Source: Hippea alviniae EP5-r (lineage in GTDB: Bacteria > Campylobacterota_A > Desulfurellia > Desulfurellales > Hippeaceae). From it: a stretch of DNA of 64,000 nt. Each line of letters begins with the position of its first letter. Within the stretch, counting starts at the first letter, position 1. Below the pieces are notes generated by a model that worked only from the letters and a program-made list of their open reading frames with translations, was not told where the DNA came from and ran no database searches. Shown in pieces: positions 1 to 64,000 of the stretch. The stretch lies in assembly GCF_000420385.1 (NCBI RefSeq), contig NZ_ATUV01000001.1, forward strand, positions 1,054,001-1,118,000, in the 5' to 3' direction. The position numbers and the translations under genes are program-made.

Positions 1-371
1 GTTTCGATGAGTTGTTGGCACGTATAAGAGCCATACTGAGGCGGTTTGGCGGGTTAGGTAAAACAAATGAGGTTGCTGGTGGGGGCATTGTTCTAAATAT
101 GGAAACGAGAGATGTTTTTGTTCATGGAGAGCGTATTTATCTTACTCCCAAAGAGTTCTCGTTGCTTGAAATGCTTATGAAACATCCAAGGAGGGTTTTT
201 ACGAGGGAAGAACTTCTGGAAAGTGTGTTTGGGTATAATTATTCTGGTGGCACGAACATAGTGGATGTCCATATAAGCCATTTAAGGGATAAGATAGGTG
301 ATAAACCGCCTAAATTGATAAAGACGCATTATGGGGTAGGTTACGCCTTTCATCCTGAGGAGGAGGTGTGA
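1..371 (+). CDS. OmpR/PhoB-family response regulator, C-terminal part (5' truncated by window edge)
   Basis: The open frame runs in from the left edge. Codons before the first possible start (TTG at 12) read F-D-E-L-L-A-R-I-R-A, the usual link between receiver and DNA-binding domain in this family, so the gene starts outside the window. What remains is a winged-helix domain: a strand-rich segment ending in LTPKEFSLLEML, the recognition region around TREELL, and the wing ending THYGVGYAF. The receiver domain with the phosphorylated aspartate is not visible. The stop overlaps the GTG start of the kinase downstream, so the two form a cognate pair. The family binds direct repeats near promoters; the tandem 14-mer at 1826 is a possible target (inference). 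Confidence 0.95.
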   Translation, partial: FDELLARIRAILRRFGGLGKTNEVAGGGIVLNMETRDVFVHGERIYLTPKEFSLLEMLMKHPRRVFTREELLESVFGYNYSGGTNIVDVHISHLRDKIGDKPPKLIKTHYGVGYAFHPEEEV

Positions 372-1765
372 GGGGCCTGGAAAGACTTTCCTTGAAAGCC
401 CGTCTTGTTGTTTTTTATTCGTTTTTGCTCGCTCTGATAGCCGGTATACTTGGTATTAGTTTTTTTATGGACACAAAAGCTTTATTGATAGAGCGTGTTG
501 CAGCGGATATGAGGGCGAGGGCAAAACCCGTGATTCAACATTGGTTATACAGCAAAAAAGGTGGGGTAGAACTCAGGAGTATTGCTTTCCCGCTTGCAAG
601 GGATTTGACTTCCAGGAATGCCGTTGCTTTGATTCTTGATAAAAACGGCAAACCTATAGCTAACGGCAAGGTTCTGCCTGAAGAACCTGTACCTCCCGAA
701 CCTGTTTCTTTCTACTACAAAAAGGCTCTTTCTGGTGATAACGATGTTACTTATATAGTGAAACACAGAGGACATGAAGTCTTGGTGGATTTAATTCCGT
801 TGAGAAAGTCTCCCAGTGGAAAGGATATTGTAGGCGTCGTTCAATTAAGTTCTTCTCTTAAGGATATAAACAATATCCTGATGACTCACGCTCTCTATCT
901 GGGCGTTGGTGTTGTAATAACTTTAATTATGGGTGTGGTTCTCGGAGCGGTGATGATATCGTCAGCTCTCAGTGGACTAAACAGGGTTATTGACACATGC
1001 AAGGAAATCTCAGAAGGTAACCTTGACAGAAGGGTTCATCTTCCGAAAAGGGGTGATGAGATAGGAAGGCTTGCCAGTGTGTTTGATGAGATGGTTGAGA
1101 GGATGAATACTGTTTTTACTGCCCAGAAGAGGTTTGTGGCGAATGCCGCCCATGAGCTTAAAACTCCATTGACGGCTCTAAAGGGGTCAGCCGAGGTGCT
1201 TTTAAGAAGCTCACTCAAGAGGCCCGAGGAGGTTAAAAGCCTGTCAAGGGGCATATTGAAGGAGACAGAGAGACTTGCCAATGTGTGTGATAGGTTGCTT
1301 GATATAGCCAAATTGGATGGGGCAATTCATCTTAAGAAAACCAGAGTAGATGTTGGGAGTCTCGTTCGGGAGTGTGTGACTGGTTTTCCAAATTCGGGCA
1401 GGAAAATTGTTTTGAGGGAAGGCCCATTTGTTGAGGTTTTTGCTGACAGGGATATGCTGATGCAAGCTCTGTTCAACCTTATTCATAACGCTGTTAAGTA
1501 TACAGATGAAGGTGGTGTTATTGAAGTTGGTTGGCAGCTTGTTGAGAACGGTGTTGTTATTGGCGTTAAGGATAATGGAGTTGGTGTATCCCCGGATGTT
1601 TTATCTCATATATTTGAACCGTTTTACAGAGATGGAAAGTCTTCTGGAGCGGGTCTTGGACTTACGCTCGTTAGATCTGTAGTGGAGGCGCACGGCGGTA
1701 GGGTAGAGGTTGAAAGTGAGCCCGGGAGAGGTTCTTTTTTCAGGTTGTTTGTTCCCGTTGAGTAA
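368..1765 (+). CDS. Membrane sensor histidine kinase (HAMP, HisKA, HATPase)
   Basis: Partner of the upstream response regulator, translated from a GTG inside the regulator's stop region. The 465-residue protein has an N-terminal membrane helix at about 12-31, a periplasmic sensor segment of about 140 residues, a second helix at about 174-199, and a HAMP linker. The HisKA box AAHELKTPL carries the phosphoaccepting His at residue 262. The ATPase domain shows the N box (LIHNAVKYT), G1 (DNGVGV) and G2 (GAGLGLTLV). All catalytic motifs look intact. The periplasmic segment matches no sensor fold I recognise, so the signal is unknown. Two envelope proteins follow and may belong to its regulon (inference). 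Confidence 0.95.
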   Translation: MRGLERLSLKARLVVFYSFLLALIAGILGISFFMDTKALLIERVAADMRARAKPVIQHWLYSKKGGVELRSIAFPLARDLTSRNAVALILDKNGKPIANGKVLPEEPVPPEPVSFYYKKALSGDNDVTYIVKHRGHEVLVDLIPLRKSPSGKDIVGVVQLSSSLKDINNILMTHALYLGVGVVITLIMGVVLGAVMISSALSGLNRVIDTCKEISEGNLDRRVHLPKRGDEIGRLASVFDEMVERMNTVFTAQKRFVANAAHELKTPLTALKGSAEVLLRSSLKRPEEVKSLSRGILKETERLANVCDRLLDIAKLDGAIHLKKTRVDVGSLVRECVTGFPNSGRKIVLREGPFVEVFADRDMLMQALFNLIHNAVKYTDEGGVIEVGWQLVENGVVIGVKDNGVGVSPDVLSHIFEPFYRDGKSSGAGLGLTLVRSVVEAHGGRVEVESEPGRGSFFRLFVPVE

Positions 1766-1825
1766 AAATTTAATACTTTTTTAATGTTTCCTTTGTGACT
1801 TCTTAATAAAATATATTTAAACTAT

Positions 1826-1853
1826 ACATTAACATTAAGACATTAACATTAAG
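1826..1853 (+). repeat. Perfect tandem duplication of a 14-mer, possible regulator site
   Basis: ACATTAACATTAAG occurs twice head to tail with no spacer (1826-1839 and 1840-1853), just upstream of the ribosome-binding site of the small lipoprotein gene. Each copy contains the sub-repeat ACATTA. OmpR-family regulators bind direct repeats, and such a regulator is encoded upstream, so this may be an operator or overlap a promoter. A chance duplication in AT-rich sequence is also possible. Confidence 0.5.
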
Positions 1854-1871
1854 GAAATAAGGAGGTGTCGT

Positions 1872-2162
1872 ATGAGATATATCATTTGGGTGTTTTTTTT
1901 GCTTCTCTTTGCAATTTACGGATGTGCACCCGGGCCTCCAGGTCCACCTCCACCCCTGCTGGGTGGTCCCGGGGTTATGGCAATAGGGTGGCTTATTCTG
2001 GGGTTTATTGGGATTGTAGTGTTTGCTTTTATATTTTGGAAGAGGCTGGACGAAAAGGGAAAGGATAAAACAGACTACATCATTCAGGCTTTAAATGACA
2101 TAAACGAGAGGTTAAGGAGACTGGAAGAGGATGTGAAACGATTGAAAGAAAAGGATTCTTAG
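1872..2162 (+). CDS. Small lipoprotein-like membrane protein with coiled-coil tail
   Basis: A 96-residue protein with a strong Shine-Dalgarno (AAGGAGGTG) seven bases upstream of ATG 1872. It opens with a hydrophobic signal ending in a lipobox-like AIYGC (Cys18). A proline/glycine stretch follows (about 19-34), then a transmembrane helix (about 36-54), then a charged segment of heptad character (about 60-96) predicted to form a coiled coil. A lipid anchor followed by a membrane helix is unusual; the first segment could instead be a plain membrane helix, giving a hairpin. I recognise no family. It lies between the two-component system and a proline-rich secreted protein and probably acts with them at the envelope. 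Confidence 0.75.
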   Translation: MRYIIWVFFLLLFAIYGCAPGPPGPPPPLLGGPGVMAIGWLILGFIGIVVFAFIFWKRLDEKGKDKTDYIIQALNDINERLRRLEEDVKRLKEKDS

Positions 2163-2173
2163 AAGGTTTTGCT

Positions 2174-2899
2174 ATGAGACAGGTTTTATTTGTTTTTGTG
2201 CTTGTTAGTGTTGTTATGTCTTCTGTGATCGCTATGGCTCAACAGGCTCCCCCAATTCTGCCATCCGGTAGTTCGGTGCAAACTACGGGACAACCCGTTG
2301 CAACTCCTGCTCCACCAGGCGTTGCTCCACAGGCTCCTGCACCTCCACCTGGTGCCCCACCACCGCCTGGTGCACCATCTGCAGCGGCACCACCTGGAGC
2401 TCCACCGCCACCCAATAGTGCAGTTCAACCAATGCCGCCACCTGTGGCACCCGGAACGGTTTCTATCGGTGTGTTGAATAATGTGGGTCAAGTTCTGGAG
2501 TCAGCGAGGAGTGTAAAGAAGTACATGCGTCCCGGAAAGATATGGACGTTTGTGGGTCCCGGTGGTGTTCAACAACTTAAGGGTGCCATACTGTATCAGG
2601 GTAGGGTTGTTGCCGTAGTGAACTTTGATCCTGCCACTGGGAGAGTACTTCCCATGGGTTTTGTGGTTTCGTCGGCTCAGGTAACTCAGAAGGCTTTAAG
2701 AAGGGCAGAGACGCTTTTACCTCAGGTTGTTAGTGGTTCTGCTGTGTTGGATGGGGTTGAGTATCTCGCGCCCGAGAATTCGTGGGCTGTGCCACTGTCT
2801 TATGAAGGTATGATAATGGGTAAGTTGAAAATTTACTACGATGGCATACATGTGGTGCCGGATTATGTCGCGGAAGGTGAGATGAATGTAGCCCGCTGA
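2174..2899 (+). CDS. Proline-rich secreted/periplasmic protein, unknown function
   Basis: A 241-residue protein with a Sec signal (about 1-23, cleavage after AMA). A long low-complexity stretch (about 25-97) is dominated by Pro, Ala and Gly with repeated PPGAPPPPGAP-like units. A folded C-terminal domain of about 140 residues follows, including the segment VGPGGVQQLKGAILYQGRVV. The polyproline runs should make translation depend on EF-P. The gene begins 11 bases after the small lipoprotein, which also has a Pro/Gly stretch, so the two are probably co-transcribed. I do not recognise the C-terminal domain. The proline-rich part may be a spacer from the membrane toward the wall (inference). Confidence 0.75.
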   Translation: MRQVLFVFVLVSVVMSSVIAMAQQAPPILPSGSSVQTTGQPVATPAPPGVAPQAPAPPPGAPPPPGAPSAAAPPGAPPPPNSAVQPMPPPVAPGTVSIGVLNNVGQVLESARSVKKYMRPGKIWTFVGPGGVQQLKGAILYQGRVVAVVNFDPATGRVLPMGFVVSSAQVTQKALRRAETLLPQVVSGSAVLDGVEYLAPENSWAVPLSYEGMIMGKLKIYYDGIHVVPDYVAEGEMNVAR

Positions 2900-2904
2900 A
2901 AAAT

Positions 2905-2930
2905 AGGGGGCGAATAGCCCCTTTATTCGT
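2905..2930 (+). terminator. Probable terminator after the proline-rich protein gene
   Basis: Six bases after the stop, AGGGGGC (2905-2911) pairs with GCCCCTT (2917-2923) around GAATA, followed by a T-rich tail. A second pairing, CGAATA (2911-2916) with TATTCG (2924-2929), excludes the first, so two hairpins compete. The T-tract is interrupted, so strength is uncertain. Confidence 0.55.
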
Positions 2931-3094
2931 TTTCTATTTCAAGGCGTACATGTTCACATCTTTTTAAAAGCCTGCCTTCTATCTACATAATGCATCATAA
3001 ACAGTTTGTCGGGAGTACATTTACACCTGTTAAGAGTATACTTTCAATGATAGATACCCTAAAAGCAGAATAAATTGTTTCGACAATTTTGAAT

Positions 3095-3235
3095 ATTCCG
3101 AACCGATTAGAAGAAATTATTTATACAACCAATACCGCCGAAGGCTTTAATAATAATCAAATTGGGAAAATGATAAAACAAAAAGTAAATTTAAACAACG
3201 AATCGTTTCTTGAGTGAGCTTGTTTATTTGATCTG
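3095..3235 (+). pseudogene. Decayed IS256/mutator-type transposase fragment
   Basis: In the 515-base gap between the proline-rich protein and the SIMPL gene, the frame from 3095 to the TGA at 3215-3217 reads a stretch containing EEIIYTTNTAEGFN followed by a basic segment and LNNESFLE. This resembles the conserved C-terminal region of IS256-family transposases (IYTTNAIEGFNRQ..RK.TK....NDES). No intact frame exists on either side, and the DDE catalytic residues further upstream are missing. Another frame at about 3364-3405 begins NWEQSL and looks like the family's extreme C-terminus (NW.Q.L..L.I.F). I see no clear terminal inverted repeats. This is an old remnant, recognised from motif memory only. 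Confidence 0.6.
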
Positions 3236-3414
3236 TAGGTATATATACAAAATACAAAAAAACGGTAAAAATCCACCTCAAGTTAGATAAAACTTATCTC
3301 TGCTCCATATCCATCCTTATAAATATACCAATTTTGATTATCAGATTTTGAGAACTTATGCAAAATTGGGAGCAATCTTTGTAAAGCACAGTTATGATTA
3401 TTCGGGTTTTTGTA

Positions 3415-4119
3415 TTAACGCAAATAGTACACAACCCTTACAACAACCCTAACCCGCTTTATGTAAGGTGTGTTAGGGTCTCTGTCTGTTATGGAAAAAT
3501 AACCTTGAGATGCCGTCTTTATCTTTCCTAATTTAGAATGAGACTGCATGGCGAACTGCTCGGCTGCCTTTTGGGCGTTTTTTATCGCTTCTTCAACCAT
3601 AATAGGCTTTATTTTGTTCAGATGTGTAAAGAGATAGTTTGTCTGAAACTTCTCGTTGCTTGCCATTATGCCCATCTGCGTTAGCTTGTAAAGGTCTTTT
3701 CCCAAACTTACAACCTTATCAACCTTGTTTGTATAAACCGTTATCACGCCAACGGCTGAATATCTAAATTTAGCGTTTTGGTTAAACCCGCTTGCATAAT
3801 TATCCGTTATTTGTGGCGGCGAGATGAAAATCTCGTCTTGACTAAAACCTTCGTCCTTTAAAAATTTCAAAATGGCACTTTTTGAAGCCTTTATCTTATC
3901 ATAAAGCTTCAATGGATTGTTGTCTGCAACATCAAACCTTATAGGATAGATGGCTATATCTGCTTTGACGAGCCTTTCTGCCAATCCTTTAACGCTCACA
4001 GTCCTTTCCATATTTTTTACTTTAACGGCCGTTGTTGAGATAAAATAACCAAACACAACAAGCCCAACAGCTATAAAAAGGCCACACCAAAAGCCGCTCC
4101 ATCCTGATTCTCTTCTCAT
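3415..4119 (-). CDS. SIMPL-domain (DUF541) membrane-anchored protein
   Basis: A 234-residue protein from ATG 4119. A longer frame to 4140 exists, but ATG 4119 has an AAGGAG site just upstream and overlaps the upstream stop as ATGA, so I choose it. It has one N-terminal membrane helix (about 8-27) and a periplasmic SIMPL/DUF541 domain, seen in RTVSVKGLAERLVKADIAIY, the SPPQITDNY region and the C-terminal VRVVVRVVYYL strand. Family members such as BP26/YggE form periplasmic or outer-membrane-associated oligomers and are linked to oxidative stress; the molecular role is unclear. It is the last gene of the secA-ogt-SIMPL unit. Confidence 0.85.
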   Translation of the reverse strand: MRRESGWSGFWCGLFIAVGLVVFGYFISTTAVKVKNMERTVSVKGLAERLVKADIAIYPIRFDVADNNPLKLYDKIKASKSAILKFLKDEGFSQDEIFISPPQITDNYASGFNQNAKFRYSAVGVITVYTNKVDKVVSLGKDLYKLTQMGIMASNEKFQTNYLFTHLNKIKPIMVEEAIKNAQKAAEQFAMQSHSKLGKIKTASQGYFSITDRDPNTPYIKRVRVVVRVVYYLR

Positions 4120-4571
4120 AACAACTCTCCTTTCTCCCATTTTAATATATTTAGTTTTAACTCAACACCAGCAGAATAGCCGCCAATACCGTTTTTTGCA
4201 ACAACCCTATGACACGGAACAAAAAATGCAAATCTGTTTGATTTAAGAAGCATGGCAGTTGCACGTCTGTATTTCTCATCACCAAAAAGCTCTTTTGCAA
4301 CTTCTGAATATGTGAATGTCTCACCAGTTTTTGTCTTTATTAAAAAACTATAAAGCAGTTTTGCTTTTTCAGAAAGAGAAGATGTGTTTAAAGAAGAGTA
4401 ATCAAAAAACTCCAAGTCTCTTCTTTCAAATACTGTCAAAACTTCCCTTTTTAGATGATTAGAAAGCTCAATTCCACTTTTTTCTTCTGAAAAGCTGATA
4501 GAGTTAATTTTCTCCTTTATATCAAAAATCAACCACCTATCAAACGGCGTATCAATATAGAACTTACTCAA
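4116..4571 (-). CDS. ogt: Methylated-DNA--[protein]-cysteine S-methyltransferase (Ogt type)
   Basis: A suicide repair protein that moves the methyl group from O6-methylguanine to its own cysteine. The 151-residue protein carries the active-site PCHRV with Cys120, preceded by the helix-turn-helix region (GETFTYSEVAKELFG, RRATAMLLKSN) and followed by GGYSAG. The start is a TTG at 4571, preceded by AAGGAT and overlapping the 3' end of secA by eight bases; no ATG fits the family length better. There is no Ada-type regulatory domain. The SIMPL gene follows with an ATGA overlap. Coupling to secA appears to be transcriptional only. Confidence 0.92.
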   Translation of the reverse strand: MSKFYIDTPFDRWLIFDIKEKINSISFSEEKSGIELSNHLKREVLTVFERRDLEFFDYSSLNTSSLSEKAKLLYSFLIKTKTGETFTYSEVAKELFGDEKYRRATAMLLKSNRFAFFVPCHRVVAKNGIGGYSAGVELKLNILKWEKGELL

Positions 4572-6969
4572 ACACTATCCTTATATGATATATTGATGCG
4601 ACAGTGTCTTCCTGAATCCTTCTAACCATATCTTCAAACTCATCAAACGACACCTTTTTATACTCAACCAATGGGTCTCTTTGGCCATACCCTCTCAAAC
4701 CCACTGCATCGCGCAGATAATCCATATTCTTCAAATGCTCTCTCCAGTGCATATCCACAATCTGAAGCATTATCTGTCTCTCTAAATTTCTCATCTCTTC
4801 AGAGCCGATAAGCTCTTCCTTATCATTGTATTCTTTCTTTAGCTCTTCTTTTATCTGCTCAAGCAGTTTGTGTCTCTGTTTTGTTTTTGAAAGCTCTTGT
4901 GTATCTATCTTAAAAGTCTTATCAAATATTCTTCTTGTCTCTTTATTAAAGCCTTCAACATCCCAGTTTGTCGGGTCAACCTTATCCGGCAAGAACTGGT
5001 CTGCCAAATCGTCGATTATAGAATCCACATAGCCCAAAATGTCTTCTTTTAAATCCTTACCTTCAAGTATGCTTCTTCTCTGCTCGTATATTACCTGTCT
5101 CTGTTTATTCATAACATCGTCATACTCAAGCAGGTTTTTTCTTATCTCAAAGTTGTAATCTTCAACCTTCTTTTGGGCATTTTCTATTGCCCTGCTTACC
5201 ATTTTATTCTCTATCGCTTCTCCTTCTTCAACGCCCAATTTATCCATTAAAATCTTTATTCTCTCTGAACCAAATATCCTTAGTAAATCATCTTCTAAGG
5301 ATAAGAAAAATCTTGACTCTCCCGGGTCTCCCTGTCTGCCTGACCTTCCCCTTAGCTGATTGTCTATTCTTCTTGATTCATGTCTTTCAGTTCCAAGAAT
5401 GAACAAACCACCGAGTTTTTTACTCTCTTCTGTAAGTTTTATATCAACGCCACGCCCTGCCATATTTGTTGCTATCGTGACTCTGCCGGGCTCTCCAGCG
5501 TGTGCGATAATCTCTGCTTCCTTCTCGTGATGTTTAGCGTTTAAGACAGCATGCGGAATCCTTTTCTTAACGAGAATCTTGTGGAGCTCTTCGGACTTTT
5601 CAACGCTTGTCGTTCCGACCAAGACAGGTTGGCCTTTTTTATGTCTCTCTTCAATCTCCTTTATTATTGCATTCACCTTCTCTCTGTGCGTCTTAAATAC
5701 CAAATCATTGTGGTCTATTCTTATTACGGGTTTGTTTGTTGGTATAACGACAACTTCAAGGTTGTAAATCTCCTTAAATTCTCTGGCTTCTGTTGCTGCC
5801 GTTCCTGTCATACCTGCAAGCTTCTCATACATCCTAAAGTAATTCTGAAATGTTATTGATGCAAGCGTTTGAGACTCCTTTTGAATCCTTAAATGCTCTT
5901 TTGCTTCTATTGCCTGATGCAGGCCATCTGAGTATCTTCTATCTGGCATCAATCGTCCGGTAAACTCATCAACTATTATTGCCTTTCCGTCCTTAACTAT
6001 GTAATCCCTATCCCTTAAATAGACCGTATGAGCCTTCAAAGATTGATTAACCATGTGCAGAATCTCTATATTCTCGATATCGTATAGATTCTTCAATCCC
6101 AAAATCTTTTGTATCTTCTCGACACCAGAGTCAGTCAGAACGGCATTTTTCGTCTTTTCGTCAACTTCGTAATCTTCTGGTTTGAGTTGCCTAACTGCTT
6201 TATCTATCTTGTAATACAAAGAAGATGGCTTGTCTGCAACGCCAGATATTATTAGCGGTGTTCTTGCTTCGTCTATCAATATCGAGTCAACTTCGTCAAC
6301 TATGGCATAGTAAAAGTCCCTTTGCACATAATCGTCAAGCGAATAGCTCATATTATCACGCAGATAATCAAAGCCAAACTCACTATTCGTGCCGTATGTT
6401 ATATCTGCCTGATAGGCTTCCTTTCTCGAACATGGCACAAGTTTTGTTGTAAACTTCTCTTTATCGTCCCACTCGACTAAAAATGATTTATTCTGTTGCT
6501 GAATAACACCAACACTAAAACCCAAAAATAGATAAATTGGACCCATCCAAAGGGCGTCCCTTTTTGCTAAATAATCGTTAACCGTAACAAGATGAACGCC
6601 GCGTCTTGTCATTGCATTCAACACCAAAGGCAGGGTTGCAACAAGCGTTTTACCTTCACCTGTTTTCATTTCGGCAACCATGCCCTTATGAAGCACATAG
6701 CCACCTATAAGCTGAACATCGAAGTGTCTCATATTAAGTGTTCTTCTTGCTGTCTCTCTGGTTAAGGCAAAAGAGTCAACTAAAATAGCATCCAAGTCAT
6801 TCTTTTTATGATACTGCTCTTCGAGTTTTTTTATCTCATCTTTTATCTGTTCATTACTTAAGGATTTTGCCCAGCTCTCTCTGTCGTTTATCTTGTTTAC
6901 ATACGGTTGAATCGACTTTAAAATCCTATCGTTCTGTGTTCCAAATATCTTTTTTAATACGCTTAGCAT
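4564..6969 (-). CDS. secA: Protein translocase ATPase SecA
   Basis: Motor of the Sec pathway, which pushes unfolded preproteins through SecYEG using ATP. At 801 residues it is short for the family. It has the first nucleotide-binding domain with Walker A MKTGEGKT and DEVDS, the preprotein cross-linking region, the second ATPase domain (GTTSVEKSE, MAGRGVDI, QLRGRSGRQGDPG) and the helical scaffold with MQIVDMHWREHL. It stops soon after the scaffold, so the C-terminal linker and Cys/His zinc motif that bind SecB are absent. The ATG at 6969 has an AAGGGG site. A sigma70-like promoter is visible upstream. Confidence 0.98.
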   Translation of the reverse strand: MLSVLKKIFGTQNDRILKSIQPYVNKINDRESWAKSLSNEQIKDEIKKLEEQYHKKNDLDAILVDSFALTRETARRTLNMRHFDVQLIGGYVLHKGMVAEMKTGEGKTLVATLPLVLNAMTRRGVHLVTVNDYLAKRDALWMGPIYLFLGFSVGVIQQQNKSFLVEWDDKEKFTTKLVPCSRKEAYQADITYGTNSEFGFDYLRDNMSYSLDDYVQRDFYYAIVDEVDSILIDEARTPLIISGVADKPSSLYYKIDKAVRQLKPEDYEVDEKTKNAVLTDSGVEKIQKILGLKNLYDIENIEILHMVNQSLKAHTVYLRDRDYIVKDGKAIIVDEFTGRLMPDRRYSDGLHQAIEAKEHLRIQKESQTLASITFQNYFRMYEKLAGMTGTAATEAREFKEIYNLEVVVIPTNKPVIRIDHNDLVFKTHREKVNAIIKEIEERHKKGQPVLVGTTSVEKSEELHKILVKKRIPHAVLNAKHHEKEAEIIAHAGEPGRVTIATNMAGRGVDIKLTEESKKLGGLFILGTERHESRRIDNQLRGRSGRQGDPGESRFFLSLEDDLLRIFGSERIKILMDKLGVEEGEAIENKMVSRAIENAQKKVEDYNFEIRKNLLEYDDVMNKQRQVIYEQRRSILEGKDLKEDILGYVDSIIDDLADQFLPDKVDPTNWDVEGFNKETRRIFDKTFKIDTQELSKTKQRHKLLEQIKEELKKEYNDKEELIGSEEMRNLERQIMLQIVDMHWREHLKNMDYLRDAVGLRGYGQRDPLVEYKKVSFDEFEDMVRRIQEDTVASIYHIRIVFE

Positions 6970-7002
6970 CTTTTCCCCTTCTTCTTGTTTTTTTCTGCTT
7001 AA

Positions 7003-7030
7003 TATTAAAGGAGAGCAGAAGAAAAATCAA
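7003..7030 (-). promoter_or_regulatory. Probable promoter of secA
   Basis: On the minus strand, TTGATT (7030-7025) and TAATAT (7008-7003) are 16 bases apart, ending about 33 bases before the secA start. This is a good sigma70-type pair judged by eye. Confidence 0.5.
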
Positions 7031-7054
7031 GACAAAGCAAAAAACAAATACAAC

Positions 7055-7081
7055 TTGACAACAATAAACTTAATGTATAAC
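7055..7081 (+). promoter_or_regulatory. Probable promoter of the 7117 gene
   Basis: TTGACA (7055-7060) is followed after 15 bases by TATAAC (7076-7081). A perfect TATAAT also lies at 7089-7094 without a good -35. The two possibilities cannot be separated by reading. Confidence 0.45.
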
Positions 7082-7116
7082 ATTTGCATATAATTTTAAT
7101 TTAGGAGGTACATACC

Positions 7117-7623
7117 ATGAAAAGATTGTGGTTAATTGTTTTGACACTGGTCGTTTTATTCATTGGTGCTCCTAAAAATGCATCTTCGAATCCGGTTAAA
7201 TTAATTCCTACGGGATTTAAAACAAACGGTGACTTGATAATGCACTGGTATTGGCTAAGAAGAAGTGGTCATTATGCAGAGTGGCACTTTAAACTGCCGC
7301 AGAACAAGAAGATCATTGCAGCATGTTTTAGTACGCTCTCAACAAACGGTATAAACGGCGGTGCAGGATACAACTCCTCGTTGAAAATAATAACAATCTC
7401 AAACAACAGAGTAATTGCAAAGGGAAGATTGCTACTTAGAAATGCACATCCTTGTTTGAGAAGAGTTTTTAGAGGTTACTCACACGGTGTAGGATACAGA
7501 AGCTATGGTTGCAAACTAATTAAAGTTCCACCAACAGCAACAGATTTAGTAATAAAGGTTGAATATATGGGAAGGCATCATACGGCTGTAAATAAGGATT
7601 CTCTGATTCTTTATGTTAAATAG
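7117..7623 (+). CDS. Exported protein of unknown function
   Basis: A 168-residue protein with a clear signal sequence (about 1-24, MKRLWLIVLTLVVLF then a polar cleavage region) and a strong TAGGAGGTAC ribosome-binding site. The mature part is basic and rich in Gly, Asn and Tyr. It has three cysteines (in IAACFS, HPCLRR and YGCKLI), of which two could form a disulfide, and ends in strand-like alternating residues. This suggests a small secreted beta-domain. I recognise no family. It is a single gene with its own promoter and a strong terminator, divergent from secA. Confidence 0.75.
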   Translation: MKRLWLIVLTLVVLFIGAPKNASSNPVKLIPTGFKTNGDLIMHWYWLRRSGHYAEWHFKLPQNKKIIAACFSTLSTNGINGGAGYNSSLKIITISNNRVIAKGRLLLRNAHPCLRRVFRGYSHGVGYRSYGCKLIKVPPTATDLVIKVEYMGRHHTAVNKDSLILYVK

Positions 7624-7657
7624 ATGAGACCCTCCCTTTGATTTGCAACCCTTTCCC

Positions 7658-7684
7658 AACCAGCCCTCGGGCTGGTTTTTTTTA
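7658..7684 (+). terminator. Strong intrinsic terminator
   Basis: AACCAGCC (7658-7665) and GGCTGGTT (7670-7677) pair around a CTCG loop and are followed by a run of eight T. This ends the exported-protein gene. Confidence 0.92.
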
Positions 7685-7694
7685 TTTAAATTTG

Positions 7695-7700
7695 TATAAT
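7695..7700 (+). promoter_or_regulatory. -10 element ten bases before a start codon (possible leaderless mRNA)
   Basis: A perfect TATAAT ends ten bases before the ATG of the GlcD gene, so transcription would begin three or four bases before the start codon. No Shine-Dalgarno is visible there. The expected -35 position falls in the upstream terminator and is poor. Confidence 0.45.
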
Positions 7701-7710
7701 CTCAATCACT

Positions 7711-9081
7711 ATGAACAGAAGGGCTTTACACAAGATAAAAAACATATTCAAAAATAGGTGCCTAACGGATAAGCTAAGCAGGGTTCAATACTCATACGAT
7801 GCCACACAGAAGATGTACCTTCCCGATGTTGTCGTTATAGCAGAAAACACTCAAGAGATATCTCAATTAATGAAAATAGCCAACAGATACAAAATCCCTG
7901 TTGTAGCACGAGGGTGGGGAAGCGGCTTTACCGGTGGTGCTTTGAATATAGAAGGTGGAATATGTTTATCGCTTGAAAAGATGGATAAGGTGATAGAGCT
8001 TGACCTTGACAACATGATGGTCTGGGTTGAAACAGGTATGGTAAATTACGATTTGCAGGAGTATGTAAAACCGTATGGATTGTTCTTTCCACCTGACCCG
8101 TCAAGCTGGAAGTTTTCGACAATCGGCGGAAACATAGCAGAAAACGCAGGCGGGCCAAGGGCCGTTAAATACGGCGTTATGAAAGATTGGGTTAAAGGAC
8201 TTGAGATAGTGCTTGCAGACGGCACAATCATGAAAACAGGCTCAAAGAACATAAAGGATGTTGCAGGTTATGATTTAACAAGCCTGATAGTGGGAAGCGA
8301 AGGGACATTAGCCATAATCACAAAGGCGCTTCTTAGGTTATTTCCCTTACCAGAGACAAAAAAAACAATGCAGATTGCCTTTGACAATATGAGCAAAGCT
8401 GCAGCATTTGTAAATAAAATACTTCTAAACGGTATTATCCCTGTTGCAATCGAGTTTGTTGATAAGGATGCGATAAAGACGGTTAAGGATGCAACGGGAG
8501 TTGATTTACCCGATGCAGATGCGATCCTGATAGTTGAAGTTGACGGAAGCAAAAATCAGGTTGAAGAAGATGCAGCCAAGATAGAAAGACTAACCAAAAA
8601 CGAAAGCTCGGTAATGCTTTTTAGAATAGCAAAAGACGAAAAGGAAGCTGATGATATATGGTTTGCACGACGCTCTATATCGCCAACTCTAAAACGCATA
8701 GCAGACGGCAAATTAAACGAAGATATAGTTGTCCCGCGCTCAAAATTAGCCGAGATGATAAGCAAACTGCAGGAGATCTCAAAAAAATACGGCCTACCCA
8801 TCGTCAATTTCGGTCATGCAGGTGACGGTAATATCCATGTGAATATCATGTATCACACAGACAACAAAGACGAGACAAAGCGGGCTTTTAAGGCTATGGA
8901 TGATGTATTCAATGAGTGCATAAAACTTGGTGGTTCGATAACCGGAGAGCATGGAGTGGGTATAACAAAGCAGGACTATTTAGAAAAGCAGATAGGAAAA
9001 GAGCAGATTGAACTGCTAAGAAGAATTAAAAGGGCATTTGACCCAAACAATATAATAAATCCGCACAAGATGAGGCTCTAA
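7711..9081 (+). CDS. glcD: FAD-linked oxidase, GlcD / D-lactate dehydrogenase type
   Basis: Oxidises a 2-hydroxy acid (glycolate or D-lactate class) with FAD. The 456-residue protein has the PCMH-type FAD domain: VVARGWGSGFTGGAL, then DPSSWKFSTIGGNIAENAGG, then GYDLTSLIVGSEGTLAIIT. The C-terminal cap contains FGHAGDGNIHVNIM and GEHGVGI, both typical of GlcD. No signal peptide is present, so it is cytoplasmic. The Fe-S gene follows at once (TAA then ATG), making a GlcD-GlcF pair that could pass electrons to quinone or an Etf. Substrate cannot be told from sequence. It has no visible ribosome-binding site (see the -10 element just upstream). Confidence 0.93.
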   Translation: MNRRALHKIKNIFKNRCLTDKLSRVQYSYDATQKMYLPDVVVIAENTQEISQLMKIANRYKIPVVARGWGSGFTGGALNIEGGICLSLEKMDKVIELDLDNMMVWVETGMVNYDLQEYVKPYGLFFPPDPSSWKFSTIGGNIAENAGGPRAVKYGVMKDWVKGLEIVLADGTIMKTGSKNIKDVAGYDLTSLIVGSEGTLAIITKALLRLFPLPETKKTMQIAFDNMSKAAAFVNKILLNGIIPVAIEFVDKDAIKTVKDATGVDLPDADAILIVEVDGSKNQVEEDAAKIERLTKNESSVMLFRIAKDEKEADDIWFARRSISPTLKRIADGKLNEDIVVPRSKLAEMISKLQEISKKYGLPIVNFGHAGDGNIHVNIMYHTDNKDETKRAFKAMDDVFNECIKLGGSITGEHGVGITKQDYLEKQIGKEQIELLRRIKRAFDPNNIINPHKMRL

Positions 9082-10344
9082 ATGGATAAAAGACTCTATG
9101 AAGCATGGGAATCCTGCGTCAAGTGCGGTATATGTCGAAGTGTCTGTCCTGTTTTTAAAGAAGAAAAGACAGAGCCTTTTGTCGCACGAGGTCACATAAC
9201 ACTTCTAAGCGAACTTATCAAAGGAAATATAGATTTTTCCGAAGAAACAGCAAAAGATTATCTGTATAAGTGTCTTTTATGTACAACATGTGTTGAATCA
9301 TGTCCGAATAATTCAGAGACAGACACAATCGTTGAGATAGCAAGACATGAAGTTATAAGAAGACACGGACTTCCTACATACAAAAAGGTCATGTCGAAGG
9401 TTTTAAAAAGCAGAGAGCTTATGGATTTTGCCTTTAAAAGCGCATCTGTCTTCTCGCCTGTATTCTCAAAATCTCAAAGCAAACCGAGAGACGGCATAAA
9501 ATTAAGAACATCCCTTGCAGGTATAGAAAAAGACAGACTCCTACCGCCAATATCAAAACAGACATTTTTAGATAAATACAAAGACGATAGAAAAAGGGCT
9601 AAGATTGCTTTGTTTCCAGGCTGTCTAATAAATTACACATACACGAGCATAGGCGATTCGTTGGTTGAGATTTTGAAAAAACTAAGGATAGACTTTACCG
9701 TCCCGAAAAAGCAGCTCTGCTGTGGTGCTCCGATTTATTTTGCTGGAAACTTTGAAGATGCAAGATATTTAGCTAAAAAAAATATAGATTTATTCTTAAA
9801 TCTTGACGTTGAATATATACTGGTTTTGGAGCCAACATGTGCAAGCATGATAAAAAACGACTATCCCAAGCTGTTTATGTATTTTGAAGACAAAAAATGG
9901 GAAGACAGAGCAAGAGAGTTAAGCAGAAAAATTCTCGACCCTGTAAAGTTTTTACATGATAAAACCGATGCATTAAATAGTTTAAAGAGACTAAACATAA
10001 AAACGACATACCACGACCCATGCCACCTAAAAAGGGCTCAAAAAATAAAAGATGAGCCAAGAGCATTTTTAAAAAAGGCGACTGATTTTGTTGAGATGAA
10101 GAAAGCAGACAGATGCTGTGGTAATGGTGGTACATTCAGTATAGATTACCGCGATGTATCCTTAAAAATAGCAAAGAGAAAGGTAAAAAATATTGAAGAG
10201 ACGCATGCTCAATATCTCGTTACAGGCTGCAGCGCCTGTATCATGCAGCTTGCAGACATTCTGAATCAAGAGAAGAAGGATATAAAAGTCAGGCATACAC
10301 TTGAGATAATAAATATGGCTATGGGAGGCAAAAGTGAAGGTTAA
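9082..10344 (+). CDS. glcF: Fe-S oxidoreductase, GlcF type (two 4Fe-4S motifs, two CCG domains)
   Basis: Electron-transfer partner of the FAD oxidase. Two N-terminal ferredoxin motifs, CVKCGICRSVCP and CLLCTTCVESCP, are each suited to a [4Fe-4S] cluster. Two CCG domains follow, with CCGAP at about residue 213 and CCGNGG at about 350, plus the linked motifs FPGCL and YHDPCHL. In this family such domains bind another Fe-S centre and act in heterodisulfide- or quinone-linked electron transfer. The 420-residue length fits GlcF. It starts directly after glcD and overlaps galU by 11 bases. Confidence 0.92.
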   Translation: MDKRLYEAWESCVKCGICRSVCPVFKEEKTEPFVARGHITLLSELIKGNIDFSEETAKDYLYKCLLCTTCVESCPNNSETDTIVEIARHEVIRRHGLPTYKKVMSKVLKSRELMDFAFKSASVFSPVFSKSQSKPRDGIKLRTSLAGIEKDRLLPPISKQTFLDKYKDDRKRAKIALFPGCLINYTYTSIGDSLVEILKKLRIDFTVPKKQLCCGAPIYFAGNFEDARYLAKKNIDLFLNLDVEYILVLEPTCASMIKNDYPKLFMYFEDKKWEDRARELSRKILDPVKFLHDKTDALNSLKRLNIKTTYHDPCHLKRAQKIKDEPRAFLKKATDFVEMKKADRCCGNGGTFSIDYRDVSLKIAKRKVKNIEETHAQYLVTGCSACIMQLADILNQEKKDIKVRHTLEIINMAMGGKSEG

Positions 10345-11200
10345 AAAGGCCGTTTTGCCGGTTGCTGGATTCGGAACTCGATTTTTACCAGCTACCAAAT
10401 CATCATCAAAGGAGATGCTGCCGCTTGTTGATAAACCATTAATCCATTATGCTGTTGAAGATGCTGTTAAAGCAGGAATCGAGCAAATCATATTCATAAC
10501 AGGAAGAGGCAAAAGAGCCATAGAAGATTACTTTGACATATCGTTTGAGCTTGAATTTCACCTAAAATTTCAGGGTAAAGAAGAGCTTGTTGAAAAAATG
10601 AGAGAGATAAGCAACATGGCAGATTTTGTCTATATAAGACAGAAAGAACCAAAGGGATTGGGGCATGCCGTATTAAGGGCAAAGGATGTTGTAGGCAGTG
10701 AACCGTTTGCCGTGATTTTAGCAGATGATGTGATAGAAGCCAAAAGAAGCGGAACACAACAACTCGTTGAAATATTCGAAAAATACCACTGCTCGGTTAT
10801 AGGGCTTGAAGAAGTGAGCCCAGAAGATGTCTCAAGTTATGGTATAGTGGCGGGGAAAGAGATAGAAAAGGGTATGTTTAAGCTTGATACATTCGTCGAA
10901 AAACCGCCAAAGGACAAAGCACCAAGCAATACGGCAATTATAGGAAGGTATGTGTTTACACCTGCTATATTTGAAGAGCTCGAGAAAACAAAAGTTGGAA
11001 CAAAAGGCGAGATCCAGCTAACCGACGCAATAGAGTCTTTAAGCAGAAAGGAAGTAATATACGGCAAGATTTTAGAAGGCAAACGATTCGATTGCGGCAA
11101 CAAACTCGGATTCCTAAAGGCCACGGTTGAATTTGCTTTGCATGACAAAGAGATAAACTCAGAATTCGAAAAATACCTAAAAGAGGTGATAAAATGTTAG
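10334..11200 (+). CDS. galU: UTP--glucose-1-phosphate uridylyltransferase
   Basis: Makes UDP-glucose from UTP and glucose-1-phosphate. The 288-residue protein begins with the nucleotide-binding loop [25 protein letters not shown] and has [30 protein letters not shown] (metal ligand) and VEKPP, all typical of bacterial GalU. The GTG start at 10334 has GGAGG seven bases upstream and lies inside the end of glcF. UDP-glucose dehydrogenase is encoded at 33-34 kb, so the window holds two steps toward UDP-glucuronate. It overlaps serS by seven bases. Confidence 0.97.
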
Positions 11201-12453
11201 ACATAAACATTCTAAGAAAAAATCCTGAACTTTTAAAAGATAACTTAGCAAAAAGGCACAGCGATATAAACGTTGATGAACTTATTGAGCTCGATAAAAG
11301 CCTTAGAAAAGCAAAAGCCGAGCTGGACGAACTCTTGTCAAAAAGAAACAAGCTCTCAAAGGAGATAGGAAGAAGAAAAGCAAAGAAAGAGAGTGCTGAT
11401 GATTTAATAGACGAAGTCAACAGGATAAATCAACAGATAGAAGAAACAGAAGAGAATTATAACAAACTTTACAAAGATTTTATGGATAGATGGCTTCTTG
11501 TTCCCAATATTTTGGAAGATGATGTGCCTGTTGGTAAAGATGAGAATGATAATGTTGAGATAAGAAGGGTTGGAGAGTTGCCAAAGTTTGACTTTAAACC
11601 AAAAGAACACCACGAAATTGCTCAGAATCTCGGAATACTGGACTTTGAAAGGGCAGCAAAGCTTTCAGGTTCCCGTTTTGTGATCTACAAAGGTGATGGA
11701 GCAAAACTGGAAAGAGCATTGATAAACTTTATGCTTGATTTACACACAAAAAAGCATGGATATACAGAGATAATCCCTCCTTATATCGTAAATTACGAAA
11801 TAATGGTTGGAACCGGCCAATTTCCAAAGTTTATAGAAGAGGCTTATGAAACAGACGGCCAATACCTAATACCGACAGCAGAAGTGCCGCTTGTAAATAT
11901 GCACAGGGAAGAAATCTTAAACGAAGATGATTTACCGCTTAAATATGTCTCATATACGGCATGCTTCAGAAAAGAAGCAGGAAGCTATGGCAAAGATGTT
12001 AAAGGCATAATTAGACAACATCAGTTTAACAAGGTTGAGCTTGTCCAGTTTACAAAACCCGAAGAGTCAGACAGAGCATTAGAAGAGTTGACAAAGGATG
12101 CAGAAGAAGTTTTAAAGCTTTTAGACTTACCTTACAGAGTTGTTATACTTTCAAGCGGAGATATTGGCTTTGCTGCAGCTAAAACATACGATATTGAAGT
12201 TTGGTTGCCCGGACAAAACAGATACAGAGAGATATCTTCATGTTCAAATACGCTGGACTTTCAGGCGCGAAGGGCATCAATAAGAGTTAAAGGCAAAGAT
12301 AAGAAAAAATACTTCCCGCACACATTAAACGGCTCCGGTGTTGCAGTAGGCAGATGTCTTGTTGCCATACTTGAAAACTACCAGCAGGAAGATGGAACTG
12401 TTAAGATTCCAGAAGCCTTAATTCCTTATTTTGGCAAAGAGAAGATAGGCTAA
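11194..12453 (+). CDS. serS: Seryl-tRNA synthetase
   Basis: Charges tRNA-Ser with serine. The 419-residue class II synthetase has a long N-terminal antiparallel coiled coil (about 25-100, rich in Lys/Glu) that contacts the tRNA variable arm. The catalytic core follows: motif 1 near [11 protein letters not shown], the serine site TAEVPL, motif 2 [21 protein letters not shown] and motif 3 [16 protein letters not shown]. The ATG 11194 has GAGGTG upstream and overlaps galU. pgeF follows with no gap. Confidence 0.98.
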
Positions 12454-13167
12454 ATGGGATTTATTGAAGATTTAAGATTTAGAGAGTTTGGTGCAAGGTG
12501 TGTATATTTTGATAGGTTTGGTGGTGTAAGCCCACCGCCTTTTGATTCTTTAAATGTGAGCACGACTGTTGGGGATAAAAGAGAAAATGTTTGGAAGAAT
12601 CTTGAGATTGTAAGAGAAACTGTCAAAGCAGATGAGATTGCTCTTCTAAATCAGGTGCATTCAAACACAATTGTCGAATATGATGACAAAATCCATGATG
12701 CAGATGGTATATTTACCGACAGAACGGGTGTGTTTTTGGCTATAAAATTTGCAGATTGCACTCCGATAATGTTTCTGGATAGAAAAAACGGTTTTATAGG
12801 GGCAGCACATGCCGGCTGGCGCGGAACACATTTAAAAATAAGCGTAAAGATGGTAGAATTTTTTATAGAAAAAGGCTCAAAACCGGAAGATATTATAGTT
12901 TCAATAGGCCCTCATATCTGTGGAAATTGCTACGAGATAAAGGATGACGTGGCAGAAAAGTTCGATGGTAGATTCATAAAAAAATCAAACGGCAGGCTTT
13001 ATCTCAATCTCTCAGAAGCAAATATAAATCAGCTAATTAACTCAGGCATACCAAAAGGGAACATAAAAAACCTATCAATGTGCACTTTTGAAGATAAAAG
13101 GTTTTTCTCATACAGAAGAGACAAAACCTGCGGCAGAAACATCGGTGGTGTGATGCTTATCAGTTAG
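12454..13167 (+). CDS. pgeF: PgeF/YfiH-type multicopper-like oxidase (laccase domain)
   Basis: The 237-residue protein belongs to the YfiH/DUF152 family, described as a purine-nucleoside phosphorylase/laccase-fold enzyme and as a peptidoglycan-editing factor that removes wrongly incorporated serine in place of alanine. Family signatures are LNQVHSN, DGIFTDR, ADCTPIMF, AAHAGWRGT and GPHICGNCYEI, giving the His and Cys ligands of the zinc/copper site. It directly follows serS, a neighbourhood that fits a serine-editing role, although that link is inference. ATG 12454 follows the serS stop directly. Confidence 0.9.
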   Translation: MGFIEDLRFREFGARCVYFDRFGGVSPPPFDSLNVSTTVGDKRENVWKNLEIVRETVKADEIALLNQVHSNTIVEYDDKIHDADGIFTDRTGVFLAIKFADCTPIMFLDRKNGFIGAAHAGWRGTHLKISVKMVEFFIEKGSKPEDIIVSIGPHICGNCYEIKDDVAEKFDGRFIKKSNGRLYLNLSEANINQLINSGIPKGNIKNLSMCTFEDKRFFSYRRDKTCGRNIGGVMLIS

Positions 13168-13193
13168 TTAATTAAATTTAATTAAAATAAATG

Positions 13194-13222
13194 TTGAAAT
13201 TCTAAAAAACTTTTTATATAGT
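13194..13222 (+). promoter_or_regulatory. Promoter of the GGDEF/EAL gene
   Basis: TTGAAA (13194-13199) and TATAGT (13217-13222) are 17 bases apart in a very AT-rich gap, 47 bases before the ATG at 13270. This is a good sigma70-type match. Confidence 0.6.
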
Positions 13223-13269
13223 TAAGTTAAGGTGTATTAATATTTAATTATTTATTAGTTCGAAGAATA

Positions 13270-16200
13270 ATGTTCATTGAAGGTTTTTTTGATGCAGTAA
13301 AAAACTCATATATATTTGGAGTTTTTACATATAATAAAGAGGGAAAAATCACCTTTGCAAATAGAAAAGCTCTTGAAATTTTGGAGTATAGCAAAGAAGA
13401 ATTCATCGGCAAACACGCTATAGAGTTAATTCCTGACAGCAAAACCAAAAAGTTAATATTAAAAAACATGAAACTTAGAAGCAAAGGTATGGTATTCAAA
13501 AAAGAATACACAGAACTAACTCTTATCTCAAAAAATGGGTATCTAATTCCCGTGCAATTGTTTGCCTTCACTCTTATAAGGAACAACGAACCATTTGGTA
13601 TCGTTATATTTTACGATAAATCAAAAGAGCAATCTCTTAAAAAACTCTTTTTCGCCCTAAGCCAAATAAACCAACTCATCATAAGAATAGATTTAGAAAA
13701 AGAACTAATAGAAAAAGCGTGTGAAGTTCTTGTCAACACTGTTGGTTATCTCTCTGCAACTGTAGGTGCAATAGACGAAAAGACAAAGGAATTTAAAATA
13801 AAATTCGCCGTATCTTCAGACAAAGAGCTTCAAGATGCTTTGTATAAGATGAAAGTAAGTGCAGACCCAAACAAACCACACGGCAAAGGCAGCATCTCTG
13901 AAGCCTTTCTAACAGGGAAAGTTGTTGTAATAAATGATGTTTTAACAAATGAAAGAATGACTTACTGGAGAGAAGATCAAAAGAGATTCAAGATAAACTC
14001 AGTATGTGCAATACCTATATTCAAAGAAGATAAAATTGCTTACATTTTGCTTGTTCATGATAAGTTTAGAAACGCCTTCAGTGATGAAAATTTAAAACTC
14101 TTGCAAGAGCTTCAAGACGACTTATCATTTGCACTTACAAACATAGAAAAGTCAAAAACTTTAAAGATGCTAACAATTGCTTCACAATCGACGCACGAGT
14201 GGGTTGTTATAACAGACAGAGATGGAAAGATAATCCATACAAGCGACGCCGTAAGCAGGATATCTGAGTATTCAAGGGATGAGATAATCGGAGAAACGCC
14301 AAGAATATTTAAAAGTGGCTTCCATAATGAAGAGTTTTACAAAAACCTGTGGAATACAATCTTAAACGGCAAAACATTTTCAGCAAAACTCATAAACAAG
14401 TCAAAAACAGGCAAAATATTCTATCTTGATGCAATAATTGTGCCCATAAAAGAGCAGGGAAGGATTACTAACTTTATAAGTCTTGCAAAGGATATAACAG
14501 AAGTTGAAGAGTATCAGCAAAGGCTTTTGGTGGAGTCAAAGCTTTACAACACCCTTTATCAGATAACCCAGATATCAGCAACAAGTTCATCGGAAGATGA
14601 GTTTCTCAAAAAATTGACGAAAATATTTACAGATAACGAGCTTGTCGATGTTGCATATATCGTGAGAAAACAACAGAATAATTATGAAATTGTTCATTAT
14701 TCAACCATAGAACCCAGTCTTACAAACCTTGTAAAGGCGATACACAAAAAGATACAGTCTGTTTATACAGATAGAGAAAAAATACGCACATACCCTGCTG
14801 AAAAGGCTTTAAAATACAAGAAGATTTACTTAATAAACAGGGTTGATAAAAGCATAAAACCGTTTGATGAACTGCTTGAATCGTTTAATCTCAACTCATG
14901 CTGTTTTATTCCTATCATAAGAGATGGCAAAAGCAGTGGGTTTTTGACACTAATATCCCGCAAGAGCAACATATTTGATGCAAAGATATTTAATCTTTTG
15001 AGAAACATCTCAACCCAGATAGAGTTTACGCTTAACAAGTTCGATAAGGAGAAGTTCTTAGAGATAGTTCAGCTTGCAACAAACGAAGGGTTTGAATTCT
15101 TGGTTATAACAGACGATAGATTTAATATCGTATATGCAAACAGAAAAACCTTAGAAACATTTGGTTATACAGAAGAAGAGATATACCAGAAGCCATACTC
15201 AATATTTTTTTCAAAACAATCCTTAAATACCTTAGAAAAATTACAGTCATCGCTTAAGAGCTCAGAAACATTTACAGGCATGATAACATACGCAACAAAA
15301 GACGGCAAGCCAGAGAGCTTTTACACAACAATTATACCTTTTAAGAAAGATAACAAAATAACGCATTTTATCTCTCTTGGCAAGAGAATAACCGAAGAAG
15401 ACAAGCTTAAAGAAGAGTTAAATAGACTGCTAAGGTATGACTCTATAACGGGATTAATGAATCTATTCTCATTTAAAGAAGCCACAGAAAGATTCATTGC
15501 AAGGGCAAAACACGAAAGGCAACTTGGAGCTATAGCAATAATAAACCCTGTTTCGTTTAAGAGCATCAATCAAGCCTTTGGTTTTGAAATGGGAAATGAG
15601 ATACTCAGAATAATTGGAGAGAGATTAAAAAAACACCTGCGCAGTTATGACATAATCGCAAAGCTGGAATCAGACAGATTTGGTGTTCTTATAAAGGATA
15701 TAAGAAGAGAAGAAGATATACTCGTAATAGCAATGAAAATATTGGCAACCCTGACCATACCTTATAACATCAGAAACCATCAGATAACACTTCCATTTAA
15801 TATCGGCTTAAGCCTATTTCCCAAAGATGGAAAAACATCCGAGGAGTTATTAAACAAAGCCCAGATTGCACTTGCAGATGCAAAAGCCAAAGGCGAAAAT
15901 CAGATAGGCTTTTTTAGAAAAGATTTAGAGAAGCTAACCATAGAGAGAATAAAGCTAAAAACAGAGTTAGAAAAGGCGATTCAAAACAACGAATTTACAG
16001 CTTACCTTCAGCCCTATGTTGATAAAGACGAGAATATCGCAGGTGCGGAGTCCCTGATACGCTGGGTAAAAGGCACAGAAGTTGTTCCGCCGTCTGAGTT
16101 TATACCATTTCTTGAGTCAACAGACTTAATAATAAGCGCTGAGAAGTTGATGATAAAAACAGCAGCAGACATTATAAGAATTCAAAAAGAGAGAAATACA

Positions 16201-16701
16201 AAAACCGTTCCCTTGTCTGTTAACATATCCGAAAAGACATTGAAGCATAAATATTTCCTTGAAGATTTGAGTGAAATTTTAAGTAAACTAAGCGAAGAGG
16301 AGAGACAACTGTTGAGATTTGAAATCGTTGAAAGGACATTTTTAAAAGATTTTAATCCTGTCAAAAGGATAATAACAACAATCAGTCTAAAGGGTATTCA
16401 ATTTATGCTTGACGACTTTGGCACGGGATATTCATCGCTCTCTTATCTGTCTGAACTGCCTGTGAAGTTTTTAAAGATAGACATCTCTTTTATTAGAAAG
16501 CTGATTCATAGCAAGCATACTCAAAACATCGTCGAATCTATAATATATATCGCAAATAAGCTTGGCATAAAAACAATAGCAGAGGGGATAGAAAAGAAAG
16601 AGCAGTATAAGATTCTCAAAGATATGGGATGCGATTACTTTCAAGGATTTCTATTCTTCAAACCAATGTCTATAGATGATTTCCTCGGTACTATAGAATA
16701 A
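13270..16701 (+). CDS. PAS-GAF-PAS-GAF-PAS-GGDEF(degenerate)-EAL protein, probable c-di-GMP phosphodiesterase
   Basis: A 1143-residue soluble multi-sensor protein without a clear membrane helix. By eye: PAS (about 8-120), GAF (about 135-295), PAS (about 300-415), GAF (about 430-590), PAS (about 600-710), GGDEF (about 720-880), EAL (about 890-1143). The cyclase site is ruined: the GGDEF signature is replaced by LESDRF at about 799-804, and the metal Asp of IDLD is gone (INPVSFK). The EAL site looks usable: E927 in ESL, NIS, EIVE, DDFGTGYSS, KIDISFI, AEGIE and YFQGF are kept. It most likely degrades c-di-GMP under sensory control. It is a single gene with its own promoter and a weak ribosome-binding site. 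Confidence 0.93.
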   Translation: MFIEGFFDAVKNSYIFGVFTYNKEGKITFANRKALEILEYSKEEFIGKHAIELIPDSKTKKLILKNMKLRSKGMVFKKEYTELTLISKNGYLIPVQLFAFTLIRNNEPFGIVIFYDKSKEQSLKKLFFALSQINQLIIRIDLEKELIEKACEVLVNTVGYLSATVGAIDEKTKEFKIKFAVSSDKELQDALYKMKVSADPNKPHGKGSISEAFLTGKVVVINDVLTNERMTYWREDQKRFKINSVCAIPIFKEDKIAYILLVHDKFRNAFSDENLKLLQELQDDLSFALTNIEKSKTLKMLTIASQSTHEWVVITDRDGKIIHTSDAVSRISEYSRDEIIGETPRIFKSGFHNEEFYKNLWNTILNGKTFSAKLINKSKTGKIFYLDAIIVPIKEQGRITNFISLAKDITEVEEYQQRLLVESKLYNTLYQITQISATSSSEDEFLKKLTKIFTDNELVDVAYIVRKQQNNYEIVHYSTIEPSLTNLVKAIHKKIQSVYTDREKIRTYPAEKALKYKKIYLINRVDKSIKPFDELLESFNLNSCCFIPIIRDGKSSGFLTLISRKSNIFDAKIFNLLRNISTQIEFTLNKFDKEKFLEIVQLATNEGFEFLVITDDRFNIVYANRKTLETFGYTEEEIYQKPYSIFFSKQSLNTLEKLQSSLKSSETFTGMITYATKDGKPESFYTTIIPFKKDNKITHFISLGKRITEEDKLKEELNRLLRYDSITGLMNLFSFKEATERFIARAKHERQLGAIAIINPVSFKSINQAFGFEMGNEILRIIGERLKKHLRSYDIIAKLESDRFGVLIKDIRREEDILVIAMKILATLTIPYNIRNHQITLPFNIGLSLFPKDGKTSEELLNKAQIALADAKAKGENQIGFFRKDLEKLTIERIKLKTELEKAIQNNEFTAYLQPYVDKDENIAGAESLIRWVKGTEVVPPSEFIPFLESTDLIISAEKLMIKTAADIIRIQKERNTKTVPLSVNISEKTLKHKYFLEDLSEILSKLSEEERQLLRFEIVERTFLKDFNPVKRIITTISLKGIQFMLDDFGTGYSSLSYLSELPVKFLKIDISFIRKLIHSKHTQNIVESIIYIANKLGIKTIAEGIEKKEQYKILKDMGCDYFQGFLFFKPMSIDDFLGTIE

Positions 16702-16819
16702 CCGTTTGTGTCAGTATTTATTTCTAACAAAATAATTTAGTTATACTTAAAAATTTAATGACACAACAGGGAAAATATGGTAATAAAAAAAGACAAAAAA
16801 CTTTTTGTAGGAGGTTATT

Positions 16820-18343
16820 ATGCGTAAACTGTTCGGCAGTTTGATGGCACTTGTTCTCATCTTGAGCTTTTCTTTATCATCGTATGCCATCTCGCAAAAG
16901 GATTACATCATCATCGGAACAACAGACAAGATTGCATCATTAGACCCAGCAAAAGCTTACGACTATCTATCTGACAACATCTTGCAGAACATCATGGAAG
17001 GATTGGTAAAATACATCCCTGGAACGACAAAGATAGTCCCAGCAATGGCAAAAAGGTGGACTATCTCAAAAGATGGTTTAACTTACACATTTTATCTGAG
17101 AAAGGGTCTTAAATTCTCAAACGGCGACCCGATAACAGCTGAAGTCTTCAAATACTCATTTGAAAGGGTGATAAGACTCAACCAAGAGCCAGCATTCCTT
17201 CTAAGCGATATTATAAAGAAAATTGAAGTTGTAAACAAATACGAGTTAAGAATTCACCTAAAGTACGCATTTGCACCTTTCATCAACATAATGGCATTTA
17301 ATGTCGCATACCCTGTTGACCCAAAGGTGTATCCTAAGGACAAGCTATACAATGGCATACCTGTTGCAAGTGGCCCTTACATGGTTAAAAAATGGGTAAG
17401 AGGCCAACAGATAGAACTAATAAGAAACCCTAACTACTACGGCGAGAAGGCAAAAACGCCAATTATACTTGTAAAACTCTACAGAAATGCCAATGTCCTA
17501 TATATTGCTTTACTCAACAAAGAGATTGATGTCGCATATAGAACACTCTTACCACAGCAGTTTTCCCAGATTCAGAAAAACAAAAACTTTAAAGCTTTAG
17601 TTGGTCCAAGCCCATTTATTAGAGAGATAGTATTCAATGTCAAACAGAAGCCATTTGATAATGTTAACATAAGAAGGGCAATATCTTACGCAATAAATAG
17701 AGCTCAGATAATACAGGATGTGTTTAACAACCAGGTAAGCCCACTTTACACGCTAATACCAAAAGGTATGTGGGGACACAAACCCGTTATGCCACACTAC
17801 AACCTAAAGAAAGCTATAGCAATTTTGAAAAAATTAGGATACTCAAAAAAGAATCCACTTAAGATAACACTCTGGTATAGTCCAAGTCATTACGGTTCCA
17901 CGGAAGCATCATTAGCACTCACAATCAAAAATCAGCTTGAAGCTACAGGTCTCATCAAGTGTCAACTTAAGTCTGCAGAGTGGGCTACATACATAGATTA
18001 CTGGACAAAGGGTATAATGGGAATGTTCCTACTCGGCTGGTATCCAGATTACTTTGACCCAGATGATTACATGTGGCCGTTCCTTGCAAGCAGCGCATCA
18101 CCACAGATGGGATGCTTTTACTCAAACAAAAAGGTTGATGAGTTACTTCTAAAAGCAAGAAAAGAGACAAGTATCAAAGCAAGAACAAAGCTCTATTACA
18201 AAGTTCAAGAGATACTCGCAAAGGAAGCACCTTATGTTCCGCTTTTCCAGGGTAAACAAAGAGTCGTTGCAAAACCAAACATAGAAGGCTTACTGCTTGA
18301 CCCAGTGCAAATCTTTAGATATTATCTGCTTTACAAAAAATAG
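16820..18343 (+). CDS. Peptide ABC transporter, periplasmic substrate-binding protein
   Basis: The 507-residue protein has a signal peptide (about 1-23, cleavage after SYA) and a family 5 solute-binding fold: ASLDPAKAYDY, the region with FYLRKGLKFSNGDPITAEVFKYS cut into typical strands, SGPYMVKKW, VRRAISYAINR-like RRAISYAINR, and a C-terminal APYVPLFQ. It binds peptides (Dpp/Opp type) or possibly nickel; ligand cannot be read from sequence. It has a strong TAGGAGG site. A hairpin-T terminator separates it from the permease genes, which would give excess binding protein over membrane parts. Confidence 0.93.
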   Translation: MRKLFGSLMALVLILSFSLSSYAISQKDYIIIGTTDKIASLDPAKAYDYLSDNILQNIMEGLVKYIPGTTKIVPAMAKRWTISKDGLTYTFYLRKGLKFSNGDPITAEVFKYSFERVIRLNQEPAFLLSDIIKKIEVVNKYELRIHLKYAFAPFINIMAFNVAYPVDPKVYPKDKLYNGIPVASGPYMVKKWVRGQQIELIRNPNYYGEKAKTPIILVKLYRNANVLYIALLNKEIDVAYRTLLPQQFSQIQKNKNFKALVGPSPFIREIVFNVKQKPFDNVNIRRAISYAINRAQIIQDVFNNQVSPLYTLIPKGMWGHKPVMPHYNLKKAIAILKKLGYSKKNPLKITLWYSPSHYGSTEASLALTIKNQLEATGLIKCQLKSAEWATYIDYWTKGIMGMFLLGWYPDYFDPDDYMWPFLASSASPQMGCFYSNKKVDELLLKARKETSIKARTKLYYKVQEILAKEAPYVPLFQGKQRVVAKPNIEGLLLDPVQIFRYYLLYKK

Positions 18344-18369
18344 AAGGGGGAAGTAATTCCCCCTTTTTT
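18344..18369 (+). terminator. Intercistronic terminator/attenuator between binding protein and permease
   Basis: AAGGGGGAA (18344-18352) and TTCCCCCTT (18357-18365) pair around GTAA, followed by a T-run. Because four transporter genes follow, this probably gives partial termination. The downstream ribosome-binding site AAGGGGG (18375-18381) could also pair with the CCCCCTT arm. Confidence 0.8.
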
Positions 18370-18386
18370 CGTGTAAGGGGGTTGAA

Positions 18387-19391
18387 GTGAAAACCTACAT
18401 CTTCACAAGGATACTTTTATCCATCCCGATGGTGCTTATAATCCTAACAATTGTATTCTTTGTTTTAAGGGTGCTGCCGGGCAATCCTGTCCTTGCTATG
18501 CTTGGGCCTAAAGCACCGCCGCAGGTCGTAAAAGCCATGGAACATCAGATGGGGCTGGATAAACCTATCCTTGTTCAGTATGCGAACTATTTAAAAGACA
18601 TAGCAAAGGGTGATTTTGGCAAATCAACGGTTACAGGAATGCCTGTAATCGATGAGTTAAAACAGAAGTTTCCAGCAACATTAGAGCTAACCATCTTTGC
18701 AATGATAATTGCCGTTGTTATCGGAATATTCTACGGAACATTTGCAGCGTATAAGTTGGGCTCACCAATAGATGTCTCAGCCCGTATCTATTCAATATTC
18801 GTTTACTCATTCCCTGTCTTCTGGTTTGGTTTGATGCTTCAGTTGGTATTTGGTGTCTGGCTTAATTGGCTTCCTGTATCTGGCGAGTCATCACCGTTTA
18901 TGACACCAGACAAAACATACACAGGCATGTATGTCGTTGATGCGATAATAAACGGACAGTGGGATGTTTTAAAAGATTCTCTGATGCATTTAATTTTGCC
19001 TTCCATAACGCTTGGTGTTGTTATTTCGAGTATATTTGTAAGAATGGTGCGCTCAAATGTTATACTGACACTATCGTCTCAGTTTGTTGTGGCAGCCAGA
19101 GCAAGAGGAATCAAAGAAAAAACCGTTCTATTCAAACACGCCTTAAAAAACGCTTTACCGCCTATTCTTACAATTATGGGTCTTCAATTCGCCCTTCTGC
19201 TTGGTGGTGCAGTTTTGACTGAAGTTACATTCTCATGGCCTGGAATAGGCAGTTATTTGGTTTCGAGAATACATGCAAGGGATTTTCCTGCTATTCAAGG
19301 CACTGTTGTATTTTTTGCTATATTTGTTGCTATCATAAGTATTTTGGTTGATGTTATAAACGCATGGATAAACCCACGAGTGAGGTATTAG
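18387..19391 (+). CDS. dppB: Peptide ABC transporter permease (DppB type)
   Basis: Inner-membrane subunit of the importer. The 334-residue protein has six expected helices: the N-terminal LSIPMVLIILTIVFFVLRVLPG, then the periplasmic loop with GLDKPILVQYANYL, and the BPD_transp_1 core with the EAA loop ARARGIKEKTVLFKHALKNA that contacts the ATPases. It ends in a basic WINPRVRY. The GTG start at 18387 has an AAGGGG site. It is followed four bases later by the second permease. Confidence 0.94.
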   Translation: MKTYIFTRILLSIPMVLIILTIVFFVLRVLPGNPVLAMLGPKAPPQVVKAMEHQMGLDKPILVQYANYLKDIAKGDFGKSTVTGMPVIDELKQKFPATLELTIFAMIIAVVIGIFYGTFAAYKLGSPIDVSARIYSIFVYSFPVFWFGLMLQLVFGVWLNWLPVSGESSPFMTPDKTYTGMYVVDAIINGQWDVLKDSLMHLILPSITLGVVISSIFVRMVRSNVILTLSSQFVVAARARGIKEKTVLFKHALKNALPPILTIMGLQFALLLGGAVLTEVTFSWPGIGSYLVSRIHARDFPAIQGTVVFFAIFVAIISILVDVINAWINPRVRY

Positions 19392-19395
19392 CCCA

Positions 19396-20277
19396 ATGAT
19401 AGAAAACTCAAACCAGATGATTTCAGCAAAGTTTTCTTCTTTTTTAAAAGACTTACTCGGAGACTCAAGCGGCAAAATGGCATTTGCCGGGTTTGTTCTG
19501 CTTACAATTTTCATTTTAATGGCAATATTTGCACCATTAATCGCACCATACAGCCCAACTCAACCATCAGGTCAACCACTGCTTCCACCAAACATCCATC
19601 ATCTCATGGGAACGGACAACCTTGGCTATGATGTATTCAGTAGGTTTATTTACGGTTCAAGAATGGCTTTAACCATAGCTTTTATTGCAACACTTATTGC
19701 TGCGGCAGTCGGTATTCCAACCGGGCTTATTGTTGGATATATAGGTGGACCCTTAGATAGAGTCATAACTATGATTATGGACTCTGTCTATACATTTCCT
19801 GGGCTTATACTTGCAATAGCTATAGCCGCTGTATTAGGGCCTGGGATAATAAACATCTCTCTTTCCATCGCTGTCGTTTACATACCCACATATTACAGGG
19901 TTATAAGAAGCCAGGTTGCAAGTGTAAAAAACGAGCTTTATGTTGAGAGCGCATACTCAATCGGTGCAAAAACATCGACAATCATATTTAAATACATACT
20001 GCCCAATGTGTTGCCTTCGATTATCGTTGTTTTATCAATGAACATAGCTGATGCTATAATGACTGAAGCTGGTTTAAGTTTCTTGGGTCTTGGTATAACA
20101 CCGCCAACACCAGACTGGGGCTATGACTTAGCAAATGGTCAGCAGTTCATAGTCTCAAACAACTGGTGGATGGCCTTCTTTCCGGGTATAGCCATAATTT
20201 TGATTGTATTGGGATTTAGTATGTTTGCAGAAGGTCTAAATGAGTACTTCAATCCAAACATAGGAGAGAAGAGATAA
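19396..20277 (+). CDS. dppC: Peptide ABC transporter permease (DppC type)
   Basis: Second inner-membrane subunit. The 293-residue protein has an N-terminal cytoplasmic tail, a first helix (about 33-55), the family segment GTDNLGYDVFSRFIYGSRMAL, five further helices and an EAA-like loop (ESAYSIGAKTSTIIFKYILPN). It ends near GFSMFAEGLNEYFNP, a DppC hallmark. GAGGT upstream serves as the ribosome-binding site. The stop overlaps the dppD start by one base (TAATG). Confidence 0.94.
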   Translation: MIENSNQMISAKFSSFLKDLLGDSSGKMAFAGFVLLTIFILMAIFAPLIAPYSPTQPSGQPLLPPNIHHLMGTDNLGYDVFSRFIYGSRMALTIAFIATLIAAAVGIPTGLIVGYIGGPLDRVITMIMDSVYTFPGLILAIAIAAVLGPGIINISLSIAVVYIPTYYRVIRSQVASVKNELYVESAYSIGAKTSTIIFKYILPNVLPSIIVVLSMNIADAIMTEAGLSFLGLGITPPTPDWGYDLANGQQFIVSNNWWMAFFPGIAIILIVLGFSMFAEGLNEYFNPNIGEKR

Positions 20278-21233
20278 TGCCACTTGTTGAGATAAAGAAT
20301 TTAGGAATTAGATATCTAACGAGAAAAGGAGTAATCAAAGCTGTTGATGGCATAAATTTAACGATAAACGAAGAAGAGAGCTTGGGTATTGTTGGTGAGA
20401 GTGGCTGTGGTAAATCAACCTTTGGCACTGCTATAATGAGACTTCTGCCGCAGAATTCAAAGATTGAAGGCAATATATTTTTCAAAGACAGAGATTTACT
20501 GAAACTAAACAATGAAGAGATGCGCAAACTTCGCGGCAAAGAGATAGCTATGATATTTCAAGACCCCATGACGAGTCTAAATCCCATTATGAGAATAAGA
20601 GACCACTTCTTTGAGCTGTTCAAGGTTCATCACCCAGATATGAGAAAAGAAGAGATGGTTGAGATAGCATCAGAATCCCTAAAGTCCGTAGGTGTTGACC
20701 CAAAGAGACTAAACAACTATCCATTTGAGTTTAGCGGTGGAATGAGACAAAGGGTTATGATAGCTATTGCAATATCTCTAAAACCTTCTCTTCTGATTGC
20801 AGACGAGCCAACAACAGCCTTAGATGTCGTCGTGCAAGAACAGATAATGCAAGTGCTTAAAAAGCTTAAGAAAACAAGAAAAATGTCAATAATGCTTATA
20901 ACACACGATATGGGCATAGTGGCAGAGCTTGCAGAGACAGTAGCTGTTATGTATGCAGGGCATTTGGTTGAGTATGGCGAAGTTAAAGAACTATACAACA
21001 ACCCGCTGCATCCTTACACACAGCTTCTGCTTCAATCAATACCGAATGTAAAATTAGAAGACATGGAGTTAAAATTCATACCTGGCAGTCTGCCAGACCC
21101 TAAGAATTTACCAAAAGGCTGCAGATTTTCACCAAGATGCCCGTTTGCTAAAGAGATTTGCTCTCAAAAAGAGCCACCCGATATAACTATTGGCGAAAAC
21201 AGACGGGTAAAATGCTGGTTGTATGGTGATTAA
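20277..21233 (+). CDS. dppD: Peptide ABC transporter ATPase (DppD type)
   Basis: First ATPase of the importer, 318 residues. Walker A is GESGCGKS, the signature is SGGMRQR, and Walker B is LLIADEPTTALD with the switch His in ITHDMG. The C-terminal oligopeptide/dipeptide extension contains the cysteine motif CRFSPRCPFAKEICSQKEP plus a later VKCW. Such cysteines bind an Fe-S cluster in some homologues. It overlaps the second ATPase by a few bases at most. Confidence 0.95.
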   Translation: MPLVEIKNLGIRYLTRKGVIKAVDGINLTINEEESLGIVGESGCGKSTFGTAIMRLLPQNSKIEGNIFFKDRDLLKLNNEEMRKLRGKEIAMIFQDPMTSLNPIMRIRDHFFELFKVHHPDMRKEEMVEIASESLKSVGVDPKRLNNYPFEFSGGMRQRVMIAIAISLKPSLLIADEPTTALDVVVQEQIMQVLKKLKKTRKMSIMLITHDMGIVAELAETVAVMYAGHLVEYGEVKELYNNPLHPYTQLLLQSIPNVKLEDMELKFIPGSLPDPKNLPKGCRFSPRCPFAKEICSQKEPPDITIGENRRVKCWLYGD

Positions 21234-21234
21234 A

Positions 21235-22215
21235 ATGGAGAAAATCCTTGAAGTAAAGAACTTAAAAAAAGAGTTTGAATTAAAAGGCTCATGGCTTGCG
21301 TCCTTCTTTTCAAAAGATAAGCCAACTGTGAAAGCTGTTGATGATGTCTCTTTTAGTATAAGAAAAGGCGAAACGCTCGGTATAGTCGGAGAAAGCGGAA
21401 GCGGAAAAACAACACTCGGCAGAACGGTTTTAAGGCTAACAGAGCCAACAGCAGGAAGTATTATCTTTAAAGGCAAAGATTTAGCCAAACTGCCAAAATC
21501 GGAGCTCAGAAAAGAGCGAAAGAATTTTCAAATCATATTTCAAGACCCGATGGCGAGCTTAAACCCTTACATGAGAATTGGTAAAATTGTCTCTCATCCA
21601 CTTGAGATTCACAACATAGGCACAAAAAACGAGAGAAAGGAGAGAATATTAGAGCTGTTTGAGAAGATAAATCTATCGCCGGCAGAAGAGTTTTACAACA
21701 GGTTTCCAAAACATTTAAGCGGTGGTCAAAGACAAAGGGTTGTAATAGCAAGGGCATTAATAACAAACCCAGAGTTTATCGTGGCTGATGAGCCAACAGC
21801 AATGCTTGATGTATCGGTAAGGTCTCAAATACTAAAGCTTATGATAGATGTTAAAGAGACTTTTGGTTTAACATACCTGTTTATAACCCACGATTTGGCG
21901 AGTGCAAAGTATATATGTGATAGAATAGGAGTCATGTATTTGGGTAAAATCGTTGAGATAGCAAAGACATTTGACCTTTTTAAGGAGCCACTTCATCCAT
22001 ATACGAAGATTTTGATGAGCTCTGTTCCTATTCCTGACCCGAATATCAGAAGAGAAAAACTCCTGCCAAAGGGTGAGATACCGTCAGCAACAAAAATACC
22101 TTCCGGCTGTAGATTCCATACACGGTGCCCATTTGCCAAAGAAATTTGCTCTCAAAAAGAGCCAGAGCTTAAAGAAATAGAAAAAGATAGATTTGTAGCT
22201 TGCCACTTGATATAA
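21235..22215 (+). CDS. dppF: Peptide ABC transporter ATPase (DppF type)
   Basis: Second ATPase, about 326 residues. I place the start at ATG 21235, five bases after GGTGA; an in-frame ATG at 21223 without a good site would add four residues. Walker A is GESGSGKT, the signature SGGQRQR, and Walker B FIVADEPTAMLD with ITHDLA. The C-terminal extension has CRFHTRCPFAKEICSQKEP, almost identical to the dppD tail, including 21 identical bases. That may reflect gene conversion or strong constraint. Confidence 0.94.
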   Translation: MEKILEVKNLKKEFELKGSWLASFFSKDKPTVKAVDDVSFSIRKGETLGIVGESGSGKTTLGRTVLRLTEPTAGSIIFKGKDLAKLPKSELRKERKNFQIIFQDPMASLNPYMRIGKIVSHPLEIHNIGTKNERKERILELFEKINLSPAEEFYNRFPKHLSGGQRQRVVIARALITNPEFIVADEPTAMLDVSVRSQILKLMIDVKETFGLTYLFITHDLASAKYICDRIGVMYLGKIVEIAKTFDLFKEPLHPYTKILMSSVPIPDPNIRREKLLPKGEIPSATKIPSGCRFHTRCPFAKEICSQKEPELKEIEKDRFVACHLI

Positions 22216-22247
22216 GAGACAATAAGGTAATTTACACTTACTATTTA

Positions 22248-23081
22248 ATGAGAATTAAACTATTTTTTTATGGCACATTAATGAAAGGCATGCGGCTTCA
22301 TAAATATGTAAATGGAGAGCTTATTGGGTATGCTATTTTGGAAAATTCTCAACTCTATGATGTTGGCTGGTATCCGGCTCTTGTTAAAGATTCTTATATG
22401 ACATTTGGTGAAATATACGAGATAGAAGTAAAAGAGCTTAATGTTATAGATAAAATAGAAGATTATCAGGAAGACAACCCAGATTCGCTGTATTTAAGGG
22501 AGTGTGTAAAGCTTAGGAATTTAAACGGTAAAATTGAAGATGCTTATTGCTATTTTTACAACAAGACAGAAGAGCTAAACCAACCCATAGAGATTTGCGA
22601 TTATAGAAGATACATCCTTGAGAGAAATAATGACTATATCTGGCTTGCATCTTATGGTTCGAATATGAGTTTAGAGAGAATTAAAAGAAGGGTGGGAGAG
22701 ATTGAAGAGTATAAGCCTGTTTACATAGAAAACTTCAAGCTGACTTTTAATAAAATGGCTGATAAAAGCTTTCAAACCTATGCGAATATAGTGTTTGAAA
22801 AAGATGCACGCTGCCCGGCTGTTTTGCAGAAGCTCTCATTTGAACAGCTAAACAAACTGGATAGTTATGAAGGTGCACCAAACCACTATTTAAGGGTTAC
22901 AGTTCCTGTGATTTTAGAAGATAGCCAGAGAATTATAGCCGAAGTTTATATAGCTCATCCCGATAAACTAACGGATAATCAAAACCCACAACCTAACTAT
23001 ATAGAGCATATTTATAAAGGATACAGAGAGTTTGGTTTTGATGTTAAACTGATAGAAGAAGCTTTAAGGAGCAAGCCATGA
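22248..23081 (+). CDS. Two-domain gamma-glutamylcyclotransferase-like (AIG2/GGCT) protein
   Basis: A 277-residue protein starting at ATG 22248; a frame extending to 22200 uses a poor TTG inside dppF. The first half looks like an AIG2/BtrG domain: FFYGTLMKG, WYPALV, FGEIYEIE and DKIEDY. The second half repeats the fold: WLASYGSNMSLERI, YKPVYIENFKLTFNKMA, LDSYEGAPNHYLR. Both the YG(S/T) loop and the acidic residue expected at the active site appear in each half (DKIED and DSYEG), so both could be active. The family cleaves gamma-glutamyl amides to 5-oxoproline. Substrate is unknown. It lies between the peptide importer and an enoyl-CoA hydratase and overlaps the latter as ATGA. Confidence 0.8.
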   Translation: MRIKLFFYGTLMKGMRLHKYVNGELIGYAILENSQLYDVGWYPALVKDSYMTFGEIYEIEVKELNVIDKIEDYQEDNPDSLYLRECVKLRNLNGKIEDAYCYFYNKTEELNQPIEICDYRRYILERNNDYIWLASYGSNMSLERIKRRVGEIEEYKPVYIENFKLTFNKMADKSFQTYANIVFEKDARCPAVLQKLSFEQLNKLDSYEGAPNHYLRVTVPVILEDSQRIIAEVYIAHPDKLTDNQNPQPNYIEHIYKGYREFGFDVKLIEEALRSKP

Positions 23082-23851
23082 GTGTAATACTCAAAGAGAG
23101 AAGTGGCTCTGTTCTGCTAATTACATTAAACAGGCCAGAAGTTTTAAATGCGTTCAATAATGAGATGTTTGAAGAGTTAGAAAACAGCTTAAAAGAAGTC
23201 GAAGAAGACAAAAGTATAAGGACTGTAATAATCACAGGCAACGGAAAGGCATTTGCAAGTGGCGGCGATTTAAACGAGATAAAAGAGCTGAATTTTGAGA
23301 CTGGTATGAGAAAGGCAAGAAAAGCCCAAAAGCTGTTTGATTATATAGAGAACTTTCCAAAACCCATAATAGCTGCAATAAACGGCTATGCTTTGGGTGG
23401 CGGTTTGGAGCTTGCCATAGCTTGCCATTTAAGGATAGCATCAGAAAATGCAAAACTTGGCCAACCAGAAATTAATATAGGAATAATCCCGGGATTTGGC
23501 GGAACCCAGAGACTGCCAAGATTAATAGGTAAAACATTGGCATTTGAAATGATACTCTCGGGTAAACCCATAACAGCACAAAGGGCTTACGAAATTGGGC
23601 TTGTAAACAGAGTGGTAAAAAGCGAAGAGTTGATTAATGAAGCAAAGGAGCTGGCTCAGTTATTGGCAGAAAAACCACCAATAGCCGTAAAGTGTACAAT
23701 TGAATCAATAAACAGTGGCATAGATGCACCATTAGAAGAAGGAATGAAGATAGAAGCATCTCTTTTTGGTGCGTGTTGCTCAACATATGACAAAAACGAA
23801 GGAATAAGCGCCTTTTTAGAGAAAAGAAAACCCATTTTTAAAGGAGAGTAA
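23078..23851 (+). CDS. Enoyl-CoA hydratase/isomerase family protein
   Basis: The 257-residue crotonase-fold protein has the oxyanion-hole segments AFASGGDLNEI and ALGGGLELAIACHLRIAS. The two catalytic glutamates of hydratases appear in LGQPEINIGIIPGFGGTQRL. It is therefore likely a true enoyl-CoA hydratase (crotonase or FadB-like) in fatty-acid or amino-acid breakdown. Together with the Etf/Fix set at 27-30 kb it could serve acyl-CoA oxidation, but no acyl-CoA dehydrogenase lies in the window. It ends at a hairpin terminator shared with rpsT. Confidence 0.9.
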   Translation: MSVILKERSGSVLLITLNRPEVLNAFNNEMFEELENSLKEVEEDKSIRTVIITGNGKAFASGGDLNEIKELNFETGMRKARKAQKLFDYIENFPKPIIAAINGYALGGGLELAIACHLRIASENAKLGQPEINIGIIPGFGGTQRLPRLIGKTLAFEMILSGKPITAQRAYEIGLVNRVVKSEELINEAKELAQLLAEKPPIAVKCTIESINSGIDAPLEEGMKIEASLFGACCSTYDKNEGISAFLEKRKPIFKGE

Positions 23852-23875
23852 AGGCGGGCTAACCGCCTTTTTTAT
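23851..23875. terminator. Terminator between enoyl-CoA hydratase and rpsT (possibly bidirectional)
   Basis: AAGGCGG (23851-23857) and CCGCCTT (23863-23869) pair around GCTAA and are followed by T's on the plus strand. On the minus strand the tract after the hairpin is less T-rich, so plus-strand termination is surer. Confidence 0.85.
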
Positions 23876-23880
23876 TCTTT

Positions 23881-24171
23881 TTATGATGCTTCTGCTTCTG
23901 CTTGAGTAAACTTTTTGTGGGCTTTTTGATACAGTCTTGAGATTAGCCTTGAAGCCTTGTTCTCTTTTATAACACCCTTGCTGTAAATCTTTCTTATAAC
24001 CCTTTCTGCTTCCCTAAGGTGTTTTTCGACAGTTTCTCTGTCGTTTTCCTGTTCTATTATAAGTCTTGCTTTTTTTAACACATTCTTAAGCCTTGTCCTG
24101 TAGGCTTTATTTCTCATGTATCTCTTCTTGTTCTGTCTTGCCCTTTTTGCAGCAGACTTGTGATTAGCCAC
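23881..24171 (-). CDS. rpsT: 30S ribosomal protein S20
   Basis: The 96-residue, very basic helical protein has the S20 opening MANHKSAAKRARQNKKR and the conserved region KGVIKENKASRLISRL. It binds 16S rRNA helices early in 30S assembly. AGGAGGTAAAAG precedes the ATG at 24171. It is a single gene, divergent from groES and convergent with the enoyl-CoA hydratase gene. Confidence 0.98.
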   Translation of the reverse strand: MANHKSAAKRARQNKKRYMRNKAYRTRLKNVLKKARLIIEQENDRETVEKHLREAERVIRKIYSKGVIKENKASRLISRLYQKAHKKFTQAEAEAS

Positions 24172-24366
24172 TTTTACCTCCTTACTTTTCTTAAAATCGC
24201 AAGCAAACTTCTATCACAAAGCTCAATCAAAGTCAAATTTTTTAAGGTTTGATAAAAGATTTTTAGGTGATTTGTTGCATTATTTTTGTGTATCTTTGTT
24301 TATTATGATTTATTTTTTTGTATTTTGCAATATTTAGACTTGAAATTTTTTGAAAAAGGTATATTG

Positions 24367-24393
24367 TTAGCACTCGAGTAAGATGAGTGCTAA
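24367..24393 (+). promoter_or_regulatory. CIRCE operator of groESL (HrcA site)
   Basis: TTAGCACTC (24367-24375), nine spacer bases, then GAGTGCTAA (24385-24393): a perfect match to the CIRCE inverted repeat. HrcA repressor binds CIRCE and releases it on heat shock. It lies 25 bases before the groES start, directly after a -10-like TATATT (24360-24365). hrcA itself is not in the window. Confidence 0.97.
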
Positions 24394-24417
24394 CAAAAAA
24401 TTAAGGGAGGTGAGAAG

Positions 24418-24681
24418 ATGACTCTTAAACCACTGATGGACAGATTGATAGTTGAGCCTGAAGAGTTAGAGCAGAAAACAGAATCTGGCATCATCATTCC
24501 AGACACAGCAAAGGAGAAGCCACAGCAGGGTAAGGTTATTGCAGTGGGTGATGATGTTGAAAGCATAAAGGAAGGCGACAGGGTTGTATTTGAAAAGTAT
24601 GCAGGCAACGAGATTAAACTTGATGACAAGAAGTATGTAATACTCAAAGAAGACGAAGTTTTAGCAAAGATTGTTGACTAA
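24418..24681 (+). CDS. groES: Co-chaperonin GroES
   Basis: The 87-residue protein has the Cpn10 fold signature [14 protein letters not shown], the mobile loop [17 protein letters not shown] and the terminal strand [10 protein letters not shown]. It caps the GroEL cavity. AGGGAGGTGAG lies before ATG 24418. It precedes groEL by 28 bases and is under CIRCE control. Confidence 0.98.
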
Positions 24682-24706
24682 AAAATTAAGAAGAAGGGGG
24701 TGATAG

Positions 24707-26344
<1,638 letters not shown>

Positions 26345-26364
26345 AAAGTTAAACAGACAAAATC

Positions 26365-26400
26365 AACCCGTCTGTCTTTCGCGACAGACGGGTTTTTATT
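26365..26400 (+). terminator. Intrinsic terminator of groESL
   Basis: AACCCGTCTGTC (26365-26376) pairs perfectly with GACAGACGGGTT (26383-26394) around TTTCGC, followed by a T-rich tract. The reverse strand of the tail is A-rich, so this serves groESL. Confidence 0.95.
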
Positions 26401-26401
26401 T

Positions 26402-27037
26402 TTACTTAACTGCAAACTCTATAAACGGGTTCGAGCTGCGTTCATGTTCTATTGTAGTTTCTCTTCCGTGTCCAGGATAAACAACAGTCTCCTTCGGTAA
26501 TTTTAAAAGCCTATTAACACTTCTTAACAAATCAAACTCATTCCCGCCAACAAGGTCCCACCTACCTACGGATTCGTAAAATAAAGTATCTCCACTAAAC
26601 AAAACACCTTCTTCCGCTTGATAAAGAGAAATTGAACCAGGGGTATGTCCTGGAGTCTCTATAACTTCAAATATAAACCTACCAACCTTTATACTTCTAT
26701 CTTCAGAAAGTAGTATATCAGCATCTGGCGAAGGGTCTTGTCTCTTACCCAAAAGACTAAAGGCGTCTCGATGAGAATTCTCTAAAAAATCAGCGTCAAG
26801 TTCACCTATGGCTATTGGTACATCGTATCTCTCTTTCAAAAACGCATTGCCACCAACATGGTCAAAATGATAGTGAGTGTTTACCACCATAATAGGTATA
26901 AGCCCATATTTATCCAATTCATCAGCTATATGTTCAGGCTCATCTCCTGGGTCAATTATTATCGTCTCTTTTGTCTCATCATCGAAAAACAAATAACAGT
27001 TTGTTTGTAATTCGCCTACGACAAGTTTAACAATCAT
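26402..27037 (-). CDS. Metallo-beta-lactamase-fold hydrolase (glyoxalase II-like)
   Basis: The start is ATG 27037 (after GGGTGGTG); a longer frame to 27067 begins inside the upstream terminator. The 211-residue protein has the zinc motif THYHFDH, the later metal ligands GHTPGS and FSGDTLF, and the terminal YPGHGRETT. This is the short subgroup often called YcbL/GloB-like, which cleaves thioesters such as S-lactoylglutathione or an unknown substrate. The long C-terminal domain of classical glyoxalase II is missing. It follows the etf/fix operon but is separated by a terminator. Confidence 0.9.
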   Translation of the reverse strand: MIVKLVVGELQTNCYLFFDDETKETIIIDPGDEPEHIADELDKYGLIPIMVVNTHYHFDHVGGNAFLKERYDVPIAIGELDADFLENSHRDAFSLLGKRQDPSPDADILLSEDRSIKVGRFIFEVIETPGHTPGSISLYQAEEGVLFSGDTLFYESVGRWDLVGGNEFDLLRSVNRLLKLPKETVVYPGHGRETTIEHERSSNPFIEFAVK

Positions 27038-27052
27038 AACACCACCCTTAAA

Positions 27053-27090
27053 TAAAAATGCCCCCATCCCTTAAAAGAGATGAGGGCATT
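27053..27090 (-). terminator. Intrinsic terminator of the etf/fix operon
   Basis: Read on the minus strand, AATGCCCTCATC (27090-27079) pairs with GATGGGGGCATT (27068-27057) with one mismatch, followed by TTTTATTT. This ends fixX transcription before the hydrolase gene. Confidence 0.88.
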
Positions 27091-27117
27091 GATTTTCTTT
27101 TTCAAGAAAGGCAAATT

Positions 27118-27402
27118 TTAACCGAATTTATATGCAACTCCAAAGCCGCCTCTTGGGTATTTCCAAGTTATGTAATCGCAAGCTATTCTACATGTTCCGC
27201 ACTCAACACAAGCATCATAGTTGATGTTTATTTTCTGCTCTTTCTCATCCCATGTGTAAACACTTGCAGGACAAACATAAGTGCACTGCTTTTTCTCGCA
27301 AGTTTTACACATCTCAGGGTCGCTTATACCAAGATGGTTATATTCATGGTCAACATTATAGCCTATAAGATAAAGCTTATCTTCTATTCTTAACTTCTTC
27401 AT
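27118..27402 (-). CDS. fixX: Ferredoxin-like protein FixX
   Basis: The 94-residue protein starts at ATG 27402, eight bases after GGAGG and overlapping the fixC stop; a TTG five codons earlier lies within the ribosome-binding site and is less likely. It has a ferredoxin fold with cysteine groups CKTCEKKQCTYVCP and CVECGTCRIACDY. In FixX one [4Fe-4S] cluster links FixC to the Etf. It ends with GGFGVAYKFG, typical of the family. Confidence 0.93.
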   Translation of the reverse strand: MKKLRIEDKLYLIGYNVDHEYNHLGISDPEMCKTCEKKQCTYVCPASVYTWDEKEQKININYDACVECGTCRIACDYITWKYPRGGFGVAYKFG

Positions 27403-28700
27403 CTCATCTTCCTCCAAATAGTGAATATATCCTTAGCCAGGTTGACATAACCAAATCTACTCTTAAGCTCTTCTTTCAGCTTTCTAAACTTCTCTGGCTT
27501 TGGAGTGCCATCAACGGTGTAAAGCTCTATCATAGCATCAATTATAAACTGTGGATAATCTGTCAAGAGATATCTCTTCTCTTCAAGCAACTCTGGCAAA
27601 TTTCTGTAATGTTTCAAATCCTTTAAGACGAAGGATTCTTCTATTTTTTCCTGATATCTTGAGAGCATTCTCTCTGAGAAATCGCCAGCCTGTCTTGCTT
27701 CGAGATACGTCCTTGCTGCAAGCTTACCACTTTCTACCGCAAGGTTAGAACCTTCTCTATGAACACTGTCAACAAGCATTGCAGCATCACCTGCAACCAT
27801 AAAGCCATCAGTGTACATTTTTGGAACTGAGTAATATCCACCCTCTGGAATCAGGTGAGCTAAATACTCTTTTGTGTCTCCACCCTCTATTAATGGAGCA
27901 ATAGACGGATGGGCCTTTAGTTCTTCTAACAAGTCATTAGGATTCTTTCGATGCTCTATCATGTCTTTGACTATAACGCCTATACCTATAGAAACAGATG
28001 TTTTATTTGTATAAATCCAAGCCATTCCTTCCATTCCTTTAAGGAATGGACCCGTAATTTCTATAGTTACACCTTCAGATGCATCCTTTACGCCAAACCT
28101 ATCGTTTATCTGATCTTCACTCAATCCTATTATCTCTTTCACACCTACAGCAACTTTCTCTGGTGTAATTTTCTTTCTCAAACCCAAAGATTTAGCCAAG
28201 AAAGACTGAACACCATCAGCCGCTATAACAACATCTGCATATAAATCACCCTGAGGTCTGTCTGTCCTTACACCAACAACTTTACCATCTTCAACTATAG
28301 GCTCTGTTACAACTGTCTCGTTAATCAATAAAGCTCCAGCTTCAACAACCTTCTTCGCAAACCACTTATCAAAGTGAGCCCTAAACACGCTAAAACAGTT
28401 GTAAGGCTCAACATTATGTTTCTGAGTTTTAATACCAAAACTAAAGTGAGAAGTATCATCCATCAACCACATTCTTTGCTCTATGATATGTCTTTCCAGT
28501 GGAGCTTCTTTGTAAAAATCTGGAATCAAATCATCCATAGGCTCCCTATAGAAAATACCACCCATTACATTTTTGGAGCCTGGGAATTTTCCTCTCTCTA
28601 TGATGATAACATCAACACCAGCCTTAGCCAAGACATAACCTGCAGCCAATCCTGCAGGACCAGCTCCCACAACTATTACATCAAAATCCTTTTTTCTCAT
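27399..28700 (-). CDS. fixC: Electron-transfer flavoprotein--quinone oxidoreductase FixC
   Basis: The 433-residue flavoprotein has an N-terminal FAD loop VGAGPAGLAAGYVLAKAG, RGKFPGSKNVMGG typical of ETF-QO/FixC, VIAADGVQS and the second FAD contact VAGDAAMLVD. It passes electrons from the Etf to membrane quinone. Together with EtfAB and FixX it resembles the bifurcating FixABCX complex, in which NADH oxidation reduces both quinone and ferredoxin. There is no membrane helix; association is peripheral. Confidence 0.95.
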   Translation of the reverse strand: MRKKDFDVIVVGAGPAGLAAGYVLAKAGVDVIIIERGKFPGSKNVMGGIFYREPMDDLIPDFYKEAPLERHIIEQRMWLMDDTSHFSFGIKTQKHNVEPYNCFSVFRAHFDKWFAKKVVEAGALLINETVVTEPIVEDGKVVGVRTDRPQGDLYADVVIAADGVQSFLAKSLGLRKKITPEKVAVGVKEIIGLSEDQINDRFGVKDASEGVTIEITGPFLKGMEGMAWIYTNKTSVSIGIGVIVKDMIEHRKNPNDLLEELKAHPSIAPLIEGGDTKEYLAHLIPEGGYYSVPKMYTDGFMVAGDAAMLVDSVHREGSNLAVESGKLAARTYLEARQAGDFSERMLSRYQEKIEESFVLKDLKHYRNLPELLEEKRYLLTDYPQFIIDAMIELYTVDGTPKPEKFRKLKEELKSRFGYVNLAKDIFTIWRKMR

Positions 28701-28713
28701 TTCGCTCTCCTTT

Positions 28714-29727
28714 TTAAGCCTTTCCTAATTTTTCCTTAAACATTTGAATCATCTTAGGAAGAACTTCCGTTACATCTCCAACAATTCCGTATGTAGCTAT
28801 CTCGAAAATCGGAGCATCTGGGTCTTTATTAATAGCTATTATAACTTCTGATGACTTCATACCTGCCTGATGTTGAATTGCACCAGAAATTCCGCAAGCT
28901 ATGTAAATCTTAGGATGGACTGTCTGACCAGTCTGACCAACCTGTCTTGTTTGTGGAGCCCAGCCAGCCTGAACAGCCTTTCTACTTGCAGCCCATGTTC
29001 CACCTAACAGGTCAGCAAGTTCCTGTAAATATTTAAAGTTCTCCTTGCTGCCCATGCCGAAACCACCAGCAACGATGACATCGTAGAAACCAAGATTTAC
29101 TTTCTCGCCCTCTTCTATGATTTTTTCTATAATTTTTTTCGTGTATTTGCCTTTGTCAAATTCATACTTCTCTTTTATAACCTCACCTTTAACAGGCTCT
29201 TCAACTGCTTTGTAAACTCCTGGCCTTGATGTGGACATCTGCGGTCTATTGTCTGGGCAGAAAATCGTAGCCATCAAGTTACCGCCAAATGTAGGCCTTG
29301 TCATTAACAGGTTCTTCGTTTTTGGGTCAATATCAAGAGCCGTCGTATCAGCCGTAAGACCAGTCATTAATTTTGTTGCTATCGTTCCGGCTAAATCCCT
29401 TCCCAAGGTTGTCGCACCGATAAGCACTATTTCTGGTTTATGCTTCTCTATCATGTAAACAATAGCATCTCTCCATGGCTCTGTGATGTAATCTTTTAAT
29501 ATTGGGTCCTCAATTATAAAGAACTTCTTTGCACCATACTTGAAAACTTCACCCTTAAACTGCTCAACTTTATCACCAACCGTAAACGCATGAACTTCGC
29601 AACCCAAGTCTTTAGCAAGCTCTCTTGCTTTAGTTAGAAGCTCAAACGAAACTCTTTCAATTTTGCCATTCTCATGTTCAATAAAAACCCAAATATGTTT
29701 ATACTTCGTAATATCCTGTTTAATCAT
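28714..29727 (-). CDS. etfA: Electron transfer flavoprotein alpha subunit (FixB)
   Basis: The 337-residue protein has the C-terminal FAD domain with VAGGFGMGSKENF, SRKAVQAGW, RQVGQTGQTVHPKIYIACGISGAIQH cut across the FAD contacts, and INKDPDAPIF. These match EtfA signatures. It starts 15 bases after etfB and is followed 14 bases later by fixC. Whether it is the bifurcating type needs structure-guided alignment. Confidence 0.96.
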   Translation of the reverse strand: MIKQDITKYKHIWVFIEHENGKIERVSFELLTKARELAKDLGCEVHAFTVGDKVEQFKGEVFKYGAKKFFIIEDPILKDYITEPWRDAIVYMIEKHKPEIVLIGATTLGRDLAGTIATKLMTGLTADTTALDIDPKTKNLLMTRPTFGGNLMATIFCPDNRPQMSTSRPGVYKAVEEPVKGEVIKEKYEFDKGKYTKKIIEKIIEEGEKVNLGFYDVIVAGGFGMGSKENFKYLQELADLLGGTWAASRKAVQAGWAPQTRQVGQTGQTVHPKIYIACGISGAIQHQAGMKSSEVIIAINKDPDAPIFEIATYGIVGDVTEVLPKMIQMFKEKLGKA

Positions 29728-29741
29728 TTTCCAACCTCACC

Positions 29742-30563
29742 TTATTTTACTTTGCCCATTGTTTTAAGAACGGGCTCGATTTTTTCATAAAGTGTGTTCA
29801 AGATAGCGTCTATAGAATCCCCTTCAATCATCTCCCCTCTTTCTCTCTTAGGCGGCGTAAAGGCCTTTTTAACCTTTGTTGGAGAGTTCTTCAAACCGCA
29901 TTGAGAAGCGTCAATCTCGGTATTCTTAGAATTCAATACTTTAACAGGAGTCTTAGCAGCCCTAATCAAATAAGGTAAGGGTGCATAGCTTAAAGTGTTA
30001 AGCTCTTCTTCAACTGTCAAGAAACATGGCAATGGAGATTCAACTGTTTCTTGTCCACTCTCAACAAGTCTTACAACCTGGATAGTCTTCTTCTCTGGGT
30101 CAACTTTTTTAATGTCAACAACATAAGTTATTAACGGAATATCGAATCTCGTTGCAATTCCAGGTCCAGTCTGAGCTGTATCACCGTCGATTGCCTGTTT
30201 GCCAGCAAAGAAAATATCAACTGGACCTTCTTCCTGAATAATCTTTTGAGCACCAGCCCATAAAGCATAGCTTGTAGCAAGAGTATCTGAACCGGCAAAC
30301 ACCCTGTCGCTCAACAGATAAGCGTTATCAGCACCCATAGCCATAGCTTCTTTTAAAGCATCTTCAGCCATAGGTGGTCCCATACAAATAACAGAAACCT
30401 TACCACCAAACTGGTCTCTCAGCCTTACTGCTGCCTCTATAGCGTGTTTGTCATAAGGATTGATGATAGCTGGAACACCTTCCCTTATCAATGTTCCAGT
30501 CTCATAATCCACTCTAACCTGGGCAGCGTCAGGCACCTGCTTAATAAATACTAAAAAGTGCAC
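29742..30563 (-). CDS. etfB: Electron transfer flavoprotein beta subunit (FixA)
   Basis: The 273-residue protein carries the EtfB pattern: FIKQVPDAAQVRVD, INPYDKHAIEAAVRL, CMGPPMAEDALKEAMAMGAD, and the AMP/FAD-binding AGKQAIDGDTAQTGPGIA. It starts at a GTG (30563) behind AAAGGAGG. It is the first gene of the etfB-etfA-fixC-fixX operon and has a good promoter upstream. Confidence 0.96.
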   Translation of the reverse strand: MHFLVFIKQVPDAAQVRVDYETGTLIREGVPAIINPYDKHAIEAAVRLRDQFGGKVSVICMGPPMAEDALKEAMAMGADNAYLLSDRVFAGSDTLATSYALWAGAQKIIQEEGPVDIFFAGKQAIDGDTAQTGPGIATRFDIPLITYVVDIKKVDPEKKTIQVVRLVESGQETVESPLPCFLTVEEELNTLSYAPLPYLIRAAKTPVKVLNSKNTEIDASQCGLKNSPTKVKKAFTPPKRERGEMIEGDSIDAILNTLYEKIEPVLKTMGKVK

Positions 30564-30615
30564 TTGAGCCTCCTTTCACCCAAATCTTTTATTTTTCTCA
30601 TTTTTGCCCGATTAT

Positions 30616-30643
30616 TTATTACCATAATCCACAAATAAGTCAA
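30616..30643 (-). promoter_or_regulatory. Promoter of the etf/fix operon
   Basis: On the minus strand TTGACT (30643-30638) and TAATAA (30621-30616) are 16 bases apart, 53 bases before the etfB start. A second TTGACA lies just upstream in the same strand. Confidence 0.55.
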
Positions 30644-30722
30644 GATATTATCATGTCAATATTTCTGTAAAATTTTAACCTGCTTTTAAGATTGTAAACT
30701 ATTGTTTTAGGCTAAAATATAG

Positions 30723-30752
30723 TTTGACAAAAAAACCAAAAAATAATAATTT
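30723..30752 (+). promoter_or_regulatory. Probable promoter of the chemoreceptor gene
   Basis: A consensus TTGACA (30723-30728) is followed after 18 bases by TAATTT (30747-30752), about 30 bases before the ATG. No flagellar sigma28 pattern is evident. Confidence 0.45.
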
Positions 30753-30783
30753 AGTTCAAAAATAAAGCTGCAAGGGGGGTAAG

Positions 30784-32442
30784 ATGAGATTTATAGCCGT
30801 AAGCAGTACAATTTTTTTCATATACTTTACTTTGATGCTCATAATATTCTTTACAGCGAAATCTTTGTTTTTCATCTCATTTATCGTTCTTTCCATCTTA
30901 TTTTTCTCTATTTTTCTTCTCTACTATTACAGGACATTCGTAAAACCCATAAAAGAGATAAACCAATTTTGCCAAACTCGCCTATGTTCTACATATGATT
31001 TAACAGACAGACTACCAAAAGTTTCTCGAGAGATAGGATTCCTAAATCTTGCCAACACCTTCATAGCTCAGGTTCAAGATGCTTTAAAGAAAACACTCAA
31101 AGTATCAAACAAAGTGGCAACACAGGCAGCAAAGGTGAGCTTCAACGCCCAAAGGATATCTGAAAATGTAAAAGCTGAAGCAGAAGGCATGGAAGAGATA
31201 AGAACAACAATGGACGAGATAAAAGATTCCCTAAACAGCGTCTCTCGAAACATAACAAACACATCTGAATTTATGCAGAAGGTAAACGAACTTGCAACAG
31301 ATGGCTCAGATAAGGCATCACTCGCAATAAACAAAATAGAAGACATAGCAAAAGAGACACAGAAAAACGCAGAGATGATGAAAAAATTGGGTTCATCTTC
31401 AGAAGAGATAGGAAAAATCGTTGATGTAATCAACGAGATAACTGACCAGACAGCTCTTTTATCGCTAAATGCTGCAATTGAAGCAGCACGAGCTGGAGAA
31501 GCTGGTCGTGGTTTTGCCGTCGTTGCAGATGAGATAAGAAAACTTGCAGACAAAACCGCCCAATCAACCGAACAGATAAGGCAAATTGTATCAAAAACAC
31601 AAACTGAGACCCAAAAAACAATTGAAGCAACCTTAACACTAATAGACACTGTCGAAGAAGGTAAAGAATTAATAAAAACTACTTCCGATTCTCTTATAGA
31701 AATAGCAGAAGGCGTAAAAGAAGCAAGCAGAATGATAGAAGATGTAGCAGCTGCAGCAGAAGAGCAGTCGTCTGCTGTTGACTCCATAGCAGAAAGAGTG
31801 GAAAAAATGGCAGATGATGTGGCAAAATCAGCCGATAGAATCGAAAAGATAAAAGACGATACATACACAATATCCAAAACAGCCGAAGAGCTATTCACAT
31901 TCATGATTAAATTCAGAACAGGCTCCTACATTGACAGGGTATATTCAATACTACTCGATGCAAAACATGAATTTGAAAAACTACTTCACGAGTCAATCAA
32001 AAATGGCCTTATCTCGTCTGCAGACTTGTGGGATAGAAACTATGTGCCAGTTCCAAACACAAACCCACAAAAATACAGAACTCGCTTTACCGACTTCTTC
32101 AAAAAATATGTTCAGCCGATTGAAGATAAATATCTTAATATGGACCCGAACTTTAAATTTGCACTTCTTGCAGATAACAACGGCTATGTTGCTGCTCACA
32201 ACTCAATCTACGATAAACCTTTAACAGGAGATTATGAGAAAGACTTAGTTGGCAATCGCTCAATGAGAATATTCAACGACCCGACAGGCCTTGCAGCAGC
32301 AAGAAACACACAACCTGTCCTACTTCAGACATACATGAGAGACACTGGCGTTGTTATGAATGACATATCCACACCTGTCTATTTAGAAGGTAAACATTGG
32401 GGATGTGTAAGAATAGGATTCATCTGGGAGAACGGTGATTAG
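30784..32442 (+). CDS. Methyl-accepting chemotaxis protein with cytoplasmic C-terminal sensor domain
   Basis: A 552-residue chemoreceptor. Two adjacent N-terminal membrane helices (about 5-48) form a hairpin with almost no periplasmic loop, so there is no external sensor. A signalling coiled coil follows, with the hairpin tip [38 protein letters not shown] shown here only as the conserved core around residues 217-255. The last 165 residues form an extra domain with [15 protein letters not shown] and [14 protein letters not shown], a PAS/Cache-like fold. The signal is therefore probably sensed in the cytoplasm. GGGGGGT precedes ATG 30784. It overlaps the next gene by one base. Confidence 0.93.
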
Positions 32443-33266
32443 TGAAAGTTATCAAATCAAATGGTGAAGTTGAAGAGTTCAAAGCCGAAAAGCTGATAAA
32501 CTCTCTTATTAGGGTTGGAGCATCAACAGACGAAGCATTTGAGATAGCCAATATAATTGAGAATAACATAAAGGATTTAACACCTACAAGAAAGATATAC
32601 AGGCTTGCAAAGGAACTTCTAAGGCGCATGGAACACACATACGCCATGCGCTATTCTTTAAAAAAAGCGATGATGAGACTTGGACCTTCTGGTTATCCAT
32701 TTGAGAAGTTCTTTGCAAAGGTTATGCAAGCATACGGTTATAAAACCCAGACAAACATAGTCGAGAAAGGGTTTTGCATAAATCACGAAATAGATATTCT
32801 CGCCTTCAAACAGAACAAAGTCGTATCGGTGGAGTGCAAGTATCACTCAACATCAACAAGGGCAAGTGATGCCAAAGTGGCTATGTATGTTCTCTCACGC
32901 TTTAGAGACCTTGAAAATACGCTCAAAACAAAATATAAAAAGGAAAGATTTGAAGGCTGGCTCGTGACAAATACACGCCTAACAGTTGATGCAAAACGGT
33001 TTGCCCACTGTTATAATTTTAAAGTTATAAGCTGGAGATATCCGGAAGATGGTGGCCTTGAAAAGATGATAGAGACAAAAAAGCTTTATCCTATAACCGT
33101 TCTAATAGGCATAAAGATAAATTTACTCAAAAAGCTATTAGACAACGGCATAGTTCTCGTTCAAGATTTTCTGCTTACAGATGACAGCCTGCTGTTTCGT
33201 ATGGGCTTTTCAACAAAAAAGATAAAAGAGTTAAAAAGGCAGGCCTACGCCTTGACGCCCACCTGA
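32442..33266 (+). CDS. ATP-cone domain fused to an Mrr-like PD-(D/E)XK nuclease
   Basis: The 274-residue protein starts at a GTG that overlaps the chemoreceptor stop. Residues 1-85 form an ATP cone (VIKSNGEVEEFKAEKLINSL), a nucleotide-sensing module best known from ribonucleotide reductase and NrdR. Residues about 85-190 resemble an Mrr-type restriction endonuclease: EIDILAF with Asp118, then VECKYH with Glu131 and Lys133, the PD-(D/E)XK active site. The C-terminal part (about 215-274) looks like a helix-hairpin-helix-type DNA-binding segment. It probably cuts or processes DNA under nucleotide control; biological role unknown. Its 3' end overlaps ugd on the other strand by 22 bases. Confidence 0.82.
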   Translation: MKVIKSNGEVEEFKAEKLINSLIRVGASTDEAFEIANIIENNIKDLTPTRKIYRLAKELLRRMEHTYAMRYSLKKAMMRLGPSGYPFEKFFAKVMQAYGYKTQTNIVEKGFCINHEIDILAFKQNKVVSVECKYHSTSTRASDAKVAMYVLSRFRDLENTLKTKYKKERFEGWLVTNTRLTVDAKRFAHCYNFKVISWRYPEDGGLEKMIETKKLYPITVLIGIKINLLKKLLDNGIVLVQDFLLTDDSLLFRMGFSTKKIKELKRQAYALTPT

Positions 33267-34582
33267 TAATATTCAAAACCAAGCTCTTTTAACAGTTCTT
33301 TGTTATACTGATTCCTGCCGTCAAATATTATTGGATTCTTAAGTCTCTTTTTCATCTCGTAAAAGTCTGGACTTCTAAACTCCTTCCATTCAGTTATCAA
33401 AATCATCGCATCAGAACCGTTAAGCGTATCGTATTTATTGTCAAAATACTCAACCTTATTGTTATCCTTTAGCCAGAAACTCTTGGCATTTTCCATTGCT
33501 TCTGGGTCATAAGCTTTAATAGTTGCACCCTTTTTGGTTAGCTCATTTATAATGGTAATTGATGGTGCTTCTCTCATATCATCTGTTTGTGGTTTGAAGG
33601 CAAGCCCCCAAACGGCAAATGTTTTTCCTTCTAAATTATCACCAAACCTGTTTAGAATTTTATCTATGAAATAATACCTTTGTGTTGCATTTACCTTCTG
33701 GACGGCTTTTATAATCATTGGCTTTATCTTTGCATCCAAAGCCATCTTCTCAAGTGCTCTAACATCCTTTGGAAAACAGCTGCCACCGTATCCCACACCT
33801 GGATAGATAAAGTGATACCCTATCCTTCTGTCGCTTCCTATACCTATTCTCACCTTGTTTATGTCTGCACCCAAGGCTTCTGCAATCCTTGAAATCTCGT
33901 TGATAAAGGAAATTTTCGTCGCAAGCATAGCATTTGCAGCATACTTGGTAAGCTCAGCACTTCTAACATCCATCTCTATAAATCTCTCATGATTCAGTGT
34001 AAATGGCCTGTATAACTCCTTCATTATCTTCATAGATTTTTCGTTATCAGCACCAACAATAACCCTATCAGGCTTCATAAAATCGGCTATAGCATCACCT
34101 TCCTTTAAAAACTCAGGGTTTGATACAACATCAAACTCAAACGGCACACTATCACCGTATCTCTCTTTTAGCTTCTTACTTATCACTTCTCTTACCCTAT
34201 CTGCTGTGCCAACGGGAACGGTTGATTTATCAACAACTATCATCTCATGGTCCATAAACTCGCCAATGCTTTCTGCAGCCTTCAAAACATGATTTAAATC
34301 TGCACTTCCATCTTCAGATTGTGGCGTTCCAACAGCTATAAACACAATATCACTATTCTGGACTGCATACTTTAAATCCGTTGTGAACTCTATATTACCC
34401 TTTTCCAAGTTTCTCTTTATCATCTTATCAAGGCCGGGCTCAAATATGGGAACTATACCCTTTTTAAGCTTCTCTATCTTATCTTTATCGATATCAACAC
34501 AAATAACATTGTTGCCCATTTCAGAAAAACAGGCACCCGTAACAAGCCCAACATAACCGCTTCCTATCATTGCGAGTCTCAT
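33245..34582 (-). CDS. ugd: UDP-glucose 6-dehydrogenase
   Basis: Oxidises UDP-glucose to UDP-glucuronate with two NAD+. The 445-residue protein has the N-terminal Rossmann loop GSGYVGLVTGACF, the VDKSTVPVGT segment, the NPEFLKEGDAI loop, and the catalytic cysteine in GYGGSCFPKD. The C-terminal UDP-binding domain follows (WGLAFKPQTDDMREAPS). With galU in the window this supports synthesis of a uronic acid for a surface glycan, though no glycosyltransferase cluster is present. It follows the HD-domain gene by 16 bases. Confidence 0.97.
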   Translation of the reverse strand: MRLAMIGSGYVGLVTGACFSEMGNNVICVDIDKDKIEKLKKGIVPIFEPGLDKMIKRNLEKGNIEFTTDLKYAVQNSDIVFIAVGTPQSEDGSADLNHVLKAAESIGEFMDHEMIVVDKSTVPVGTADRVREVISKKLKERYGDSVPFEFDVVSNPEFLKEGDAIADFMKPDRVIVGADNEKSMKIMKELYRPFTLNHERFIEMDVRSAELTKYAANAMLATKISFINEISRIAEALGADINKVRIGIGSDRRIGYHFIYPGVGYGGSCFPKDVRALEKMALDAKIKPMIIKAVQKVNATQRYYFIDKILNRFGDNLEGKTFAVWGLAFKPQTDDMREAPSITIINELTKKGATIKAYDPEAMENAKSFWLKDNNKVEYFDNKYDTLNGSDAMILITEWKEFRSPDFYEMKKRLKNPIIFDGRNQYNKELLKELGFEYYQVGVKA

Positions 34583-34598
34583 CGCTTATTCTCCTTCT

Positions 34599-35780
34599 TC
34601 ACAAAAATAGTTTTGATACGGCATCATAATACTCATCTTTTGTCTTTCTAACCTTATCAAAATCAATCTCTTTTAAAGCTTTTATAACACTTTCGTGATA
34701 CTTCTCACTCATTTTATCTATCTCATTGACTATCTCTTTATTGCTTAAAGCTGCCCTATATGGTCTATCCTGCATCATAGCAGCGACAAAAGACGACAAA
34801 CCTAAAACTTCCGACTCAAGAGACGGAAGTCTCTTGCATGGATAACCACTGTTTTTAATATTCTCATGATGAGCAAATACAACCTGCGCTAAATCGTCAA
34901 AACCCATCTTCTCAAGCACCCTTTTTGCATTAAGCGTGTGGGATTTTATTATATTGTATTCAACTTCGTCAATAGACTCCTTCTTAAAAACATCAAAAGG
35001 CACAGTGAGATTGCCTATGTGAGATGAAAGCGCTGCATACTTGAGCCTATTCACATCAAGGTTTAGTTTATAACCCAATGATGTTGCTATATTCTTTGTA
35101 AGTATGGAATATCCTTCAAAAAATGGTGCAATTCTATCGCTTGCATAGGCAAGAAAATAAAACAGAGCATCCTTAAACTTGTCGTCAACTTCTTCTTCTG
35201 GCAGCATTTTCAAAATCTCTTCAATCCTGTCATCAACATTCTCATCAAGCAGGTAAAACCAGAAACACTCTTTTTCAGAGCATCTCTTAAACGCATCCAA
35301 AAGCGTATCGTCAAACAAATCACCCTTCTGTTTTAAAAAATCAAACAGCTCATCAAAGGCAAACGGGTTTGTCAGACTTCTGTGTGCAACTTCAATGTTA
35401 TCTGCCAAAAACAGGATACTGCCTATGAGTGATGAGTTTGAGCCGTGCGGCGTGTGGTGTAGGTTTATAGCCGTCGTTATATCAAGATGGAGATTGAAGA
35501 ATCGTGCTATTCTGCCGCTTACTGTTGCGTGTTTATTGAGCTTTCCAAACTCTTCATAAACTATCTGCCTGAATGTCTCAACCTTTGAAGTGTCGTTTAA
35601 CAAGGCAATATCGTGAATTAGAGCAGATTTTAAAACAAGGTCAAGTCCAAAGTTGTCGAATTTAAGCTCTCTTGCCAATTCAAAGGCAATAACCGCAACC
35701 CTTCTCTGATGGAATGTATCGTTGCCTTCAATAAAATCAGATAATCTGCTTAACTCAAACAGAACTCTTTTTATATCCAT
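34599..35780 (-). CDS. Tandem HD-domain protein (intact HD plus degenerate HD-GYP-like)
   Basis: A 393-residue soluble protein. The N-terminal half has an HD phosphohydrolase pattern: His24, HD at 56-57 (ALIHDIALL), His84, LHHTPHG and LFLADNIE with a conserved Asp. The C-terminal half resembles HD-GYP: the HD pair is replaced by SH in LSSHIGNL, but AHHENIKNSGYP and AAMMQDRPYR are kept. This suggests one metal-dependent hydrolase and one regulatory or inactive copy. The substrate could be a nucleotide or cyclic dinucleotide (inference). No output or sensor domain is fused. It is co-transcribed with ugd. Confidence 0.82.
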   Translation of the reverse strand: MDIKRVLFELSRLSDFIEGNDTFHQRRVAVIAFELARELKFDNFGLDLVLKSALIHDIALLNDTSKVETFRQIVYEEFGKLNKHATVSGRIARFFNLHLDITTAINLHHTPHGSNSSLIGSILFLADNIEVAHRSLTNPFAFDELFDFLKQKGDLFDDTLLDAFKRCSEKECFWFYLLDENVDDRIEEILKMLPEEEVDDKFKDALFYFLAYASDRIAPFFEGYSILTKNIATSLGYKLNLDVNRLKYAALSSHIGNLTVPFDVFKKESIDEVEYNIIKSHTLNAKRVLEKMGFDDLAQVVFAHHENIKNSGYPCKRLPSLESEVLGLSSFVAAMMQDRPYRAALSNKEIVNEIDKMSEKYHESVIKALKEIDFDKVRKTKDEYYDAVSKLFL

Positions 35781-35822
35781 CTTTAACCTCCCACTGATTT
35801 ACTATACAAAAAAGAAAGAGAC

Positions 35823-35850
35823 TTGCAAATCACTTTTAAATTGGTATCTT
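35823..35850 (+). promoter_or_regulatory. Probable promoter of der
   Basis: TTGCAA (35823-35828) and TATCTT (35845-35850) are 16 bases apart, 23 bases before the der ATG, with AAGGAAGGGGG as ribosome-binding site. Confidence 0.5.
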
Positions 35851-35873
35851 TCTCAAAGGAAGGGGGATAAAAA

Positions 35874-37169
35874 ATGGCAAAGGTTGCAATAGTTGGAAAG
35901 CCCAATGTCGGAAAATCAACACTATTTAATGCGCTTACAAACAAAAACAAAAGCCTAATTCTTGATATGCCAGGCACAACACGAGATAGAATATTTGAAT
36001 ACGGCAAGATAGAAGATAAGGATGTGCTCTTTATAGACACTGGCGGTTTTGAGACTGAAGGTGAATTTGCAGAGAGTATAAACGACCAGATAAAATTAGC
36101 AATCGACTCAAGCGATGCTGTAATAGTTGTGTTTGATTTAACAACGCCTTTAAGCATTCAAGATGAAGAGATATTCAGATATGTCCTAAAATCCAAAAAA
36201 TCGCACATACTTGTTGCAAATAAAAGCGACATAAAGAAACAGGAGTTTGAATATGAGTATTACAAATTCGGCGATGTCTTGAAAATATCGGCAACGCACA
36301 GAAAAAACTTAGCAACACTAAAAGAGAGATTAGCCGAAATCATTAAAGAGAGCGAAGAGAAACTCGACTGTATATCAAAGATAGCAATAACAGGCAGATC
36401 AAATGTCGGAAAATCAAGCCTAATAAATGCGATTTTAAACGAAAATAGAAGCGTTGTTAGTGATAAAGTTGGAACAACAACAGACAGTATAGATACGCCG
36501 TTTTTTTACAACGACAAATGCTATCTGCTTATCGATACGGCAGGCATAAGAAAAAAATCCAAAACTAAGAAGGCAATCGATAAACTCTCAAGCATCTTCT
36601 CGTTTTTTGCCATCGACAGAAGCGATATATGTGTATTCTTGGTTGATGCAGAAGAAGGCCTAACTTCAATGGACAGATACATCATAGACAAAATCGTCCA
36701 GAAAAACAAAGGATTGATTATTGCTTTAAATAAGTGGGACTTGCTCAATGATGTGAAGTTAAGTGAGTATGAGAAGGTGATAAAAGAAGCGATTCCGTCT
36801 GCGAGTTTTGCAGAGTTTATCTCAATAAGTGCAAAGGAAAGAAAAAATATAGGCAAGCTCTTAAAAAAGATAGAGCGGGTTCAAAAGGTGTGTTCAAAGA
36901 GAATCCCAACGCATGAGTTAAACGAGAAATTACACTCAATCATTAGACAAAACGCACCATTCTCAAAAAAAGGTAAAGAGATTAAGCTAAAATACATGAC
37001 ACAGGTTGAGACAAACCCGCCGCATTTTGTAATCTTTACAAATAGACCAGATGAGATAGAAGAGAATTACAAGAGATATGTAAGAAATAGCCTTTATAAA
37101 CTGTTTGACTTCAAAGGATGCTCAATAAAAATCACATACAGGAGCAGCAGAAATGAACCAGATAGTTGA
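35874..37169 (+). CDS. der: Ribosome-associated GTPase Der (EngA)
   Basis: Essential GTPase for 50S assembly. The 431-residue protein has two G domains: GKPNVGKS, DTGG, NKSD, then GRSNVGKS, DTAG, NKWD, and a C-terminal KH-like domain ending RPDEIEENYKRY. Der is the only family with two such domains in tandem. It overlaps nth by 17 bases. Confidence 0.97.
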   Translation: MAKVAIVGKPNVGKSTLFNALTNKNKSLILDMPGTTRDRIFEYGKIEDKDVLFIDTGGFETEGEFAESINDQIKLAIDSSDAVIVVFDLTTPLSIQDEEIFRYVLKSKKSHILVANKSDIKKQEFEYEYYKFGDVLKISATHRKNLATLKERLAEIIKESEEKLDCISKIAITGRSNVGKSSLINAILNENRSVVSDKVGTTTDSIDTPFFYNDKCYLLIDTAGIRKKSKTKKAIDKLSSIFSFFAIDRSDICVFLVDAEEGLTSMDRYIIDKIVQKNKGLIIALNKWDLLNDVKLSEYEKVIKEAIPSASFAEFISISAKERKNIGKLLKKIERVQKVCSKRIPTHELNEKLHSIIRQNAPFSKKGKEIKLKYMTQVETNPPHFVIFTNRPDEIEENYKRYVRNSLYKLFDFKGCSIKITYRSSRNEPDS

Positions 37170-37770
37170 AAGGATAAAAAAGCAGTATCCAGACCCGACG
37201 ATTGAATTGAATTACTCAAACCCATTTGAGCTGCTTGTTGCACTAATTCTATCTGCCCGATGCACAGATGCACGAACAAACAAAATTACCGAAGAGCTGT
37301 TCAAAATATACCCGACAGCAAAAGAGCTCAAAGATGCAAACTTCGACGAGCTAAACGGGATAATCTCATCTTGCAGTATGCATAACACAAAGGCAAAAAA
37401 TTTAATAGAGCTTGCAAAAGAGATTTGTGAAAAATACGACTGTGAAGTGCCAAAGAGCTTAGAAGAGCTAACAAGTCTGCCCGGCGTTGGAAGAAAAACG
37501 GCAAATATAGTCTTATCGATGGGGTTTGGCATACCTGCTGTTGGTGTTGATACGCATGTTTTAAGGGTTGCAAATAGACTTGGCATATCAAACTCAAAAA
37601 AGGCAGAGACAGTTGAGAATGATATAATGGAAAAGGTCAACCAAGAAGATTGGATTGTCTTCTATACTGGACTAATTCTGCTTGGCAGGCATATCTGCAA
37701 GGCTAAAAAGCCAGACTGCAAAAGCTGTTTTTTAAATGATATCTGCCCAAAAATAGGCGTAAATGGTTAA
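37153..37770 (+). CDS. nth: Endonuclease III
   Basis: DNA glycosylase/AP lyase for oxidised pyrimidines. The 205-residue protein has the helix-hairpin-helix LPGVGRKTAN with the catalytic Lys region, VDTHVLRVANRLG with the catalytic Asp, and the [4Fe-4S] loop C-X6-C-X2-C-X5-C seen in CKAKKPDCKSCFLNDIC. It starts inside the end of der and overlaps the next gene by eight bases. Confidence 0.96.
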   Translation: MNQIVERIKKQYPDPTIELNYSNPFELLVALILSARCTDARTNKITEELFKIYPTAKELKDANFDELNGIISSCSMHNTKAKNLIELAKEICEKYDCEVPKSLEELTSLPGVGRKTANIVLSMGFGIPAVGVDTHVLRVANRLGISNSKKAETVENDIMEKVNQEDWIVFYTGLILLGRHICKAKKPDCKSCFLNDICPKIGVNG

Positions 37771-38134
37771 AAGAGATGGATTCTGGTTCTGCTTTGACGA
37801 TACAAGATGCAAAACCTGCAAAGCACTCTGTTGCATTGGCGAAGGGTATGTGTTTCTAACTAATGAAGATATAGAAAGGATTTCAGAGTTTTTAGGTTTA
37901 AAAAGGGAAGATTTTTTAAAAACATACACAAGAAAGGTGTTTGGTAAAATTGCCTTGATTGACCTTGTGATAAAGGGTGAAAAGCGCTGTGTATTTTTGG
38001 ATGATAATTACAGGTGTGAGATTTATCCCGTAAGACCAAAACAGTGTGAAAGTTTTCCGTTTTGGGAGAAGTTTAAAGAGCTATCTTTAAATAAACTTAA
38101 AAAACTCTGCCCAGCGATAGAAGAATGCAGATAG
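37763..38134 (+). CDS. YkgJ-family cysteine-cluster protein
   Basis: A 123-residue protein with the family pattern CKTCKALCC near the N-terminus and CVFLDDNYRCEIYPVRPKQC in the middle. These eight or so cysteines are thought to bind zinc or an Fe-S cluster. The function of the family is not established. It is embedded in the der-nth operon and overlaps genes at both ends. Confidence 0.88.
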   Translation: MVKRDGFWFCFDDTRCKTCKALCCIGEGYVFLTNEDIERISEFLGLKREDFLKTYTRKVFGKIALIDLVIKGEKRCVFLDDNYRCEIYPVRPKQCESFPFWEKFKELSLNKLKKLCPAIEECR

Positions 38135-39303
38135 AAGTATCAAACCTACGACTAAACATAACGCCGCAGCAATTAAAGAACCTGCTTAAGGTTGGAGAAA
38201 GGGTTGAAGCCTTTGTCGTCTCAAAAAAGGGCGACTTTAAATACATTGTAAGATTAAAAGGAAAACTATTTGAAGCATCTTCAAATATACCGATTAACTC
38301 TAAGAAGGTTTTGGTTGAAGTCAAAAGCTTAGCACCACAGATAGTTTTAAAACTATTGGAACCAGAAAGCTCACCAAAAACAGAGAAAATAGCATCTGAA
38401 GTTAAAAACATCACACAAAAAGAGATAAAATCTCTGTTTGTGTTTGAAGAGAACTCTCAAGAAGCAGAAGTAATTCAAAGAAAATCTGACGGCAGGTATC
38501 TGATAAGCATAAAAGGGAAATTGCTCGAGATAGAAACAGAAAAACCGATAAACTCAAATCTCATAAGCCTTCTACTTGACGATGAAGGAAAGATAAAGAT
38601 TGTCGAAAAAGAGAATTTACCTGTTGATTTTGTAAAACAGACATCAGCTATAATAATAAACGATGCAGAAAAGCTCATAGCCGAAAGCATAGAGAAGCTA
38701 AAGCAAGCCTTAGATAACAACGACAGATTAACACTCATATCATTAGTTGTAAAACTGAAAAACATAACAGAAAAAAAAGAGTTAAAGGAACTTCTGAGTA
38801 AAGCTGAAGAAAACCTGATAAGAGAAAAAAACATCAAGCAAGATTTGATTAAAACTATCATAGATAAGCTATCAGCACACTTATCAAACTCTCATGATGA
38901 CATAGAAAAACTCTCAAATCTAATAAAGGAAAGCATCAGACAGTTTGGAGCAATTAACAGTCAAAATCAAGAAAATCTCTTTGTATTTTTGCCGTTTGTC
39001 ATAAATGGCAAGGAAGAGAAGGTGTTTATAAAAAAGGAGAATTTAGCTTCAACAAAAGGCAAAAAGGCATTCAAGATAAGCCTGCTTGTTTCACACTCAA
39101 GCTATGGAGCAATAGTGATAAATGGGTTATCAATAGAAGACTCAACATCGATAAGCATATTTTTCTCAAACAAAAGGGCTTTTGAAAAGTTCAAATCAAT
39201 GGAAGGCAAAATAAAAAATATACTCGGTGGCGTTAATCTATACATAGGAATATCAGACATAAAACCAGTTATTAACGAAAAAAGACTGAATGTAAAGATA
39301 TAG
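38125..39303 (+). CDS. FliK-like protein (possible flagellar hook-length control homologue)
   Basis: A 392-residue protein without signal peptide. The N-terminal region (VGERVEAFVVSKKGDFKYIV, then LVEVKSLAPQIVLKLL) resembles the beta-domain found at the start of FliK-like proteins. A lysine/glutamate-rich helical middle (about 180-290) follows. The C-terminal part (about 300-390; FKISLLVSHSSYGAIVINGL, then ILGGVNLYIGIS) looks like the FliK hook domain. Identification rests on pattern only. No other flagellar genes are in the window, so it may be a stray FliK paralogue. Confidence 0.55.
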   Translation: MQIEVSNLRLNITPQQLKNLLKVGERVEAFVVSKKGDFKYIVRLKGKLFEASSNIPINSKKVLVEVKSLAPQIVLKLLEPESSPKTEKIASEVKNITQKEIKSLFVFEENSQEAEVIQRKSDGRYLISIKGKLLEIETEKPINSNLISLLLDDEGKIKIVEKENLPVDFVKQTSAIIINDAEKLIAESIEKLKQALDNNDRLTLISLVVKLKNITEKKELKELLSKAEENLIREKNIKQDLIKTIIDKLSAHLSNSHDDIEKLSNLIKESIRQFGAINSQNQENLFVFLPFVINGKEEKVFIKKENLASTKGKKAFKISLLVSHSSYGAIVINGLSIEDSTSISIFFSNKRAFEKFKSMEGKIKNILGGVNLYIGISDIKPVINEKRLNVKI

Positions 39304-39342
39304 ACAAATTGCAAAAAGCACAGAAAGGGATAGAATAAAAAT

Positions 39343-39561
39343 ATGAGCATAAGATTTTACAGAAGAATAAGATTAACCAAAGGCATAACACTGAACATAT
39401 CGAAAAGCGGATTTTCTATCTCTTTTGGCAGGCGTGGATTTCACATAACATTCGGCAAAAATGGTATAAGAATAACAACAGGAATTCCAGGAACTGGAGT
39501 ATATTCAACAAAACAGATTGATTATAAAGAGATAAAAAGCAAATTCAAAAAAGGCAAATAA
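39343..39561 (+). CDS. DUF4236 small protein
   Basis: A 72-residue protein matching DUF4236: RFYRRIRLTKGITLNISKSG, then SFGRRGF, FGKNGIRITTGIPGTG. Several short Gly-rich strands repeat. The family is widespread near small or mobile genes; its role is unknown. It has a moderate ribosome-binding site (AAAGGGA) and follows the FliK-like gene by 39 bases. Confidence 0.88.
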   Translation: MSIRFYRRIRLTKGITLNISKSGFSISFGRRGFHITFGKNGIRITTGIPGTGVYSTKQIDYKEIKSKFKKGK

Positions 39562-39614
39562 AAATTTATGTGTTATTATTATGCAAATCAGACAATCAAA
39601 ACACTTCCATAGCT

Positions 39615-39676
39615 AAAAACTTTCAAGCAAATCTTTTTTGATTAGCTTAACAATTCACTAAACCAAGAAAGTTTTT
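39615..39676. repeat. Nested inverted repeats between DUF4236 and rpmE
   Basis: AAAAACTTTC (39615-39624) is the exact reverse complement of GAAAGTTTTT (39667-39676). Inside, AAGC-A-AATC (39625-39633) pairs with GATT-A-GCTT (39640-39648) around six T. The arms could form a two-stem structure or mark a decayed mobile element; no target duplication is evident. Confidence 0.5.
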
Positions 39677-39786
39677 ATATTCACCGTTTATTCTACTTGA
39701 AACAAAAAAATCCTTAAAATTATTGCCTGTTCGGTAAAATTATGTTAATCTTCCAAAATGAAAATTTCGAAGGAGAGGTGTGCGAA

Positions 39787-39996
39787 ATGAAAAAAGGCAT
39801 TCATCCAAAGTATGAGCTTACAACAATAAGATGTGCATGTGGTAATGAGATAGTTACAAGGTCAACAGTTCCAAATCTCACCGTTCAGGTATGTTCAAAA
39901 TGTCATCCATACTTCACAGGCAAACAGAAGATAGTTGATGAGACTGGAAGAGTTGAGAAATTCAACAGAAAATACAGAAAAAACACGACAAACTAA
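39787..39996 (+). CDS. rpmE: 50S ribosomal protein L31 (zinc-binding type)
   Basis: The 69-residue protein begins [20 protein letters not shown] and has the C+ pattern: RCAC and CSKCH, which bind one zinc. The start is ATG 39787 after GGAGAGGTG; an in-frame extension to 39742 has no ribosome-binding site and is not part of the family. L31 bridges the subunits. It is followed by an unknown gene 28 bases downstream. Confidence 0.97.
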
Positions 39997-40024
39997 AAAA
40001 TAAATATTTTGGAGGTAAATAAAA

Positions 40025-40297
40025 ATGGATGGCAAGAGCGATACCTTCAACATCGATAAAGAGTTAGATTTAAGAAGCCAAGATGAACAGACAATAACAG
40101 AGAGAGTTCAGAAAGCTCTGGAGTCTGTGAAAAAGGGCAACTTCATGCTTGTTTATGTAAACAGATATGAAGATATATCTGTTGTAGCAAAGGCGGCATT
40201 TGCAGTAAAAGCCACCGTTGACAATGTGCTTAAGAAAAATGAGAATGATTGGGTGGTAATGGTAAAAAATGAAGTGCCCGTAGCTCAAGCTGGATAG
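40025..40297 (+). CDS. Small protein of unknown function whose 3' end lies in a tRNA gene
   Basis: A 90-residue soluble protein with a strong GGAGGT site eight bases before ATG 40025, so it is very likely translated. It is acidic at the N-terminus and then alternates helix (TITERVQKALESV) and strand (FMLVYVNRY). I considered an RNA polymerase omega-like origin but the conserved residues do not fit. Its last eight codons and stop (40274-40297) overlap the acceptor and D-arm of tRNA-Arg, so its C-terminus is constrained by the tRNA. Function unknown. Confidence 0.75.
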   Translation: MDGKSDTFNIDKELDLRSQDEQTITERVQKALESVKKGNFMLVYVNRYEDISVVAKAAFAVKATVDNVLKKNENDWVVMVKNEVPVAQAG

Positions 40298-40351
40298 AGC
40301 GTAAGACTCCGGATCTTAAGGTTGGGGGTTCAAATCCCCCCGGGTACGCCA
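40274..40351 (+). tRNA. tRNA-Arg (anticodon CCG)
   Basis: A 78-base cloverleaf with encoded CCA. The acceptor GTGCCCG pairs with CGGGTAC. The D-stem is GCTC/GAGC, the anticodon stem TAAGA/TCTTA with loop CTCCGGA (anticodon CCG, codon CGG), a five-base variable loop, and the T-arm GGGGG-TTCAAAT-CCCCC. A20 in the D-loop agrees with arginine identity. The 3' A of CCA is also the first base of the next ORF's ATG. Confidence 0.97.
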
Positions 40352-40656
40352 TGTTAAGAAGCGTAGGCCAAATTATAAAAGAAGACCTAATAAAAAACGA
40401 GGCGTTTGAGAAGATTTATGTTTCTGAGCTTGTTTTCGAAGCTTTAAAGCATGTTTTGGGTGAGGGTCTATCGTCTCAGATTAAAATAAAAGGGTTTAAA
40501 GATAAGACAGTATGGATAGGAACGCCAAACTCTGTTTTCTCTCAAGAATTATCATTCTTTGAAGGCGAAATAGTAAAAAGGGTGAATGAACTTATCGGTG
40601 AAGATGTTTTAAAAAGGGTTAGGTTCGAAGAGTCATGGAAGAGAAAGAGAAGATAG
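40351..40656 (+). CDS. dciA: DUF721/DciA-like protein
   Basis: The 101-residue protein matches DUF721: an N-terminal helical segment with IYVSELVFEALKHVLGE, then VWIGTPNSVFSQELSFFEGEIV and the closing strand VKRVRFEESWK. DciA loads the replicative helicase DnaB in bacteria without DnaC; that role is known for the family but not shown here. The ATG shares its A with the tRNA CCA end, and the only upstream G-rich site lies in the tRNA T-arm. No alternative start is visible downstream. It may need an unprocessed transcript to be translated. Confidence 0.78.
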   Translation: MLRSVGQIIKEDLIKNEAFEKIYVSELVFEALKHVLGEGLSSQIKIKGFKDKTVWIGTPNSVFSQELSFFEGEIVKRVNELIGEDVLKRVRFEESWKRKRR

Positions 40657-40757
40657 AAGAGACAAAAGAAGAAGAGACAAAAAAGATATCAGAAAAAACC
40701 TGGGAAGACGACGATTGGGAAGACGACCCAAGCGGTATCTCACCGGGTTGTGGTTAA
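40635..40757 (+). CDS. Tiny acidic ORF (40 residues) ending in a Gly-Cys-Gly tail
   Basis: Too short for most gene finders. ATG 40635 lies inside the end of the DciA-like gene and runs to TAA 40755. The peptide is very rich in Glu, Lys and Asp (MEEKEKIEETKEEET), then has WEDDDWEDDPSG and ends SPGCG. Only a weak purine-rich site (GAAGAG) precedes it. The 22-base overlap, the 33-base gap to bamD and the biased composition suggest a real small protein, possibly a metal-binding or partner tail. It could also be chance in purine-rich DNA. Confidence 0.5.
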   Translation: MEEKEKIEETKEEETKKISEKTWEDDDWEDDPSGISPGCG

Positions 40758-40790
40758 AGACTGCAACTTGAAGGTAAAGGAGTTTGTATT

Positions 40791-41540
40791 GTGAAAAAGT
40801 CAATTTTCGTTATAGGGTGTGGTGTGGCTTTTTTCCTTGCTGGATGCTCATCGCACAAGAAAATCATACCACACGAAGAAGAAAAACCAGCCTATGAGTG
40901 GTACAATGAAGGAGTCCAAGATTACATAAACCACGATTATCAGGAAGCAGAGCATGCACTTACAATGATAAATGCCCAGCACCCAGGCAGTATCTATGCA
41001 AAAAGAGCTACACTTATTCTTGGTGATGTTTATTTCGCTAAAGGCGATTATATGCTTGCACGAGATTATTACAGAAAATTCTTAAAACTCTATCCAAACA
41101 GCAAAGATGTTGTGTATGCAAAATACAGAATAGCTCTAAGCTATTACAAAGAGAGAAATGGTTATAAATGCGATGCAACACCCGTTAGAGAAGCGATAAG
41201 GGAGTTTTTAGAGTTCTTAAATGAATATCCAAACAATCCATACAAAGATAAAGTTTACTATTATCTTACAAAAAGCGTTGAAGAATTATATCAACACGAG
41301 TTATTTGTGGCAAAATTTTATGCTGATTTAGATGAGTTTAAAGCCGCAGAAAATAGACTAAATTACATGTATAAACACTTTAAAAACATAAAATTCAACG
41401 ATGAGATGCTTTACTATCTCTCAAAAGTCTATTATGCCTTGGGCAGGAAAAAAGAAGCTTATGAATTCTTTAAAGAACTAAAAAACAGATTCCCAAATAG
41501 CAAATACACAGAAGAGCTAAGAAAACTATTCCATGAGTAA
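40791..41540 (+). CDS. bamD: Outer-membrane assembly lipoprotein BamD
   Basis: The 249-residue lipoprotein has a GTG start with AAAGGAG upstream, a signal ending in the lipobox LAGC (Cys19), and about five TPR repeats beginning WYNEGVQDYINHDYQEAE and continuing DYYRKFLKLYPNSKD. BamD is part of the BAM complex together with BamA, which is encoded 5 kb downstream. It opens the envelope run in front of hsp20 and lon. Confidence 0.93.
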   Translation: MKKSIFVIGCGVAFFLAGCSSHKKIIPHEEEKPAYEWYNEGVQDYINHDYQEAEHALTMINAQHPGSIYAKRATLILGDVYFAKGDYMLARDYYRKFLKLYPNSKDVVYAKYRIALSYYKERNGYKCDATPVREAIREFLEFLNEYPNNPYKDKVYYYLTKSVEELYQHELFVAKFYADLDEFKAAENRLNYMYKHFKNIKFNDEMLYYLSKVYYALGRKKEAYEFFKELKNRFPNSKYTEELRKLFHE

Positions 41541-41883
41541 TAAAATTGCTCTCGATATATTAGAGATTCTCATAAAGCAGGAGTACATATGGGAGCCTGC
41601 GTGTGATGTAAGCGTTATAAATAATAAAATAATCGTTGAGCTTGACATACCAAACCTTGATATAAACAGCCTAAGCATTAATATTATAAACGGCCTAAAG
41701 CTTGAGATTTTAGGAGAGAGAAAGAGATTGAACAGAGAAGAAGGTGTTTATCTGCTTGCCGAAAGGGTTTTTGGTAAGTTTAAAAAAACCATAGATTTGC
41801 CCACAGCTTCAAAAAGAGTGCAAGATATAAATTATGAAGATGGGATATTAAAAATAGTGATACAAGGAGTGGAACATGAGTGA
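41533..41883 (+). CDS. Small heat-shock protein (Hsp20/alpha-crystallin family)
   Basis: The 116-residue protein is an alpha-crystallin domain with little else: EPACDVSVINNKIIVELDIPN, LKLEILGER, then the GVYLLAERVFGKFKKTIDLP segment and the closing DGILKIVI. The C-terminal I-X-I motif is absent or reduced. It holds unfolding proteins. Its location between bamD and lon suggests a link to envelope or cytoplasmic protein quality control. It overlaps both neighbours by eight bases. Confidence 0.9.
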   Translation: MSNKIALDILEILIKQEYIWEPACDVSVINNKIIVELDIPNLDINSLSINIINGLKLEILGERKRLNREEGVYLLAERVFGKFKKTIDLPTASKRVQDINYEDGILKIVIQGVEHE

Positions 41884-44236
41884 GACAAACAGCGACACCA
41901 TGCAGATACCAGAGATAGCACCAGTTTTACCTTTAAGAGACATGGTTGTCTTTCCATATATGATAATACCCTTGTTTGTTGGAAGAGATTTTTCAATCAA
42001 AGCGATAGACGAAGCACTATCAAAAGATAGAATAATCATAACATTAACCCAAAAAAAGGCAAATATAGACGAACCAACAGCAGACGATGTATATCATGTC
42101 GGAACAGCATGTTTAATCTTAAGAATGTTAAAGATGCCAGACGGCAGAGTCAAGGTTTTAGTTCAGGGATTAAAAAAGGTAAAGGTAAAAGAGTTTAAAC
42201 AGTTTACACCATACATAGAAGCCCAGATAGAAGAGAAAATTGACATACCACCATTGACAGAATATCAAGAAATGGAAATAGAAGCCCTAATGCGCACTAT
42301 AAAAGACCAGCTCCAGCAACTTGCAGCATACAATAAGAACATTCCAAATGACATAGTCGTTATAGCAAATAACATAGAAGAGTCCGATAAATTCGCAGAC
42401 ATAATAGCAAGCAACATTCAACTAAAAACTCATATAGCTCAAGAACTTTTGGAAATAGAGTCTGTTGAAAATAGATTAAGAAAGTTAAAAGAGATACTGG
42501 ATAAAGAGTTACAACTATTGGCACTTCAAACAAAGATTCAAAATCAAGCAAAAGAAGAGATATCAAAAACGCAGAAAGAGTATTTCCTGCGAGAACAGAT
42601 GAAAGCAATCAAGAAAGAGCTTGGAGAAGGCGATATATCTGACGAGATAGAAGAACTAAAAGAGAAAATCAAAAAAGCAAAGATGCCAAAAGAAGCCCAA
42701 AAAGAAGCAGAAAAACAGCTCTCAAGATTAGCAAAGATGCATCCAGACTCTGCAGAAGCAAATGTGATCAGGACATACTTAGACTGGATGATTGCAATGC
42801 CATGGAATAAACGCTCAAAAGAGAAGATAAACATAAAAGAAGTTCAAAAAATTTTAGACGAAGATCATTACGACATAAAAGAAGCAAAAACAAGAATTTT
42901 GGAGTATCTGTCGGTTAAAAAACTCAAACAGGATATGAAAGGACCTATTTTGTGTTTCGTTGGACCACCAGGTGTTGGTAAAACTTCACTTGCAAAATCG
43001 ATAGCAAGGGCAATAAATAGAAAGCTCGTAAGAATATCGCTTGGCGGTGTAAGAGACGAAGCAGAAATAAGAGGCCACAGAAGAACCTATGTTGGAGCAC
43101 TGCCAGGCAGAATTATTCAAGGATTAAAGCAAGCCGGAGTTAAAAACCCTGTATTTGTGTTAGACGAGATAGATAAACTCAGTAGGGATTTTTCAGGAGA
43201 CCCAGCAAGCGCTTTACTTGAAGCATTAGACCCTGAGCAGAATAACGAGTTTGAAGACCACTATCTTGGCGTTCCGTTTGATTTAAGCGAAGTGTTCTTT
43301 ATAACAACGGCAAATACAACAGAGACGATACCGCCACCACTACTCGACAGAATGGAAGTGATAAGACTAAGCGGCTATACAGTTGAAGAGAAGATAAAGA
43401 TAGCCAAAAAATACATAATACCAAAACAAATAAAGGAACATGGACTTGAAAACTTTAAGATAAACTTCACCGATGCCGCAATAAGAAAGATTATAGAGAA
43501 TTATACACGCGAAGCTGGAGTAAGAAACCTTGAAAAAACCATATCAAAGGTTCTAAGAAAAATAGCAAGAAAGATAGCCGAAGGTTCAAAAGAGACGGAA
43601 TTTTCAATAACGGCAAACAACATAACCAAATATTTAGGTGTTCCACCATTCAATGTTGATGAGAAACTGGACAAGGATTATGTAGGTATAGCAACAGGCC
43701 TTGCATGGACGCCTGTTGGCGGTTCAATCCTGTTTATAGAAGTCTCAAAGGTTAAGGGCTCTGGTAAGCTGATTCTTACAGGTTCTTTGGGAGATGTTAT
43801 GAAGGAGTCGGCTCAAGCCGCTCTAACATTTGCTCGAAGCAGGTATAAGATGCTTGGGCTTGAAGAAGACTTCCATGAGAAATACGACTTACATATTCAT
43901 GTGCCCGAAGGTGCAACACCAAAAGATGGCCCAAGTGCCGGTATAACAATGGCAACAGCAATTATCTCCTGTTTAACCGAAATACCCGTAAGACACGATA
44001 TAGCCATGACAGGTGAAATAACACTGCGCGGAAGGGTCCTGCCGATTGGTGGATTGAAAGAGAAAACACTCGCAGCATTGCGTGCAGGGATAAATGAGAT
44101 AATTATACCGTATGACAACAAAAAGGATGCAGAAGAAGTTATGAATCAGATAAAATCCAAAAAATTAAAGTATCATTACGCCAAAACAATGGAAGATGTA
44201 TTGCAGAAGGCTTTAACAAAACCGCTAAAAGTATAA
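41876..44236 (+). CDS. lon: ATP-dependent protease Lon
   Basis: The 786-residue protease has an N-terminal substrate domain ([14 protein letters not shown]), a coiled-coil linker, the AAA+ module with Walker [10 protein letters not shown], and Walker [11 protein letters not shown]. The serine protease domain has the catalytic Ser in [11 protein letters not shown] and Lys in [10 protein letters not shown]. Length fits LonA. AAGGAGTG precedes ATG 41876. No CIRCE lies nearby. Confidence 0.98.
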
Positions 44237-44239
44237 TAG

Positions 44240-45436
44240 ATGGCAAATTTTGAAAACTTCTTAGCCGTAAAATATATAAAATCGTCCAAAGGGAAAGAGA
44301 GATTTATCTCTTTCTCTTCTTTAATGTCAATTCTTGGCATAATAGTAGGTGTTGCAGCTTTAATAATTGTTATGGGCGTGATGAACGGATTTGACAAAGA
44401 GCTTGAGAAAAAGATTTTAGACATAACGCCACATGTATTTATAAAAAACAGCTATGGCGTGTTTGATTACAGTAATTCGTTTATTGATAAACTAAAAAAG
44501 GAAAAGGGTGTTAAATTCGTCTATCCACTGCTTACAACTCAGGGTATGTTAAGCTGCTGCAATTTCTCAACAGGCATCGTCATAAACGGTATAAACCCAA
44601 ATAGAAATAATCCTGTTGAAAAATACATAATCAAAGGCAAACTTACGGATAGTGGCGTGGTTATTGGCTATGAGCTTGCAAAGATGCTGGGCATAGGTAT
44701 TGGAGAAACAGTAAGAGTAATATTGCCATTTGGCAAAACAACACCGTTTGGCTTTGCACCATTATCATTCAAAGCTCAGGTAAGTGGCATATTCAAATGT
44801 GGCATGTATGATTACGATTCAACCTTTGTTTATATTCCACTCTCCATGCTGTGGAACAAGACCAATCTAAAAGGTAAGATAAACACAATAGCAATAGAGT
44901 TAAAAGAGCCTTTTAAAGCAGAAGAGTTCTCTAACAGATTAGCTATGCAACTGCCTGAAAATTTTTACACATCAAACTGGATTCAGATAAACAGCAACTT
45001 CTTTACGGCTCTAAAATTAGAAAAAACGGCTATGTTTATTATTCTGCTTTTGGTTGTGCTCGTTGCTGCATTCAATATCACAAGCTCTCTAACAATGATG
45101 GTAATGGAGAAAACAAAAGAGATAGCGATACTCAGAAGCTTAGGTGCAACAGAAAAAAACATCAAAAACATATTTATAAAACAAGCAGCCATCATTGGTG
45201 TAATCGGTGTGTTTATTGGCGATGTTTTAGGCATAACATTGAGCTTTCTGCTTAAAAAATACCACTTCATAGAGCTTCCAAAAAGCGTCTATTACATAAC
45301 AACCATACCTGTTGACATAAATCTGTTTTACATTGCACTTATAAGCATTTTATCCTTTCTGCTTGTTATTCTATCTGGATTATACCCAGCGTCAAAGGCA
45401 TCAAAACTAAATATCGTTCAGGTTTTAAGGTCATGA
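44240..45436 (+). CDS. lolC: Lipoprotein-releasing ABC transporter permease (LolC/LolE type)
   Basis: The 398-residue protein has an N-terminal membrane helix after KGKERFISFSSLMSI, a long periplasmic domain (about 45-255), and three C-terminal helices in FtsX-like arrangement (FIILLLVVLVAAFNITSSL, later GVFIGDVLGITLSFLL). It extracts lipoproteins from the inner membrane with LolD. Only one permease is present, so it may form a homodimer (LolF-like). It starts three bases after lon and overlaps lolD as ATGA. Confidence 0.93.
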   Translation: MANFENFLAVKYIKSSKGKERFISFSSLMSILGIIVGVAALIIVMGVMNGFDKELEKKILDITPHVFIKNSYGVFDYSNSFIDKLKKEKGVKFVYPLLTTQGMLSCCNFSTGIVINGINPNRNNPVEKYIIKGKLTDSGVVIGYELAKMLGIGIGETVRVILPFGKTTPFGFAPLSFKAQVSGIFKCGMYDYDSTFVYIPLSMLWNKTNLKGKINTIAIELKEPFKAEEFSNRLAMQLPENFYTSNWIQINSNFFTALKLEKTAMFIILLLVVLVAAFNITSSLTMMVMEKTKEIAILRSLGATEKNIKNIFIKQAAIIGVIGVFIGDVLGITLSFLLKKYHFIELPKSVYYITTIPVDINLFYIALISILSFLLVILSGLYPASKASKLNIVQVLRS

Positions 45437-46107
45437 TTCTGCTCAAAACTACAAATATAAAAAAGGGCTTTCTTTCGGCTGGTAAAAGAATCACCATTTT
45501 AAATGGCATAAATCTTGAAGTCAAAGAGAATGAGATGGTTGCTATAATGGGTGTTTCTGGCTCTGGTAAAAGCACTCTATTACATATTTTGGGTTTGTTA
45601 AGCAAGCCAGATGAAGGTAAACTGATATTCTTAGATAGAGAGATAGAGTTTGATGAGAAAAAAACGGCTCAACTCAGAAACGAACATATCGGTTTCGTAT
45701 TTCAGTTTTACTCTCTAATGGGAGAGCTGACGGTTTATGAGAATATTGCCCTACCCTACATGATAAAAAACAGCAAAAAGCCAGAAAAAGAGAGTGTTTT
45801 AAATTTACTTGAGCTTGTTGGATTAAACAGAAACAAAATAGATGCCTATCCAAACACACTTTCTGGCGGTGAACTTCAAAGAGTTGCTTTAGCACGGGCT
45901 TTAATAAACTCACCAGAGCTGTTAATAGCCGATGAGCCAACAGCCAATCTTGACAAAAAGAGTTCAATAGATATAGTAAAGACTATGAAACAAATCAACC
46001 AAGAAACTGGGCACTCTTTTATTATAGCTACTCATAGCTATGATGTTGCAAAAGTGTGTGATAGAATATTATACCTTTCGGAAGGGGTTTTAAGTGAAAA
46101 AGCTTAG
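45433..46107 (+). CDS. lolD: Lipoprotein-releasing ABC transporter ATPase LolD
   Basis: The 224-residue ATPase has Walker A GVSGSGKS, the signature LSGGELQRVALARAL and Walker B LLIADEPTANLD. Family members with FtsX-like permeases show the same. It powers lipoprotein release. It overlaps both neighbours. Confidence 0.95.
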   Translation: MILLKTTNIKKGFLSAGKRITILNGINLEVKENEMVAIMGVSGSGKSTLLHILGLLSKPDEGKLIFLDREIEFDEKKTAQLRNEHIGFVFQFYSLMGELTVYENIALPYMIKNSKKPEKESVLNLLELVGLNRNKIDAYPNTLSGGELQRVALARALINSPELLIADEPTANLDKKSSIDIVKTMKQINQETGHSFIIATHSYDVAKVCDRILYLSEGVLSEKA

Positions 46108-48337
46108 TATCTCACTGATAACTTTTTTGACTCTCTCCACTGCTTCAATATCGTATGCAGAAAAGGTAATCTCAATAAACATAAAAGGCACCTTAAGAAC
46201 AGATAAGGAGACGGTTTTAAGTGTTATAAAGACAAAACCAGGAGAGGTATTATCTCTAAAACAAATAGATAAAGATATTTTAAACATATACAACCTTGGT
46301 TTCTACAAAACCATATCAGCATATATAACAAAAACAAAAAATGGGGATATTTTAACTTTTAAGGTAGCGGAAAAACCATCTGTTAGATACATTATTTTTG
46401 AAGGCAATCACGAGATATCCGACAAAGACTTACAAAAAGCCTTAAAGATAAAACCGTATAACATACTGAACAAAAAACTAATAGAACAGACAATTAGCAA
46501 TATGCTCGGCATGTATGCAGGCAAAGGCATGTATTTAACAAGAATAACTTACACACTAAAAAAACAGCCAAATAACAGAGTTGATATAATCTTTCATATA
46601 AAAGAGAGCAAGGAAACAGTCATAAGAGACATAAACATTATTGGCAATAAGCATATAAGCATAAGCGAACTTGAAGATGGACTCAAAAATCATGTAAAGA
46701 AGGGCCCTTACATTTTAACATGGCTACCATGGTTTTACACTGGAAAACTAAGAATAAACGAACTTGAAAGCGATAGACAAAAAATAATAGACAAATACCT
46801 TGCAAAGGGCTATTTGGATGTAAATGTAAGTGAGCCTATTGTAAATATTGAGCCAGACACTGGTAGCATTCACATCGACATCTCAATCAAAGAAGGGCCA
46901 AAATATACACTTAAATACATAAAATTTAAAAACACAGAGCCTTATAAACCAAAAGAGCTGCTTGAAGCTTTAGATATGGAAATAGGCAAACCATTCAATA
47001 TGGTCAAACTAAGAGAAGGCATAGAGAAAATAACCGATATGTACGGAGATAAGGGATATGCCTTTGCCGATGTAAACCCGATAATCAAAAAGGACAAAAA
47101 GAGTCATACTGCAGGAGTAACCTTAGTTATAGACAAAGGCCCAAAGGTTCACATAGGAAGAATAGAAATAACAGGCAACATAAGAACACATGATAATGTT
47201 ATAAGAAGAGAACTCCTGCTTAAAGAAGGCGATTTATATTCAACAACAAAGATAACAAAATCAAAGAGAAATCTCATAAATTTAGATTTCTTCCAGAATG
47301 TAAAAATAGAAACAAAAAGAATGGGTAAAGATAAGCTCAAGATGATAGTCCATGTAAAAGAGAAACGCACCGGCATGCTAAAAATAGGTGCAGGATATGG
47401 TTCCTATACAAAATTTGCAGCAATGGGTTCTATATCAGAGTCAAACCTGTTCGGAACAGGTATTCACGGTAAGTTTTCAGCAAATATTTCATCTAAATCT
47501 TCCTATTTTGACTTAAATTTAGTCAATCCTTGGTGGCATAACAGACCAATTGCCATAGGTGTTGATATATTCCACCAGAAATTCAACAACTACGATTACG
47601 AAAGCACAAGTACTGGCATAGTTCCATCCATATCAAGAAGATTCTTTGAGCAAACACTTACAGTCGGGTTAAAATATTCTCTAACGCGAGAAAAGATAAC
47701 GCTTGATACCGACAACCCAGGATACTATTTAGAGCATGAGAAAGGATTACACATAGAAAGTGCTCTTATACCTTTTGTCACATACAATACTCTTGACAAC
47801 TACATATTCCCAACAACAGGAATAAACGCCAATATAACGACACGCTTTGCCGGTCTTGGTGGCGATAGAAAATACATAAAAAGTGTCATATTTGCTGAAT
47901 ACTTCCATCCGCTATTTTGGGATTTTATAGGACATATAAAGGGTGAATTTGGTGCAGCAAAGGGTTTATCTGGCAAAGAAGTTCCCGTCGATAGAAGATT
48001 TTACTTAGGAGGCATAGACAATCTAAGAGGCTTTGAAGAAGGTAAAGTATCGCCAAAAGATGATGAAGGCAACTACATTGGCGGCTTAAAAGAATTCTAC
48101 TCGTCCGCAGAGCTTATATTCCCTATCATCGGTGATTTACACTTCTATGGTGTTATATTCGGAGATGTCGGAAACTGCTGGGATTCAAGCTACGGAAGAA
48201 CAAAAACAGATGCTGGCTTTGAGATTAGATGGATATCGCCGCTTGGACCAATAAGAGTATCAATAGGAAAGAACCTATCGCCAAAAGATGGAGAAAAATC
48301 TACTGTATTTCTCTTCTCGATGGGTGCACTCTTCTAA
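46094..48337 (+). CDS. bamA: Outer-membrane protein assembly factor BamA
   Basis: The 747-residue protein has a signal (about 1-22, cleavage after SYA), five POTRA domains (about 23-410), and a 16-strand barrel that ends in phenylalanine (LFSMGALF). The barrel has the VDRRFYLGGIDNLRGF motif of the Omp85 family. It folds outer-membrane proteins. The GTG start has GGAAGGGG upstream, inside the end of lolD. Confidence 0.97.
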   Translation: MKKLSISLITFLTLSTASISYAEKVISINIKGTLRTDKETVLSVIKTKPGEVLSLKQIDKDILNIYNLGFYKTISAYITKTKNGDILTFKVAEKPSVRYIIFEGNHEISDKDLQKALKIKPYNILNKKLIEQTISNMLGMYAGKGMYLTRITYTLKKQPNNRVDIIFHIKESKETVIRDINIIGNKHISISELEDGLKNHVKKGPYILTWLPWFYTGKLRINELESDRQKIIDKYLAKGYLDVNVSEPIVNIEPDTGSIHIDISIKEGPKYTLKYIKFKNTEPYKPKELLEALDMEIGKPFNMVKLREGIEKITDMYGDKGYAFADVNPIIKKDKKSHTAGVTLVIDKGPKVHIGRIEITGNIRTHDNVIRRELLLKEGDLYSTTKITKSKRNLINLDFFQNVKIETKRMGKDKLKMIVHVKEKRTGMLKIGAGYGSYTKFAAMGSISESNLFGTGIHGKFSANISSKSSYFDLNLVNPWWHNRPIAIGVDIFHQKFNNYDYESTSTGIVPSISRRFFEQTLTVGLKYSLTREKITLDTDNPGYYLEHEKGLHIESALIPFVTYNTLDNYIFPTTGINANITTRFAGLGGDRKYIKSVIFAEYFHPLFWDFIGHIKGEFGAAKGLSGKEVPVDRRFYLGGIDNLRGFEEGKVSPKDDEGNYIGGLKEFYSSAELIFPIIGDLHFYGVIFGDVGNCWDSSYGRTKTDAGFEIRWISPLGPIRVSIGKNLSPKDGEKSTVFLFSMGALF

Positions 48338-48356
48338 AAAACAAAGGGGGTAAAAA

Positions 48357-48872
48357 ATGAAGAGAGTAGCGATTTTGACTGTGGTAGTATGTATAACGGC
48401 AATTCTGTTTAGCATGCAGGCAAAAGCATCAAATATAGCTTTTGTAAACTTGCGTCAGATTTTACAGGAGAGCCAAGCTGGTAAGAAGGCAAAGAGCCAG
48501 ATTCAGGCATTAATTGAAGCAAAAAAGACCGTCATAAAGAGAAAAAGTGATGCGCTTCAGAAGCTTCTTAAAAAGCTCAATGCTAAAAACATTTCAAAAG
48601 CCGAAAAAGACAAGCTAAAGAAAGAGTATGAAGAAAAATACAGAGACCTTCAAATGTATCAAGCAAAAGCAGCAGAAGAAGTAAGAAACAAAGAAGTCGA
48701 AGAGACAAACAAGGTGCTAAAATTAGCAATAAACACAATCAAAAAATATGCAGAAAAACACAACCTTGACGGTGTTTTTGAAGTTAGCCAGGGCAATGTA
48801 ATCTATTGGAAAGACTCCCTAAACATAACAAAAACAATCATAAAGCTAATGGATAACACCAAGACAAAATGA
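48357..48872 (+). CDS. skp: Periplasmic chaperone OmpH/Skp
   Basis: The 171-residue protein has a signal (about 1-24, after AKA), an N-terminal strand [14 protein letters not shown], and a long Lys/Glu-rich coiled-coil tentacle (about 45-125). It shields outer-membrane proteins on their way to BamA. AAAGGGGGT precedes the ATG. Confidence 0.92.
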
Positions 48873-49903
48873 GAATAAGCGAACTTGCCAATCTGCTTGG
48901 TTGCAAAGCCATAATAAGAGAAGATAAAGAGATAACAAACATAGCACCAATAGAGAAGGCAAAATCTGGTGAATTAACCTTTATCTCAAACCCAAAATAC
49001 GAAAAATACCTAAGCTCAACCAAAGCAGACTGCATTATTGCATCAAACAAAATAAACACGGAAGAATATCCAAATCTAAACTTCATAATATGTGATAACC
49101 CGTATCTCGCATTTGCAAAAATCATAAGGTTCGTCTATAAAACACCACCACCAGAACCATACATCAGCGATAAATCAAGCATAGATAAAACAGCCCAAAT
49201 AGACAAGAGCGCAAGAGTAGAAGAGTTTGTTTATATAGGCAGAAATGTAAAAATCGGCAAGCAAACAAGGATAATGCCTTTTGTCTTTATTGGAGATGAT
49301 GTTGAAATAGGTGATAACTGCCTAATCTATCCACATGTTGCTATAAGAGAGAAGAGCATTATAGGAAACAACGTAATAATACACTCAGGAAGTGTGATAG
49401 GAAGTGACGGTTTTGGTTATGCAGACACAGAAGACGGAGAGCATTTAAAAATCCCACAGATAGGCAATGTTATAATAGAAGATGATGTTGAGATAGGCTC
49501 AAATGTCTCCATCGACAGAGCTGCACTTGAAAGCACAGTTATAAAAAAGGGCACAAAGATAGACAACCTTGTCCAAATAGCACACAATGTCCAGATTGGC
49601 GAAAACTCTATAATCGTTGCTCAGAGCGGGATCTCAGGCTCAACAAAACTCGGCAAGAATGTAATACTTGCAGGTCAAACAGGCATAGCAGGACATCTCA
49701 AGATAGCTGATAATGTCATAATAACGGCAAAATCTGGCGTTGGAAGCAGTATAAGAAAGGCTGGAGTATATTCTGGCATTCCCGTATATGAACATAAAGA
49801 TTGGCTCAAAAGTTCTGCCATCATGCCAAAGCTATATGAAATGTATAAAAAGATAAAGGAGTTAGAGAACAAGATAAAGGAGCTTGAAGATGCTGATGAT
49901 TGA
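48869..49903 (+). CDS. lpxD: UDP-3-O-acylglucosamine N-acyltransferase LpxD
   Basis: The 344-residue acyltransferase has an N-terminal uridine-binding domain ([13 protein letters not shown]), a hexapeptide left-handed helix with I/V-G-D repeats (about 105-310) and a C-terminal coiled coil ([14 protein letters not shown]). The catalytic His is in IAHNVQIG. It adds the second acyl chain in lipid A synthesis. It overlaps skp as ATGA. Confidence 0.96.
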
Positions 49904-50336
49904 AGAGATAAAAAAGATACTACCGCACAGATACCCGTTCCTGCTTGTTGATAGGGTTTTAGAATACGAAAAAGGCAAATGGATAAAGACAATTAAGAAT
50001 GTAACGGTCAATGAGCCGTTTTTTGTTGGTCATTTTCCACAGGCTGCAGTAATGCCCGGTGTGTTAATTGTTGAAGCTATGGCCCAAAGTGGTGGAATAT
50101 TAGCTTTTCTATCAATGGATAAAGAAGAGTTCGAACGCTCCATAGGTGGACAGAGAATGGTATATTTCGTCGAGATAGAAAAAGCCCGCTTCAAAAGAAC
50201 TGTGATACCAGGAGACCAGTTGCTGATGAAGGTTGAGATACTAAAACACAAATTGGGCGTTTGGAAAATTAAAGGTGAAGCGTTTGTTAACGACAAACTA
50301 ACAGCTTTTGCCACAATGACAGCAAAAATAGATTAA
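49890..50336 (+). CDS. fabZ: 3-hydroxyacyl-ACP dehydratase FabZ
   Basis: The 148-residue hot-dog-fold dehydratase has [13 protein letters not shown] and the catalytic His in [23 protein letters not shown] 49890 is seven bases after AAGGAG; an upstream TTG at 49884 and an ATG at 49896 are less well spaced. It makes trans-2-enoyl-ACP for fatty-acid synthesis and competes with LpxA for 3-hydroxyacyl-ACP. It overlaps lpxD by 14 bases. Confidence 0.97.
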
Positions 50337-50345
50337 GGTGATAAA

Positions 50346-51125
50346 ATGGCAGCGCAAATACACGAAACGGCAATCATAGGAGAAAATGTAAAGATAGGCG
50401 ATAATGTCATAATAGGTCCAAATGTAAACATAAGGGACAATGTCGAGATAGGCGACAATACGGTTATAGAAGCAAATGCATTTATAGACTCATACACAAC
50501 CATAGGCAAAGGTTGTAAAATATTTCCGTCTGCTGTTTTGGGAACAATACCGCAAGATTTAAAGTTTAAAGGCGAATTTAGTCAGCTCATCATAGGCGAC
50601 AATACAACGATCAGAGAGTTCTGCATGATAAACAGAGGAACAAAAGGTGGTGGCGGAATAACACGTATAGGCAACAACTGCCTTATTATGGCGTATGTTC
50701 ACATAGCTCATGACTGCATTTTGGGTAATAATATCATCGTTGCAAATGCCGTCCAGTTTGCAGGTCATGTGATAGTTGAAGATAACGCCGTTATAGGCGG
50801 CATGACAGCCATTCATCAGTTTGTAAGAATCGGCAAGTTTGCAATGATTGGTGGAATGAGTGGGCTCGCTTTAGATGTTGCTCCGTTCTGTCTTGCAACA
50901 GGCATAAGGGCAAACCTGCACGGCTTGAATCTGATAGGCTTAAAAAGAGCTGGATTCTCAGCCAAAGATATAGAAGATTTAAAAGAAGCATACAAAACCA
51001 TCTTCAAAAGCAAGCTAACATTCAAAGAAGCCTACGAAAAGCTAAAGAATAGCCCATCAAAGCATGTCATCCACATGATTGAATTTTTAAAGAATTCATC
51101 AAGGGGCTTTTGCAGGGATAGATGA
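50346..51125 (+). CDS. lpxA: UDP-N-acetylglucosamine acyltransferase LpxA
   Basis: The 259-residue protein has hexapeptide repeats (about 5-185) and the catalytic His region YVHIAHDCILGN, the GGMTAIHQFVRIG segment and a C-terminal helical domain. It performs the first acylation of lipid A. AAGGTGATAAA precedes ATG 50346. It overlaps lpxB as ATGA. Confidence 0.97.
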   Translation: MAAQIHETAIIGENVKIGDNVIIGPNVNIRDNVEIGDNTVIEANAFIDSYTTIGKGCKIFPSAVLGTIPQDLKFKGEFSQLIIGDNTTIREFCMINRGTKGGGGITRIGNNCLIMAYVHIAHDCILGNNIIVANAVQFAGHVIVEDNAVIGGMTAIHQFVRIGKFAMIGGMSGLALDVAPFCLATGIRANLHGLNLIGLKRAGFSAKDIEDLKEAYKTIFKSKLTFKEAYEKLKNSPSKHVIHMIEFLKNSSRGFCRDR

Positions 51126-52213
51126 ATGCGCTTATCATAACCGGTGAAAGGTCTGCCGAAAATTACGCATCCCTTCTTGTTGATGAGTTAAACAGAAAAG
51201 GCAATTTCAATTTTTTTAGCATCTGTTCAAACATACTCGAAAACAAAACAGAAAAGATAGCAGATTATAGAGATATATCAATAATAGGTGCAAAGGAAGC
51301 TATCGGCATAATAAAAAAAGCCCTACGCACTTTAAGCAAAACAAAAAAGACAATAAAAGAGCAAAAGATAGAGCTTGTCATACTGCTTGATTTTCCAGAG
51401 TTTAATCTAAAGATAGCCAAGTTTTCAAAAAAAATAGGTGCAAAAGTGGTCTATTACATAACGCCACAGATTTGGGCTTGGAGACAGTATCGCATAAAAC
51501 AGCTAATAAAATACACAGACCTTGTTATACCCATACTGCCGTTTGAAAGAATGTTCTTCAATGCAAAAGGATTAAAAAACATAAAATACTTTGGACATCC
51601 ACTGATAGACCTGCTCCACAACAGAATAGGCACACACAAAAAGGAAAAAATAATCCTTCTAATGCCTGGCTCAAGAAAAAGCGAAATAGAGTTTAACTAC
51701 AAACCAATCTTTGAAGCGGCAAAACTCATCAAAGAGAAGTATGAGGATTTTGAGTTTGTGTGGGTATATCCAAAACACCTAAATAGCTCACTAAGGGACA
51801 GGATAAAAGGCGAATTCGAGTTTGTAAGGGTGGAAAATGATTCGTATGAGTTTATGGACAAGGCATACTTTGGCATACTAAAAAGTGGCACAACGACGCT
51901 TGAAGCCGCACTGTTTGGTCTGCCTATGGTTGTCGTTTATAAACTAAGCAAACTAAGTTATAACATAGGCAGAATGATAATAAAGAATATCAACTATATA
52001 TCTCTGCCTAATCTCATAATGGATAAAAAAATAGTGGAAGAGCTAATAGAAGACAGAGCAACACCATCAAACATATTTGAAGCATTTGATAAGATTCATA
52101 CAGATAAATCAGAGAGAAAAAGGGTTATAGAGCAGCTTAAAAATATACAAACTGTGCTGGGAGAGTATCCAATAACGCCAAAAATAGCCGAAGAGATAGT
52201 AAAAATCCTATGA
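51122..52213 (+). CDS. lpxB: Lipid-A-disaccharide synthase LpxB
   Basis: The 363-residue GT-B glycosyltransferase has the N-terminal TGERSAENYASLL (SGE-like), YITPQIWAWR, LPFE, HPLID, MPGSRKSEI, and the KSGTTTLEAALFG donor site. It joins UDP-diacylglucosamine and lipid X. lpxC and lpxH/lpxI, needed to supply lipid X, are not in the window. Confidence 0.95.
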   Translation: MNALIITGERSAENYASLLVDELNRKGNFNFFSICSNILENKTEKIADYRDISIIGAKEAIGIIKKALRTLSKTKKTIKEQKIELVILLDFPEFNLKIAKFSKKIGAKVVYYITPQIWAWRQYRIKQLIKYTDLVIPILPFERMFFNAKGLKNIKYFGHPLIDLLHNRIGTHKKEKIILLMPGSRKSEIEFNYKPIFEAAKLIKEKYEDFEFVWVYPKHLNSSLRDRIKGEFEFVRVENDSYEFMDKAYFGILKSGTTTLEAALFGLPMVVVYKLSKLSYNIGRMIIKNINYISLPNLIMDKKIVEELIEDRATPSNIFEAFDKIHTDKSERKRVIEQLKNIQTVLGEYPITPKIAEEIVKIL

Positions 52214-52797
52214 AATTCAAGGCAACCCTTATCTATCTGATTTTGAAGATTTACGGAAGTCTATGCAAAATAGAGTTAGATGACTCAGCTATAAAAAACT
52301 ACGACAAACCCGTAATATTTGCATTCTGGCATGAAGTCATACTCTTTACTCCTTTGGCTTACGATAAAAAACGGCCATTGAAAATACTCCAAAGCACCCA
52401 CAAAGACGGTATCTTGGCAAGCATGGTTATAAATAAATTCGGACTTCAAACAGTATGGGGCTCAAGCAACAGAGAACCAATAAAAGCCCTAAAAAGCATG
52501 ATAAATGAGCTGAAAAACGGATACAGCATAGGAATAACGCCTGACGGACCTAAAGGTCCACCAAGAAAGTTAAAAAAAGGTATTCTTGAGCTTGCATATC
52601 TCACAAAATCGCCCATCGTTCCAGTCGTGGGTGAGTTCTCGAATTACTTTCGTATAAACAGCTGGGATAGGATGATAATCCCGAAACCATTTTCAAAAGT
52701 GAAATTTACAATGAGAGAACCGATATTTATACGCTCAAAAAAGGAGTTTGACGAGAAAGCAAAACTTATAGAAGGAATTTTGAATGAATCGGGTTGA
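52210..52797 (+). CDS. DUF374 lysophospholipid/lipid A-type acyltransferase
   Basis: The 195-residue protein has an N-terminal amphipathic or membrane helix, IFAFWHEVIL, STHKDG and GITPDGPKGPPR, the DUF374 hallmarks. The family is related to PlsC/LpxL acyltransferases and commonly lies in lipid A clusters. No LpxL/LpxM late acyltransferase is seen, so it may perform that step (inference). It overlaps both neighbours by a few bases. Confidence 0.85.
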   Translation: MKFKATLIYLILKIYGSLCKIELDDSAIKNYDKPVIFAFWHEVILFTPLAYDKKRPLKILQSTHKDGILASMVINKFGLQTVWGSSNREPIKALKSMINELKNGYSIGITPDGPKGPPRKLKKGILELAYLTKSPIVPVVGEFSNYFRINSWDRMIIPKPFSKVKFTMREPIFIRSKKEFDEKAKLIEGILNESG

Positions 52798-53743
52798 AGC
52801 AGAAAAACTCCAAAAGAGATTAAAGCCACTGCTTATTCCATTTTCACTTTTATACGGTGCAGTTGTAAATATAAAAGAAGGATACTCAAAACCAAAGATA
52901 AGCTTTGATAGTTTAAAGGTAATAAGCATAGGCAACATAACTGTTGGTGGAAGCGGCAAAACACCCGTTGCAATCTCATTGGCAGAAAGATTGATGAGAT
53001 ACGGGAAGGTGTGTGTAATAACAAACATATACCCCTTAAAAGACAAAAGAGCTCATGTTGTATCGATAGATGGCAACATATTCAAAAAACCACCAAAAGT
53101 GCCAGATGAAGCATATATGATAGCCAAAAAGTTGCCTATAACCGTTATAGCTTCAAAAAACAGAATAGCCGCTTTAGAGCTTGCCGTATCGTTAAAGATG
53201 GACTTTGCAATTCTTGATGATGCACTTCACATAACAAGACTAAAAAAAGATATAGAGATATGCGTATTTGACGACTTGAATTTGAATAAAAAAGAACTCT
53301 ATCTGCCCGCAGGTATGATAAGAAACTCAAAAAAACTTTTAAAAAGATGCTCGTTTAAGATATGCACGCAAAACAAAAAGACAGATGAGTGTATGAAAGC
53401 AACAGTAAAACCAAAAGGCGTATTCGACCATCAAAACAGACCCGTTGAGTATAAAAACAGGAGCGCATTCGTGTTTTGTGGCATAGGAAATCCTAACTCT
53501 TTTCTAAAAACCATAGAACTCTGCGGCATCAAGATAAAGGGTTATCAGCTCTTTGATGACCATCATCTATACACAGATGAAGAGATAGAAGCTTTAAAGA
53601 GAAAGCAAAAAGAGATAGGTGCAGAACTTTTACTGACAACGCTGAAGGATTTTGTTAAATTGGAAGATGATGAGATTGTCTATTTAGACATCGATTTAGA
53701 GATTGAAAAGATTGATGAGATTGTAAAGGAAATAGTGCAATGA
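52784..53743 (+). CDS. lpxK: Tetraacyldisaccharide 4'-kinase LpxK (divergent)
   Basis: The 319-residue protein has the P-loop region ISIGNITVGGSGKTP (residues 47-61), typical of LpxK. Position strongly supports the call. However, the usual SRGYGG loop is absent and the active-site motif DDGLQHYRL is changed to DDALHITRL (residues 145-153): both Asp are kept but Gln becomes His and His becomes Ile. It may use different residues, or act on an altered lipid. It overlaps the DUF374 gene by 14 bases and msbA as ATGA. Confidence 0.85.
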   Translation: MNRVEAEKLQKRLKPLLIPFSLLYGAVVNIKEGYSKPKISFDSLKVISIGNITVGGSGKTPVAISLAERLMRYGKVCVITNIYPLKDKRAHVVSIDGNIFKKPPKVPDEAYMIAKKLPITVIASKNRIAALELAVSLKMDFAILDDALHITRLKKDIEICVFDDLNLNKKELYLPAGMIRNSKKLLKRCSFKICTQNKKTDECMKATVKPKGVFDHQNRPVEYKNRSAFVFCGIGNPNSFLKTIELCGIKIKGYQLFDDHHLYTDEEIEALKRKQKEIGAELLLTTLKDFVKLEDDEIVYLDIDLEIEKIDEIVKEIVQ

Positions 53744-55476
53744 GCAAAGAGATGTTAAAAAGATTACTAAAATACTTAAAGCCATACATAAAAAGGCTAA
53801 TATTCTCGTTCTTCTGCATGCTTGCAGTCGGTGCGCTCTCTGGACTTGCAGCTTATCTAATAAAACCTGCATTAGACGATATATTTATCTCAAAAAACGA
53901 AAAGATGCTTTACCTTTTACCAATAGCAATCATGCTAACCTATGCCTTTAAAGGACTTTTTACCTATCTTCAGGGATACCAGACCCATTACATAGCAGAA
54001 AAGGTGCTTTTCAATATAAGAAACGAGCTGTTTGACCATCTTGTATATCTTCCCACAAGCTTTTTTGATAAGTTCCACACAGGCGAACTAATGTCAAGAA
54101 TCTTAAACGATACAGAACAGGTGCAAAACAGTATTGCCAATGTTATACCGAATACCGTCAGAGAGTTTTTTACCCTTATTGGTCTGCTTGTCGTTTTGTA
54201 TGTAAACAATTGGAAACTTGCATTTCTTGCAACTGTCGTCTTTCCTTTGGCAGCATATCCCGTTATTTATTTTGGTAAAAAGATGAAAAAAATCGGAAAA
54301 AGAAGACAAATCTCTATTGCCGATTTAACGACAAAAATACAGGAGTCCTTAACGAACATAAGGCTAATAAAGGCATTTGCAAAAGAAAGAGACGAAGCAA
54401 AGGATTTTGAATTAAAAAGTGATAATCTCCTAAAGATAAAACTTGAAGCGATAAGAATAGATGAAGCAACAAGCCCTTTAATGGAAGTGATAGGAGCTGT
54501 TGGTGTTGCCCTTCTAATCTGGATAGGTGGATATATTGTTTTAAAGGGCTATTTGACTGTCGGCGGATTCTTCTCTTTCATGGCAGCACTATTTATGCTT
54601 TACAAACCGTTCAAAACACTTGCAAAGGCAAACAATCAGATAAGCACATCTGTTGCATCAGTTGAGAGAATTTTTGAAATTATGGACATGGAAAAGGAGA
54701 AAATCTCAGAAGGAAAGCCGTTTGAAGGCGTAAAGGAGTCAATCAAGTTTGACCATGTCTATTTCTCATACTCAAACGACCCAAATAAGATGGTGCTTAA
54801 AGATATAAACCTAACAATTCCTGCAAAGTCCGTTGTTGCTTTAGTTGGTGAAAGTGGCGGCGGAAAATCAACAATCTTAGAGCTTATACCAAGATTCTAT
54901 GAGCCAACAAAAGGCAAAATCCTGATAGATGGCATGGACATAAGAGAGTTTGATTTAAGAAGTCTAAGAAGAAAGATAGCCATAGTCTCTCAACGCATAT
55001 TTCTGTTTAACAGAACGGTAAAAGAGAACATAGCCTATGGGCGAGATGACCTAACCGATGAACAGATTATTCAAGCTGCAAAAGACGCATACGCACACGA
55101 TTTTATAATGAGACTAAAAAACGGATATGATACGAATTTAGGAGAGCAGGGAGTAATTCTATCCGGTGGTGAAAGACAAAGAATAGCCATCGCACGAGCC
55201 ATCGTAAAAGACCCAGACATTCTCATACTTGATGAAGCAACAAGCGCATTAGACTTAGAAAGCGAACAGATTGTCCAAAAAGCCCTAAACAACCTAATGA
55301 AAAACAGAACAGTAATAATGGCAGCTCACAGAATATCAACGGCAATGACAGCAGATAAAATTGTTGTTATGAGAAATGGTGAAATCTTAGCAGAAGGAAA
55401 ACACGACTATCTGCTCAAAAACTGCGAATATTACAGAAAGCTGTTTAAACTGCAGACAAATGATTTGGCTATATAA
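53740..55476 (+). CDS. msbA: Lipid A export ABC transporter MsbA
   Basis: The 578-residue half transporter has six membrane helices (about 18-300) and an ATPase domain: Walker A GESGGGKS, signature LSGGERQRIAIARAI, Walker B ILILDEATSALD, and AAHRIST. It flips core-lipid A. The position between lpxK and waaA supports MsbA rather than another exporter. Confidence 0.93.
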   Translation: MSKEMLKRLLKYLKPYIKRLIFSFFCMLAVGALSGLAAYLIKPALDDIFISKNEKMLYLLPIAIMLTYAFKGLFTYLQGYQTHYIAEKVLFNIRNELFDHLVYLPTSFFDKFHTGELMSRILNDTEQVQNSIANVIPNTVREFFTLIGLLVVLYVNNWKLAFLATVVFPLAAYPVIYFGKKMKKIGKRRQISIADLTTKIQESLTNIRLIKAFAKERDEAKDFELKSDNLLKIKLEAIRIDEATSPLMEVIGAVGVALLIWIGGYIVLKGYLTVGGFFSFMAALFMLYKPFKTLAKANNQISTSVASVERIFEIMDMEKEKISEGKPFEGVKESIKFDHVYFSYSNDPNKMVLKDINLTIPAKSVVALVGESGGGKSTILELIPRFYEPTKGKILIDGMDIREFDLRSLRRKIAIVSQRIFLFNRTVKENIAYGRDDLTDEQIIQAAKDAYAHDFIMRLKNGYDTNLGEQGVILSGGERQRIAIARAIVKDPDILILDEATSALDLESEQIVQKALNNLMKNRTVIMAAHRISTAMTADKIVVMRNGEILAEGKHDYLLKNCEYYRKLFKLQTNDLAI

Positions 55477-56656
55477 TTTTTTGCTGTTTATACTCCTTAT
55501 CCCTGCCCTACCGCTAATTTTTGTAAAATCTTTAACAAACAGGCGACTCAGATATAAGCTCACAGAAAGATTCCTGCCAAAATCGGTTGATATTGAAGAT
55601 TACATACTCATTCACACATCAAGCTTTGGCGAAACGAAGGCCGTTCTTAAGTTTTCAGAAGAGCTTAAAAAAACAACTGGATTAAAAATACTTTTCAGCG
55701 TATTTACCGATACAGCCTACGAACTTGTAAAGAATAAAAATGTGATACTGATGCCACTTGATTTATATCCACTTTATAAAAAATTATTCAGAACAAAACC
55801 AAAACTTGCCATATTCTTTGAAACCGAAATTTGGCCATCTTACTTAAAATACCTAAAAAAGCATAAAATACCAGCCATTCTCATAAATGGACGCATGAGC
55901 AAAAGAAGTTTTGACAGATACAAAAAATTCTCTTTCTTTTTCAAAGGAATCATAAACAGCTTCAACCTTATAATTGCAAAATCCAAAGAAGATGCCAAAA
56001 GATTTGCCTACTTCAACAAAAACACGATTGTCTGCGGCAACATAAAAAAATACAAAGCAAAACAAACATTTGAAAATGCAAAAAAAGATTTAAGAATAGA
56101 GACAACAAAACCCATCCTTGTTCTTGCAAGCTTCCACAAAGAAGAGATAGATTTATCGGTAAGCATTATTGATGCCTTTAAAGAGAGATTCTTTATTATA
56201 CTTGCACCGCGCCACTTAGAAGACATAGAGACTTTTGAGTCAAGACTAAAATCAAACAGGATAAAATACACAAAAAGAACAGATAAAAAAACTTCAACCA
56301 ATATACTACTGCTTAACACAATGGGTGAGTTAGAAAAGGCATACAGTATTGCAGAAATATCCATCGTTGGCGGTAGTTTTGATGAAAAATTAAAAGGACA
56401 CAACCCTATAGAACCATTGATTTACAATAACTTAACAATCACAGGCCCATACATGGAAAGTTTCAAAGAAGAGACAGAAGAACTTATAAACAAGGGCATT
56501 ATTTATCAATTAAAAAAAGAAAGCGACTATCTTAATCAGATAGAAGAGATAATTAATAAAAAGAGAAAAATTGAGACTGAAGACTTCTTCATCGGTTTGA
56601 GATATATATTAGATTGTTATTTAGTTCATACATTAAAAGCATTTAGAGAGATTTAA
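55460..56656 (+). CDS. waaA: 3-deoxy-D-manno-octulosonic acid transferase
   Basis: The 398-residue GT-B enzyme has an N-terminal membrane anchor (about 1-25) and HTSSFGETKA with the catalytic Glu, FFETEIWPSYL, LINGRMSKRSF, LASFHKEE, LAPRHLE and GGSFDEKLKGHNPIEP. It attaches Kdo to lipid A. It overlaps msbA by 17 bases and is the last gene of the envelope run. Confidence 0.95.
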   Translation: MIWLYNFLLFILLIPALPLIFVKSLTNRRLRYKLTERFLPKSVDIEDYILIHTSSFGETKAVLKFSEELKKTTGLKILFSVFTDTAYELVKNKNVILMPLDLYPLYKKLFRTKPKLAIFFETEIWPSYLKYLKKHKIPAILINGRMSKRSFDRYKKFSFFFKGIINSFNLIIAKSKEDAKRFAYFNKNTIVCGNIKKYKAKQTFENAKKDLRIETTKPILVLASFHKEEIDLSVSIIDAFKERFFIILAPRHLEDIETFESRLKSNRIKYTKRTDKKTSTNILLLNTMGELEKAYSIAEISIVGGSFDEKLKGHNPIEPLIYNNLTITGPYMESFKEETEELINKGIIYQLKKESDYLNQIEEIINKKRKIETEDFFIGLRYILDCYLVHTLKAFREI

Positions 56657-56671
56657 ACATTCATTTTTTAC

Positions 56672-56699
56672 TTGATTTTTTACCCAAAATATATACAAT
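56672..56699 (+). promoter_or_regulatory. Promoter of the candidate small RNA
   Basis: TTGATT (56672-56677) and TACAAT (56694-56699) are 16 bases apart, just after the waaA stop. No coding sequence follows on this strand, which makes it a promoter for RNA. Confidence 0.55.
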
Positions 56700-56705
56700 T
56701 GAAGG

Positions 56706-56820
56706 CAGAAAGTAAGGTGTACCGCCTCACTCCCCCTTAATGGGGCCTCCCCCCTGTTTCTCTCTCGCCCGAGAGAGCCCTGTTGAACATGCCACCACCT
56801 ATAAGGCGGTGGCTTTTTTT
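56706..56820 (+). ncRNA. Candidate structured small RNA, about 115 nt
   Basis: Between waaA and the end of mfd, a promoter is followed by about 115 bases that are GC- and C-rich in an AT-rich genome and end at a strong terminator. Visible pairings: CCCC/GGGG (56733-56736 with 56742-56745), CTCTCTC/GAGAGAG around GCCC (56760-56777), and the terminator stem. The 5' ACCGCCT (56721-56727) can also pair with AGGCGGT (56804-56810), closing the whole RNA in a 6S-like shape or disrupting the terminator. I could not match it to SRP RNA, 6S, tmRNA or RNase P. Confidence 0.55.
56791..56820 (+). terminator. Intrinsic terminator between waaA/small RNA and mfd
   Basis: GCCACCACC (56791-56799) and GGCGGTGGC (56805-56813) pair with one mismatch around TATAA, followed by seven T. 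It overlaps the last codons and stop of mfd on the other strand. Confidence 0.92.
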
Positions 56821-59800
56821 ATTCTATCAAATATTTCAAAGAGAGACTCTTTTATTGTTTTTAGATTTTTACCGAGCAGACCAAAATAGACACTGGTTTG
56901 ACTCAAGAATCTGCCCTTCTTCTCATCCACAACCTTTACAAGCTCATCTGTATCAATATCAGCATCTACATAAAACTCGACTATAACGCCTGTTGGCGAG
57001 AGTGTAAGCTTTTTCACAAACACATCCTTTGCTTTTATCTTCAGTGAAACAATATAGATGAGATTTTTAACTTCTTCTGGCAAACTACCAAACCTATCCT
57101 TAAGCTCATCTTCAAATTCTTCCAACTTCTGCAGGCTATCTATAACGGCAGCCCTTCTGTATATATCGACTTTATCGTCGTTAGAAGCAAACTCATCGGG
57201 TATAAATGCAGAGAATGTATGTTTTATCTCGACATCCCTTTTTGTCGGCTGATTTTTAATCTCAGATATGGCTTCTTCAATCAGAGACATGTAAGTTGAA
57301 AAGCCTATGGATTTTATCTTTCCCGACTGGTCTTTACCTAAAATATTACCGTATCCTCTCAACTCCATGTCCTTAAGCGCAAGATGAAAACCCGAGCCAC
57401 GCTCAAAGAACTCTTCCATATACTGAAGCCTTTTGGCTGCATTCTGAGTTATCTTTCCACGATACAGAAGATAGGCATATGCTGTTCTATCTGATCTGCC
57501 TACCCTACCCCTTAGCTGATATAAATCTGAAAGTCCAAACCTATCTGCATCGTCGATTATTATTGTGTCAACACTCTTTATATCAAGACCAGACTCTATA
57601 ATCGATGTTGATATAAGCATCTCAAACTTGCCCTGATTAAACTCTTCAAATACAGTTTTTATCTGTTTTTTTGGCATCTTTGCATGAACTATGGCCTTTC
57701 TTACAAACGGCAAAATGTTATCAAGCTCTTCCTTTACATACTCTATATCTTCTATCGCATTGTGAACAAAATATACCCTTCCATCCCTTGCTATCTCTCT
57801 TAGAACGGCATCTCTAATCAGAGAGAGTTTTCTTTTTGAGATTATCGTCTCTATCGGTTTTCTCTCAAGCGGTGGTGTTTTTATAACGCTTATATCTAAG
57901 ATTGAATTCAAAGCCATATTAAGCGTTCGTGGAATAGGCGTTGCACTTAAATAGAGCATGTCAACATTTGGGTATCTGGTTTTTAGATACTCTTTAACCT
58001 TAACACCAAATTTATGCTCTTCATCAACAACAACAAGACCAAGATTGGCAAACTCTATCGCATCCGAATAGACAGAGTGCGTCGCTATGAGTATATCCAT
58101 CTCACCGTTCTTTAAGCCATTCAATATCTCGTCTTTCTCCTTTTTTGTCGTAAAACGATTTAAGAGCGCTATTCTAACGGGAAAATTGCCAAATCTCTCT
58201 TGTAGTGTTCTATAATGCTGAAGCGAAAGTAGCGTCGTTGGAACCATAAACACGGCCTGTTTATAGTTAAAAACGGCTATAGCTATAGCCCTTGCTGCAA
58301 CTTCTGTCTTACCGAAAGAAACATCACCACAAACAAGTCTATCCATAGGCACATCTTTCGACATATCCCTTTTTACTTCTTCTATCGCCCTTGCCTGGTC
58401 TGGCGTCTCGTCATATTCGAACAACGCTTCAAACTCTTTTATCTCAAACAGCTCGACATTGTAAGGCTCTCTCTTTGAAAGCTGCCTTTTTGCGTAAGCA
58501 CTGACAAGCTCAGTCAGTATCTTCTTTATCGACTTCTTTATATTCTCCTGTGTCTTTTGCCATTTATTATTTCTTAAAGAGCTTAACTGCTCTGAGCCGT
58601 GATACTCAAGAAGAAGGTCAGCATTATACACGGGCAGATAAATCTTATCCTGCTCTGCAAACTCAAGCTCAAAGAAATCTTCTTCCTTTCTGTCTATCTT
58701 TATCCTTTTTAAGCCTTTAAACAGAGCTATACCGTATCTTTTATGGACAACCTTACTGTCAATCTCAAACTCTTTATAAACCCTGCTCTTTCTTTTTGGC
58801 CTTTTTAATGCGATCTCCTGTCTGCCAAATAAATCTCCAAAACTGACAAAAGCTATCCTATTCTCTTTATCTTTAAAACCTTCATACAGATACAAATCTG
58901 TCAGATATATGCCGTTTGGATTTTCAAAAGGAGTTGAATTTAAAAGCTTAAAATCTATACCCTTCGTTGAAAAATACTCCTTTAGGTGATTCAGTCTAAC
59001 CAAAGAACCTGCTGAGACAACAACCCTTAAAGAAGAAGCAGCACTCTTTAGAAGCTTTATTTTTTCATCCATAGGAATAGAATCGTTAAACAATCTTGAC
59101 ACAACGGCATCATCTTCAAACTCAAAGCTATCTAAAAATCCTTCTATTTTTTCTTTTTGAGCAAATATCTCATCTGTCTTGTAAAGCTCAATAAGTCTGT
59201 AAGCGTTATCAACATCCCTTTTGTCAATAAACGCAAGCCTGTAAAAACCATCAAACGGATAATCGCTCAAAAACTCTCCATCTTTAAGCAGGCAGTATCC
59301 ATACTCATCATCTTCAAACCTATATTCGGATGCAGGCAGAATTACAGCTTCTTCAAGTAATCTGTCTGTCCTTTGATTTTGCGGATATATCAATCTTATA
59401 CTCTCAACTTCATCGTCAAATAAATCAATCCTTAAAGGCTTATCGTAAAAAGGAGAGAAGATATCAACAATAGAGCCACGTCTTGAGAACTCGCCCAACT
59501 CATAGACACGCTCAACCTTTTTATATCCAATACGAGAAAGTTTTTTAAACAGCTTATCTATATTCAGCGTATCACTCTTTTTGATTGTCTCGATGCTATC
59601 TAAAAAATCATCGGCAGATATAACAGGCTGAAGAAGGGCATTTATGTTTGTAATAAACAGAAGCCTTTTAGACGAATTTATCAATTTATAGATAGATTTA
59701 AGCCTTTCTGAGATGATATAATCTGAAGGTTTTATGGAAGAGTGTGGCGGAATCTCATAAGAGAAAAACATGCTCACATCAACATCAAGCTGAAAAACCT

Positions 59801-59915
59801 TAATAAAAAAGTCAAAAGCCACAGCAAGTCTTTCAACTTCGCTATTGTCTTTCAAAACAATTATGGAACTCTTTTTCTTTGATAAAACCCGATAGGCTAA
59901 GTAGGAGAAGTTCAT
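56799..59915 (-). CDS. mfd: Transcription-repair coupling factor Mfd
   Basis: The 1038-residue translocase removes stalled RNA polymerase and recruits UvrA. It has an N-terminal UvrB-like region, the CarD-like polymerase-interacting domain ([20 protein letters not shown]), the RecG-like helicase motor with [12 protein letters not shown] (Walker A, Ser where Gly is usual), [43 protein letters not shown] cut across motifs V-VI, and a C-terminal TRCF domain. It is shorter than E. coli Mfd (1148), mainly at the N-terminus. It overlaps rlpA as ATGA. Confidence 0.95.
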
Positions 59916-60691
59916 TTCTTAACTATACAATAACTACCCACGATGGAAGCAACGGCATTTAGAGCAAATCTCTCTGCTTCTTCCTTCGTATCAAAATCTC
60001 CAACAAGCACCCTGTAAAACACTATCCCGTTTACAATCTTCCTTTGTATATAAACATCACTCAAGCTCTTCGAAAGCCTATCTTTAAGTCTTAAAGCATT
60101 AAGAAGACTTCTAAACGAGCCAACCTGAACGGCAAAATCACCGATATTGACATCAATATTTGTATCAATCGTTATCTTATCAAGTTGTTCAACCTTAGGC
60201 CTTTTAATAGTTGCACTGTTTTTGAACATAGTAACAGATGGTGCACTGCCAAGCACTATAACCTTAACTGGTGCTGTGCCTGTTCCTATCATACCTATAT
60301 CCTTAGCAGCAGCATAAGATAGGTCAATTATCCTGTTCTTTACGAAGGGTCCTCTATCGTTTATTCTTACAATTGTTGACCTGCCGTTGTTTAGGTTTAT
60401 AACCTTGACAATCGTATTAAACGGCAAGGTTTTACTTGCAGCAGTATGAGCATACATATTGTAAATTTCACCATTTGCCGTTCTTCTGCCCTGAAATTTA
60501 GGCCCATACCAAGAAGCTATACCTATTTGAGTATAACCCTTAGGCACGCTCTTTAAAACACGATAAGGATAATAACCACCCGTATAGACACTACTTCTCA
60601 AAACAGAGCACGACGAGAGCAAAAACGCAAATACAAAAAAAATAAACGCTCTAATCGTATATTTTAGACCTAACAACTCTTTCAATCTCAT
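59912..60691 (-). CDS. rlpA: RlpA-type lipoprotein (DPBB plus SPOR domain)
   Basis: A lipoprotein of about 259 residues: signal with SSCSV lipobox, a double-psi beta-barrel ([39 protein letters not shown]) and a C-terminal SPOR domain ([17 protein letters not shown]) that binds denuded glycan at division sites. Homologues are lytic transglycosylases; the catalytic Glu and Asp regions (TANGE, NDRGPF) are present. The start is uncertain: ATG 60691 or a TTG at 60700 or 60685, all inside the plsC-like gene. Confidence 0.9.
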
Positions 60692-61280
60692 CACTCTCAA
60701 GCCTACTTACATCTATCTTTTCAAAAGCCTTAACTATAACGCTTCCACTATTCAGCTCAAGCTTACCAACAGGCATAATAGATTCACTTCCAACTATTTT
60801 TATAGGCAGTATAGGAATGTTTTTCTTCTTTGCTATAAGGATTCCACCCTTTTTAAATGCATTCCTGTTTTTTCTTGTCCCTTGCGGAAAAACGACAACA
60901 GCACCGCTTTTGAAGTTCTTTAGCACTCTCATCAAAGCAATCGCCGCTTCTTTATCATCTTTTCTGTTGACACCAACAGCACCGATGCCTTTTAACGCCT
61001 TGCCTATTACCGGATAACCAAAAAGCTCTTTTTTAGCCACCCAAAGTAGCTTAGATTTTATGCACTTATACAGGGCAAGTATGTCAAAATAACTGCTGTG
61101 ATTTGCCATTATAACAGATTTTTCAGCATCAAACTCGCCTTTACACTCAACGGTTATATGATATTTTCTAAGCACATCATCAACCCACTCTCTTATCACA
61201 CCTTCATCTATTTTTTTATGCTTAACACTATAAGAGAAACTCAACAGAGCAAGCCTAACAAAATTGATAAAACTACCCAT
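60651..61280 (-). CDS. plsC: 1-acyl-sn-glycerol-3-phosphate acyltransferase (PlsC type)
   Basis: The 209-residue acyltransferase has the catalytic MANHSSYFD (NHX4D) and the substrate motif FPQGTRKN, where Gln replaces the usual Glu of EGTR. It makes phosphatidic acid or acylates another lysolipid. One hydrophobic N-terminal segment is present. It starts directly at the end of the kinase gene and overlaps rlpA by about 40 bases. Confidence 0.92.
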
Positions 61281-62387
61281 CTATACAACTATTCTAAAGG
61301 TTGTCCCTTTGCCTTTTTCTGTCTCTATTTCAAGATTTCCATCCAAAATCTCAACAGCCTGTTTAACTATTGCAAGCCCAAGACCCGTTCCATTCTTTTT
61401 ATTCGTGTAAAAAGGCTCAAAAATTTTGTCCACATCATCTATACCGCAGCCGTCATCTGATATCTCAAAAACAGCCTTTTTATCTCTTCTAAACACATTG
61501 AAAGAAACCCTATTCTTTGCAAAATCCAAAGCATTAGCCAAAACATTAACAACAGCACTTTTAAGCAGATTTCTATCACTAACCATATCAAACTCTTCGA
61601 TGTGCTTTTCAAACTCAATCTCAGAGTTCTTTATCTGAGCATAAACTTCAAACTCCACTTCTTTAGCAAAATCTAAACTGGAAAACTTCTCAGGCACATA
61701 GTTGACCGTTTTTGTAAACAGAAGCGTATTGTTAACGATATTATTTATCCTTTTTATACTCATCATGATATTGTCAACAATCTCTTTCTTAGAGCCATCA
61801 TCGAGCAGTGGCACAAGCAGTTCAATGCTTGCAAGCGGATTTTTTATATCATGGGCAATAGATGCAGCCATTTGACCAATAATCGCAAGTTTCTCTTTTT
61901 TCTCGTTCTCTTCTTTGAGCCTTTCAACCTGCGTTATGTCGCTAAATACGACAACAGCGCCATCTTCTTTATCTTCATCAAATATCAAAGAAGCAGACAG
62001 GCTGAGAATCTTTTTATCCCCCCTCACACTCAACTCAATACGACTTTCACTTCTAAAATACTCAACAACTTCGCAGGCACTCTTTTCTACAAGTTCTTCT
62101 ATAGCAAAAATCTCACCAATATGTTTTCCCTTGACTTTGCCTTCTTTTGTCGCAAAAACTAAACAGGCTTTTCTGTTAAACACCGTTATAAAGCCATTTT
62201 TATCTATAGAACATACGCCACTATCTATGCTTTTTAGAATATTCTCCAAATAGCGCCTGTTTCTTTCTAACTTGTCTTCTAATACTTCAAATTTTCTCTT
62301 CAGTTGAGCATAGGATTTTTCTAACTTGCGGCTTGTATTTAAAACGGCTTCAAACATCACCTGCAAGGTTTTAAATTTCTCATCCAT
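61281..62387 (-). CDS. Cytoplasmic PAS-domain histidine kinase
   Basis: The 368-residue kinase has no membrane helix. An N-terminal coiled coil (about 10-50) leads to a PAS domain (about 48-150), a HisKA box SIAHDIKNPL with His179, and HATPase motifs (LANALDFAKNRV, DDGCGIDD, GTGLGLAIV). This layout resembles NtrB/AtoS-type kinases. No response regulator is next to it, so the partner is elsewhere. The start is ATG 62387, overlapping the TPR stop; a GTG one codon earlier is also possible. Confidence 0.9.
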   Translation of the reverse strand: MDEKFKTLQVMFEAVLNTSRKLEKSYAQLKRKFEVLEDKLERNRRYLENILKSIDSGVCSIDKNGFITVFNRKACLVFATKEGKVKGKHIGEIFAIEELVEKSACEVVEYFRSESRIELSVRGDKKILSLSASLIFDEDKEDGAVVVFSDITQVERLKEENEKKEKLAIIGQMAASIAHDIKNPLASIELLVPLLDDGSKKEIVDNIMMSIKRINNIVNNTLLFTKTVNYVPEKFSSLDFAKEVEFEVYAQIKNSEIEFEKHIEEFDMVSDRNLLKSAVVNVLANALDFAKNRVSFNVFRRDKKAVFEISDDGCGIDDVDKIFEPFYTNKKNGTGLGLAIVKQAVEILDGNLEIETEKGKGTTFRIVV

Positions 62388-64000
62388 CACATCAAAGACT
62401 CAAGCACCTTTAAATATTGGCTATTTGGATAGTATCTTTTAAGCTTCAAATAAAACTCATTGGCACTCTTCTTGTCGTTAAGATTCAAATAAGACAGAGC
62501 AACATAGAAAAGCACCTTCTCTCTATATGCCAAATTGTTCCTTAAATTGAGTAATGTCTCTATCGCATCCTTGTATTTTTTGAGCTTAAACAGACATCTG
62601 CCCTTTAAAAACTCCACTTCATCGTTGTACATTCTTGTCTTTATCCGTTTTAAGTAATTCAGGGCTGATGAGCAGTTATCACTCTCAAGAAGCGATTTTG
62701 CAATCCTTAATCTTAAGTAATCCTGCATGATTGGAACATCTATTCCCAATCCATTCTTATAAAGCTCATAAGCCTTGTTGTAATCATTATTAAAGTAATT
62801 AATATCACCAAAAATCATGTCTATGTAATATACATACGGCTTTGTTTTGCTTAACTTGTTGACTATACCTGCTGCTTTTACATCATTGCCCATCTCGACA
62901 TAGAATTTAGCAATAACAGTATCTTTGCACTCTTCATCCTTTATCTGATGCATAATCTTCTCAACACTGCCAACTTTACCTGAGAATATCATGCCCCAGG
63001 ATAGTTTGCACAAATCAGCCTTCTGTGGCTTCAAAAGAACAGCAAAGTCATAGGCTTTTTCGATTGTTTCAATATCTGGATTTTTATAAAAATCATCAAC
63101 CATTCTATTGATACACTCAGAAGCTATACTATCCGATTTTTTGTTGTATTCAGAATTTGGATACATTTTCTTGAGCTTGGCAAGATAATCTAAAGCTTCA
63201 GGGCAGTTTTTATCTCTATAATTTTTCTCAGCATAAACATACAAAGCCAAAGAGACAACTTCTGGGTCGTTTTTGTATTTTGCCATTATCTCATCAATCA
63301 TCTTCTTGCTTACCTGACCCTTTTTAAGCTTTGCTTCATCCATCAGTTTTCTTGCAAGTTCTCTATACTTTGCATTCTTGGAAAATTTTAGAATATACTT
63401 GCCGCGATAATCCAAATCATCATAATCACCCTTCTTTAAATCACATCTCATTCTCTCTATGTATGAAAACTCGACTATGTTGTTGTCTTTTGAAGACTCA
63501 AGATAAGAAAAAACCTTATCAGACTCCTTGTAATCTTCAAACTCACATAAAGCTATACCAACATCGCCAAGCTCTTTGTAAAACTTCTTAACATCTATGC
63601 TATTTAGTTCACTTGACATGTAATAGTAGGCAAGAACACTTCTTGCATAATCCTTCTTTCGATAGAAACACTCAGCAGAAAGCAGCATGCTCAAAGGATA
63701 ATAGCTGTTTTTCTTTTGAATATTCAAAAAATACTTCAAAGCTTGCCTGCACCTATTCTCTTTATAATAGCTATACCCAAGCATAAAATTAGCCTTAAAA
63801 GCCCAAACTGTTCCCGCATAGTCCTTCTTTATCTTTTTGTAAATCTGTCTTGCTGCCATAAACATATCCTGCTTCTGATAAATATCAGCTATGGAAAATA
63901 GGGTTTGGGCAACGGCATCGTTTTTCGGAGCAAGTTGAATAGCCTTGTTATATGTGCTTATTGCAAGGTTATACTGTTTCATCTTCTTATAACAATCACC
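62387..64000 (-). CDS. TPR-repeat protein (5' truncated by window edge)
   Basis: The frame continues beyond the right edge: codons before the first ATG (63982) read GDCYKK and are part of a TPR, so the gene starts outside. At least 537 residues are visible, made of many TPR-like units (AISTYNKAIQLAPKN, ARQIYKKIKKDY, EYNKKSDSIASECINRM, SANEFYLKLKRYYPNS). It may be a periplasmic or lipoprotein scaffold of the BamD/YbgF or peptidoglycan type, but no signal is visible. It is co-transcribed with the kinase, plsC, rlpA and mfd. Confidence 0.88.
   Translation of the reverse strand, partial: GDCYKKMKQYNLAISTYNKAIQLAPKNDAVAQTLFSIADIYQKQDMFMAARQIYKKIKKDYAGTVWAFKANFMLGYSYYKENRCRQALKYFLNIQKKNSYYPLSMLLSAECFYRKKDYARSVLAYYYMSSELNSIDVKKFYKELGDVGIALCEFEDYKESDKVFSYLESSKDNNIVEFSYIERMRCDLKKGDYDDLDYRGKYILKFSKNAKYRELARKLMDEAKLKKGQVSKKMIDEIMAKYKNDPEVVSLALYVYAEKNYRDKNCPEALDYLAKLKKMYPNSEYNKKSDSIASECINRMVDDFYKNPDIETIEKAYDFAVLLKPQKADLCKLSWGMIFSGKVGSVEKIMHQIKDEECKDTVIAKFYVEMGNDVKAAGIVNKLSKTKPYVYYIDMIFGDINYFNNDYNKAYELYKNGLGIDVPIMQDYLRLRIAKSLLESDNCSSALNYLKRIKTRMYNDEVEFLKGRCLFKLKKYKDAIETLLNLRNNLAYREKVLFYVALSYLNLNDKKSANEFYLKLKRYYPNSQYLKVLESLM

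Follow-up and report, generated by a model that had tools for sequence, protein, structure and literature searches.

How can a tRNA gene share bases with the protein genes on both of its sides, and what does this mean for an RNA that carries all three? The question is raised by the tRNA-Arg(CCG) gene of Hippea alviniae EP5-r, located within the window, the whole stretch of 64,000 nucleotides that we analysed and to whose first base all positions refer unless stated otherwise. The locus comprises the following features:

39787-39996, + strand: rpmE for ribosomal protein L31, opening the conserved cluster and preceded by a good Shine-Dalgarno site (Pfam PF01197, E 3.9e-32; NCBIfam TIGR00105; syntenic in the relatives of families f1 and f2)
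40025-40297, + strand: ORF90, a small protein of TusA/YeeD/HP1264 (NuoE-like) fold with a strong Shine-Dalgarno site (GGAGG), assigned by conservation, AlphaFold2 model and Foldseek
40218-40246, + strand: sigma-70-like match TTGACA-17-GAGAAT inside ORF90, probably no real promoter (not conserved in relatives)
40274-40351, + strand: tRNA-Arg(CCG) with encoded CCA (ARAGORN; Rfam RF00005, 63.7 bits)
40295-40297, + strand: TAG stop of ORF90, nucleotides 22-24 of the tRNA, in the D loop (from the sequence; same site in 9/9 Hippea)
40342-40345, + strand: weak Shine-Dalgarno-like GGGU in the 3' strand of the acceptor stem, paired in the folded tRNA (duplex energy -3.8 kcal/mol to the anti-Shine-Dalgarno; accessibility calculation)
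40351-40353, + strand: ATG start of dciA, its A being A76 of the tRNA CCA (from the sequence; 9/9 Hippea)
40351-40656, + strand: dciA-like gene, 101 amino acids, replicative helicase loader family (PF05258, E 2.7e-10, over the cut-off)
40635-40757, + strand: acidic ORF of 40 amino acids from the ORF list, overlapping the end of dciA by 22 nt and preceding bamD, of uncertain reality
40791-41540, + strand: bamD for an outer-membrane assembly lipoprotein, the conserved downstream neighbour (TIGR03302, 183.7 bits; syntenic)

A preliminary description of the locus had let a frame of 90 residues end in the D-arm of the tRNA and a DciA-like gene open on the last A of its CCA, and both statements hold to the base. 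A codon boundary of ORF90 falls at nucleotide 1 of the tRNA, and codons 84-90 (GTG CCC GTA GCT CAA GCT GGA) as well as the stop following them lie inside it. The T-arm had been named as the sole G-rich site before dciA, which needs correction, as the GGGU in the acceptor stem stands only 5 nt from the ATG; the G run of the T-arm is with about 22 nt too far away for a normal Shine-Dalgarno site. A separate start of dciA after 40351 had been named as an argument against the proposed reading, yet no full-length one is found, the next in-frame start being TTG at 40456, which would cost about a third of DciA. Over 191 nt we found no special RNA structure beyond the tRNA itself (MFE z-score -0.77, no other Rfam match), and our literature search on the overlap in Hippea or on DciA with a tRNA gave nothing relevant.

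In order to judge the overlap, both frames have to be real genes. The dciA product matches PF05258 (DciA) over residues 7-92 with 40.7 bits against a cut-off of 24, helicase loading being a prediction, and the gene is present in one copy in each of 25 clade genomes. ORF90 occurs in 22 of them. Within Hippea the median pN/pS is 0.40 for dciA and 0.15 for the 83 tRNA-free codons of ORF90, the synonymous sites being nearly saturated. For ORF90 an AlphaFold2 model, calculated from the single sequence and confident for one of five models (the best, pLDDT 84.5), predicts a TusA/YeeD-type fold with the last strand at residues 76-82 and disorder at residues 87-90. Foldseek retrieved YeeE-YeeD (8j4c, E 3.8e-6, TMq 0.74), TusA (3lvj, TMt 0.77) and HP1264 (2lxr) with this model, and as modelled ORF90 would possess the two-layer alpha/beta fold of TusA/YeeD-like proteins. 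The catalytic Cys-Pro motif that follows the first strand in TusA is absent, ORF90 having no cysteine at all and the alignment of its family no Cys-Pro motif. The HP1264/NuoE-like family PF16514 matches ORF90 just under its cut-off of 25 (23.2 bits, E 8.6e-5) and 11 of 18 ORF90 members at E <= 0.01, while the ORF90 profile matches 2lxr at E 0.0032. That one of the flanking ORFs is spurious or starts elsewhere, as the weak Shine-Dalgarno site of dciA and the score of ORF90 below the Pfam cut-off might indicate, is hardly credible, since both have homologues throughout the clade and low pN/pS and no other start gives a full DciA domain. For the acidic ORF before bamD no family was found.

The relatives carrying homologues are Hippea and other Desulfurellales; a phylum-wide search returned the same 25 genomes as the class-wide one. 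Loss of the ORFs in relatives with the same tRNA had been set beforehand as a check, and the reading came through it, as the relatives keep the arrangement. Both overlaps are found at identical positions in all nine Hippea genomes, and in each of the 19 genomes having the ORF and the tRNA adjacent the ORF ends inside the tRNA, although frames and tails differ (VPVAQAG, SARSSVG, VSVAQKDRA and RL). A conserved tRNA-encoded tail peptide is ruled out by this variation between lineages. With tails that vary and a stop that never leaves the tRNA (19/19 genomes), the peptide is not the point of the arrangement. In the other seven genomes of Hippea's family the stop also lies inside the tRNA and the ATG of dciA follows 3-5 nt past the CCA. 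One of them (G009) has a D loop shorter by one base, leading to a TAA stop at nucleotides 28-30 and the tail VSVAQKDRA, and another (G012) uses a different frame relative to the tRNA, giving SARSSVG. The ATG on A76 is limited to Hippea, other genera starting dciA 3-9 nt after the tRNA.

Three further families each show a different state of the locus. In f4 the ORF90-type stop is formed by U8-A9-G10 of the tRNA and dciA is found elsewhere. The ORF90-tRNA pair of f4 is located downstream of recR and not of rpmE, the pair having been kept while its surroundings changed (L020, L021, L101). In f3 the ORF is missing, the tRNA is closely preceded by an element TTGACT-17-CATAGT, and dciA begins about 9 nt after the CCA, which places the tRNA in the dciA leader. 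The tRNA-Arg(CCG) of one f3 genome (G021) seems to be without encoded CCA; two sister genomes have it. Desulfurella (f2) keeps the order rpmE...bamD and has lost the tRNA, with the ORF90 stop and the dciA ATG 3-5 nt apart and no evident Shine-Dalgarno site. The tRNA-Arg(CCG) was not detected in the complete genome of Desulfurella acetivorans, in which 150 of 188 tRNA candidates were scored and tRNA-Arg(TCG) is present. The synteny rpmE-ORF90-(tRNA)-dciA-bamD among relatives favours the operon reading given below. Parsimony suggests as the simplest history an ancestral row ORF-tRNA-dciA from which f2, f3 and f4 each lost or moved one member, and Hippea alone would then have dropped a few bases, fusing CCA with ATG. 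Judged by sequence comparison, the double overlap at tRNA-Arg(CCG) is beyond chance, with both proteins conserved and under purifying selection and the arrangement identical in 9/9 Hippea.

The same comparison bears on the idea of pure packing without consequence, according to which the tRNA and dciA each have an unseen promoter of their own and the shared bases never meet in one molecule. It could draw on the match TTGACA-17-GAGAAT, which in the window precedes the tRNA by 28-56 nt, and on the promoter-like element before the tRNA in f3. A conserved promoter inside ORF90 was rejected, as the match at 40218-40246 is seen in the genome of the window and in none of the other eight Hippea. Even with this match the tRNA and dciA would share one RNA, and downstream of the tRNA there is no room for a promoter, so that we regard this explanation as very unlikely.

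How unusual are such overlaps? In this genome 46 tRNAs were read; an upstream frame of at least 60 amino acids runs into three of them and ends there, and tRNA-Arg(CCG) is the sole double overlap, with the ATG of a long frame on A76. Neither such an ATG nor a double overlap was found in a comparison set of 190 tRNAs, which was drawn from nine genomes of other families in the same domain only and is non-random, with a bias to high-scoring tRNAs. In this set five frames of 100 or more amino acids terminate within a tRNA, and at least two of these frames are real genes, namely a GHMP kinase (ispE-like) ending in tRNA-Gln (L170, G045) and a tadA-like deaminase ending in tRNA-Ser(CGA) (L215, G034). 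This tadA-like gene lies directly after tRNA-Arg(ACG), the tRNA on which TadA normally acts. A second conserved case in the Hippea genome is an ORF of 310 amino acids without Pfam family that ends at U8-A9-G10 of tRNA-Pro(GGG) (L057:567-1511, outside the window). Across the order the stop lies inside tRNA-Pro(GGG) in 16 of 18 loci read, 13 times at nucleotides 8-10 and in the three Desulfurella loci at nucleotides 21-23; the latter have a G as nucleotide 9 of the tRNA and no longer the earlier stop. In two relatives (G012 and G010) this overlap has been lost. Thus a stop inside a tRNA is uncommon without being exceptional, and it is the double overlap that is rare.

The tRNA itself appears to be in low demand. 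Among the arginine codons CGG is used least (12 of 19,408 codons across the long ORFs of the window), and since tRNA-Arg(TCG) is present and can also read CGG, little tRNA-Arg(CCG) is needed. Both Hippea and Desulfurella possess tRNA-Arg(GCG) and tRNA-Arg(TCG), and no tRNA-Arg(ACG) was found among the tRNAs read in them, so that they may lack inosine decoding of CGN. A feedback based on CGG was discarded, as rpmE, ORF90, dciA and bamD are free of this codon.

These data also concern a dedicated switch, building on the competition suggested in the preliminary description, in which controlled tRNA processing sets the output of DciA and ORF90 and ties replication to the state of translation. The exact double overlap in 9/9 Hippea despite saturated synonymous divergence would fit such a switch, as would its likeness to the model proposed for tRNA-Sec in selB (PMC8124441). 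However, the 3' overlap is confined to Hippea, Desulfurella lost the tRNA and f4 separates dciA from it, a feedback loop could not be closed without any CGG codon in the four genes, and the similar arrangement at tRNA-Pro(GGG), which concerns an unrelated gene, has disappeared on two occasions. A dedicated switch is therefore quite unlikely.

We favour, with a probability of roughly 0.6, a low-demand tRNA embedded in a conserved protein operon rpmE-ORF90-tRNA-Arg(CCG)-dciA-bamD, in which message and tRNA would be alternative fates of the transcript. All genes from rpmE to dciA would be read from one upstream transcript, co-transcription being suggested by their spacing. Ribosomes crossing ORF90 before the tRNA folds would terminate in the D loop, and a terminating ribosome would hold the 5' strand of the acceptor stem, thereby exposing the start region of dciA, which could then be translated by coupling. 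In line with this, the 7 nt at positions -10 to -4 of dciA are calculated to be fully paired in the nine Hippea when the acceptor stem is formed and 0.15-0.51 unpaired when blocking of nucleotides 1-39 mimics a ribosome that stands on the stop of ORF90; this result is suggestive only and partly given by construction, because blocking removes the pairing partner. The tight, Shine-Dalgarno-poor spacing in Desulfurella is likewise consistent with translational coupling of ORF90 and dciA. If the tRNA folds first, RNase P would cut exactly after codon 83. As the predicted fold is complete with residue 82 and codon 84 is the first one in the tRNA, the cut would come one codon past the folded domain and leave a nonstop ORF90 message still encoding the whole fold. 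Maturation of the 3' end to CCA would remove the A of the dciA ATG and usually spoil this start.

Since one cut would yield a nonstop ORF90 and the other a broken dciA start, each transcript would become either message or tRNA, and one RNA could probably not fully serve as both. Such a trade-off would be tolerable with CGG as the rarest arginine codon and a tRNA-Arg(TCG) that can also read it. Against this reading, the dciA ATG is located beyond the CCA outside Hippea, where 3' maturation need not destroy it. Of the earlier statement on cutting out the tRNA, the structural part stands, as exact removal takes the ORF90 stop and the first base of the dciA start; competition as a function goes beyond what the sequence comparison shows. 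Most likely the overlaps arose by compaction, using stop triplets at consensus positions of the tRNA (U8-A9-G10 or the UAG of the D loop), and not as a dedicated switch.

A stronger version would let the level of the helicase loader be set by translation of ORF90 through the tRNA: ribosomes finishing ORF90 inside the tRNA would keep it unfolded, blocking RNase P and opening the dciA start, and otherwise the tRNA would mature and both messages would be cut. The coupling would have been retained as ORF-tRNA-dciA, tRNA-dciA and ORF-tRNA pairs. We put this forward as a tentative proposal that is probably wrong in this form.

The 3' end allows for another possibility, tRNA punctuation. A cut before or within CCA, either after the discriminator or between the two Cs, would release a nearly leaderless dciA message (1-2 nt plus AUG) and the CCA would be rebuilt by a nucleotidyltransferase, so that one transcript gives both products without competition on the 3' side. 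Proteins of the nucleotidyltransferase family are present (PF01743), wherever the tRNA and dciA are paired the ATG is within 0-9 nt of the end of the tRNA, and there is no good Shine-Dalgarno site for dciA in the window. RNase Z usually spares an encoded CCA in bacteria that have it, which counts against punctuation. In our search RNase PH was not found and RNase Z gave a weak match only, neither being a clear 3' enzyme here, a point that counts against the preferred reading. Cuts between the two Cs of an encoded CCA have been mapped in Propionibacterium acnes and Streptomyces coelicolor (PMC3848588, PMC4681348), but such internal cuts are known from actinobacteria only, and a strong system of leaderless translation is undocumented in this lineage. 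Punctuation thus seems rather unlikely, and we return to the low-demand tRNA within a protein operon as the preferred reading.

The locus offers a clean natural case of one RNA stretch being a tRNA and parts of two messages, and the relatives provide natural variants with frame-shifted tails, shifted starts, a lost tRNA, a lost ORF or a moved dciA. With this it makes the competition between translation and RNase P on nascent bacterial RNA testable. It also illustrates that consensus positions of tRNAs can serve neighbouring genes as ready-made stop codons, and it is relevant to annotation pipelines, which may discard genes overlapping tRNAs.

Among known systems, tRNA-Sec (selC) is nested in or partly overlaps selB in Alpha- and Gammaproteobacteria, for which a nonstop upstream and a leaderless downstream message have been offered as a hypothesis (Mukai 2021, PMC8124441). 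There too the tRNA overlaps the end of the upstream ORF, with the stop inside the tRNA in Dyella/Luteibacter, and in many alphaproteobacterial cases the start of the next ORF overlaps the selB stop just past the tRNA (PMC8124441). As in selB-selC, the tRNA overlaps a real conserved ORF in all 19 linked genomes; unlike a tRNA lying wholly inside one ORF, it is left by ORF90 at nucleotides 22-24. While selC is a special tRNA placed together with the elongation factor dedicated to it, the tRNA-Arg here is an ordinary one standing between two proteins that have nothing to do with it, and the start codon uses the A of CCA itself. Mitochondrial tRNA punctuation and gene overlaps, for example in Armadillidium vulgare as cited in PMC8124441, share the row gene-tRNA-gene without spacers, in which excision of the tRNA sets the message ends. 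In mitochondria this is a general rule with leaderless translation and stops completed by poly(A), whereas here we have a single bacterial locus whose neighbours have Shine-Dalgarno sites. The tRNA-Pro(GGG), tRNA-Gln and tRNA-Ser cases likewise take the stop from tRNA positions 8-10 or the D loop, but in no such case does A76 of that tRNA also open an ATG. Compared to selB-selC, new here are the ordinary tRNA, the two unrelated proteins, the overlap at both ends and the clade-wide keeping of parts of the arrangement, while the mechanism has already been proposed and is hypothetical in both systems.
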